A stretch of DNA of 34,742 nucleotides from an uncultured Gammaproteobacteria bacterium. Its GTDB lineage: Bacteria; Pseudomonadota; Gammaproteobacteria; Pseudomonadales; Azotimanducaceae. The stretch is taken from NCBI GenBank assembly GCA_913043815.1, contig CAJWNY010000029.1:1-34742 (forward strand). Direction: 5' to 3'. The notes beneath the pieces were generated by a model. That model saw only the letters and a program-made list of their open reading frames with translations, searched no databases and had not been told where the DNA came from. The translations under genes were made by a program, and so were the position numbers. Shown piece by piece: positions 1 to 34,742 of this stretch (position 1 is its first letter; every line of letters begins with the position of its first letter).

Positions 1-804
1 TCTGATCCGAGCAGGCCCAATGGGTCTTTCATGTTCCTAGGTCCAACCGGGGTAGGTAAGACCGAATTATGTAAGGCCATGGCCCAAGTACTGTTTGATA
101 GCGAAGAAGCGTTGGTTCGGCTGGACATGTCTGAGTTTATGGAAAAGCATTCTGTTGCACGGCTAATTGGTGCGCCGCCCGGTTACGTAGGTTACGAGCA
201 GGGTGGGTATTTGACAGAAGCCGTTCGGCGCCGGCCTTACTCTATGATTTTGTTGGATGAAATTGAAAAAGCCCACTCAGATGTGTTCAACATATTACTG
301 CAATTAATGGATGACGGGCGCTTGACGGACGGTCACGGGCGAACAGTAGATTTTAGTAACTGTGTTCTAGTGATGACTTCTAATCTAGGCTCTGAAGCTA
401 TACAGGCATTAACGGAAAGTGGCGATAATGAGCGCATTGAACCCACGGTTATGGGTATCGTCGCTCAGCATTTCAGGCCAGAATTTATCAATCGTATTGA
501 CGATATAGTGGTTTTTCAACCCTTGAGTCAGCAACAGATAGGCCGCATTGCTGATTTACAATTAGTCTCATTGAACAGTCGACTAGCAGAGCAAGGTTTA
601 AGTATTGAGCTAGATCGCGGTGCCACTGAAGCCATAGTGGCTGCGGGTTATGACCCTGTGTATGGTGCCCGACCATTAAAGCGTGCAATCCAAAAGATAA
701 TAGAAAACCCTTTGGCGGATGCGCTTTTGACTTTAGATCTAACGGATACCACGCAATTGCAGGGCACTTGGGAAGACGGTCATTTGGAGATTCGGCCAAT
801 TTAA
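1..804 (+). CDS. clpB: ClpB disaggregase, C-terminal part (5' end outside window)
   Basis: ClpB is the cytoplasmic Hsp100 AAA+ disaggregase that works with DnaK/DnaJ/GrpE to pull proteins out of aggregates. The frame is open from base 1, so the gene is cut by the window edge; 267 residues remain, covering most of the second nucleotide-binding domain and the C-terminal small domain. Visible motifs in order are Walker A GPTGVGKT, the pore loop GYVG, Walker [11 protein letters not shown], the sensor-1 stretch MTSNLGS, the arginine-finger region RPEFINRID and sensor-2 GARPLKR. All match E. coli ClpB closely, and the C-terminus ends where the family normally ends. The Met at position 31 is internal, not a start. 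Identity is certain; the start, M-domain and first ATPase domain cannot be judged. Confidence 0.97.
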
Positions 805-808
805 GATG

Positions 809-844
809 TTGTATATTTATACAGTACTTGTTATACATACAGTA
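809..844 (+). promoter_or_regulatory. Extended -10 promoter predicting a leaderless transcript
   Basis: A sigma70-type promoter lies just after clpB: -35 TTGTAT (809-814), a 17-base spacer, and -10 TATACA (832-837) preceded by TG at 829-830 (extended -10). A start about 7 bases after the -10 falls on the A of the ATG at 844, so the mRNA would begin with its start codon. No Shine-Dalgarno precedes that ATG, which agrees. An inverted repeat, TGTATA/TATACA (810-823), overlaps the -35, and the octamer ATACAGTA occurs at 819-826 and again at 837-844, so a repressor site is possible. Inferred from sequence only. Confidence 0.5.
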
Positions 845-1890
845 TGGACGATGTAAAATCACAAATTGCGATGACAGAGGAGACGCTTCCTCTGTTTACA
901 GAGTCTTTGTTAAAAGACACTTCCCTTAAGGATTCTCGATATAACGAGCTTGTCGCTAATGAGTCTGTCCATGAAGAGGCCATACTCGAAGAGTCAGTAG
1001 GGCGGGATTGCGATGATATCGCCAGTTATGAGGTTCGCCCCGCTATTCCTACGTCGACAGAGCGCGACTTAAACTTCCTTAATGTTCGCCAAGCGGAATT
1101 GCCGTTGGTCCTGTCGTGGACTAATGAACCTGCTTCAGTTGAATATGTTGAGGTTAGTCGGTTAGAGATTCCAATTTCGAAGCATATTTCTATTTCTGAG
1201 CCTGACGTATTGAAACCGGCGGACGCGAATCATCAGGCGGTCGGCGGTCTCTCAGCTGCCCATGTAAAAACCACGATTCTTGAAGAGTCCAGCATAACTC
1301 ATGGTGAAAGCAACCTGCCGAATGCGGTTTCAAATAGCTTCGATAATGAAAATTCAGACGCGATGACAGTGCGGAGCATCAATAGAACAAAGCCAAGACC
1401 AACATCGGATATTAAAAATTCGGCTCGTCACCTAAAGGCGGCTATGACTTTGGCCTCATCCCTAGTGGGCGCTTTGCGGGCGGAAAAAGACTTTGCAGTA
1501 AAAATCGCTGCAGCTCCTAATGGAAAGTCTCAAGCGCTCAATTTGCGTCAACAATGTTTAGACGATTTGGGGGAATCCAGAAGGTTCGTTAAACGATCCA
1601 AAGAATCGTTGCTAGGCATAGCAAGGCAATCGCGAAATACTCTAGCCCGTAAGAATATGCACCAGCAAATAGGCTATCAACGACCATCGATCGGCTATTC
1701 AGCGTCTGTGGACTCAATTCAGTGCGACAATTTGGCACCGTTCAGCCTCTCGCTGGAGAAAAAAAATCGCGTTAATGTTAAGGAGAAGGAGCAGCAGAAG
1801 CGTAAGCAGACTGGCATTTTGATTTGTAGGCATTTGGTCGCCGCATTGCGTATTCAGGCTGCTCACGACCAAAAAGCTATTTCTAGCTAG
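844..1890 (+). CDS. Hypothetical protein with acidic N-half and basic C-half
   Basis: I do not recognise this 348-residue protein. Residues 1 to about 175 are acidic, rich in Glu, Asp, Ser and Thr and look largely disordered. Residues 176-348 are basic and more helical. Two similar stretches occur in the basic half: RHLKAAMTLASSLVGALRAE (195-214) and RHLVAALRIQAAHDQ (329-343), which look like a degenerate repeated helix. There is no signal peptide or membrane segment, so a cytoplasmic location is likely. It starts 40 bases after clpB and seems to have its own promoter. No Shine-Dalgarno precedes the ATG; an alternative ATG at 874 is no better. The length of the open frame supports real coding, but function is unknown. 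A nucleic-acid or protein-binding role is only a guess from charge. Confidence 0.6.
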   Translation: MDDVKSQIAMTEETLPLFTESLLKDTSLKDSRYNELVANESVHEEAILEESVGRDCDDIASYEVRPAIPTSTERDLNFLNVRQAELPLVLSWTNEPASVEYVEVSRLEIPISKHISISEPDVLKPADANHQAVGGLSAAHVKTTILEESSITHGESNLPNAVSNSFDNENSDAMTVRSINRTKPRPTSDIKNSARHLKAAMTLASSLVGALRAEKDFAVKIAAAPNGKSQALNLRQQCLDDLGESRRFVKRSKESLLGIARQSRNTLARKNMHQQIGYQRPSIGYSASVDSIQCDNLAPFSLSLEKKNRVNVKEKEQQKRKQTGILICRHLVAALRIQAAHDQKAISS

Positions 1891-2768
1891 TTTTTATTTA
1901 CGAGGAATACTCATTGAGAAATTAGCCGTCGGCTAAAACCTACTGTGCATCCATTTTTAATGGGGCGGTATATCATCAGTCAGGCCGAGGTCATGGGGCT
2001 TGGCGTGTAATGCATAGTTGGCACGTTAGGCTCGGAAAAATAGCGGTAGGTCAACTGCAGATCTAGCTCCAATAATGACAACCTTCTTGAAGTTCAGTGC
2101 TCTGATGAAAAGTTGGTTGCAACAATTTTCATAAAGCTACCTTATTCCTGCACGCTCTAGATCATAGCCCATAAAGCAACTAACCTAACTAGCCCCGATT
2201 TTTATAAGTGCAAATTTATGAATTGGTAGTGTCATGATCAAGACGTTTGCTTTGTCAGTAATATATCGACATTCGCGGCAATAGCATTTGGCGCAAATCA
2301 TCGGTTCGTTTTAGGCTGTTTAATGCATGGCCTCCCAGTAGTTCTTTTCTTTACTTTTATACTCTCAGTCCGAGAAATTGTCTGGCAGCTTGCCTAAACG
2401 GCTGTTGAGTGGCAAGCAATAAGTAGCGCCACAAAAGGTGAGTAATTCTCAATCCGACCTCAAATTTACGTCGATGAAGCCTTTAACAGAGCCCATTTTC
2501 AGGAAACGAAGGTGGTTGCTAGCTGTTAATTGGGATATTTTTTTTCTTTCGATACCAGTTATGATTGGTTTTCAATTTTTTCGGGCCTTGCGAAGTCTTC
2601 AGCATGCAATTCGTGCGGCTAGAAAATGTTGCTGACATTTTATTCTGAGTCTTATTAAATTGTTGGTTTGTTGCTGCCATTTTGCGCAAAGGTTTTTGCA
2701 TAGTTTTCTGAAGATTTTTTTAAAAACCTTGCGTCTTTAATTTTTTTACATTAACCGTGGAGAATTCG
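1891..2768. other. Long intergenic region, no convincing gene
   Basis: These 878 bases hold no convincing ORF and no tRNA or rRNA that I can recognise. Structure seen: a short palindrome TTAGCCG-T-CGGCTAA (1922-1936); an inverted repeat GCTTGCC (2388-2394) / GGCAAGC (2411-2417) with a 16-base loop; and a terminator-like hairpin at the right end, listed separately. A 65-codon GTG-started frame (2438-2635) has one hydrophobic stretch and basic flanks but no ribosome-binding site, so I did not call it. The region could hold a small RNA ending at 2733-2747, a long leader of the next gene, or remnants of a decayed gene. Confidence 0.5.
2685..2747 (+). terminator. Terminator- or attenuator-like hairpin before the PLP enzyme gene
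   Basis: The left arm CGCAAAGGTTTTT (2685-2697) pairs with AAAAACCTTGCG (2722-2733): 12 base pairs with one bulged A and a 24-base loop. A T-rich tail follows (TCTTTAATTTTTTT, 2734-2747). The hairpin ends 35 bases before the ATG at 2769, so it lies upstream of that gene, not after a known one. It may end an unannotated RNA from 1891-2684 or act as a leader attenuator. Confidence 0.5.
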
Positions 2769-3935
2769 ATGTCGTCAGAGTTAGCGTTGGCAAATATACG
2801 TGCCAAGCAGTTTGAAGCAACAACGTTGCCGAGGCCATATGAAGTAAAAGAATTGCCAACTCCAGCTTTGATCATAGATAAGCCGGCGTTAGAGGCAAAT
2901 ATTGCTAAAATGTCTGAGCATCTGACCAGACACGGTAAAGGCTTTAGACCACACGCCAAAACTCATAAGTGCCCGCTTATCTCGCGGATGCAAATAGAAG
3001 CAGGAGCGGTTGGTGTGTGTGCTGCAAAAGTCAGTGAAGCAGCGGCACTATTGCATGGAGGAGTATCTAGAATTCTTATAACTTCACCCATATCTACGCT
3101 AACGAAAGCGCAGATTCTGGATACGCTTTTATTGGGGCAAAAGGATATTCGCATTGTAGTGGATTCACTTCACGGCTTTGAATTACTCGCTAAAGCTATT
3201 TCGACAGATTCAACGCTTGGGATATTGGTGGATTTAGACGTTTCAATGGGCCGTACCGGTACCCGAGACAATGATTTGCTTTTGGCGCTCGTTGAGCGCA
3301 TTGAAAAGGATGACAGATTTTATTTTTCTGGAGTCCAACACTACGCCGGGCACTTGATGCATTTGGCTGATTTTGACAAGCGCCGGGAGAAATCTTTGAG
3401 TTCTTGGCAGCGTTTGGAAGATAAATTTTTGTTGCTCGAAAAAAACGGTATTAATGTCGATGTCGTGACCGGTGGTGGTACCGGTACTTATGACATTGAT
3501 GTGGATGTCGCTAGAATGACCGACCTCCAAGTAGGTAGTTACATATTTATGGATGAAGAGTATCGAGCCATTGGTAGTGCCCAAGGCGACCGCTTTAATG
3601 AATTTGAACTCTCTTTAAGTGTGGCTTGTACGACGATAAGCCAGCCGCAGAATGCCACCATTACGGTTGATGGTGGCTATAAGGCTTTTGCTTCAGATAG
3701 CGTCAATCCGGTTTGTGATGATATTCCTGATGTTCAGTTTCGTTTTGCGGGCGACGAGCATGGCGTGTTGATTCTCGCCGAGGGTCAACAAGAAATTCAG
3801 TTAGGGCAAGTTATTCGTTTCGCTACACCGCACTGCGACCCAACGGTAAATCTGCACGAATATTATTGGGTAATGGAAGCAGATGGGTTGGTTCATAGCT
3901 GCTGGCCAATAACTGCTCGCGGTTGTTCTTGGTAA
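2769..3935 (+). CDS. D-threonine aldolase / D-serine dehydratase-like PLP enzyme
   Basis: This is a fold-III, alanine-racemase-like PLP enzyme of the DSD1/low-specificity D-threonine aldolase family, which cleaves D-3-hydroxy amino acids or dehydrates D-serine. The N-terminal barrel carries the PLP lysine in RPHAKTHK (Lys64). A glycine-rich phosphate-binding stretch, TGGGTGTY, follows, and the C-terminal domain has the metal-binding pair HCDP (His355, Cys356) typical of the zinc/manganese-dependent members. Length (388 aa) is normal. I chose ATG 2769 because GGAG at 2759-2762 sits 6 bases upstream; an in-frame GTG at 2757 lies inside that ribosome-binding site. No signal peptide is seen. Substrate choice between D-Thr and D-Ser cannot be read from sequence. 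It precedes exbB by only 48 bases but is not functionally linked to that envelope operon in an obvious way. Confidence 0.85.
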   Translation: MSSELALANIRAKQFEATTLPRPYEVKELPTPALIIDKPALEANIAKMSEHLTRHGKGFRPHAKTHKCPLISRMQIEAGAVGVCAAKVSEAAALLHGGVSRILITSPISTLTKAQILDTLLLGQKDIRIVVDSLHGFELLAKAISTDSTLGILVDLDVSMGRTGTRDNDLLLALVERIEKDDRFYFSGVQHYAGHLMHLADFDKRREKSLSSWQRLEDKFLLLEKNGINVDVVTGGGTGTYDIDVDVARMTDLQVGSYIFMDEEYRAIGSAQGDRFNEFELSLSVACTTISQPQNATITVDGGYKAFASDSVNPVCDDIPDVQFRFAGDEHGVLILAEGQQEIQLGQVIRFATPHCDPTVNLHEYYWVMEADGLVHSCWPITARGCSW

Positions 3936-3983
3936 CCGCTTACGGTTGAGTTTTCAATTAGTTAAAAGGGGTTGGTTCACTTC

Positions 3984-4601
3984 ATGCTGGATATAGTTAT
4001 AACAGGCGGCTGGTTGATGTTGCCTATCCTTCTTTGTAGCGTAGTAGTTGGTGCTATTTGCTTGGAGCGGTGGTGGACGTTGCGGCGTGAAGACGTCCTA
4101 CCTGCAGAATTGCTCAGCCAATTGCAGAGTACGCAAACTTGGTCCAGTGATAGCAAAGCGTTAGCTGATCTAGCCGTCGCCTCGCCTTTGGGTTACGTAA
4201 TTGCGGCAGGTTTAAATGGTATCGACCTGCAGACAGAAGCTTTTCAGAGGGTTATACAGTCGACCATAGATAATGTCGCGCATGAGCTTGAACGGTACTT
4301 AACTTTAGTGGGCATCATTGCCTCTATCACTCCCTTGATGGGTATTTTGGGTACGGTCTTTGGCATGATCGACGTCTTTAGCACTTTAGTCTCTGCGGGT
4401 CAGGGAGATGCAAAAGTTCTGGCCGGCGGTATATCTACGGCTCTGGTTACAAGTGCTGCTGGGTTGTCAGTGGCTATCCCGGCTCTGATAGCGCACCGAT
4501 ACTTTTTGCGCAAAGTAGATGAGTTGATCTTGGAAATCGACAGCACAAGTCAACGATTTTTTGACCGTTTGCGGGTTGACGTCAGTGCAGACTCTCATTG
4601 A
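3984..4601 (+). CDS. exbB: ExbB/TolQ/MotA-type proton channel protein
   Basis: Inner-membrane proton-channel subunit of the ExbB/TolQ family, which with ExbD turns proton-motive force into movement of a TonB-like partner. At 205 aa it has the three expected membrane segments: about residues 5-25, then the pair starting at LTLVGIIASITPLMGILG and GGISTALVTSAAGLSVAIP, the conserved family core. I chose ATG 3984; an in-frame TTG at 3972 immediately follows the GGGG at 3968-3971 and so has no room for a ribosome-binding site. Gene order exbB-exbD-lpxK-kdsB is also found in Pseudomonas (PA2983-PA2979), which suggests an envelope or LPS-linked role for this copy instead of classical iron uptake. No tonB lies in the window. 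Confidence 0.88.
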   Translation: MLDIVITGGWLMLPILLCSVVVGAICLERWWTLRREDVLPAELLSQLQSTQTWSSDSKALADLAVASPLGYVIAAGLNGIDLQTEAFQRVIQSTIDNVAHELERYLTLVGIIASITPLMGILGTVFGMIDVFSTLVSAGQGDAKVLAGGISTALVTSAAGLSVAIPALIAHRYFLRKVDELILEIDSTSQRFFDRLRVDVSADSH

Positions 4602-4696
4602 TGGAAATCTGGGCAGCGGCTTTTTTAACAACCTTAGCAACACCTGCTGGATTACGTCTTCGTGCGCGTTATCGGCTGGTTTTAACGTACTCATAA
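4601..4696 (+). CDS. 31-codon ORF coupling exbB to exbD
   Basis: A short ORF starts at ATG 4601, overlapping the exbB stop as TGATG, and ends at TAA 4694-4696, one base before the exbD start TTG. Its N-terminus reads MEIWAAAFLTTLATPAG, followed by an Arg/Leu-rich tail. It has no Shine-Dalgarno of its own and would depend on ribosomes that finish exbB. I recognise no family. Its exact fit between two genes suggests a translational relay, but it could also be chance or the trace of an indel. Confidence 0.4.
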   Translation: MEIWAAAFLTTLATPAGLRLRARYRLVLTYS

Positions 4697-4697
4697 T

Positions 4698-5138
4698 TTG
4701 AAGCGCTCAAGGGCCAGTCGCCGCGAAGCGACAGTAGAGTTAACGCCGCTAATAGATGTAGTTTTTTTGCTGCTCATATTTTTTATGGTGTCTACTAGCT
4801 TTGTGCAAAAACAAGCGTTAAACGTTGAACTTCCTCAAGCTAATGGCGAGGCTCAGGCTAGCCAAGACTTGTATATAGACATCCTAGTGCTACAAAACGG
4901 GCGCTTCGAAATAGAGGGTACGGGCGTTGCTGATGCATCATTACAGGGCCTAGCTAAAATCCTTCAAACTGTCATCGAAAAAAAATCAGCGCTCAGCACA
5001 ACTTTACCTGTAGTCATTAGCGCCGATGCAGGCGCGACTCACCAGTCTGTAGTAAGAGTTATGGATGCCTGTGCACAGGTAGGATTAACTCAAATTAGTC
5101 TGGCTACACAGCCAATATTAGAAACCCGTAAGGAATAG
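4698..5138 (+). CDS. exbD: ExbD/TolR family protein
   Basis: Single-pass inner-membrane partner of ExbB, with the C-terminal domain in the periplasm (146 aa). A basic N-terminus (KRSRASRR) is followed by VELTPLIDVVFLLLIFFMVS, where the Asp of LIDVVFLLL is the conserved membrane aspartate needed for proton use. The start is a TTG: an in-frame stop (4683-4685) lies just upstream, no ATG or GTG occurs between it and the membrane segment, and no Shine-Dalgarno is visible. Translation therefore probably depends on the short ORF that ends one base earlier. The N-terminus from TTG matches the family's usual length. The stop lies 9 bases before the next gene. Confidence 0.9.
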   Translation: MKRSRASRREATVELTPLIDVVFLLLIFFMVSTSFVQKQALNVELPQANGEAQASQDLYIDILVLQNGRFEIEGTGVADASLQGLAKILQTVIEKKSALSTTLPVVISADAGATHQSVVRVMDACAQVGLTQISLATQPILETRKE

Positions 5139-5147
5139 GCTACATTT

Positions 5148-8060
5148 ATGGCTCAACCAGCTATAGCGAAACCATCGGATTGGCAAACTTATCGGCGATT
5201 GTTGCGATATGTGGGGCGATATTGGTTCATCATGACATTCTCTGTAGTAGCCTTTTTGTTTGCCGCAGGGGCTGAAGCTTATTTCGTTAAACTTTTTGGT
5301 GAATTGATTGATCAGTGGGATGACCTCAAAGTTAGGGCCGCTGCATCTATACCTGCCATGATGGTGGCGGTGACCCTAGTGCGAGCTGTTGGCACGATTG
5401 TCGGTGAGGCGGCTATGGCGCGCATATCTTTTGGCGTTGTGTATAACCTGCGAGAAGAGTTATTTGCTCAGGTTTTGAAGCTACCTAGTCGCTATTTTGA
5501 TAACGAATCACAAGGGCACATAGTTTCCCGCATTACTTTTACGGTCACACAACTAAGAGATACCGGTACCGAGGCGTTGCGTTCACTTATTCAAGACGGC
5601 GTTAAGGTTGTTGCTTATCTCGGTTTGATGATTTTTCAAAGCTGGCAGCTAACGTTGCTGTTTATTGCTACTGCGCCAGTTTTGGCGTTGGTCGTGGTGT
5701 TCGCAAGCAGTCGATTTCGGAAAATTAGTCGACGTATTCAACACTCAATGGGCGATGTCACTCATGTGGCATCCGAAGCCGTAAACGGTTATCGGGTGGT
5801 AAAGGTCTTTGGCGGCAATTCGCATGAAGAGCAAAGGTTTTTAGGTGCAAATAAAGTTAACCGTCAACAAAACCTCAAGATGGCGGTGACTCGTGTCCTA
5901 AGTTCTCAGATAAACGAAACTATTATCGCCACTGCTTTGTGTGGTTTGATCATTATGCTTTACCGTCCGGAAATTGGCGGTAGTTTGACTAGCGGCGAAG
6001 CCGTGACTTTTCTTGTGCTTGCCGGCATGTTGGGTAAGCCCATTCGCAAACTCTCCGAAGTTAATGCGAAGTTGCAGCGCGGTTTTGCCGCGGCGGAAGA
6101 CATATTTGCACAATTGGATTCGCCCATTGAAGTGGATGGCGGTACTTATACTGTGGAAAAGGCTAAAGGCGCATTGAATTTCGATGACGTTGATTTTGCT
6201 TATAGCGAAGAAGGACCTAGTGTGCTCAGTAAAATTTGTCTGAACATTCAGCCAGGGCAAAGCATAGCGTTAGTAGGTAGGTCGGGGAGCGGTAAATCGA
6301 CGTTGGCTAGTTTGTTGCCGCGGTTTTATGAAATAGGCGGCGGTTGCATAACTTTGGACGGTGTCGACCTACGAAATTATGAGATGAACTGTTTAAGGAA
6401 ACAGATCTCTGTGGTGAATCAACAAGTCACGCTCTTTAATGATACGTTGCGAAATAACGTTGCTTATGGCGACGCTAAGGACGCATCAGGTTATGAAATT
6501 CAAATGGCGTTGGAGCGCGCCTACGCCAGTGAATTTATTGATAAACTTCCAGACGGCATTGATACGGTAGTTGGGGATGACGGCGTTTTGCTCTCTGGCG
6601 GGCAAAGGCAGCGTATAGCCATAGCTAGAGCGCTGTTGAAAGATTCGCCTATTCTAATTATGGATGAGGCTACATCTGCTCTTGACAATGAATCAGAGAA
6701 ATATATTCAGGCCGCGTTAAAAGAGGTTATGAGGGGCCGAACCACGCTGGTTATTGCTCACCGGTTATCAACAGTTGAATCAGCGGACGTGATCGTTGTG
6801 CTGGATCAAGGGCAGGTTGTTGAACAGGGCGATCATAAGTCATTGTTGAATCTTGGTGGGCACTATGCGGAACTTCATGCTGCACAGTTTCAAGATGAGC
6901 CTAAGTCGGAGGGGAAGTTGTCAGTGACTGGTGATTCTCAGACAATAAATTTTACCAATACTAAAAGTATGGCGAAGGTTAACTCCTTTATTGACCGTTC
7001 AGCTAATATTTTGAATCAGGCTTGGTACAGCAATGCGCGTTGGCCGGGTGTTTTAAGACCCCTGTCTTGGCTATACGGTTGGATTAGTCAGCGTCGCGCG
7101 AATGTTTATCGATCAGGCGATAAATTACCGGGCCGTACCTCTTTGCCGGTTATTGTGGTAGGTAACATAACTGCTGGAGGAACGGGTAAAACTCCCTTGG
7201 TCATATGGTTGGTTGAAGAATTGCGACGCAGTGGGTTCAGTCCTGGAATCGTGTCTAGAGGTTACAAAGGTAGTCTTAGCCGCAAAGGCGGACTCGTTCC
7301 TTCACACGCAGACCCGTTGCACTATGGCGACGAGGGCGTGTTACTGAAGAACAGATTAAATTGCCCTGTAGCAATTGGCGTGGACAGGATGAAAGCAATC
7401 ACGCATTTACAGATCGCAAATTGTGACATTGTGATTTCAGATGATGGTTTGCAACATCATGCAATGGGTCGCGACATTGAGATTGTTGTTATAGATGGGG
7501 CGCGCGGGATAGGTAATGGGCTATTGTTACCAGCCGGGCCTTTGAGAGAATCCGTAAGTCGGTTAGCTGAAGTCGACCTCGTAATTTCCAACGGTCGTGC
7601 ATCAGGCCTCGTTATTAACGAAATTGTTATGCACCCTAAAGTCCGATATTTCAGAAGCCTAGCGGATGGTCGCCACTTGACCGCGGCAGAATTTTTACAG
7701 AAAAATAGCGCTGTCCATGCCGTTTGTGGTATCGGAAACCCAAGTCGTTTCTTCTCTACTTTGTCTGGATTAGGTTTTTTAGTAGAGCCCGAGGCCTACA
7801 GCGATCATCATTTATTTACTGGTGAAGAGATTCAATTTTTCGACGCGATGACTGTGGTATGTACGGAGAAAGATGCCACGAAATTAGTTCAGTTGGATAT
7901 TGATTTGACCAAAGTTTGGTCATTGGATATTGATGTTGTGTTCGATCACGATATCGCTAGTACTCTGGCCGCTACACTGACCGAGCGTGGTATAGCGCCA
8001 CTCTCGCCAATGAATGAGCATGACAACAATATCGGCGAGCCCGCTTCGGTTGGAGCTTAG
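5148..8060 (+). CDS. msbA-lpxK: MsbA-LpxK fusion: lipid A exporter joined to lipid A 4'-kinase
   Basis: One uninterrupted 970-residue frame encodes two lipid A proteins. Residues 1 to about 580 are a complete MsbA: six membrane segments, Walker A GRSGSGKS (377-384), signature LSGGQ (482-486), Walker B ILIMDEATSALD (D506, E507) and H-loop His538. MsbA flips core-lipid A across the inner membrane. A Ser/Thr/Lys-rich linker (about 582-607) follows, then a complete LpxK (608-970): the amphipathic start found in LpxK, P-loop VGNITAGGTGKTP (671-683), DDGLQHH (765-771) and TEKDATKL (907-914). LpxK phosphorylates the 4' position of the lipid A precursor on the cytoplasmic face. I read the codons across the join and found no stop. 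An internal ATG (6969, Met608) sits where a free LpxK would start but has no clear ribosome-binding site. kdsB follows after 2 bases. A sequencing error that removed a stop is the main alternative. Confidence 0.93.
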   Translation: MAQPAIAKPSDWQTYRRLLRYVGRYWFIMTFSVVAFLFAAGAEAYFVKLFGELIDQWDDLKVRAAASIPAMMVAVTLVRAVGTIVGEAAMARISFGVVYNLREELFAQVLKLPSRYFDNESQGHIVSRITFTVTQLRDTGTEALRSLIQDGVKVVAYLGLMIFQSWQLTLLFIATAPVLALVVVFASSRFRKISRRIQHSMGDVTHVASEAVNGYRVVKVFGGNSHEEQRFLGANKVNRQQNLKMAVTRVLSSQINETIIATALCGLIIMLYRPEIGGSLTSGEAVTFLVLAGMLGKPIRKLSEVNAKLQRGFAAAEDIFAQLDSPIEVDGGTYTVEKAKGALNFDDVDFAYSEEGPSVLSKICLNIQPGQSIALVGRSGSGKSTLASLLPRFYEIGGGCITLDGVDLRNYEMNCLRKQISVVNQQVTLFNDTLRNNVAYGDAKDASGYEIQMALERAYASEFIDKLPDGIDTVVGDDGVLLSGGQRQRIAIARALLKDSPILIMDEATSALDNESEKYIQAALKEVMRGRTTLVIAHRLSTVESADVIVVLDQGQVVEQGDHKSLLNLGGHYAELHAAQFQDEPKSEGKLSVTGDSQTINFTNTKSMAKVNSFIDRSANILNQAWYSNARWPGVLRPLSWLYGWISQRRANVYRSGDKLPGRTSLPVIVVGNITAGGTGKTPLVIWLVEELRRSGFSPGIVSRGYKGSLSRKGGLVPSHADPLHYGDEGVLLKNRLNCPVAIGVDRMKAITHLQIANCDIVISDDGLQHHAMGRDIEIVVIDGARGIGNGLLLPAGPLRESVSRLAEVDLVISNGRASGLVINEIVMHPKVRYFRSLADGRHLTAAEFLQKNSAVHAVCGIGNPSRFFSTLSGLGFLVEPEAYSDHHLFTGEEIQFFDAMTVVCTEKDATKLVQLDIDLTKVWSLDIDVVFDHDIASTLAATLTERGIAPLSPMNEHDNNIGEPASVGA

Positions 8061-8062
8061 TC

Positions 8063-8851
8063 ATGGCAAAACACATCGTTATACCAGCGAGGTATGCCTC
8101 TTCACGCTTGCCGGGTAAACCTTTGGCGCTCATCAGTGGTGTTCCCATGATTATTCACGTGGCTGCGCTGGCGGCTAAAACAATGGCTGATAACGTTGTG
8201 GTTGCCGTAGATGATCAAGGCGTATTAGATGTGGTTTTGGGTGCTGGCTATCAAGGGCTAATGACTCGGGCAGACCACCCGTCCGGATCAGATAGGGTTA
8301 TGCAAGTAGTCGATGAAATGGGCTGGGAAGATAAAGACCTTGTGATCAATATTCAAGGTGACGAACCTATGTTGCCACCACAAATTGTAGACGACTTGTT
8401 TAAAGCAATGGTCGCAAGAACAAATATCGAAATGGCGACGTTATCTGAACCCATTGCAAAGGGGGGCGATTTTTTAGATCCTAATGTCGTGAAAGTGTTG
8501 GTTGGAGACGATTTGTGCGCAATCAATTTTTCTCGTGCTCCTACGCCTTATCCTCGCGAGTCTATTGACGATGAGGTGTTGTTTAATGCTTTTATGCAAA
8601 GTGGAGTGGCCCGACGACATATTGGCATTTATGGTTTTAGGGTTTCTGGGTTGCGAAGTTTTGTTGGCTTAGGGGAGTCTCGGTTGGAGCGTGTTGAAAA
8701 ATTGGAACAATTGCGCTGGATAGAAGCTCGCAGAGATTTATTGGTTCTTGATGTAAAACAAAAAGTGCCCGGCGGAGTGGATACCCCTGAAGATTTGGCG
8801 AGGGTACAAAAAGAATTCGTGAGCAGCGGACACCTGCCCACAATCCAATAG
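8063..8851 (+). CDS. kdsB: 3-deoxy-manno-octulosonate cytidylyltransferase (CMP-Kdo synthetase)
   Basis: Cytoplasmic enzyme that makes CMP-Kdo from CTP and Kdo, the activated sugar added to lipid A before later acylation and export. At 262 aa it is near the normal length. The N-terminal nucleotide-binding motif IPARYASSRLPGKPL is typical; HPSGSDRV and NIQGDEP (metal and CTP site) follow, and VDTPEDL lies near the C-terminus. The ATG is 2 bases after the MsbA-LpxK stop, with GGAG upstream inside the end of that gene, so the two are surely co-transcribed. In Pseudomonas a small Trm112-like zinc protein gene lies between lpxK and kdsB; it is absent here. Confidence 0.96.
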   Translation: MAKHIVIPARYASSRLPGKPLALISGVPMIIHVAALAAKTMADNVVVAVDDQGVLDVVLGAGYQGLMTRADHPSGSDRVMQVVDEMGWEDKDLVINIQGDEPMLPPQIVDDLFKAMVARTNIEMATLSEPIAKGGDFLDPNVVKVLVGDDLCAINFSRAPTPYPRESIDDEVLFNAFMQSGVARRHIGIYGFRVSGLRSFVGLGESRLERVEKLEQLRWIEARRDLLVLDVKQKVPGGVDTPEDLARVQKEFVSSGHLPTIQ

Positions 8852-8887
8852 TCTCTGTACAAGAGAGTCGTATTTCCCTGTGTGAAG

Positions 8888-9655
8888 TTACTTAGGTGCC
8901 ATGCGGATACCGCCATCTAGGCGTATCGTTTCTCCGTTCAAGTAGGAGTTCTCTACAATCTGCTTGGTCAGGGAAGCATATTCTGGGGGGAGGCCCAAAC
9001 GCTTAGGGTACTGAACCATATCTATTAGTGGGTCTCTTACTGCATCAGGTGCGCCAGCCATCATTGGTGTATTAAATATGCCCGGCGCTATAGTGCATAT
9101 ACGAACGCCTTGGCGGGATAAATCACGAGCGATAGGTAGTGTCATACCTGCGACTCCTGCTTTACTAGCTGAGTAAGCTGCTTGGCCTATTTGACCATCA
9201 TACGCTGCTACTGAGGCTGTATTGATTACAACGCCTCTCTCCAATGCTTCACCTTCTGGTTCGTTCAATTGCATGATCGCTGCACATTTACTCAGAACTG
9301 AGAACGTACCGATGAGATTCACCTGAACAATAAAGTTAAATTTTGCAATGTCTAAAGCGCCTTCACGGCCTACGGTTCTAGAAGCTGCACCGATACCCGC
9401 ACAGTTAATATTGATATGGATAGCGCCAAAATCTTCGTGAATTTGATTAACCGCTGTTACTACGGATGCGTCATCGGTAACGTTCACTTGGTAAGCTTTC
9501 GCGTCGCCAAGTTCCTTTGCTGTAGCATTTGCTAAATCTGCATTCAGATCTAAAATTGCAACTTTACCTCCATTAGCGATAATCATTTCTGCGCTAGCTC
9601 TTCCGAGACCGGATGCGCCGCCTGTTATGACAGCGACTTTTCCTTGGATATTCAC
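8888..9655 (-). CDS. Short-chain dehydrogenase, 3-hydroxyacyl-CoA dehydrogenase type II-like
   Basis: Classical SDR of 255 aa: cofactor motif TGGASGLG near the N-terminus, Asp at the end of beta-2 (AILDLNAD) pointing to NAD(H), NCAG, and the catalytic Tyr/Lys in YSASK. The overall sequence, including ending in ETIRLDGGIRMAPK, resembles the HSD10/3-hydroxy-2-methylacyl-CoA dehydrogenase group used in fatty-acid or branched-chain amino-acid breakdown. I chose GTG 9655 because AAGGA sits 6 bases upstream; the longer ATG start at 9677-9679 has no ribosome-binding site. The gene is on the opposite strand to its neighbours, convergent with kdsB (36-base gap), and replaces the phosphatase gene that Pseudomonas has here. 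The exact substrate is not readable. Confidence 0.85.
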   Translation of the reverse strand: MNIQGKVAVITGGASGLGRASAEMIIANGGKVAILDLNADLANATAKELGDAKAYQVNVTDDASVVTAVNQIHEDFGAIHININCAGIGAASRTVGREGALDIAKFNFIVQVNLIGTFSVLSKCAAIMQLNEPEGEALERGVVINTASVAAYDGQIGQAAYSASKAGVAGMTLPIARDLSRQGVRICTIAPGIFNTPMMAGAPDAVRDPLIDMVQYPKRLGLPPEYASLTKQIVENSYLNGETIRLDGGIRMAPK

Positions 9656-9726
9656 ATGAATTCCTTTTTTTAGTTTCATTCAGCAGACTAGTATACCCTA
9701 AGCTTTTACGGAAATAGCGATTGCCT

Positions 9727-10275
9727 ATGAATCTCATATCAAATTTTATAGAGGAATCTGAAGCCCATGTTCTTGAAAATTGGTTGCTCAGTTCGAGTCA
9801 GATTTCATGGCAACAGGAGCAGTTCAAAATATATGGGATAAAACAGCTAGCACCACGTAAAATAGCTTGGTGCGGCGATGCTGGTCTTAACTACAGATAT
9901 ACCCAGCTAGATCATAGAACTCAGGGCTGGCCAGAACCTTTAGGGACGCTTAGAGATCGTCTTCAGAATGAGTTAGGTCAGCCGTTTAACTTTTTGCTCA
10001 TGAACAAGTATGTTAACGGAAGTCAATATATGGGCTGGCACAGAGACGATGAGGCAGGTTGTGTCGGTAAAATTGCTTCACTGAGTGTTGGCGCAGCGCG
10101 GCGCTTTGCCATTGATATAAATTCCGGTTCAGAGAGCGGGATTTCTCGAAAGAGCCTTGATTTAGGAAGTGGATCATTGCTCTTCTTTGATGGTCGACAG
10201 AGGCATTGTCTTCGCGCCACGAAGCGCTCTGTTGGTGTGCGGATTAATCTAACGTTTCGGAATTTAGCTTGTTGA
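9727..10275 (+). CDS. alkB: AlkB-type Fe(II)/2-oxoglutarate dioxygenase
   Basis: Member of the AlkB family (closest in style to ALKBH2/3-like bacterial proteins) that oxidatively removes methyl groups from alkylated bases in DNA or RNA. The iron ligands are seen as WHRDDE (His105, Asp107) and His160 in GRQRHCLRATKR; the 2-oxoglutarate-binding arginines lie in RINLTFR near the C-terminus. MNKYVNGSQYMGWHRD is a typical family stretch. 182 aa is normal. The start is uncertain: ATG 9727 is used, but TTG 9721, two codons earlier, has a weak GGA at better distance. Its stop overlaps the murB start, so the DNA-repair and cell-wall genes are co-translated. It could act on nucleic acids other than DNA. 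Confidence 0.88.
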   Translation: MNLISNFIEESEAHVLENWLLSSSQISWQQEQFKIYGIKQLAPRKIAWCGDAGLNYRYTQLDHRTQGWPEPLGTLRDRLQNELGQPFNFLLMNKYVNGSQYMGWHRDDEAGCVGKIASLSVGAARRFAIDINSGSESGISRKSLDLGSGSLLFFDGRQRHCLRATKRSVGVRINLTFRNLAC

Positions 10276-11267
10276 ATATCCAGCGTGAGTATCTTCTTGA
10301 GAATACATTTGGTCTAACCTCTCGCGCCCAGTGGGGTTGCGCCATCGAACACTTAACCGACGTTGTTGCTGCTCAGGACTTTTCTGAAAAGAACAATTTG
10401 TCGATGACTTGTCTGGGCTCAGGTTCTAATGTGATTTTGCAGCCTAAACTTGCCGGTCTTGTATGTTCTATACGCATTCAAGGTATCAATGTCATAGAGG
10501 AGTCCACCGACTCTGTTTTAGTTGAAGTAGGCGCCGGGGTGGTTTGGCATACGCTCGTGATGGAAAGCTTGAAGCGAGGCTGGTTTGGACTAGAAAATTT
10601 GGCACTAATTCCGGGCTCCGTTGGCGCAGCTCCTGTGCAAAATATTGGCGCTTATGGGGTAGAGGTTGCGCAGCTAATTGTTGGTGTAAATATCGTTGAT
10701 GGCTTTCGGGATAGCCGCCAAATAAAGCGAAAGGATTGTCAGTTTGTCTACCGTTCAAGTATTTTTAGGTCGCGGCCAGATTGGATTATTGTTTCCGTGG
10801 TGTTTCGACTGTCCAAGTTGCCAGCTATTGAAAGCAGTTATCCTGAATTGGAGAGGGCTTTGAAAGATTTACCAGCTGCTGAGCCGAGTGCCCAAAATGT
10901 TGCGGACTGCGTTATTGCTTTGCGTAGGCGCAAGCTGCCGGACCCTGCCGAATTCGCTAACGTAGGGAGCTTTTTTAAGAATCCTATTGTCACCATTGAG
11001 GTGGGTTCTGCGATGCAAAATCGTGGCTTTAAGATTTTTGCCCACGGTCAGGAATATAAGTTGTCTGCGGCGCAGTTGATCGATTACGCGGGATGGAAGG
11101 GAGTTCGGCATGGCGATGTGGGCTGCTGGGCTCAGCAACCTTTAGTCATTGTTAACTTTGGTGCAGCTCGCTGTGCAGACATCCTCAGTTTCTCCAAGGA
11201 TGTCGCTAACAGCGTATTCGAGCAATATCAGATTCAGCTAGAGCTGGAACCGTCGCTACTCTCTTGA
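10269..11267 (+). CDS. murB: UDP-N-acetylenolpyruvoylglucosamine reductase
   Basis: FAD-dependent cytoplasmic enzyme that completes UDP-MurNAc synthesis for peptidoglycan. The 332 aa fit the type I (E. coli-like) form. FAD-domain motifs LGSGSNVIL and [16 protein letters not shown] are clear, YRSSIFR lies in the middle, and the C-terminal substrate domain has [11 protein letters not shown] (catalytic Ser) and [13 protein letters not shown]. It must start at TTG: 10269 or the adjacent TTG 10272, both overlapping the last codons of alkB, with GGA at 10259-10261 as ribosome-binding site. No ATG occurs before the FAD motif. The last 34 bases overlap the 3' end of rne on the other strand. Confidence 0.94.
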
Positions 11268-14089
11268 GAATTATTACTCTGCGGTTGGATTAAAACACCT
11301 TGCTTACGCAGGGCATTCTCGCGACCTCTGCGTTTCACTTCACGCGGGTCGTTTGACGCTCGTCCAGGTGCTCTGGTGGGTGTTGTAGTCTCAGGTTCAT
11401 CCACCGTAACCTCTTTGTCTCCTTTTACAATAGCATCCGACGGTGGGCTAAGTATCTCGTTAGGAGCTAGAAGAGCCTCTTCCGTAACAGCATTTGGTGA
11501 CTCCACTGCAGCTATTTTTGGAGTCTCGATTTCTGCGCCACTCTCAGGTACTTCTGTAACGACTTTATCAATTGCTGAATTTTCGGCTAGACTGTTTAGG
11601 CGTGCATTTGCTGGTTCCACAGTGTTCTCCGCAGCATCGACTGCTTTTTTGGTATTGCTAATTTCCGGCATTTCCACAGTACTGGCGTCTAGCTCTTCTT
11701 TTGGCTCGCTGTTGTCATTTGCGCTCGGTGAAGCCTTCGCTCCACGATGACGTGGGTCATTACTGGCTCTTTCACGAGGCTCAGCGGTGTCTTGCTCTCG
11801 CTTGGTGGAGCTTGCCTGCGCTTGCCCAGTCTTATTCTCAGTGGTTTGAATTACTGTGACCTTTGATTTTTCATCGACTTTGCGGATAGCTGTTTTGTTT
11901 TCACTATTGCGTGGCGGCGCTGAACGATCTCGTTGCGGTTGTCGTTTACTTTTCGCTAAATTTTCTTCGGAAGGTTGTCGCTCTTCCTTAGGCACGACTA
12001 CAAAAGGTTTAGACTCTTTTTTTGCAGCCGGTTTTTTGCTTTGCTCTGGTTCATCATCGCGGCGATTTTCTCCACGGCGTTTGTCCTCCCGGCGTGGACT
12101 TTGCCTTTCCCCCCTTTTAGAGTCTTTATTGCTATCTCTGTTTGAACGCTCGCCGGATGTTTGTTCGCCTTTACGGTTGTCGTCACGCGTTGCGTTATCT
12201 GACAGGCCTCGCTTCGAGCGACTATCTTGACTTTTACCGTCTTTTCTCAGGCCGACTTCTGTTTTGCTCTCATCATCGTTGCGTCGTCGATTACGACCGC
12301 TGCTTTCACGGTTGTTGTCGCTGCTGCGCTCACGACCGCTATCTCGACTGCTTGGCGCAGGTTTACGTCTAGATCGTTCCTCTGCCGCGACTTCATCAGA
12401 GAATAGGCTGCTGACTATGCGTTTGAATAGGCTTATTGTTGAGGATCTGGGTGTGGCTTTCGCTGAAACGTCAATGGGCGCTGGAGGTGCAGATTGAAGT
12501 TGCGTTTTTACTGCCGCTTGCGGCTTGGTTGGCAACGCCGCGTCTGCCGGGATCTCTTGCTGTTGGGCTTGATTAGCGAGGTCTGAAAGAACATTGCTGG
12601 GCACTTCACCTTCGCCCTCTACGTGATCCTCTCGAAGGCGTTCAACAAGATAGTGGGGTGTTTCTAAATTAGTATTTGGGATAATGACAATATGAGTGCT
12701 GGTGTGTTGTTCAATAGTTGCTAAGTCACCGCGCTTTTCGTTGAGCAGAAATGCACCAATAGCCAATGGCACTTGGACGCGAATAACCGCACTACGTTCC
12801 TTTAAAGATTCCTCCTCCAAGACTCGCAGAATAGCTAACGCGAGTGACTTCGTGTCTCTTATGCGGCCTTGACCATTACATCGAGGGCATAGACCGGTGC
12901 TTATCTCTTCTAATGATGGGCGTAAACGCTGCCGGCTCATTTCCATTAGTCCGAAGCGAGAAATTCTTCCTGTTTGAATGCGGGCTCTGTCAGTTTCTAA
13001 TGCATTACGCATGCGGTTTTCGACAGCGCGCTGATTTTTTGGGTTCATCATATCTATGAAATCGATGACAACTAGACCACCAATGTCACGAATGCGTAGT
13101 TGCCGAGCAATTTCATCTGCCGCTTCAAGGTTGGTATTAAGGGCAGTTTCTTCGATGTCGTGTCCCTTTGTAGCTCGGGCAGAGTTGATATCGATAGAGA
13201 CAAGGGCTTCAGTGGGGTCAATTACAATACTACCACCGGCGGGTAATTTAACCGTATGTTCGTAAGCTGTCTCAATTTGGCTTTCGATTTGGTACCGGCT
13301 GAACAGCGGAATTGAATCATCGTATGCTTTTACTTTGTCAGCATAGTGGGGCATTACCTGAGCTATAAATGCTGAGGCCTCTTCAAACGCTGCATCGCCT
13401 TCAATAAGTACTTCGCCAATATCTGCACGTAAGTTGTCTCTAATGGCTCTAATTACAGCGCTATTTTCTTGGTACAAGAGCGAAGGTGTTGGTTCTGTCT
13501 CGTCTGCATTTTGTATGGCTTGCCATAATTGCAGCAGATAGTTTAGATCCCAGTTCAGTTCTTCTGAGCTGCGACCAACGCCAGCGGTACGAACGATAAC
13601 GCCCATGCCATCCGGAATTTCAATTTGTGTCAATGCATCTCGTAATTGATCTCTTTCTTCGCCTTCGATACGACGTGAGATGCCGCCAGCTCGAGGGTTG
13701 TTTGGCATCAGTACCATGTAGCGACCGGCAAGGCTTAAAAACGTGGTGAGTGCGGCTCCTTTGTTGCCGCGCTCTTCCTTTTCAACCTGAACTAATATTT
13801 CTTGTCCCTCACCAACTAGCTCCTGGATGGGTGAGCGACTGCCGCCTTTCTTTTTGAAATATTCTCTAGAGATTTCTTTTAGCGGTAAGAATCCATGTCT
13901 TTCTGACCCGAAGTCGACAAAAGCCGCCTCCAGACTAGGCTCTACGCGTGTGATTTTCGCTTTGTAGATACTGGATTTTTTCTGTTCCCTGGCGACGTTG
14001 TCGACATCTAGGTCATAGAGTTTTTGTCCATCAACTAGAGCAATACGAACCTCTTCAGGTTGTCTTGCATTGATTAGCATTCTTTTCAT
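11234..14089 (-). CDS. rne: Ribonuclease E
   Basis: Essential endoribonuclease and degradosome scaffold for mRNA decay and rRNA/tRNA maturation. The N-terminal catalytic half is complete: MKRMLINA start, S1 domain, DNase I-like metal site with Asp300 (SIDINS) and Asp343 (VIDFIDM), and the zinc link CPRCNGQG (401-408). Residues 552-563 ([12 protein letters not shown]) match the amphipathic membrane-targeting helix of E. coli RNase E in position and style. The rest, to 951, is a disordered Arg/Lys/Glu/Ser-rich tail with two NDPR motifs (777-780, 913-916), as in Pseudomonas-type RNase E. Start: ATG 14089 matches the family and has AGGA 10 bases upstream; an in-frame GTG 39 bases earlier does not. 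The upstream region is about 1 kb and probably includes an autoregulated leader. The 3' end overlaps murB. Confidence 0.97.
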
Positions 14090-15110
14090 TTGTAATAAGT
14101 CCTGTAAAAGCTGACGCTCAGTTGCCACATTCTGAGCTCGGCTGATTTTTTGGACGTTACAGTGAGGTAAGAGACGGGAATACAGTGATATGACCGATCT
14201 AGATTAATCTAGAACCGGTTAAACGCTTCGATTCAACATGCCACCTAATCTCGCATAGCGCACTTCTTTAAAGCCCTATTTTAGAGGGCCTAGCGCTTAT
14301 AGGCTCTAAGTCATCGTATGCTCCGCCTCCTGTAATGAGAGGCGCATATGTTGACGTCGGCAAGCTTTTGACGATCTATATACTCAAAGCGATTTAACGT
14401 AGGCTTAAATCGCCGACTTCCGAGTTTTTTCGTCTCTGTGTTTTTGTCGTTGCGTTTTATTTCTTTGGATTCGGCAGACAACCTGCTCGAACCGCTAACA
14501 TCATTATTCTGTAATCTCTGCGGACACTTATCCGCGCTCTTCTACGACTGGCTAATTATCAATACGATCATTTCTTACGTCGGTAAATAAACCTGACTCC
14601 AAAATGCAGCTCTTAAGTCGCTTTCATCATCAGGCTATGGCTTGTCTGCCCTGATGCAATCACTATTTCGTCAAAATATTGGTGCTTTAGGCACCTCGTC
14701 ATTATAGAACGCTATTTAAAAATCGCTCTATGGTGGCCTTAGAGAACTCTCTCGAAGACCTAATTCTAAAAAATTTGAACAAGACGCTCTATCTCTTATT
14801 CTTGTCCGCTATGAACCCCTAGTAACGTCAGGTCTCTTCGCAAATTTGTCGTATCTTGCAGTATAGTTGCAAACTATGAAACCACCATTTACCTAACGTA
14901 TATTTCTGCGACACTAATTTCTCAAACCGGTGCTTTCAACAAGTTTCTTTAACTGCGCTCTCTCAGTAGAAAGGACCAATTTTAGTTGAAATAAGAACTG
15001 CACAATTGATTCCTTCTCTCGCCGCAGCATCTATTTGCATTTTGCAGATGCACATCACCGCTCAAGCTGTAAACTATTGCGCCATCGTCAATCTCGGAAG
15101 GAGGATAACA
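14090..15110. other. Divergent rne-rluC intergenic region, presumed rne 5' leader
   Basis: About 1 kb without a convincing ORF. Most of it probably becomes the rne 5' untranslated region (reverse strand); RNase E in E. coli controls its own level through such a leader, 361 bases long there. Several inverted repeats lie near rne: the 16-bp palindrome listed separately (14198-14213), GCCCT/AGGGC (14273-14289), GCCTA/TAGGC (14288-14304) and, closer to rluC, GCATCT/AGATGC (15027-15051). TACAGTGA is repeated at 14158-14165 and 14181-14188. The reverse strand has TATAAT (14706-14701) that could be a -10, but no good -35. The plus strand is markedly pyrimidine-rich in the middle. No known RNA family is recognised. 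Confidence 0.55.
14193..14219 (-). promoter_or_regulatory. Hairpin in the presumed rne leader
   Basis: A perfect 16-base palindrome at 14198-14213 (two TCTAGA arms around TTAA) is flanked by ACCG (14193-14196) and CGGT (14216-14219), making a longer stem with a small internal loop. It lies about 105-130 bases upstream of the rne ATG, within the expected leader, and could serve as an RNase E self-recognition hairpin like hp2 in E. coli. It could instead be a DNA-binding site, since the palindrome is perfect. Confidence 0.4.
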
Positions 15111-15164
15111 GTGTTTGCTAAACCCTTCAAACGATTAGTTTTTCTCTATACAAGGTGGGCTTAA
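15111..15164 (+). CDS. 17-codon leader ORF coupled to rluC
   Basis: A GTG at 15111 is preceded by the consensus Shine-Dalgarno AAGGAGG (15098-15104) with 6 bases spacing, among the strongest in the window. The ORF encodes MFAKPFKRLVFLYTRWA and stops with TAA at 15162-15164, whose last base is the A of the rluC ATG (TAATG). This is the arrangement of translational coupling. The peptide is basic and aromatic; no regulatory codon run is obvious. It may exist only to bring ribosomes to rluC, or it may act as a regulatory leader peptide. Confidence 0.5.
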   Translation: MFAKPFKRLVFLYTRWA

Positions 15165-16069
15165 TGGAAGTGACATATTTGGATATTGTGGATGCCGATG
15201 ACGTAGGTCAGCGCATTGACAATTTTTTGTTACGACATTTAAAAGGCGTTCCAAGAACCAAAATCTATCGGATTTTACGTAAAGGCGAGGTGCGGGTGAA
15301 CGGCGGGCGCATTAAACCAACTTACAGGCTTGCGTTGAATGACCGTGTGCGAGTTCCGCCGGTGCGAAGTCGTGAGCAAGCGCCGGTGCAAATGAATAAA
15401 GACACCGCTGATATTTTGGAACAATGCATTTTGTTTGAGGATGACGATCTTATGGTTATCAACAAACCGCCAGGGTTTGCGGTCCATGGCGGTAGCTCAA
15501 TTACCTCTGGGGTAATTGAGATGTTCAGAGTCATGCGCAGCCAGCCTAGGCTGGAGTTGGCGCATCGGATTGACCGTGATACCTCGGGTTGTCTTTTGAT
15601 TTGCAAGAAACGCCGTGTGCTCAGAGTTGCTCAAGAAGCCTTCCGGGAGAGAGTTGTGAAAAAAAAATACCATCTCATCGTTGATGGTGTCTGGCCTCGA
15701 GATTGTAGAAGTATTCATCACCGCCTTAAGAGATTTGAGAGTTCATCCGGTGAGCGCAGGGTTAGGGTCGACGGCACCGGCCAAGCGGCTCGGACTGACT
15801 TTGAAATAGCAGGTACGGGTCCCAATGCGACATTACTGTCGGCCAGCTTACACACGGGCAGAACTCATCAAATAAGAGTGCACGCGCAGTCTCAGCAGCA
15901 CGCAATTCTCGGTGATTCAAAATATGGTGGCGCAAACGCGCTGGAAGTGTCTCGATTATGTTTGCATTCGTCTCGGCTCATGGTGCCCTTCGGTTCTGAC
16001 CGACTAGACGTTTCTGCGCCCATTGAAGAAGAAATGGCCTCGATCTGGCGAGCTTTAGAATCGAAGTAA
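15164..16069 (+). CDS. rluC: 23S rRNA pseudouridine synthase RluC
   Basis: Cytoplasmic pseudouridine synthase of the RluA family; RluC modifies U955, U2504 and U2580 of 23S rRNA in E. coli. The 301 aa comprise an S4 RNA-binding domain (about 15-65, with VPRTKIYRILRKGEVRVNG) and the catalytic domain with HRIDRDTSG, whose first Asp (137) is the catalytic residue. KKKYHLIVDG and GRTHQIRVH are further family motifs. ATG 15164 has AAGGTGG 5 bases upstream and overlaps the stop of a 17-codon ORF; an in-frame GTG at 15155 is less likely. Position next to divergent rne supports RluC over RluD. The HAD and SohB-type peptidase genes that follow rluC in Pseudomonas are missing here. Confidence 0.95.
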   Translation: MEVTYLDIVDADDVGQRIDNFLLRHLKGVPRTKIYRILRKGEVRVNGGRIKPTYRLALNDRVRVPPVRSREQAPVQMNKDTADILEQCILFEDDDLMVINKPPGFAVHGGSSITSGVIEMFRVMRSQPRLELAHRIDRDTSGCLLICKKRRVLRVAQEAFRERVVKKKYHLIVDGVWPRDCRSIHHRLKRFESSSGERRVRVDGTGQAARTDFEIAGTGPNATLLSASLHTGRTHQIRVHAQSQQHAILGDSKYGGANALEVSRLCLHSSRLMVPFGSDRLDVSAPIEEEMASIWRALESK

Positions 16070-16171
16070 GCGGTGGAGCTGGTTACTTTGAGTTGCAAAG
16101 CTCGAAACACAAAAAAAGTTAGAGATACCCAATTTTTTTTGCTGCGGGCAAATTATAAGCACTAGTTAAAA

Positions 16172-16792
16172 CTAGCGGGGGAGTATGTTTATGCCAAACT
16201 CTTGCAGCCGCGAAACTAAGCGAATTAATGGTAATCCAACTAGAGCGCTTGGGTCGTCGGCATTTATAGATTCGAACAAGGCGACACCCAAGCCCTCTGC
16301 CTTAAATGCCCCGGCGCAATCTAACGGCCTGTCTAATTCAACGTATTTGGTGATTTGTGCTTTTGTCAGGGCGCGGAATTGCAGGTGAGTTGTTTCTACA
16401 TCTAAGGTGTATTTGTCCCTCGCATTATTTTGCTGCTCAGCGTTGCATTGGTAAATGGCTAGGCCGGTGTAAAAGGTCGCGGTTTTGCCGCTGCAATAGG
16501 TAAGGGATTCAACAGCCGCCTCTGCGCTGCCCGGCTTCTCTAAAATACGATGGCCGCAAGCGCCCGTTTGATCAGAGCCTATGACGACTTTGCCAGGGTT
16601 GTTTTGCGCAATTTTTTTCGCCTTAGCTAAGGCTAAGCGAGAGGCAATAGCGCGTGGTGACTCCATCTGCGAGTGCGTTTCGTCGATGTTTGGCGGTTGC
16701 TGACTAAAGTCTAGGTTTAGTTCTAGGCCTAGGATTTTGAGTGCGCGCGCGCGGTATTTGGAGGATGATCCGAGTATTATTTGGGAGGACAT
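16172..16792 (-). CDS. yceF: Maf/YceF-type nucleotide pyrophosphatase
   Basis: Maf-family house-cleaning pyrophosphatase, cytoplasmic, 206 aa. YceF-type members hydrolyse modified nucleotides such as m7GTP. Motifs: ILGSSSKYR at the N-terminus, PPNIDETH, the catalytic VIGSDQ, CSGKTATFYTGLA, and CAGAFKAEGLG near the C-terminus; these match YceF more than the dTTP/UTP-type Maf proteins. The gene sits between rluC and yceD as in related genomes but here is on the reverse strand, so it is transcribed away from yceD and towards rluC. The inverted repeat CTAGTT/AACTAG (16162-16175) overlaps its stop codon, but no T-run follows. Confidence 0.9.
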   Translation of the reverse strand: MSSQIILGSSSKYRARALKILGLELNLDFSQQPPNIDETHSQMESPRAIASRLALAKAKKIAQNNPGKVVIGSDQTGACGHRILEKPGSAEAAVESLTYCSGKTATFYTGLAIYQCNAEQQNNARDKYTLDVETTHLQFRALTKAQITKYVELDRPLDCAGAFKAEGLGVALFESINADDPSALVGLPLIRLVSRLQEFGINILPR

Positions 16793-16884
16793 AGTTATCG
16801 TGTCTAGGGTTAGAAAGTCATGCTGCTTGATGCGTAATAACGCTTGGGCTAGGTTAGTTATACCCTAAGTCAGAGGTGGAAAGG

Positions 16885-16910
16885 GCAAATTTTTCCAAAA
16901 TTTGCGCAAA
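16885..16910. promoter_or_regulatory. 9-bp-arm inverted repeat upstream of the yceD-rpmF-plsX-fab genes
   Basis: GCAAATTTT (16885-16893) and AAAATTTGC (16897-16905) are perfect inverted arms separated by TCC. The right arm overlaps a second perfect palindrome, TTTGCGCAAA (16901-16910). The site lies 72-97 bases before yceD, between it and divergent maf. Such a size and symmetry fits a dimeric regulator's operator; a hairpin in RNA is the alternative. I do not recognise it as a FadR, FabR or other known site. Confidence 0.45.
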
Positions 16911-16981
16911 ACTTAACTCTAGAGAACCAAATACACCGACTTTGACACCAACTTGCCTTTACAGAACAACAACAGGTACTT

Positions 16982-17620
16982 ATGATTGCGCCCGCTATGA
17001 ATTCTCGTACAGACGGAGCATTAACATACCAGTCTCTGGGCCAACGCAAGGCCCTGGTAGAGCGTGTTGTCCGGTCAGAACAGATGTCGAGGCTGGAGGA
17101 AGAATGCACTGAGTTGGGTGATTTGCAGGTCAAGCTTTACTTTGATCGTGACGCCAGGTTCCGGGTAGTTGTCAAAGGTGTCGTTGAGGCTTCAGCGAAA
17201 CTTTCTTGTCATTTGTGCCAAGCGTCAGTGCCATACAATCTACGCACCACATTCAATGCAACGATTGCCTCCACTGAAGAGCAAGCTGAGTTTTGGAGTT
17301 CGGGAGAGGAAAGCGCTGACCTAAATATTGTTGTGATAGAAGGTCCACGGCTAGACATTGCTGAGTTGGTAGAGGATGAGCTCTTACTCGATTTGCCCGG
17401 CCAAGTATGCGTAGACTCGAATTGTGGTAACAGACCTTCAATGGTCTACGACGACGGGGTAAGTGATGAGCCTCCTAAACTGAAAGTCCAAAGAGAAAAA
17501 AAAGATCCGTTAAAAGAAACAGGAGAGTTAGTAGATCGCCAGTTACCCTTTTTGGGACTCAAGGCAGCTCTTCAAGAAATCGGCTCTCTTTCAACCCCAG
17601 AGGTTGGAGAGGATATTTAG
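16982..17620 (+). CDS. yceD: DUF177/YceD family protein, 23S rRNA accumulation
   Basis: YceD (DUF177) is a conserved cytoplasmic protein needed for normal 23S rRNA accumulation and encoded before rpmF in most bacteria. The 212 aa are a little longer than E. coli YceD (173). The paired cysteines, one in CHLCQASVPY and one in CVDSNCGNRP, are typical of the family and may bind metal. The core ending DIAELVEDELLLDLPGQV matches the conserved acidic segment of DUF177. ATG 16982 is used, with AGGT just upstream. It is followed by 174 bases with an inverted repeat, then rpmF; co-expression with bL32 and plsX is expected. Confidence 0.88.
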   Translation: MIAPAMNSRTDGALTYQSLGQRKALVERVVRSEQMSRLEEECTELGDLQVKLYFDRDARFRVVVKGVVEASAKLSCHLCQASVPYNLRTTFNATIASTEEQAEFWSSGEESADLNIVVIEGPRLDIAELVEDELLLDLPGQVCVDSNCGNRPSMVYDDGVSDEPPKLKVQREKKDPLKETGELVDRQLPFLGLKAALQEIGSLSTPEVGEDI

Positions 17621-17749
17621 AATTGGGGCGCTTAAAGTAATGAGCTAAAAGTAGCTAACAAAAGAAAAAAGAAGAAATAGACAGAAGCTACAAACCAAAA
17701 CGAAAGGCGAGGAGCCCTAGGGAATAGTTGTAGCGTTAGGTTTAACTTT

Positions 17750-17770
17750 AGAATCTGCGCGGTAGATTCT
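17750..17770. promoter_or_regulatory. Inverted repeat before rpmF
   Basis: Perfect 7-base arms AGAATCT (17750-17756) and AGATTCT (17764-17770) with a 7-base loop, ending 24 bases before the rpmF ATG. There is no T-run, so it is not an intrinsic terminator. It could be an RNA hairpin that sets rpmF translation relative to yceD, an RNase processing site, or an operator. Confidence 0.35.
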
Positions 17771-17794
17771 TGATATGATAAAAGGAACAGTAAA

Positions 17795-17971
17795 ATGGCA
17801 GTTCAGAAAAGCAAAGTGACTCGTTCACGCCGGGGACAGCGTCGCTCTCATGACGCACTTTCAGGACCAACATTGTCCGTAGAGACCACTTCAGGCGAAA
17901 CGCATCGACGTCACCATGTGAGCGCAGATGGTTACTACCGTGGCCGTCAAGTGATGCCTGACAAAGGCTAG
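17795..17971 (+). CDS. rpmF: 50S ribosomal protein bL32
   Basis: A 58-residue ribosomal protein: [20 protein letters not shown] is the standard bL32 N-terminus, and [14 protein letters not shown] the standard C-terminus. It carries no zinc-binding cysteines, as in E. coli bL32. AAGGA (17782-17786) is the ribosome-binding site, 8 bases from ATG 17795. It lies between yceD and plsX in the conserved order, linking ribosome supply with phospholipid synthesis. Confidence 0.98.
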
Positions 17972-18249
17972 TTAGATATTCGGGGTGGTGCAGTTCTGCT
18001 TATTACCCCTCTTATGGCCGATGGATTTATTCTTTCGCCTAACTCCCCTGCAATTTTTGTATGGGGTCGCATGACTTTATTTCGATTGCGTGGCCAACGA
18101 TTCCGCTGCTACTGCTTTTTTCGACCCGAAAAAAAATTCTTGATCGCAGTTCGGACTGGTAAACCGTCGAATAATCACTCTATTGGTCTGTCTAGGCGTT
18201 CGCTCCTATCATTGCCAATTCTTGTTGCCAAATCTGTAGTGTTGTTGCC
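17972..18249 (+). other. rpmF-plsX intergenic region with an unproven 81-codon ORF
   Basis: 278 bases, much longer than the usual rpmF-plsX gap. An ATG-started frame at 18014-18259 (81 codons, Arg/Phe-rich start, hydrophobic end) has no ribosome-binding site and no recognised family. Its stop TAG overlaps a GTG at 18259 that is in frame with plsX (TAGTG), so it might couple to plsX. It could equally be chance. No promoter is clear. Confidence 0.35.
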
Positions 18250-19206
18250 GTGGGGTTAGTGGCTGTAGATATGATGGGCGGTAGCATCGGGGTTGAAAAC
18301 AATCTTGCGGCTTGCGCGGAGTTTTCCAAGCCTGAAGACCTAGTATTGGTTGGACAGCAAGCTCTTATCCAAGGGACTGCTCCTGCAAAGGTACTCGCCG
18401 CAAAAGGCGCAACGTTTCTATATGCCGACGATTTTCTTGAGGGTTCGGAATCTCTCATCGAAGTGCTTAGAAATAGGCCAGATACTTCCATGGCTGTTTG
18501 CACCAAATTATTAGCTAACAATGATGTTGAAGCCGTGGTGAGTTCCGGGGACACGAAGGCGCTGCTCGGTTTGGCGCGCTCTCACGTCGGAACGTTACCA
18601 GGGCTGCAGAGGCCTGCCATAATAAAAGCATTTCAGGGCAATGTTGGGCAGTTTTATATGCTAGACCTAGGTGCTAACGTTAATTGTAGTGAAAATATGT
18701 TGAGTCAATTCGCGAAGCTCGGTGCGGCTTTGGCTTATTCTGGCGGGGGCTTTGAGAGTCTGCACTTTGTGCGCGTTGCGTTGCTTAATATAGGCACTGA
18801 GAGCGGCAAGGGTACGGGGGTGTTGAATGGCGTTGCCGCTGCATTAAGTCGCGATCATCGCTTAGATTTTGTGGGCTTTGTAGAGCCTACTGAATTGTTC
18901 TCGGGCTGCGCTGACGTCATCGTCTGCGATGGTTTTACCGGCAATATTATGCTCAAGACCCTAGAAGGCGTGGCCTCCCACATCAGACAAAGGCTTAGAG
19001 TTTTGGCTCAGGGCAACGAAGCTTTGTCGGCGTTTGATCGTGAGTTAGATCCTGAGCGTTATAATGGAGCTTTGATGGCGGGACTTAATGGCATTGTAGT
19101 AAAAAGTCATGGTGGTACCGGTAAGCTTGGATTTTTGAGTGCGCTAAACCAGGCCAACAAATATGTAGAATCTGGGCTGACTAAAGTCTTGGTTGATAAT
19201 TTATAG
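18250..19206 (+). CDS. plsX: Divergent phosphate acyltransferase PlsX
   Basis: PlsX converts acyl-ACP to acyl-phosphate for the PlsY route of phospholipid synthesis and acts at the inner face of the membrane. Context (rpmF before, fabD after) and motifs LDLGANVNC, CDGFTGNIMLKT and NGALMAGLNGIVVKSHGG identify it. It is unusual: 318 aa against about 340-356; the N-terminal MGGDxGP motif reads MGGSIGV; and SAGNTGAL reads SSGDTKAL. The N-terminal region before RNRPDTSM and the C-terminus are also shortened. GTG 18250 is taken as start because it gives the normal short lead into VDMMGG; GTG 18259 is possible. No good ribosome-binding site is seen. The fold seems kept, but activity is less certain than for neighbours. 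Confidence 0.85.
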   Translation: MGLVAVDMMGGSIGVENNLAACAEFSKPEDLVLVGQQALIQGTAPAKVLAAKGATFLYADDFLEGSESLIEVLRNRPDTSMAVCTKLLANNDVEAVVSSGDTKALLGLARSHVGTLPGLQRPAIIKAFQGNVGQFYMLDLGANVNCSENMLSQFAKLGAALAYSGGGFESLHFVRVALLNIGTESGKGTGVLNGVAAALSRDHRLDFVGFVEPTELFSGCADVIVCDGFTGNIMLKTLEGVASHIRQRLRVLAQGNEALSAFDRELDPERYNGALMAGLNGIVVKSHGGTGKLGFLSALNQANKYVESGLTKVLVDNL

Positions 19207-19345
19207 ATTTTTCAGGTCGAGGCGCAGACTGCCTTGGGTAATTTTTTTTATTAATGCCTGCTTGTTCTAAGGTCGAATTAAAGTTGGCTCAGATTAATGA
19301 TGTTTGCCGCTTTATTTGGGGCAGTTAATAGCAAGGAGTTGGATG

Positions 19346-20263
19346 ATGAAGTTGGCAGCAATTTTTCCCGGTCAGGGCGCACAAAGTGTCGGCATGCTTG
19401 CTGATATTGCTGGGGCTCACGCTTCAGTTAAAGCAAAGTTTGATGTCGCCTCCGAAGTGTTGGGTTTCGATTTATGGTCCATTGTCCAAGAGGGCACCGC
19501 AGAGGTTTTAGGTTCTACAGAAAATACCCAGCCTGCTTTATTGGTGGCCAGCGTTGCCTTATGGGAGCTCTGGTCAGCGGGCGGCGAGAAGGTCAACGTT
19601 ATGGCAGGTCATAGCCTAGGTGAATATTCCGCATTGGTTTGCGCCGGCGCTATGAGCTTTGAAGACGGCGTGAGACTAGTGCGTACTCGTGGTGAGTTAA
19701 TGCAGCGCGCTGTTCCCAGCGGTCAAGGCGGTATGGCAGCGGTGCTAGGTTTGGATGATGATGCAATTGAAGCCTGTTGCGCCTCGGTTGCTGGGGAGGT
19801 CAGTGTGGCTAACTATAATGCTCCTGGGCAAGTGGTTATCGCTGGTGACATGAGCGCGGTAGACGAAGCCATTGAAGCGTGTAAGGCAGCGGGAGCTAAG
19901 CGGGCATTGAAGTTAAATGTTAGCGGGCCCTTTCATTCCAAGTTGATGGCGTCTGCGGCAGACGACTTTTCAGAAGCCTTGGATGCCATTGCAGTAGTTA
20001 TGCCTACGATTCCAGTAGTGCAAAACGTTCGTGCCAGCGTGGCTAAGGATGTGGGCGAGCTAAAGAGCAATTTGGTTGAGCAACTGTATTCCCCAGTGCA
20101 ATGGACTGCCTCTGTGCAATTTATGCTTAGCCACGGTTTGCAGCTTTGTGTTGAGTGCGGTCCAGGCAATGTACTTGCTGGATTGGTCAAGCGTATTTCG
20201 AAGGAAACACCGACAATTGGGCTTTCTAAGATGGCCGGCTTAGGAGCCGCCAACGAGCTCTAG
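19346..20263 (+). CDS. fabD: Malonyl-CoA:ACP transacylase
   Basis: Loads malonyl groups from CoA onto ACP for fatty-acid elongation in the cytoplasm. 305 aa, normal length. N-terminal FPGQGAQ, catalytic serine in GHSLGEYSAL, and the catalytic histidine in GPFHSKLM are all present. ATG 19346 is chosen: AAGGAG ends 7 bases upstream and the family starts at this Met; an adjacent ATG at 19343 is one codon earlier. The 139-base gap after plsX contains an 8-T run near 19245 but no convincing terminator stem. Confidence 0.97.
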   Translation: MKLAAIFPGQGAQSVGMLADIAGAHASVKAKFDVASEVLGFDLWSIVQEGTAEVLGSTENTQPALLVASVALWELWSAGGEKVNVMAGHSLGEYSALVCAGAMSFEDGVRLVRTRGELMQRAVPSGQGGMAAVLGLDDDAIEACCASVAGEVSVANYNAPGQVVIAGDMSAVDEAIEACKAAGAKRALKLNVSGPFHSKLMASAADDFSEALDAIAVVMPTIPVVQNVRASVAKDVGELKSNLVEQLYSPVQWTASVQFMLSHGLQLCVECGPGNVLAGLVKRISKETPTIGLSKMAGLGAANEL

Positions 20264-20294
20264 TCTCGGTTCAGTTTCTATATTTGGAGTAGAT

Positions 20295-21026
20295 ATGTCA
20301 GATAGAGTAACAGCCTTAGTTACTGGAGCCAGTAGGGGTATTGGTGCCGGTGTTGCGCAGGCCCTAGTCGCAGCTGGTTTTTATGTTGTGGGTACGGCAA
20401 CGAGTGAACCGGGTTCTGAGCAAATTTCAGCAGCACTCGGCGATGATGGATTTGGTCTAGTGCTCAAGCTACAGGACAGTGAAAATATTGCTGGCGCCTT
20501 TTCGCAGATTAAAGACCGTGTTGCTATGCCCTTGGTGTTGGTGAACAACGCAGGTATTACCAAAGATAATTTGCTTTTACGTATGTCCGATGCGGAATGG
20601 AGTGAGGTCATCGATACCAACCTCAATGGTGCCTTTAGAGTTACCAAGCCTATTTTGCGCGGCATGTTAAAGGCGCGTTGGGGAAGAGTGATTAACATGG
20701 GCTCTGTGGTCGGCCGTATGGGTAATCCTGGCCAAGCTAATTATGTTGCCAGTAAGGCAGGTTTGGAGGGCTTTACTCGCTCTCTTGCGCTTGAGGTTGC
20801 CTCTCGTGGTATCACCGTAAATGCCGTGGCTCCCGGCTTTATTGCTACGGATATGACCGACTCTCTAACGCTAGAGCAGTCCGCGATGATGATGGAGCGT
20901 ATTCCCCTAGGTCGCATGGGGAACGTACAGGAAGTTGCAGCAACTGTCGCGTTCTTGGCCAGTGAAAATGCCGGCTATATAACGGGACAAACACTGCAGG
21001 TGAATGGCGGCTTGCACTTTGTTTAA
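20295..21026 (+). CDS. fabG: 3-oxoacyl-ACP reductase
   Basis: NADPH-dependent SDR that carries out the first reduction in each round of fatty-acid synthesis. 243 aa. Motifs in order: VTGASRGIG (cofactor), NNAGIT, the catalytic Ser in INMGSVVG, Tyr and Lys in NYVASKAG, and APGFIATDM. The C-terminus ends LQVNGGLHFV, the usual FabG form. ATG 20295 has GGAG 7 bases upstream. It sits between fabD and acpP in the standard order, which favours the biosynthetic FabG over a catabolic SDR. Confidence 0.97.
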   Translation: MSDRVTALVTGASRGIGAGVAQALVAAGFYVVGTATSEPGSEQISAALGDDGFGLVLKLQDSENIAGAFSQIKDRVAMPLVLVNNAGITKDNLLLRMSDAEWSEVIDTNLNGAFRVTKPILRGMLKARWGRVINMGSVVGRMGNPGQANYVASKAGLEGFTRSLALEVASRGITVNAVAPGFIATDMTDSLTLEQSAMMMERIPLGRMGNVQEVAATVAFLASENAGYITGQTLQVNGGLHFV

Positions 21027-21054
21027 TAAGTTAATTTGGAAATGCCAAGGAGAG

Positions 21055-21072
21055 TTGCAATTTTTTTTGCAA
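21055..21072 (+). repeat. TTGCAA hairpin with T-rich loop after fabG
   Basis: TTGCAA (21055-21060) and TTGCAA (21067-21072), a self-complementary hexamer, flank six T. Outer GAGAG and CTCTC segments extend the possible pairing. It lies between the fabG stop and the acpP promoter, so it may mark the 3' end or a processing point of the fabG message and help make acpP more abundant than the genes before it. Confidence 0.35.
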
Positions 21073-21117
21073 GCTGTTTCTCTCGGAAAAATTGCTTGAA
21101 TGTTGTAAATTGATAGC

Positions 21118-21146
21118 TTGAATTGACTTATACGGCTCTATAGAAT
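21118..21146 (+). promoter_or_regulatory. Promoter of acpP
   Basis: -35 TTGAAT (21118-21123), 17-base spacer, -10 TAGAAT (21141-21146). Transcription would start near 21153, leaving a leader of about 38 bases that begins with a GCGC-TTC-GCGC stem (21151-21161). A dedicated acpP promoter fits the high ACP demand known in other bacteria. Confidence 0.55.
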
Positions 21147-21190
21147 GCTGTGCGCTTCGCGCCCAGGAACAATTGAAGGATGACATTCGC

Positions 21191-21424
21191 ATGAGCAGTG
21201 TTGAAGAAAGAGTGAAAAGATTGATTTGTGAACAGCTTGGGGTCAAGGAAGATGAGGTCGGTACCGACGCGTCTTTTGTAGAAGACCTCGGTGCAGATTC
21301 TTTAGATACAGTGGAGCTAGTTATGGCTTTGGAGGAGGAATTCGAAACTGAAATTCCTGATGAAGAGGCTGAGAAGATTACGACTGTGAAAGAAGCTGTC
21401 GACTACATATTGGCTCATCAATAG
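21191..21424 (+). CDS. acpP: Acyl carrier protein
   Basis: 77-residue acidic carrier of acyl chains in fatty-acid and lipid A synthesis. The 4'-phosphopantetheine serine is in [13 protein letters not shown]-terminal [19 protein letters not shown] is standard, including a short helix I. ATG 21191 has AAGGA 10 bases upstream; an in-frame TTG at 21173 would add a non-family extension. It probably has its own promoter as well as read-through from fabG. Confidence 0.98.
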
Positions 21425-21758
21425 GCCAATTTCTCGTTGCGGTGCGGTGCTTGCCAGCTGCGAATCGCATCTGCGTAGGTAACTGTTTATTGGCTGCCTA
21501 CTCAGGCTGCACTTCTGTATGCATGGCATTTCTTATGGTCGAGTATCTATGACTTCTAAAGACTCATGGTTTAGGCGGTAGTGAATTTATTGCCTGACGA
21601 TCGGTAGTAGTACTGATTTTAAAATCAACGCTTTTTGTGAAAAGAACGCTTAGAAAGACGCCTTTTGGAACAACACTCGGCGGTGTTCTAAGTATTATCA
21701 GTGGCGTTTTTATAGCAGCAAGTATCAGCAAGTTTGTCGGCATTGGCTGGAGAAAATG
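21425..21758 (+). other. acpP-fabF intergenic region
   Basis: 334 bases without a gene. It has an inverted repeat AACAC/GTGTT (21672-21687, loop TCGGCG), extended by GAAC/GTTC with a bulge, about 70 bases before fabF, and copies of AGTAT(TAT)CAG at 21690-21700 and 21721-21728. Neither a terminator with T-run nor a clear promoter is seen. The gap is long for this otherwise tight operon and may hold the fabF leader. Confidence 0.4.
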
Positions 21759-22994
21759 ATGAGTAAGAGAAGAGTTGTCGTTACGGGTATGGGAATGGTC
21801 AGTCCAATAGGACATACGGTTGATGAATCTTGGCAGGCCGCCATCGCAGGTCAAAGTGGTGTTGGCTTGAACCAATCTTTTGATACCTCCGACTATGGCG
21901 TAAAAATTTGCGCGAGCGTCAAAGACTTCGATATTTCTCAATACATAAATCCCAAAGAAGCCCGTCGTATGGACAGCTTTATTCAGTTCGGAATTGCCGC
22001 AGCCGCTCAAGCCATTGAAGATGCGGGCATCGAATCTCATCCCGCAGATGCCGACAGAATTGGCGTAGCCATTGGTTCAGGAATAGGCGGCATTAATACA
22101 ATTGAAGAAACTCACGCCACGCTAGTTAAAAGCGGACCTCGGCGGGTTTCGCCATTTTTCGTGCCCGGCGTTGTGATCAATATGATTTCAGGCAACGTTT
22201 CCATCCAACACGGTTTCAAAGGCCCAAATATTGCTGTTGTGACCGCTTGTACCACGGGTACCCATAACATTGGCTTTGGCGCTCGAATGATCCAATACGG
22301 CGACGCAGATGTAATGGTTGTAGGGGGGGCTGAAGCAGCTACCTCACCCATTACAGTGGCCGGTTTTAATTCTATGCGCGCGCTTTCTACTCGAAATGAA
22401 GATCCTGCGGCAGCGAGCCGCCCTTGGGACCAAGACCGTGATGGCTTTGTCTTGGGCGAGGGTGCTGGTGTATTGGTCATAGAGGAATACGAGCGAGCAA
22501 AAGCCCGTGGCGCTAAGATTTACGCAGAGGTTTTGGGTTTTGGTATGAGTGCAGATGCATTCCATATTACCGGGCCTTCAGAAGCAGGAGAAGGGGGTGC
22601 TGCGGCGATGCGAAATGCATTGAATGATTCGCATCTAAATCCTGCAGATTTAGGCTATTTGAATGCGCACGGTACTTCAACGCCGTTGGGTGATGTTGCA
22701 GAAACGAAGGGCGTTAAGTCTGTGTTTGGCAATGATACAAAATTATATGTCAGCTCAACTAAGTCGATGATTGGTCATTTACTTGGTGCAGCTGGGTCTG
22801 TGGAGGCTATTTTTGCTATTAAGACACTTACCGATCAGATCATTGCGCCAACAATAAACCTTGATAATCCTGGCGAAGGCTGCAACCTTGATTACGTGCC
22901 AAATACTGCCCGAGATGTAAAGATCACTAGTGCGGCGAGCAATTCTTTTGGCTTCGGTGGAACAAACGGCACCCTGATATTTGGTGTAGCGTAG
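21759..22994 (+). CDS. fabF: 3-oxoacyl-ACP synthase II
   Basis: Condensing enzyme KAS II, elongating acyl-ACP with malonyl-ACP. 411 aa. The catalytic triad is visible: Cys in [10 protein letters not shown], His in [11 protein letters not shown] and His in [11 protein letters not shown]. The C-terminal NSFGFGGTN is standard. ATG 21759 is preferred over ATG 21756 because GGAG then lies 6 bases away. In Pseudomonas pabC follows; here mltG follows directly after 35 bases. Confidence 0.97.
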
Positions 22995-23029
22995 CGCTAG
23001 GTAGACGCAGATAAATAGATATCAGCGGT

Positions 23030-24061
23030 ATGCAAGTAGCGGTCAGACAGATCGTCTTTTGGTTTTGTATTACTGTTGTTACTTTTTCGCCAATCGCCTA
23101 CTTCTCCTTTCAAGCCTGGGCTGATCGAGGCCTAAACCACTCAACTGCGGTCATTGAAATTAAATCAGGTGCTTCCTTCAGTTCGATAACCCAGCAGTTG
23201 GTGGAACTCGATGTTGTCCATCAACCAAGGTTATTCAAATTGCTTGCCAGCTGCGCGTCTTTAGACACGCGGCTTAAAGCCGGCGAATATGGGCTGGATA
23301 ACCCCATCTCTCCTCGTCAGTTGTTAGAAAAATTCAGCACGGGCCAAGTACTGTTGCATCCCGTACGCCTGCGCGAGGGCATTACGGCGCTAACCATGCT
23401 TCAAGATCTAAAAGAGAGCCCCTATCTAACTCACACTTTGGGAGAGTTTACCTCCTACCAGCAAGTACACGATGAGCTGGCGCAGTCATTGGGATTGTCT
23501 GTCAAAAGTGCGGAAGGTTATTTTTTCCCCGATACCTACTATGTGCGTCGCGGCCTTAAAGATATTGACTTGCTCAGGCGTGCACACCAAGTTATGCGCA
23601 CCAAAGTTGCTGAGGTTTGGGCTATGCAGTCTGCTTCGTCGAGCTCGCCTGTCTTGAGTATTACCTCAGCCGAGCAATTGCTGGTGTTAGCATCTATCAT
23701 AGAAAAAGAGACTGGGGCGGACGCGGATAGGGCGCAAATCAGTCAGGTTTTCCATAAACGGCTAAATCGCAATATGCGTTTGCAAACAGACCCAACGGTG
23801 ATTTATGCAGTTGGAAAAAGTTTTGATGGAGATCTACGGCGTAAGGATTTGCGCATAGATTCGCCTTACAATACTTATCGCTATCAAGGGTTGCCACCAA
23901 CGCCAATTGCATTACCCTCATTGCAGTCCCTGCTTGCTGCAGCGCAGCCCGCTGACGGGGACTTTTTGTATTTTGTTGCACGAGGTGATGGAAGCAGTCA
24001 GTTTTCTGCAACATTGGCCCAGCACAATGCGGCTGTGCGTCGTTATCAATTAGGTCAATAA
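23030..24061 (+). CDS. mltG: Endolytic murein transglycosylase MltG
   Basis: Inner-membrane lytic transglycosylase (YceG) that cuts nascent glycan strands and sets their length. 343 aa: one membrane segment near residues 7-27, then the periplasmic domain with a LysM-like part and the catalytic glutamate in LASIIEKETG. RLQTDPTVIYAVG and DSPYNTYRYQGLPPTPI are conserved family stretches. ATG 23030 has a weak AGCGG upstream. The stop lies 5 bases before tmk, so mltG-tmk-holB form a tight unit. Confidence 0.95.
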   Translation: MQVAVRQIVFWFCITVVTFSPIAYFSFQAWADRGLNHSTAVIEIKSGASFSSITQQLVELDVVHQPRLFKLLASCASLDTRLKAGEYGLDNPISPRQLLEKFSTGQVLLHPVRLREGITALTMLQDLKESPYLTHTLGEFTSYQQVHDELAQSLGLSVKSAEGYFFPDTYYVRRGLKDIDLLRRAHQVMRTKVAEVWAMQSASSSSPVLSITSAEQLLVLASIIEKETGADADRAQISQVFHKRLNRNMRLQTDPTVIYAVGKSFDGDLRRKDLRIDSPYNTYRYQGLPPTPIALPSLQSLLAAAQPADGDFLYFVARGDGSSQFSATLAQHNAAVRRYQLGQ

Positions 24062-24066
24062 AGGTC

Positions 24067-24711
24067 GTGAATATTCAGCAAGGCAAATTTATTACTCTGG
24101 AAGGCTCCGAAGGCGTTGGTAAAACTACTAACGTAGATTCTGTGTGCCAAACGCTAGACGACTTGTTGGTCCCCTACGTGCGAACACGAGAGCCCGGCGG
24201 CACCCCCATGGCTGAGACTTTACGTGAAAATATGCTGGCAGAGTGGGACGAATCGGTTAACGGTTTAACCGAATTACTTATTGCTTTTGCTGCGCGTTTG
24301 CAGCACATACAGGGGGTTATACGCCCAGCGTTAGTGTCAGGTAAGTGGGTGGTGTGCGATCGTTTTACCGATGCTTCATATGCTTATCAAGGTTATGGCA
24401 GGGGATTAGATTTAGAAAAAATAGCTGTGTTAGAAGAATGGGTGCATAGCGATTTGCAGCCAGACCTTACTCTCTATTTAGATTTAGATCCTGAGGTTGC
24501 GGCGCTGCGGATAGCTAATCGAGAGCGTGACCGCATGGAACAAGAACAAATGTCTTTCTTCCATAAAGTTCGACAAGGTTATTTGGCCAGAGCCGCGGCG
24601 GATGCGCGCTTTTATACAGTGGATGCCAGTCTGCCTTTAATTGAGGTACAGCGAGCGGTGTGTCTGCAAGTTGAAGAATTTGTTAGAATTCATATGCGGG
24701 GTGTTATCTAA
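24067..24711 (+). CDS. tmk: Thymidylate kinase
   Basis: Phosphorylates dTMP to dTDP in the cytoplasm. 214 aa. P-loop GSEGVGKTT, the DR-containing lid-region motif CDRFTDASYAYQGYGRG, and substrate motif REPGGTP are clear. It starts with GTG 24067; AAAGG overlaps the mltG stop but is only 2-3 bases away, so initiation is probably weak or coupled. The adjacent holB makes this a DNA-precursor and replication pair. Confidence 0.96.
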   Translation: MNIQQGKFITLEGSEGVGKTTNVDSVCQTLDDLLVPYVRTREPGGTPMAETLRENMLAEWDESVNGLTELLIAFAARLQHIQGVIRPALVSGKWVVCDRFTDASYAYQGYGRGLDLEKIAVLEEWVHSDLQPDLTLYLDLDPEVAALRIANRERDRMEQEQMSFFHKVRQGYLARAAADARFYTVDASLPLIEVQRAVCLQVEEFVRIHMRGVI

Positions 24712-24714
24712 GTC

Positions 24715-25578
24715 ATGCGTGGTGAAATACTCCCATGGCATCTGCCAGTCGTAGAAAAGCTGCAACAGCGTGCTACGGATGACACGCTGCCGGCAGCCAT
24801 TGCTTTGATTTGTGGAGAGGGTTGGGGTGGTCATGAGTTAATCCAGAGGGTTGCTTTTGCGTTGTTGGGATTAACTTCTGAGCAACCACCTCATGAAATA
24901 GCGCACCCTGATTTTTGCTGGTTAGCGCCTGATGGGGCAGTAATTAAAATCGATCAGGTGCGTAAGTTAAATGCATTTGCAGTGCAGACGCCGCAGATCT
25001 CTAAATGTAAGGTTGCAGTTATTGTTGACGCTCACCTTTTGAATACTAACGCCGCGAATACGTTGCTTAAAACCCTTGAAGAGCCTCCGGCGAACACTCA
25101 CATTTTGATTTCCACACCTCATTGGGGGCGGCTGCTGCCTACTATCAGAAGTAGATGTCAGCGTTATCAAGTGGAGCAAAGTGCTCATGATGCAACGACA
25201 TGGATGTTTGAGAATGGCGCTGATATTTCCAAGCAAGCTTTCGCCCAGTCTGGTTACGCGCCTTTGCATGCGCAGCAAGAATCTCGCTTTGATTTAGACG
25301 CATGGTTAACCGAGCTTGAAAATAGCCGTGAACCCAACACTAGCATTGTCAGTATTTTGGAGGCGGATCTAGTCGACGTTTTAGCGCGTTGGTATAGAGA
25401 TCTAATTTGGCAACAAAGAAATGGCGCTAATCGAACTTTGCTCGCCTTCGCTGATGAAATTAATCAGACTCGGCTGCAGTTAGAAACTTCAAATGGGGCT
25501 AATCCAAGGCTGTTGATTGAGCGTTTGGTTTACCAATGGCTGCAAGTGATTAGGTTGCAGCGCCAGCGCGGTAGCTAA
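24715..25578 (+). CDS. holB: DNA polymerase III delta' subunit, zinc module absent
   Basis: Stator subunit of the clamp loader that places the beta sliding clamp. 287 aa against 334 in E. coli. LLNTNAANTLLKTLEEPPAN and the SRC motif (IRSRCQRY) identify it. The segment that carries four zinc-binding cysteines in E. coli HolB is missing: LLGLTSEQPPHEIAHPDFCWLAP runs straight from the first helix region into the HPD motif. The P-loop-like segment reads GEGWGGHE, without a lysine, in line with delta' not hydrolysing ATP. It starts 3 bases after tmk. In Pseudomonas pilZ follows; here only 86 bases separate it from tatD. Confidence 0.9.
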   Translation: MRGEILPWHLPVVEKLQQRATDDTLPAAIALICGEGWGGHELIQRVAFALLGLTSEQPPHEIAHPDFCWLAPDGAVIKIDQVRKLNAFAVQTPQISKCKVAVIVDAHLLNTNAANTLLKTLEEPPANTHILISTPHWGRLLPTIRSRCQRYQVEQSAHDATTWMFENGADISKQAFAQSGYAPLHAQQESRFDLDAWLTELENSREPNTSIVSILEADLVDVLARWYRDLIWQQRNGANRTLLAFADEINQTRLQLETSNGANPRLLIERLVYQWLQVIRLQRQRGS

Positions 25579-25664
25579 TTTTTTGGCCTCAGTGCGCGGC
25601 TGAAATAACAATACAATTTTGCACGGTTTTGGTTTAGGCCACAGCCCCGTTAAGGAGTTCTAGG

Positions 25665-26411
25665 GTGTTCATTGATTCCCACTGTCATTTAAATTATTTA
25701 AACGAACCTGAGAAGGTTTTGCAGCGCGCACGCAGTGCTGGAGTATCCACTTGCTTGTGCATCAGCGTTGAACAAAAGTGCATAAATAAAGTCTTGGCAT
25801 TAGCAGATGCTCACGATGATGTATGGGCCAGTGTTGGTTTGCATCCTGATGCTGCAGCTGAATCTCTCGATTGGATAGAAGCGAATTTGTCTCACCCACG
25901 AGTGTTAGCGGTGGGCGAAACTGGGTTGGATTATTTGCTCGAAATCACTGATGAGGTAAAGTTGAGGCAGCAAGAGGCGTTTGATTTTCAGTTACAGTTA
26001 GCTCTCAAACACAATTTGCCGATTATTGTACATACCCGAAACGCGCAAGCTGACACGTTGGCTTTGATGGCGAAGTACCCTCAGGTTGAGGGCGTGCTGC
26101 ATTGTTTTACCGAGTCGTGGGATATGGCAGAACAAGCTTTAGATATGGGTTATTACATTTCGATCTCTGGTATTGTTACGTTCAAGAATGCCGAAAGCGT
26201 GCGCGAGGTAGCTCGTCAAGTGCCTATTGAGCGTCTTTTGATTGAGACAGATGCGCCCTGGCTGGCACCAGTTCCCAATCGGGGCAAAGACAATGAGCCA
26301 GCCTTCGTTGCAGACACCGCTAAATTTTTGGCTGAACTTCGCGACACAAGTTTGGAATTGCTGGCCGCTCAAACCAGTGCTAATTTCAATACGCTATTTA
26401 AACCGAGCTAA
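25665..26411 (+). CDS. tatD: TatD family metal-dependent deoxyribonuclease
   Basis: TIM-barrel metallohydrolase of the TatD family (YcfH subgroup by context), associated with DNA 3'-end processing and quality control. 248 aa. Metal ligands: His6 and His8 (DSHCHL), Glu85 (GETGLDY), His123 (VHTRNA), His146 (HCFTE) and Asp196 (ETDAPWLAP). The start is GTG 25665 with AAGGAG (25652-25657) 7 bases upstream. It ends 57 bases before a convergent peptidase gene, with a hairpin between. Confidence 0.95.
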   Translation: MFIDSHCHLNYLNEPEKVLQRARSAGVSTCLCISVEQKCINKVLALADAHDDVWASVGLHPDAAAESLDWIEANLSHPRVLAVGETGLDYLLEITDEVKLRQQEAFDFQLQLALKHNLPIIVHTRNAQADTLALMAKYPQVEGVLHCFTESWDMAEQALDMGYYISISGIVTFKNAESVREVARQVPIERLLIETDAPWLAPVPNRGKDNEPAFVADTAKFLAELRDTSLELLAAQTSANFNTLFKPS

Positions 26412-26430
26412 GCGCGCTTTTGGTTCAGAC

Positions 26431-26475
26431 TAAACCGCGAGTAAAGCACAGCTAGAGAACTTTGCGGTTTAAAGT
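26431..26475. terminator. Probable shared terminator of tatD and the S9 peptidase
   Basis: TAAACCGC (26431-26438) pairs with GCGGTTTA (26464-26471), and AAAG (26443-26446) with CTTT (26460-26463) inside it, between two convergent genes. The right arm contains the peptidase stop codon. The following AAAGTTTTCTG is only a weak T-tract for the tatD side, and the other side has none. Confidence 0.5.
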
Positions 26476-28727
26476 TTTCTGTTAAAGAAATCTAAAATTA
26501 AATTAAACCGGTGTATTGAAACGTGGGTTTCTTGCATGGAATGCTTTGCGCCAGGGTAGGTCATCAGTTCAAATGCTTTGTTGCGTTTCTGTAACTCGGA
26601 CATGAGCATTGTGGTGTGAGTGAAGAGCACGTTGTCGTCTGCCATGCCGTGAATGAGCAGTAGTGGGCCAGACAATTTTTGCACATGGGTCAGCACATTG
26701 CTTTCCTTATAACCCTCCACATTGTCGTTGGGTAAACCCATATATCTTTCTGTGTAATGGGTGTCGTAAATCTCCCAGTCGCTGACAGGTGCGACGGCGA
26801 CACCGGCTTTGAAATGATCTGGCGCTTTACACAAACTCATGAGGGTCATAAAACCACCGTAGCTGTGGCCAAATATGCCGACCCTAGACAAGTCTGCCCA
26901 CTGAGTTTGCGCCAGCACACTTAGCCCCAAGATTTGGTCGCCTACTTCAGGGCTACCCATGTTGCGGTAGAGGGGGGCTTCAAAGAAACGCCCTCGATTA
27001 GTGGAGCCTCTGTTGTCTAACTCCAATACGCCGTATCCGCGCTGGCAAAACATTTGAACTAACAGCGAACCCCATTCTTGTCGGACCTTTTGCGCGCCTG
27101 GCCCCCCGTAAACGTAAACTATGGTTGGGTGGGTGCCGGAGATGTCAGCTGGCGGTGTGAGCCGGTAGTACATTGACTGCCCATCATCCGCTTTGATCTC
27201 GCCAAAGGTAGATACCACATGGTGAGCATAAAACGGTTTGTAAGGGTGATCGTTATCAATCTGTTCGGAGAACAAACTAGCCAGTGTTCGGTTCGAATCC
27301 AAGCTCAAAAGGTTAATTTCTAACGGGTGATGTTCGTTACTAAAACGGTCGAGATATAAACCCTTATCTAGATTCAGTGCGGTCTCATGCCAACCTGGTG
27401 CTTGGGTGATTTGCTGGCTACTGTCCCCCGCTAACGCAACGCGAAATAAATGATTCTCGATGGGGCGCTGGTCCCAACCGCAGACATAGGCATGGGTGTC
27501 GCTTACGCCTAGCACTTGGTTGATGTGTTGAGGTCCGGTCAGCGGAGTTGTATCACCTTGACTATCTAAAATAAAAGCTTTTCTGCAACCCTCTGCTTCT
27601 GTAGAAAATAAGATGCGCCCATCGTTGAGCTGGAACAGATCTTCGGTCAGGTTTACCCAAGTTGCGGATCTATCCGTAAACAGCGTTTGCCAACTATATT
27701 CTACATATTCGATTTTCTTAAGCCATAGTGTTTGCTGCAGTCGATCTTGTATCTGGATGTATAAGCCAGTTTGCAGTGGATTAATTCTAGCTAAGTAAAC
27801 CTCATCGTCATTGGGTTCCCAAAGTAGTGTTGTTTTTTTTGTGCCTAGGTCGTAGTGATAAAGACATACGAGGGGGTTGTCTTTGCCGGTATAAGGATAC
27901 CTTTGCTCTACTGTCTTGCTGCCATCGGCGTCGATCTCTAAGCGGTAGGAAATGGCTACTGGTGAATTGTCGACTTTGCAGTAGAACAGGTGTTGTTCGC
28001 AGGGTGACCACCAGTGCCCATCAAATCTATGCATTTCTTCGGCGGCGAGAAAGTCTGCCAAACCATTGCTTACGGTATCACTGCCATCATTGGTGATTCT
28101 AAGTTCTTCGGCGACCAGCCTTGAAGTTTTGTCTGAATCTTTGTTTGCGACTCGAGCAGAGTCGGTTACTATTTCTTGAATATATAGATCGCCATTTCTA
28201 ACAAAACTGATTTTTTCCCCGCTCGGGCTGGTTTTGTAGGCGCTTTGTCGGTGGGACGCATTCGTCAGTATTCTAGGGGCAAGGATGGTTTTTGTATCTG
28301 CTTTCGCATCTTTTTTTGCCGCAACTTTAGCTTCAATTAAGTAGGCTTGCCCGTCGAGGCTGACCAGTGCTTGATCATTTTGGCCCAACCAAGAGTAGGC
28401 GGTAATACCGAAAGTAAATTGTCGCTTGCGTTCTCGCTCGGCTCTTTCTACATCCGTCAGGGCGGTAACATCCGCTGCATCCTTGCTTTCAAAAATTTCT
28501 GCACTGACCCATAAGCTATGTGCTTGCTGCTCAATGTCATAACGCCAAAGATCCATTTGCTGTGGGTTTTCTGTACTTGCTTTCAGGTAGGCAACAAATT
28601 TGCCGCTGGGCGCAATGCGCATTTGTTTAGGCGGCTGGGTTCGTAGGCCGGGTGCCGTAAAAAAGTGCTCTGGTGTAAGGCTTTGAGTTGCACTTTTTAG
28701 AGGAGGTGCTTGCGTAACGTTTGTCAT
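26469..28727 (-). CDS. S9 family dipeptidyl-peptidase IV-like serine peptidase
   Basis: Prolyl oligopeptidase-clan enzyme of 752 aa: N-terminal beta-propeller (DPP IV N-terminal type, about 30-480) and C-terminal alpha/beta hydrolase. The catalytic triad is Ser622 (GHSYGGF), Asp697 (HGMADDNV) and His729 (GAKHSM). The paired glutamates E230-E231 (AAEEMHRFDG) correspond to the motif by which DPP IV holds the free N-terminus of its substrate. This supports release of X-Pro or X-Ala dipeptides. I see no signal peptide, so it is probably cytoplasmic, where it would work with the neighbouring prolidase on proline-rich peptides. It starts at ATG 28727, 42 bases downstream of that gene. Confidence 0.92.
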   Translation of the reverse strand: MTNVTQAPPLKSATQSLTPEHFFTAPGLRTQPPKQMRIAPSGKFVAYLKASTENPQQMDLWRYDIEQQAHSLWVSAEIFESKDAADVTALTDVERAERERKRQFTFGITAYSWLGQNDQALVSLDGQAYLIEAKVAAKKDAKADTKTILAPRILTNASHRQSAYKTSPSGEKISFVRNGDLYIQEIVTDSARVANKDSDKTSRLVAEELRITNDGSDTVSNGLADFLAAEEMHRFDGHWWSPCEQHLFYCKVDNSPVAISYRLEIDADGSKTVEQRYPYTGKDNPLVCLYHYDLGTKKTTLLWEPNDDEVYLARINPLQTGLYIQIQDRLQQTLWLKKIEYVEYSWQTLFTDRSATWVNLTEDLFQLNDGRILFSTEAEGCRKAFILDSQGDTTPLTGPQHINQVLGVSDTHAYVCGWDQRPIENHLFRVALAGDSSQQITQAPGWHETALNLDKGLYLDRFSNEHHPLEINLLSLDSNRTLASLFSEQIDNDHPYKPFYAHHVVSTFGEIKADDGQSMYYRLTPPADISGTHPTIVYVYGGPGAQKVRQEWGSLLVQMFCQRGYGVLELDNRGSTNRGRFFEAPLYRNMGSPEVGDQILGLSVLAQTQWADLSRVGIFGHSYGGFMTLMSLCKAPDHFKAGVAVAPVSDWEIYDTHYTERYMGLPNDNVEGYKESNVLTHVQKLSGPLLLIHGMADDNVLFTHTTMLMSELQKRNKAFELMTYPGAKHSMQETHVSIHRFNLILDFFNRKL

Positions 28728-28769
28728 ATTCTTTATGTAGCTTTGTGCTTATTGAGAGGTTGTTGTTGC

Positions 28770-30134
28770 TCAGGCGTTCGCTGCGAGTGCAAAGGCGTCC
28801 CTTGTGAGATTGCGGGACGATGTTTGGGTAACGCACACATTGTCTTCAATCCGAATGCCGCCAAAGGGCATAAGGGCACTTATTTTTTGCCAATTAACCG
28901 CGGCCTTTGCTTTCTTGAGGGGTTCTAGGAGGGAAGGAATAAAGTATAGCCCAGGCTCAATTGTAAGAACCATATTTATATCCAAGGGCCTTGTAAGTCT
29001 TAAGGTGGAATAAGACGCTGGCGGCGGTGCCTGTTCGCCTTTGGGGTTTTTTTGGTGGCCACCAACATCATGTACTTGAATGCCAAGAAGGTGTCCCAGT
29101 CCGTGCGGGCAAAATGGCTCAGTCAACCCTTGGTCGAATGCCTCCTCAGCGCTGCAGGTGAGCAGGTTATGTTTGACCAACAGGTCGGCTAACTGTCTGT
29201 GCATGAGTTTATGTAGGTTTAAGTAATGGCTGCCCTTAGTAACAGCGCGGGTGAGTTTAAGTTGGTGGGCGTCCATCGAGGCAACGAGTCCGGCAAATTC
29301 ATCGCGAGCCTCAGCGGAGTAACAATTTTTGCCCACATGGGTTCGTGTGATATCGCTGGCATAACCGTTAAAGGTGCCGCCGGCATCAATGAGTAGACTA
29401 TTGAGGTATTTAGCAGCAGATCTATCTTGGTGTTGATAGTGCAGTAAGCTAGCGTGCTGATTTTGGGCAATGATGTTGGAGTAGGGGAGGCCCACTTCGT
29501 TGTGCCTGGTAGCTTTGAGGTAACTCAGGTGGATCTCAAATTCTGTAGCCCCTTCATGAAACGCCTTGGCTGCTGCGAGGTGGCCCAATACGCCAATATT
29601 GCTGGCGCATTGCATGGTTTCTAATTCATAGGGCGTTTTGCTACCGCGTTGAAAGTAAAGGTTGTGAATAAGGTCAACGGGGTTCACCGCGCAATTTTTC
29701 AATTTAGTCAGTAATTCCTCTTGAGCCTTACCGACAAATGCATATTTGGGTTTACCCGCTAACAACTCAGCGCAGCGAACAAAGAGGCTGGCTGAGTCCT
29801 CAAATAGCTCCACATCTAGGTGCTGACCATGATTTTCCGGCACCGGTGTTGGTGCATGCCAAAAATCTATCGGGCGAAAAAATAGCAGCGTCGGCTTTTC
29901 TCCCGGACGAACTACCAAGCAGGAATGTTCGGGGATCTGATCCTGTGGTAACCACTGTAGCAAATTGGGATTGGTTTTAAATGGTGCACCTTGGTCATCG
30001 TGAAAATACATGGCTTGTTCGCCGGCGTAGATCACCGCGCTGTCAAGGCCACATTGATCTAGCGCGAGGTTCCAGCGCTGGTTGATGGTTGAAAAATGGT
30101 CTGAGAATATTTCTAGCGGGGTTTCTAAATTCAT
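28770..30134 (-). CDS. pepQ: Xaa-Pro dipeptidase (PepQ-like prolidase)
   Basis: Cytoplasmic M24B metallopeptidase that cleaves X-Pro dipeptides; 454 aa, close to E. coli PepQ (443). The dinuclear metal site is seen in DAGGTFNGYASDITRT (two Asp), the His of HGLGHLLGIQVHD, the Glu of TIEPGLYFIP and the Glu of GGIRIEDNV. The Met at 30134 matches the family start and follows AAGG; an upstream in-frame extension to 30323 encodes a hydrophobic, proline-rich stretch that is not part of the family. It is probably co-transcribed with the DPP IV-like gene, forming a two-step pathway for proline-containing peptides. Confidence 0.93.
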   Translation of the reverse strand: MNLETPLEIFSDHFSTINQRWNLALDQCGLDSAVIYAGEQAMYFHDDQGAPFKTNPNLLQWLPQDQIPEHSCLVVRPGEKPTLLFFRPIDFWHAPTPVPENHGQHLDVELFEDSASLFVRCAELLAGKPKYAFVGKAQEELLTKLKNCAVNPVDLIHNLYFQRGSKTPYELETMQCASNIGVLGHLAAAKAFHEGATEFEIHLSYLKATRHNEVGLPYSNIIAQNQHASLLHYQHQDRSAAKYLNSLLIDAGGTFNGYASDITRTHVGKNCYSAEARDEFAGLVASMDAHQLKLTRAVTKGSHYLNLHKLMHRQLADLLVKHNLLTCSAEEAFDQGLTEPFCPHGLGHLLGIQVHDVGGHQKNPKGEQAPPPASYSTLRLTRPLDINMVLTIEPGLYFIPSLLEPLKKAKAAVNWQKISALMPFGGIRIEDNVCVTQTSSRNLTRDAFALAANA

Positions 30135-30400
30135 CTCATTAAGCCTTATCCGAGCTGGGTTGGAGTAGTGTAATAGGGCGAGCGCTTTCACACCATCTAA
30201 ACAGGCGGGACGTCGGGGTTGTCTGATAAAATTGTGTGGGGGAGGAAAAGGAACCAGCAACCAAACCAGTAACAGAGCGACCAAAAGTGAAGTTAAGGGA
30301 CATTCTTTGACTGGGGCGCGCAAAACTTAGGTCAATGATTCCTCCCCAGCACATCTCATGTTAGATTCGACTTTGGTAAGTTTTTCAAAAAGGGGACAAA
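30135..30400. other. Divergent pepQ-XDH intergenic region
   Basis: 266 bases between pepQ (reverse) and the FAD-subunit gene (forward). It should hold both promoters, but I find no confident -35/-10 pair. The only clear site is AAAAAGGGGAC just before ATG 30401. Confidence 0.4.
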
Positions 30401-31276
30401 ATGGAGAGTTACGGATATGTAGCGCCGAGTTCAATTGCCGAAGTGCTGGCAGTGCTTAATGAAAGCACCAGTGCCGGGCGAATGACTCAGTTACTGGCGG
30501 GCGGGTCAGATGTCCTTGTGCAAATGCGGATGCCAAATCATCAACCCCGAACCATTGTTGATATTAAAAAATTAGCCGAGACCAATCGTTTAGAAGTAAA
30601 TGCCGAGGGCATTTATATTGGCGCAGCTGTTTCTAGTGCCGTGATGAACGAGCACCAAGGCTTGCGAAAAGCGATGCCCGGTTTATTGGAAGCCGGCGAT
30701 CTTATTGGTTCAACGCAAGTCCAGGGTAGAGCGACAATTTGCGGCAACCTGTGCAATGCATCCCCAGCTGGAGACAGTATTCCTGCACTGATCGCGGCAG
30801 ATGGTATATGCGATATCGCTACAGCAAGTGGTACCCGTGAGATGCCAGTAGGAGATTTTGTCGTAGGTGTAGGCAAAAATGCCCTTCGGGAAGGCGAGTT
30901 TCTACTCGGCGTGAAATTTGCGATGCCAAAAGCGAGCACTAAGGACGCGTACCTGCGTTTTACCCCTCGGACCGAAATGGATATAGCCGTAGCTGGTGTT
31001 GGGGTTAGAGTCAGCGTTGAAAACGGAATTTGTACTGACGCGCGAGTGTCAATTGGCGCAGTTGCGCCCACCGCTTTGTTAGTTACCACCGCTGCTGATG
31101 CACTAATTGGTAGTTCGCTTGACGAGGCTGCACTCGCTGCTGCGGGACAAGCTTGCAGGGACAGCGCGTCGGCAATCAGTGATAAACGCGGCACTGCCGA
31201 ATATCGACAGAAGGTCGTCGCTGTTTTATGTAAACGTGCAATCGCAATTGCGCACAAGCGAGCGCTGGAGAATTAA
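30401..31276 (+). CDS. Xanthine dehydrogenase/CO dehydrogenase-type FAD subunit
   Basis: Medium, FAD-binding subunit of a molybdenum hydroxylase (CoxM/XdhB type), 291 aa. FAD motifs AGGSDVLVQMR (about 33-43) and TICGNLCNASPAGDS are typical, and the C-terminal part matches the CO dehydrogenase flavoprotein C-domain. AAAGGGG upstream of ATG 30401 is a good ribosome-binding site. The [2Fe-2S] gene starts one base after its stop. The large molybdopterin subunit that binds substrate is not next to it, so the substrate (purine, aldehyde, CO or other) cannot be named. Confidence 0.9.
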   Translation: MESYGYVAPSSIAEVLAVLNESTSAGRMTQLLAGGSDVLVQMRMPNHQPRTIVDIKKLAETNRLEVNAEGIYIGAAVSSAVMNEHQGLRKAMPGLLEAGDLIGSTQVQGRATICGNLCNASPAGDSIPALIAADGICDIATASGTREMPVGDFVVGVGKNALREGEFLLGVKFAMPKASTKDAYLRFTPRTEMDIAVAGVGVRVSVENGICTDARVSIGAVAPTALLVTTAADALIGSSLDEAALAAAGQACRDSASAISDKRGTAEYRQKVVAVLCKRAIAIAHKRALEN

Positions 31277-31277
31277 G

Positions 31278-31757
31278 ATGGCTAGATTACATGTTGAATC
31301 AACAATTAACGGTGAGGCTCAGGAATTTTTATGTGACGCAAATCAGTCGCTATTAGATGTATTACGCGATGAATTAGGCCTTACGGGCACCAAAGAGGGC
31401 TGTGGTACTGGTGATTGCGGTGCATGTTCGGTGCTGCTAGATGGCCGCTTGGTTTGTTCTTGCCTAATGCTTGGCGTGGAAGCTTCGGGTAGCGAGGTGG
31501 AGACCATTGAAGGCATAGCCGGTGATGAGGGCTTGCATCCATTACAGAATGCTTTTCTAGAGAACGCTGCATTGCAGTGCGGGATCTGCACTCCCGGGTT
31601 TATTGTGGCGTCGAAGGCATTGCTGGAAAAGCACCCTAATCCGGATGAAAGCACTATTCGCTATTGGTTAGCTGGAAATCTTTGTCGCTGCACCGGCTAT
31701 GATAAAATCATCCGGGCGGTACAAGATGCAGCCGCGAAAATGTCACACCCTGCCTAA
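31278..31757 (+). CDS. Xanthine dehydrogenase/CO dehydrogenase-type [2Fe-2S] subunit
   Basis: Small iron-sulfur subunit (159 aa) of the same molybdenum hydroxylase. The plant-type ferredoxin domain has Cys42, Cys47 and Cys50 (GCGTGDCGAC) and Cys62. The second cluster domain has Cys101, Cys104 (CGICTPG) and Cys136, Cys138 (CRCTGY). All eight ligands are present, so it should pass electrons from the Mo site to FAD. ATG 31278 has GGAG 7 bases upstream, inside the end of the FAD gene. An unrelated ribokinase-like gene follows after 213 bases in place of the large subunit. The inverted repeat GGATGC/GCATCC (31774-31802) lies in that gap. Confidence 0.94.
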   Translation: MARLHVESTINGEAQEFLCDANQSLLDVLRDELGLTGTKEGCGTGDCGACSVLLDGRLVCSCLMLGVEASGSEVETIEGIAGDEGLHPLQNAFLENAALQCGICTPGFIVASKALLEKHPNPDESTIRYWLAGNLCRCTGYDKIIRAVQDAAAKMSHPA

Positions 31758-31970
31758 AGTAAATGTCGAAATAGGATGCGGTACCTAATTTGGGCTGCAT
31801 CCGACTCAAACTGCACTGCCACTAATCGGCCCTCCCTAAATTTCTTATTCGTCTAGGATATAAGAGCCTATGAAAGGCTGTAAAAGCTAGTAAACCTAAA
31901 GCAAATAAATTTAACAAGTGGGTCTAAGTGGGTTGCTGGAAATGCCTAACTTAATTGGAGATACAGTTCG

Positions 31971-32882
31971 ATGCCAAAGTTAATAAATATCGGTTCGTTG
32001 TGTATTGATTATGTTTATAGCGTAACCGAGATCGCCAAAGTAGGGGAAACTGTGGCAAGCCCAACTATGTCCGTGTTCCCGGGGGGGAAAGGTCTCAATC
32101 AATCTATTGCTGCGGCTAAGGCAGGCATCAAAGTTGAGCATTTTGGCGCTGTTGGTGCTGATGGCTTTGAGCTTGTTGAATTCTTGCAGGCAGCCGGGGT
32201 AGGGGTGAGTAATATCGTTTCGTTGCCCGGTCGAACTGGCCATGCGGTTATCCAAATTAACAGCCAAGGTGAAAATTCCATTGTTATCGCCGGTGGTACC
32301 AACCGCGAAATACCTCAACAAATCATAAGTAATGCTGTTGCATCGGCCAAAGGTGGCGGCTGGATACTCATGCAGAATGAGACCAATGATGTTAGCGAAA
32401 TAATTCAGTTAGCTAGCGCTGCCGATTGCAAGGTGGCGCTAAATTTGGCGCCAGCGGATGCACATGTCCAAAGCTACAACTATGCGCTGGTAGATTTGCT
32501 GATTGTTAACGAACTAGAGGCGATGGCTGTCAGTGAGTGCACATCTGTAGGCGAAGCTTTTGCGCGCCTAATTGCAACCTATCCTGATATGAACTTGGTC
32601 CTAACTCTGGGGAGGAATGGGCTGCGGTATTACCAAACAGAGGGTGGTATCAGTGGGGATTTAGGCGCATTTGAGGTCAATGTAGTGGACGAAACTGCAG
32701 CCGGAGATACCTTCGTGGGATATTTACTGGCGGGGCTGGTTAGAGGTGATAGTCTGCGTGATGTTTTATTGGAGGCCAGCGCGGCTGGGGCGCTAGCAAC
32801 TACACGATCGGGGGCAGCACCTGCGGTACCCGAGCTAGAAGAGGTGCGCGGGTTAATAAAGGCGCAACCCAGCAGAGCATAG
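31971..32882 (+). CDS. PfkB family carbohydrate kinase, ribokinase-like
   Basis: Cytoplasmic sugar kinase of the ribokinase family, 303 aa. GGKGLNQSIAAAKAG is the N-terminal sugar-binding motif as in RbsK, and DETAAGDTF is the C-terminal ATP/anion-hole motif with the catalytic Asp; NLAPA and NELEAM also match RbsK. Ribose is the most likely substrate type, but other pentoses or nucleosides are possible. There is no ribose transporter or regulator in the window. Next to the molybdenum-hydroxylase genes, a role in nucleoside or purine salvage is imaginable but unproven. Confidence 0.85.
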   Translation: MPKLINIGSLCIDYVYSVTEIAKVGETVASPTMSVFPGGKGLNQSIAAAKAGIKVEHFGAVGADGFELVEFLQAAGVGVSNIVSLPGRTGHAVIQINSQGENSIVIAGGTNREIPQQIISNAVASAKGGGWILMQNETNDVSEIIQLASAADCKVALNLAPADAHVQSYNYALVDLLIVNELEAMAVSECTSVGEAFARLIATYPDMNLVLTLGRNGLRYYQTEGGISGDLGAFEVNVVDETAAGDTFVGYLLAGLVRGDSLRDVLLEASAAGALATTRSGAAPAVPELEEVRGLIKAQPSRA

Positions 32883-32931
32883 TCTCCTTTTTCAGGGAAG
32901 TATTTTGGGGGCTTTTTTAAGGGCAGGCTTT

Positions 32932-32961
32932 AGCGGCCCATTAACTCGAGTATCGGGCGCT
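32932..32961. terminator. Hairpin between convergent kinase and HAD genes
   Basis: AGCGGCCC (32932-32939) and GGGCGCT (32955-32961) form a seven-pair stem with one bulged G in the 98-base convergent gap. It could end both transcripts, but no T-tract follows on either strand. Confidence 0.3.
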
Positions 32962-32980
32962 GAAAGTGTTTGAGGGCTAG

Positions 32981-33655
32981 TTACACATCAAATGTAAGGC
33001 CAGTGACCTCGGCTAAGTCAGCAATGGCTTGGTCTTCTCCGAGTACCTTTATGGTTTGCATGCCAAGGCTTCTTGCAGGTTTAAGGTTAATGCCTAGATC
33101 ATCTAAAAATACAGCTTTAGTAGGGGATACGCCAAGTTTCTCGCAGGTGCGCGTATAAATTTCAGGGTTCGGTTTTCTGATGCCCTCCTTGCTAGATTCA
33201 ACAACTAAGCTGAATATACCCATAACGCTGGCCACTGAATTTGCCTTTGCTTGGTCAGTATCCATCCCCGGTCCGTGACCCGCTTTTACGTTGTTGGTAA
33301 TACAAGCCACCATGAAGTGTTGCTTACATATCTTTAAAACTTCAACCATTCTTGGACGTAGTGTGCCGCTGAGCCTTGCGATAACCGCTTTGCCAGGAAT
33401 TCTGTGGCCTTTGGCCTCGCTCTCAGCAGCAAATAGTTCGTCAAAACCATCCATGCTTACGCTGTTCGACTCAAATTGCGCCCAGGCATTGGTTTCAGGG
33501 TTTACTGCATTGATGCTTCTTATGAAGTCTTTTGGAGCGCCTACCTCAGCCTCTAAAACATTGAACGCTTCAAATGGACTACTTGTGAAAACGCCACCAA
33601 AGTCCCAGATAATGGCTTCTATGTTTGGGTTTGCTAATTGTGCCTGTTGGGTCAT
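32981..33655 (-). CDS. HAD superfamily hydrolase, subfamily IA
   Basis: Haloacid dehalogenase-like phosphatase of 224 aa. The expected nucleophile position reads IWDFGGVFT: the first Asp of DxD is present, but the second position is Gly, as in the epoxide-hydrolase-N-terminal/ACAD10-like HAD group. Motif II (ITNN), the motif III lysine (RKPNPEIY) and motif IV (FLDDLGINL) follow. The cap is helical and inserted after motif I. No signal peptide. The substrate is unknown; loss of the second Asp may mean slow or altered phosphatase chemistry. It is divergent from the dienelactone hydrolase gene (146-base gap). Confidence 0.82.
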   Translation of the reverse strand: MTQQAQLANPNIEAIIWDFGGVFTSSPFEAFNVLEAEVGAPKDFIRSINAVNPETNAWAQFESNSVSMDGFDELFAAESEAKGHRIPGKAVIARLSGTLRPRMVEVLKICKQHFMVACITNNVKAGHGPGMDTDQAKANSVASVMGIFSLVVESSKEGIRKPNPEIYTRTCEKLGVSPTKAVFLDDLGINLKPARSLGMQTIKVLGEDQAIADLAEVTGLTFDV

Positions 33656-33801
33656 GCTTAATCCTTATTATGATTTACTAAAACCCAGAGCATAATGCTT
33701 CCGTGCCTGACTGACGATGCACTTCATCAAATTAGATGCACACAAGTTAGCATGCGCTTAGTATAGGGCGCTTAACTGTTGATAAGTGTTAGAGGAATAT
33801 T

Positions 33802-34479
33802 ATGGGCCAAGACATAAAGGTAATGACAAAGGATGGCAGCTCAATTGGTGCTTATATGACGGAACCCGAAGCAGGGGTAGCGCGCTTAGGCAGCGTCGTT
33901 GTGATTCAGGAAATATTTGGTGTTAATGGGCACATTCGAGAAGTGACTGACGGCTATGCCGCGCAGGGTTATTTAGCTATTGCACCAAAGATCTTTGATC
34001 GCATAGATAGCAATATCGAACTTGGCTATACCGACGCCGACATGGGCAAGGGTATTGAGCTGGCATTTCAAAAGCTCAATCTTGAGCAAACATTGGTCGA
34101 CCTTCAGGCAACCATTGATTTGGCTGGCGAGAATGGAAAGGTTGGCGTTGTCGGGTATTGTTTTGGCGGGCTATTAACATGGCTTGCAGCTTGCGGACTT
34201 TCCGGTGTGCATGCGGCCTCAAGCTATTACGGCGGGGGTATCGTTGGTAACTTAGACAAGCAGGCAAAGTGCCCGACGATTATGCATTTTGGTGAGTTAG
34301 ATGCGCACATTCCGTTGTCAGATGTGGAAAAAATCAAGTCTGCTCAGGGCAATGTGCCCGTGCATGTTTACGCCGCTGATCATGGGTTTAACTGTAATCA
34401 TCGCGGTAGCTTTGACGAAGAGTCCTCACAGTTAGCCCTAGAGCGCACACTGGCGCACTTTGTTAAACATTTGAGTTAG
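33802..34479 (+). CDS. Dienelactone hydrolase family protein
   Basis: Alpha/beta hydrolase of 225 aa with the dienelactone-hydrolase triad: nucleophilic Cys in GYCFGG, Asp in GELDAHIP and His in ADHGFNC. QEIFGVNGHIREVTDGYAAQGYLAIAP is the standard N-terminal core. Family members open lactone rings in chloroaromatic breakdown, but many chromosomal copies act on other esters. No other ring-cleavage genes are present here, so a general carboxylic-ester hydrolase role is more likely. It starts at ATG 33802, with AGAGGA upstream. Confidence 0.92.
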   Translation: MGQDIKVMTKDGSSIGAYMTEPEAGVARLGSVVVIQEIFGVNGHIREVTDGYAAQGYLAIAPKIFDRIDSNIELGYTDADMGKGIELAFQKLNLEQTLVDLQATIDLAGENGKVGVVGYCFGGLLTWLAACGLSGVHAASSYYGGGIVGNLDKQAKCPTIMHFGELDAHIPLSDVEKIKSAQGNVPVHVYAADHGFNCNHRGSFDEESSQLALERTLAHFVKHLS

Positions 34480-34742
34480 GTGCGAGATTTGGGTTAGCGA
34501 TCAAAGTCAAAGCACCACTCCTATTCACTGTCTGGTACTCATGCGGTTTTTCTACGATGACATAGTATAAGTGCGATTTAAGGGCTTCTGTCAGCGCTAG
34601 AATAAAAAGCGCGTAAAATCTCAATTTCTGCATATATTTTTATGATTGTCCGTTGACTTTTTGATCAATTGAAATTATCCCCCCCCCCACCCCCCTATGG
34701 CAGCGCGAACTTTGTAAAAAAGTGCAAGTTAACGATAATAAC
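34480..34742. other. Right-edge intergenic region
   Basis: 263 bases after the hydrolase gene with no ORF or RNA gene recognised. A TTGACT (34653-34658) could be a -35, but no -10 sits at the right distance. The C-tract listed next is the main feature. What it precedes is outside the window. Confidence 0.4.
34679..34695 (+). repeat. C10-A-C6 homopolymer tract
   Basis: Ten C (34679-34688), one A, then six C (34690-34695), in AT-rich intergenic DNA at the window edge. Tracts of this kind can change length by slipped replication and switch promoters or genes on and off. They are also prone to sequencing error, so the exact length is uncertain. Confidence 0.85.

Follow-up and report, generated by a model that had tools for sequence, protein, structure and literature searches.

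MsbA acts as a homodimer, and its ATPase domains, like LpxK, lie on the cytoplasmic side of the membrane. The two genes are a familiar pair. In E. coli, msbA and lpxK are co-transcribed, and the term "msbA-lpxK" there denotes an operon (excerpt of PMC10328246). In E. coli K-12 they are two genes that overlap by 4 bases and lie in different frames; their order and strand are the same as in the window, i.e., the whole stretch of 34,742 nucleotides from an uncultured gammaproteobacterium (contig CAJWNY010000029.1) analyzed here, where, in contrast, both are encoded in a single frame. LpxK works at the membrane and requires for its activity an N-terminal amphipathic helix, which has been described as a membrane helix in A. 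aeolicus LpxK; the catalytic residues of the latter are K51, T52, D99, E100, D138, D139, and H261 (PMC6286764, sections of the text).

Fusions of neighboring pathway genes are familiar as a kind, and the gene described here resembles them in joining two adjacent, related genes in one frame. It differs from ordinary pathway fusions in combining an integral membrane ABC exporter with a kinase that is soluble, docks to the membrane, and precedes the exporter by several steps, and in being recurrent and family-wide. The MsbA-LpxK pair, its spread, and its repetition are new to us. The initial reading of this DNA from its letters (hereinafter, the sequence-only reading) knew of no described example, and no description appeared in the titles or abstract openings of the openly accessible papers listed by full-text searches.

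The translated open reading frame runs uninterrupted from ATG to stop over 970 codons, and the proposal that it encodes a complete MsbA and a complete LpxK is confirmed. The NCBIfam equivalog model TIGR02203 (MsbA) matches residues 14–583 along its entire length (profile positions 1–572 of 572) with 676 bits, the cut-off being 602, and Pfam places ABC_membrane at residues 30–296 and ABC_tran at 361–510. The LpxK part scores 319.6 bits with the Pfam family PF02606 (cut-off 27, E 2.9e-95) and 223.1 bits with the NCBIfam model TIGR00682 (cut-off 91.95). The E. coli-centered MsbA model NF008381 yields 577.8 bits, under its cut-off of 867. Identity to E. coli K-12 MsbA is 237/572 aligned residues, and to E. 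coli K-12 LpxK, 130/313. The match is beyond chance, given that each half exceeds its curated cut-off and that relatives also have the open junction. A purine-rich stretch lies 5' of the first ATG of the fused gene.

Table. Features of the fused locus (positions in the window; residues of the 970-residue product)
Feature	Positions	Strand	Evidence or remark
ExbB/TolQ-type proton channel, at the start of the conserved neighborhood	3972..4601	+	PF01618
ExbD/TolR-type protein, directly upstream of the fused gene	4698..5138	+	PF02472
Fused msbA-lpxK gene	5148..8060	+	970 codons plus stop; Pfam and NCBIfam matches
MsbA part, residues 1–581, membrane domain and nucleotide-binding domain (NBD)	5148..6890	+	TIGR02203, ABC_membrane, ABC_tran
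MsbA Walker A, residues 377–384	6276..6299	+	aligns with E. coli MsbA 376–383
ABC signature LSGGQ, residues 482–486	6591..6605	+	alignment with E. coli MsbA
Walker B D506 and catalytic E507	6663..6668	+	E. coli alignment; invariant in alignment of 25 fused proteins
H-loop His538	6759..6761	+	E. coli alignment; invariant in alignment of 25 fused proteins
Linker, residues 582–625, polar, varying in length and sequence	6891..7022	+	25-protein alignment; 78 family loci
Internal ATG, codon 608, proposed start of free LpxK	6969..6971	+	not supported
LpxK part, residues 626–970	7023..8057	+	PF02606 635–943, TIGR00682 639–932
Approximate N-terminal helix region of LpxK, residues 626–655	7023..7112	+	analogy with A. 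aeolicus LpxK helix; extent estimated
LpxK P-loop GGTGKT, residues 677–682; K681/T682 = A. aeolicus K51/T52	7176..7193	+	PDB 4ehx and E. coli alignments
D728-E729 = D99-E100 of A. aeolicus LpxK	7329..7334	+	alignment; roles from sections of PMC6286764
LpxK Walker B D765-D766 = A. aeolicus D138-D139 by motif	7440..7445	+	PDB 4ehx and E. coli alignments
H887 = catalytic H261 of A. aeolicus LpxK	7806..7808	+	alignment; role from sections of PMC6286764
kdsB, separate frame, two bases past the fused gene	8063..8851	+	TIGR00466 over cut-off

Both active sites appear intact. Aligned to E. coli MsbA, the MsbA half has the Walker A motif, Q-loop, LSGGQ signature, Walker B motif, and H-loop histidine. 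Of four lipid-binding basic residues of E. coli MsbA (R78, R148, R296, and K299), R148 corresponds to glutamine in the window, and this position is nearly always glutamine in 25 relatives. In the LpxK half, the alignment with PDB 4ehx retrieves counterparts of all seven A. aeolicus catalytic residues, which are invariant among 25 fused proteins, and in the alignment with E. coli LpxK the P-loop, GDE, and DDG motifs coincide. A W/L/P-rich stretch of the fused protein, with the pattern AWY..W..PLSW common to fused and separate lpxK genes, aligns with the LpxK start and, by analogy, would form the N-terminal helix. Unlike that of the LpxK in PDB 4ehx, this putative helix is preceded by the linker and a whole ABC transporter, and thus has no free N-terminus. 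Similarly, the protein resembles MsbA as defined by TIGR02203 in its full-length match, its ABC motifs, and its neighbors lpxK and kdsB, but its C-terminus runs on into LpxK.

The sequence-only reading had also raised the question of a second msbA or lpxK. PF02606 has one match in the source genome (133 contigs, about 90% complete), and, apart from the fused gene, the MsbA half finds nothing closer there than a sequence of 35% identity, as expected of ordinary ABC exporters. No further LpxK or MsbA-grade gene was identified in this assembly. WaaA, LpxB, and LpxC are each encoded by a separate gene.

The two halves are connected by a linker, as had been noted; its length, initially given as 25 residues, depends on the measuring points, and 44 residues separate F581 from W626, which are conserved and serve as anchors. 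Over 78 distinct family loci the same distance ranges from 29 to 55 residues, with a median of 39, and it is 25–53 residues in ten fusions from other families, whereas separate MsbA proteins extend past F581 by a median of 5 residues (n = 54). The linkers are rich in A, S, P, E, R, and G. Among 25 fused proteins, invariant columns number 0/44 in the linker, 93/251 in the NBD, and 63/320 in LpxK.

A polar and variable segment is what a protease-accessible region would look like, and it could be that the fused chain is cut, or that LpxK is also started internally, so that the cell works with two proteins. We consider this improbable. No conserved cleavage motif was found in the linker, none of its columns being invariant in the 25-protein alignment. 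The codon proposed in the sequence-only reading as the start of a free LpxK does exist, but in the window it is not closely preceded by a Shine-Dalgarno-like sequence, and only 6 of the 78 distinct family loci have an ATG equally far from W626. While 28 of these 78 linkers contain an ATG, in none does it follow a Shine-Dalgarno-like sequence. In control regions, this combination was observed in 7/78 NBD stretches of equal length and at 9/53 starts of separate lpxK genes (linkers versus these starts, Fisher p 2e-4), although the test provides weak evidence, as 44 of the 53 real separate lpxK starts fail it too. Thus, an insensitive test applied to all 78 linkers leaves the free LpxK without support. 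In favor of internal initiation, start codons of some kind, commonly GTG or TTG, are present within the linker in 92 of 102 non-deduplicated rows. GTG or TTG follows a Shine-Dalgarno-like sequence in five of the 78 family linkers, including that of the window, and an ATG does so in one of the ten fusions from other families.

Within its family, presumably the KI89A/HTCC2089 group, whose members are mostly uncultured marine bacteria, the fusion is both ancient and common. Within the genus, LpxK matches were found in 22 of 24 genomes, 21 of them in frames of 941–990 amino acids and one in a frame of 820, and the junction is read through in all 19 loci fetched. In other families of the order, the LpxK frame is 106–476 amino acids long in 12 of the 13 genomes with a match. 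The 43 loci from the collection of named genomes comprise 25 fused ones (e.g., K189A clade bacterium, marine gamma proteobacterium HTCC2089, and Pseudomonadales bacterium), nine with separate neighboring genes, six with LpxK but no MsbA nearby, and three without LpxK. The survey of 200 family genomes yielded LpxK in at least 178. Among the family matches listed, 27 lie in frames shorter than 700 amino acids; the 23 of these that were fetched consist of 14 loci with separate genes, six fused loci broken by a contig end or by an interruption inside the MsbA part, and three without MsbA beside LpxK.

With identical copies removed, 92 distinct family loci could be classified; 78 of them have an open junction and the remaining 14 are unfused, in a set that over-represents unfused loci because it was built from the best matches and then from nearly all short-frame rows. 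The sequence-only reading had named a stop or frameshift between residues 580 and 608 in reads or related genomes as what would refute it, and these counts are the outcome of that check in related genomes. An artifact of assembly or sequencing at the junction, a natural concern given the 133 contigs of the window's assembly, is extremely improbable, and for the family it is rejected: the open junctions come from many assemblies, including all seven single-contig genomes examined (G405, G337, G459, G471, G473, G475, and G514). A long open frame at LpxK was discarded as a sign of fusion in its own right, since genome G126 has such a frame of 968 amino acids with msbA in another frame. Twenty further long-frame loci were fetched; 19 have separate genes, and the twentieth (L195, G634) has no LpxK match.

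The gene order at the window, exbB-exbD-[msbA-lpxK]-kdsB, provides neighboring junctions for comparison. The lpxK-kdsB junction, with a median gap in the family of 2 bp, is fused in none of the 86 loci with readable kdsB (0/72 fused and 0/14 separate loci). The exbB-exbD junction is fused in 0/36 cases (0/24 in fused and 0/12 in separate family loci). The counts are the same for the exbD-msbA junction, where the comparison is weakened by the location of the ExbD C-terminal end in the periplasm. As equally tight junctions remain unfused, a general drift toward fusing tight neighbors is not the explanation.

A neutral fusion of operon neighbors is a less likely account, but one to be taken seriously: the msbA stop codon would have been lost, joining two co-translated genes, and the fused form, equivalent to separate genes, would have been passed on with no gain beyond co-expression. 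Indeed, msbA and lpxK adjoin in most classifiable loci examined, as they do with the overlap seen in E. coli K-12, and numerous genomes of this class have the two genes covered in the same frame by a profile match containing only one stop, so that one or few mutations would suffice for fusion. The several gains and at least one reversal described below fit this account as well. Two observations argue against it. Firstly, the fusion has been kept across a family in which identity to the window's MsbA part falls as low as about 43–50%, while lpxK and kdsB are unfused in all 86 loci. Secondly, the linker exceeds the tails of separate MsbA proteins, suggesting more than the bare loss of a stop codon.

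The family tree, constructed from a concatenation of the MsbA and LpxK alignments (65 rows), recovers the family as one clade (SH-aLRT 97), and parsimony on this tree requires three changes of the fused/separate trait. The AU test rejects two arrangements, namely a single clade for the family's fused loci (p 1.25e-5) and a grouping of the unfused g16 loci with the outgroups (p 1.24e-5). Hence, at least genus g16 has re-split the gene, the re-split clade comprising nine loci. On the other hand, a tree that groups genus g20 with the outgroups is worse by only 0.96 log units (p-AU 0.47), and this genus possibly never had the fusion. The hypothesis of two splits within the family is thus weakened, and only the g16 split is firm.

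Outside the family, we searched 369 genomes of the class, including that of the window, with a fusion profile of 25 proteins (P0001 and, except for the truncated L042, all fused named loci, 24 of 25). At least ten other genomes from nine other families contain matches that are stop-free over both domains, and all ten such matches were confirmed as fused; three of the carriers have genomes of 0.9–1.3 Mb and form one clade. A single origin is rejected both for all fusions (p-AU 4e-44) and for the non-family ones (p-AU 1e-4). Judging from these topology tests, the same fusion arose separately outside the window's family. The quick tree implies ten trait changes in all, with the number of gains uncertain because of many weak branches. 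At the level of the phylum (299 genomes, E 1e-150), the stop-free double matches listed are the window and one genome already found, with none among the matches listed from the other classes. The ten matches listed for plasmids are all two-piece matches to separate genes.

With modest confidence, we favor functional tethering, in which the fusion places two kinases on each flippase dimer and fixes their ratio and location. From the sequences we infer a single polypeptide in the cell, the geometry of the dimer, and the benefit of the fusion. As MsbA is a homodimer, two LpxK kinases would be expected per flippase, each attached to the C-terminus of a cytoplasmic NBD by a flexible tether of 25–55 residues that would let the LpxK N-terminal amphipathic helix reach the inner leaflet. 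Since the helix is downstream of the linker, the latter must bridge the ATPase domain to the membrane, and this fits a minimum length (at least 29 residues in the 78 family loci) without sequence conservation. Positioned beside the pump, LpxK would phosphorylate the disaccharide-1-phosphate to lipid IVA; then WaaA, encoded by a separate gene, and the late acyltransferases would act, and MsbA would flip the product.

The sequence-only reading rightly pointed out that LpxK and MsbA catalyze non-adjacent steps; yet a review describes the LpxK reaction as the final step that the pathway absolutely requires, since E. coli can export lipid IVA and stay viable (PMC6286764, sections of the text), and the fusion therefore joins the last indispensable step of synthesis to the exporter. 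The 1:1 ratio proposed in the sequence-only reading does follow from the sequence, while a benefit from this ratio can only be suggested: with the ratio fixed and synthesis co-located with the exit, phosphorylation capacity would be unable to outrun export capacity, and the anchoring of LpxK at the exit pump would coordinate phosphorylation with export. In the same sections LpxK is a proposed second control point (PMC6286764), and in A. baumannii its lack or depletion leads to the build-up of toxic intermediates (portions of PMC5555675). Counted against tethering are the tolerated loss of the fusion, as seen in the re-split g16 clade and the unfused family loci, and a possible neutral origin where the junction is near in-frame, as it is in many genomes.

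If the tether is functional, the lipid A kinase and the flippase work side by side, and both the matching of synthesis to export and the role of LpxK as a control point become testable using one natural protein and its re-split relatives. A bolder and rather doubtful extension is that MsbA-LpxK forms a built-in assembly-and-export unit, in which export meters the commitment of the disaccharide to lipid A, possibly by sensing the opening and closing of the NBDs. Were this so, the repeated fusion, its family-wide keeping, and the specificity of the junction would be the mark of selection for an undescribed LpxK-MsbA coupling, one that also exists, minus the covalent bond, in ordinary Gram-negative bacteria. 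The fused protein would also be a natural single-chain construct for structural work, and the lineage offers fused, re-split, and apparently pathway-free members for comparison.

In genome G529, the lpxK frame has 360 amino acids, with about a dozen residues resembling the MsbA start joined in frame to the LpxK start. It is flanked by exbB and exbD before and by kdsB after, and the best MsbA-like matches elsewhere in the genome are full-length ones with 30–35% identity, plus shorter pieces. This frame may be a remnant of the in-frame loss of the MsbA body from a fused gene, or an assembly fault. Finally, the fusion carrier L059 comes, by its title, from a short-read assembly of the same sponge sample as "Candidatus Patea custodiens"; its identification with this pateamine producer was rejected, as the latter belongs to Kiritimatiellaeota (PMC7157528, in the part consulted).

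Nine genomes of the window's own family, in four genera (g149: G418, G441, G461, G477 and G493; g152: G421 and G444; g160: G429; g169: G438) and 79–100% complete, gave no match to either LpxC or LpxB. LpxK was not among the matches listed for them in the family survey, and no match to the Kdo transferase family exceeded the cut-off in any of the nine, a single one falling below it in G438. The MsbA search returned only ABC exporters, 27–36% identical. Omp85 is present in all nine. Judging from gene content, these bacteria are apparently diderms that have lost lipid A synthesis. Three other family genomes, G466 and G481 (g21) and G489 (g18), have matches for both LpxC and LpxB and also for the Kdo transferase family; LpxK is absent from the matches listed for them, and no MsbA-grade match was found. 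The G481 assembly comprises about eight contigs.

The lpxK frame of genome G529 begins with about a dozen residues resembling the MsbA N-terminus, the remainder of MsbA being absent, and it lies within the usual exbB-exbD-...-kdsB order. It may be a relic left by an in-frame deletion out of a fused gene. At two fused family loci, L138 (G569) and L141 (G458), the frame is broken within the MsbA part, away from contig ends, and the MsbA-to-LpxK junction is open in both; the interruptions reflect either sequencing error or decay.

Residue 149 of the window's fused protein is Gln, as it nearly always is across the 25 aligned fused relatives, and it aligns with R148 of E. coli MsbA, a lipid-binding residue.

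Two LpxC matches occur in the window's genome, as they do in the single-contig family genome G405.

Coordinates of the features discussed
Feature	Location	E-value
MsbA part of the fused gene (residue 149, Gln)	window 5148-6890	
lpxK frame of G529	L145:3819-4901	
LpxC match, window's genome	G000:C1:72220-73035	5.4e-102
LpxC match, window's genome	G000:C7:7172-7987	1.3e-93
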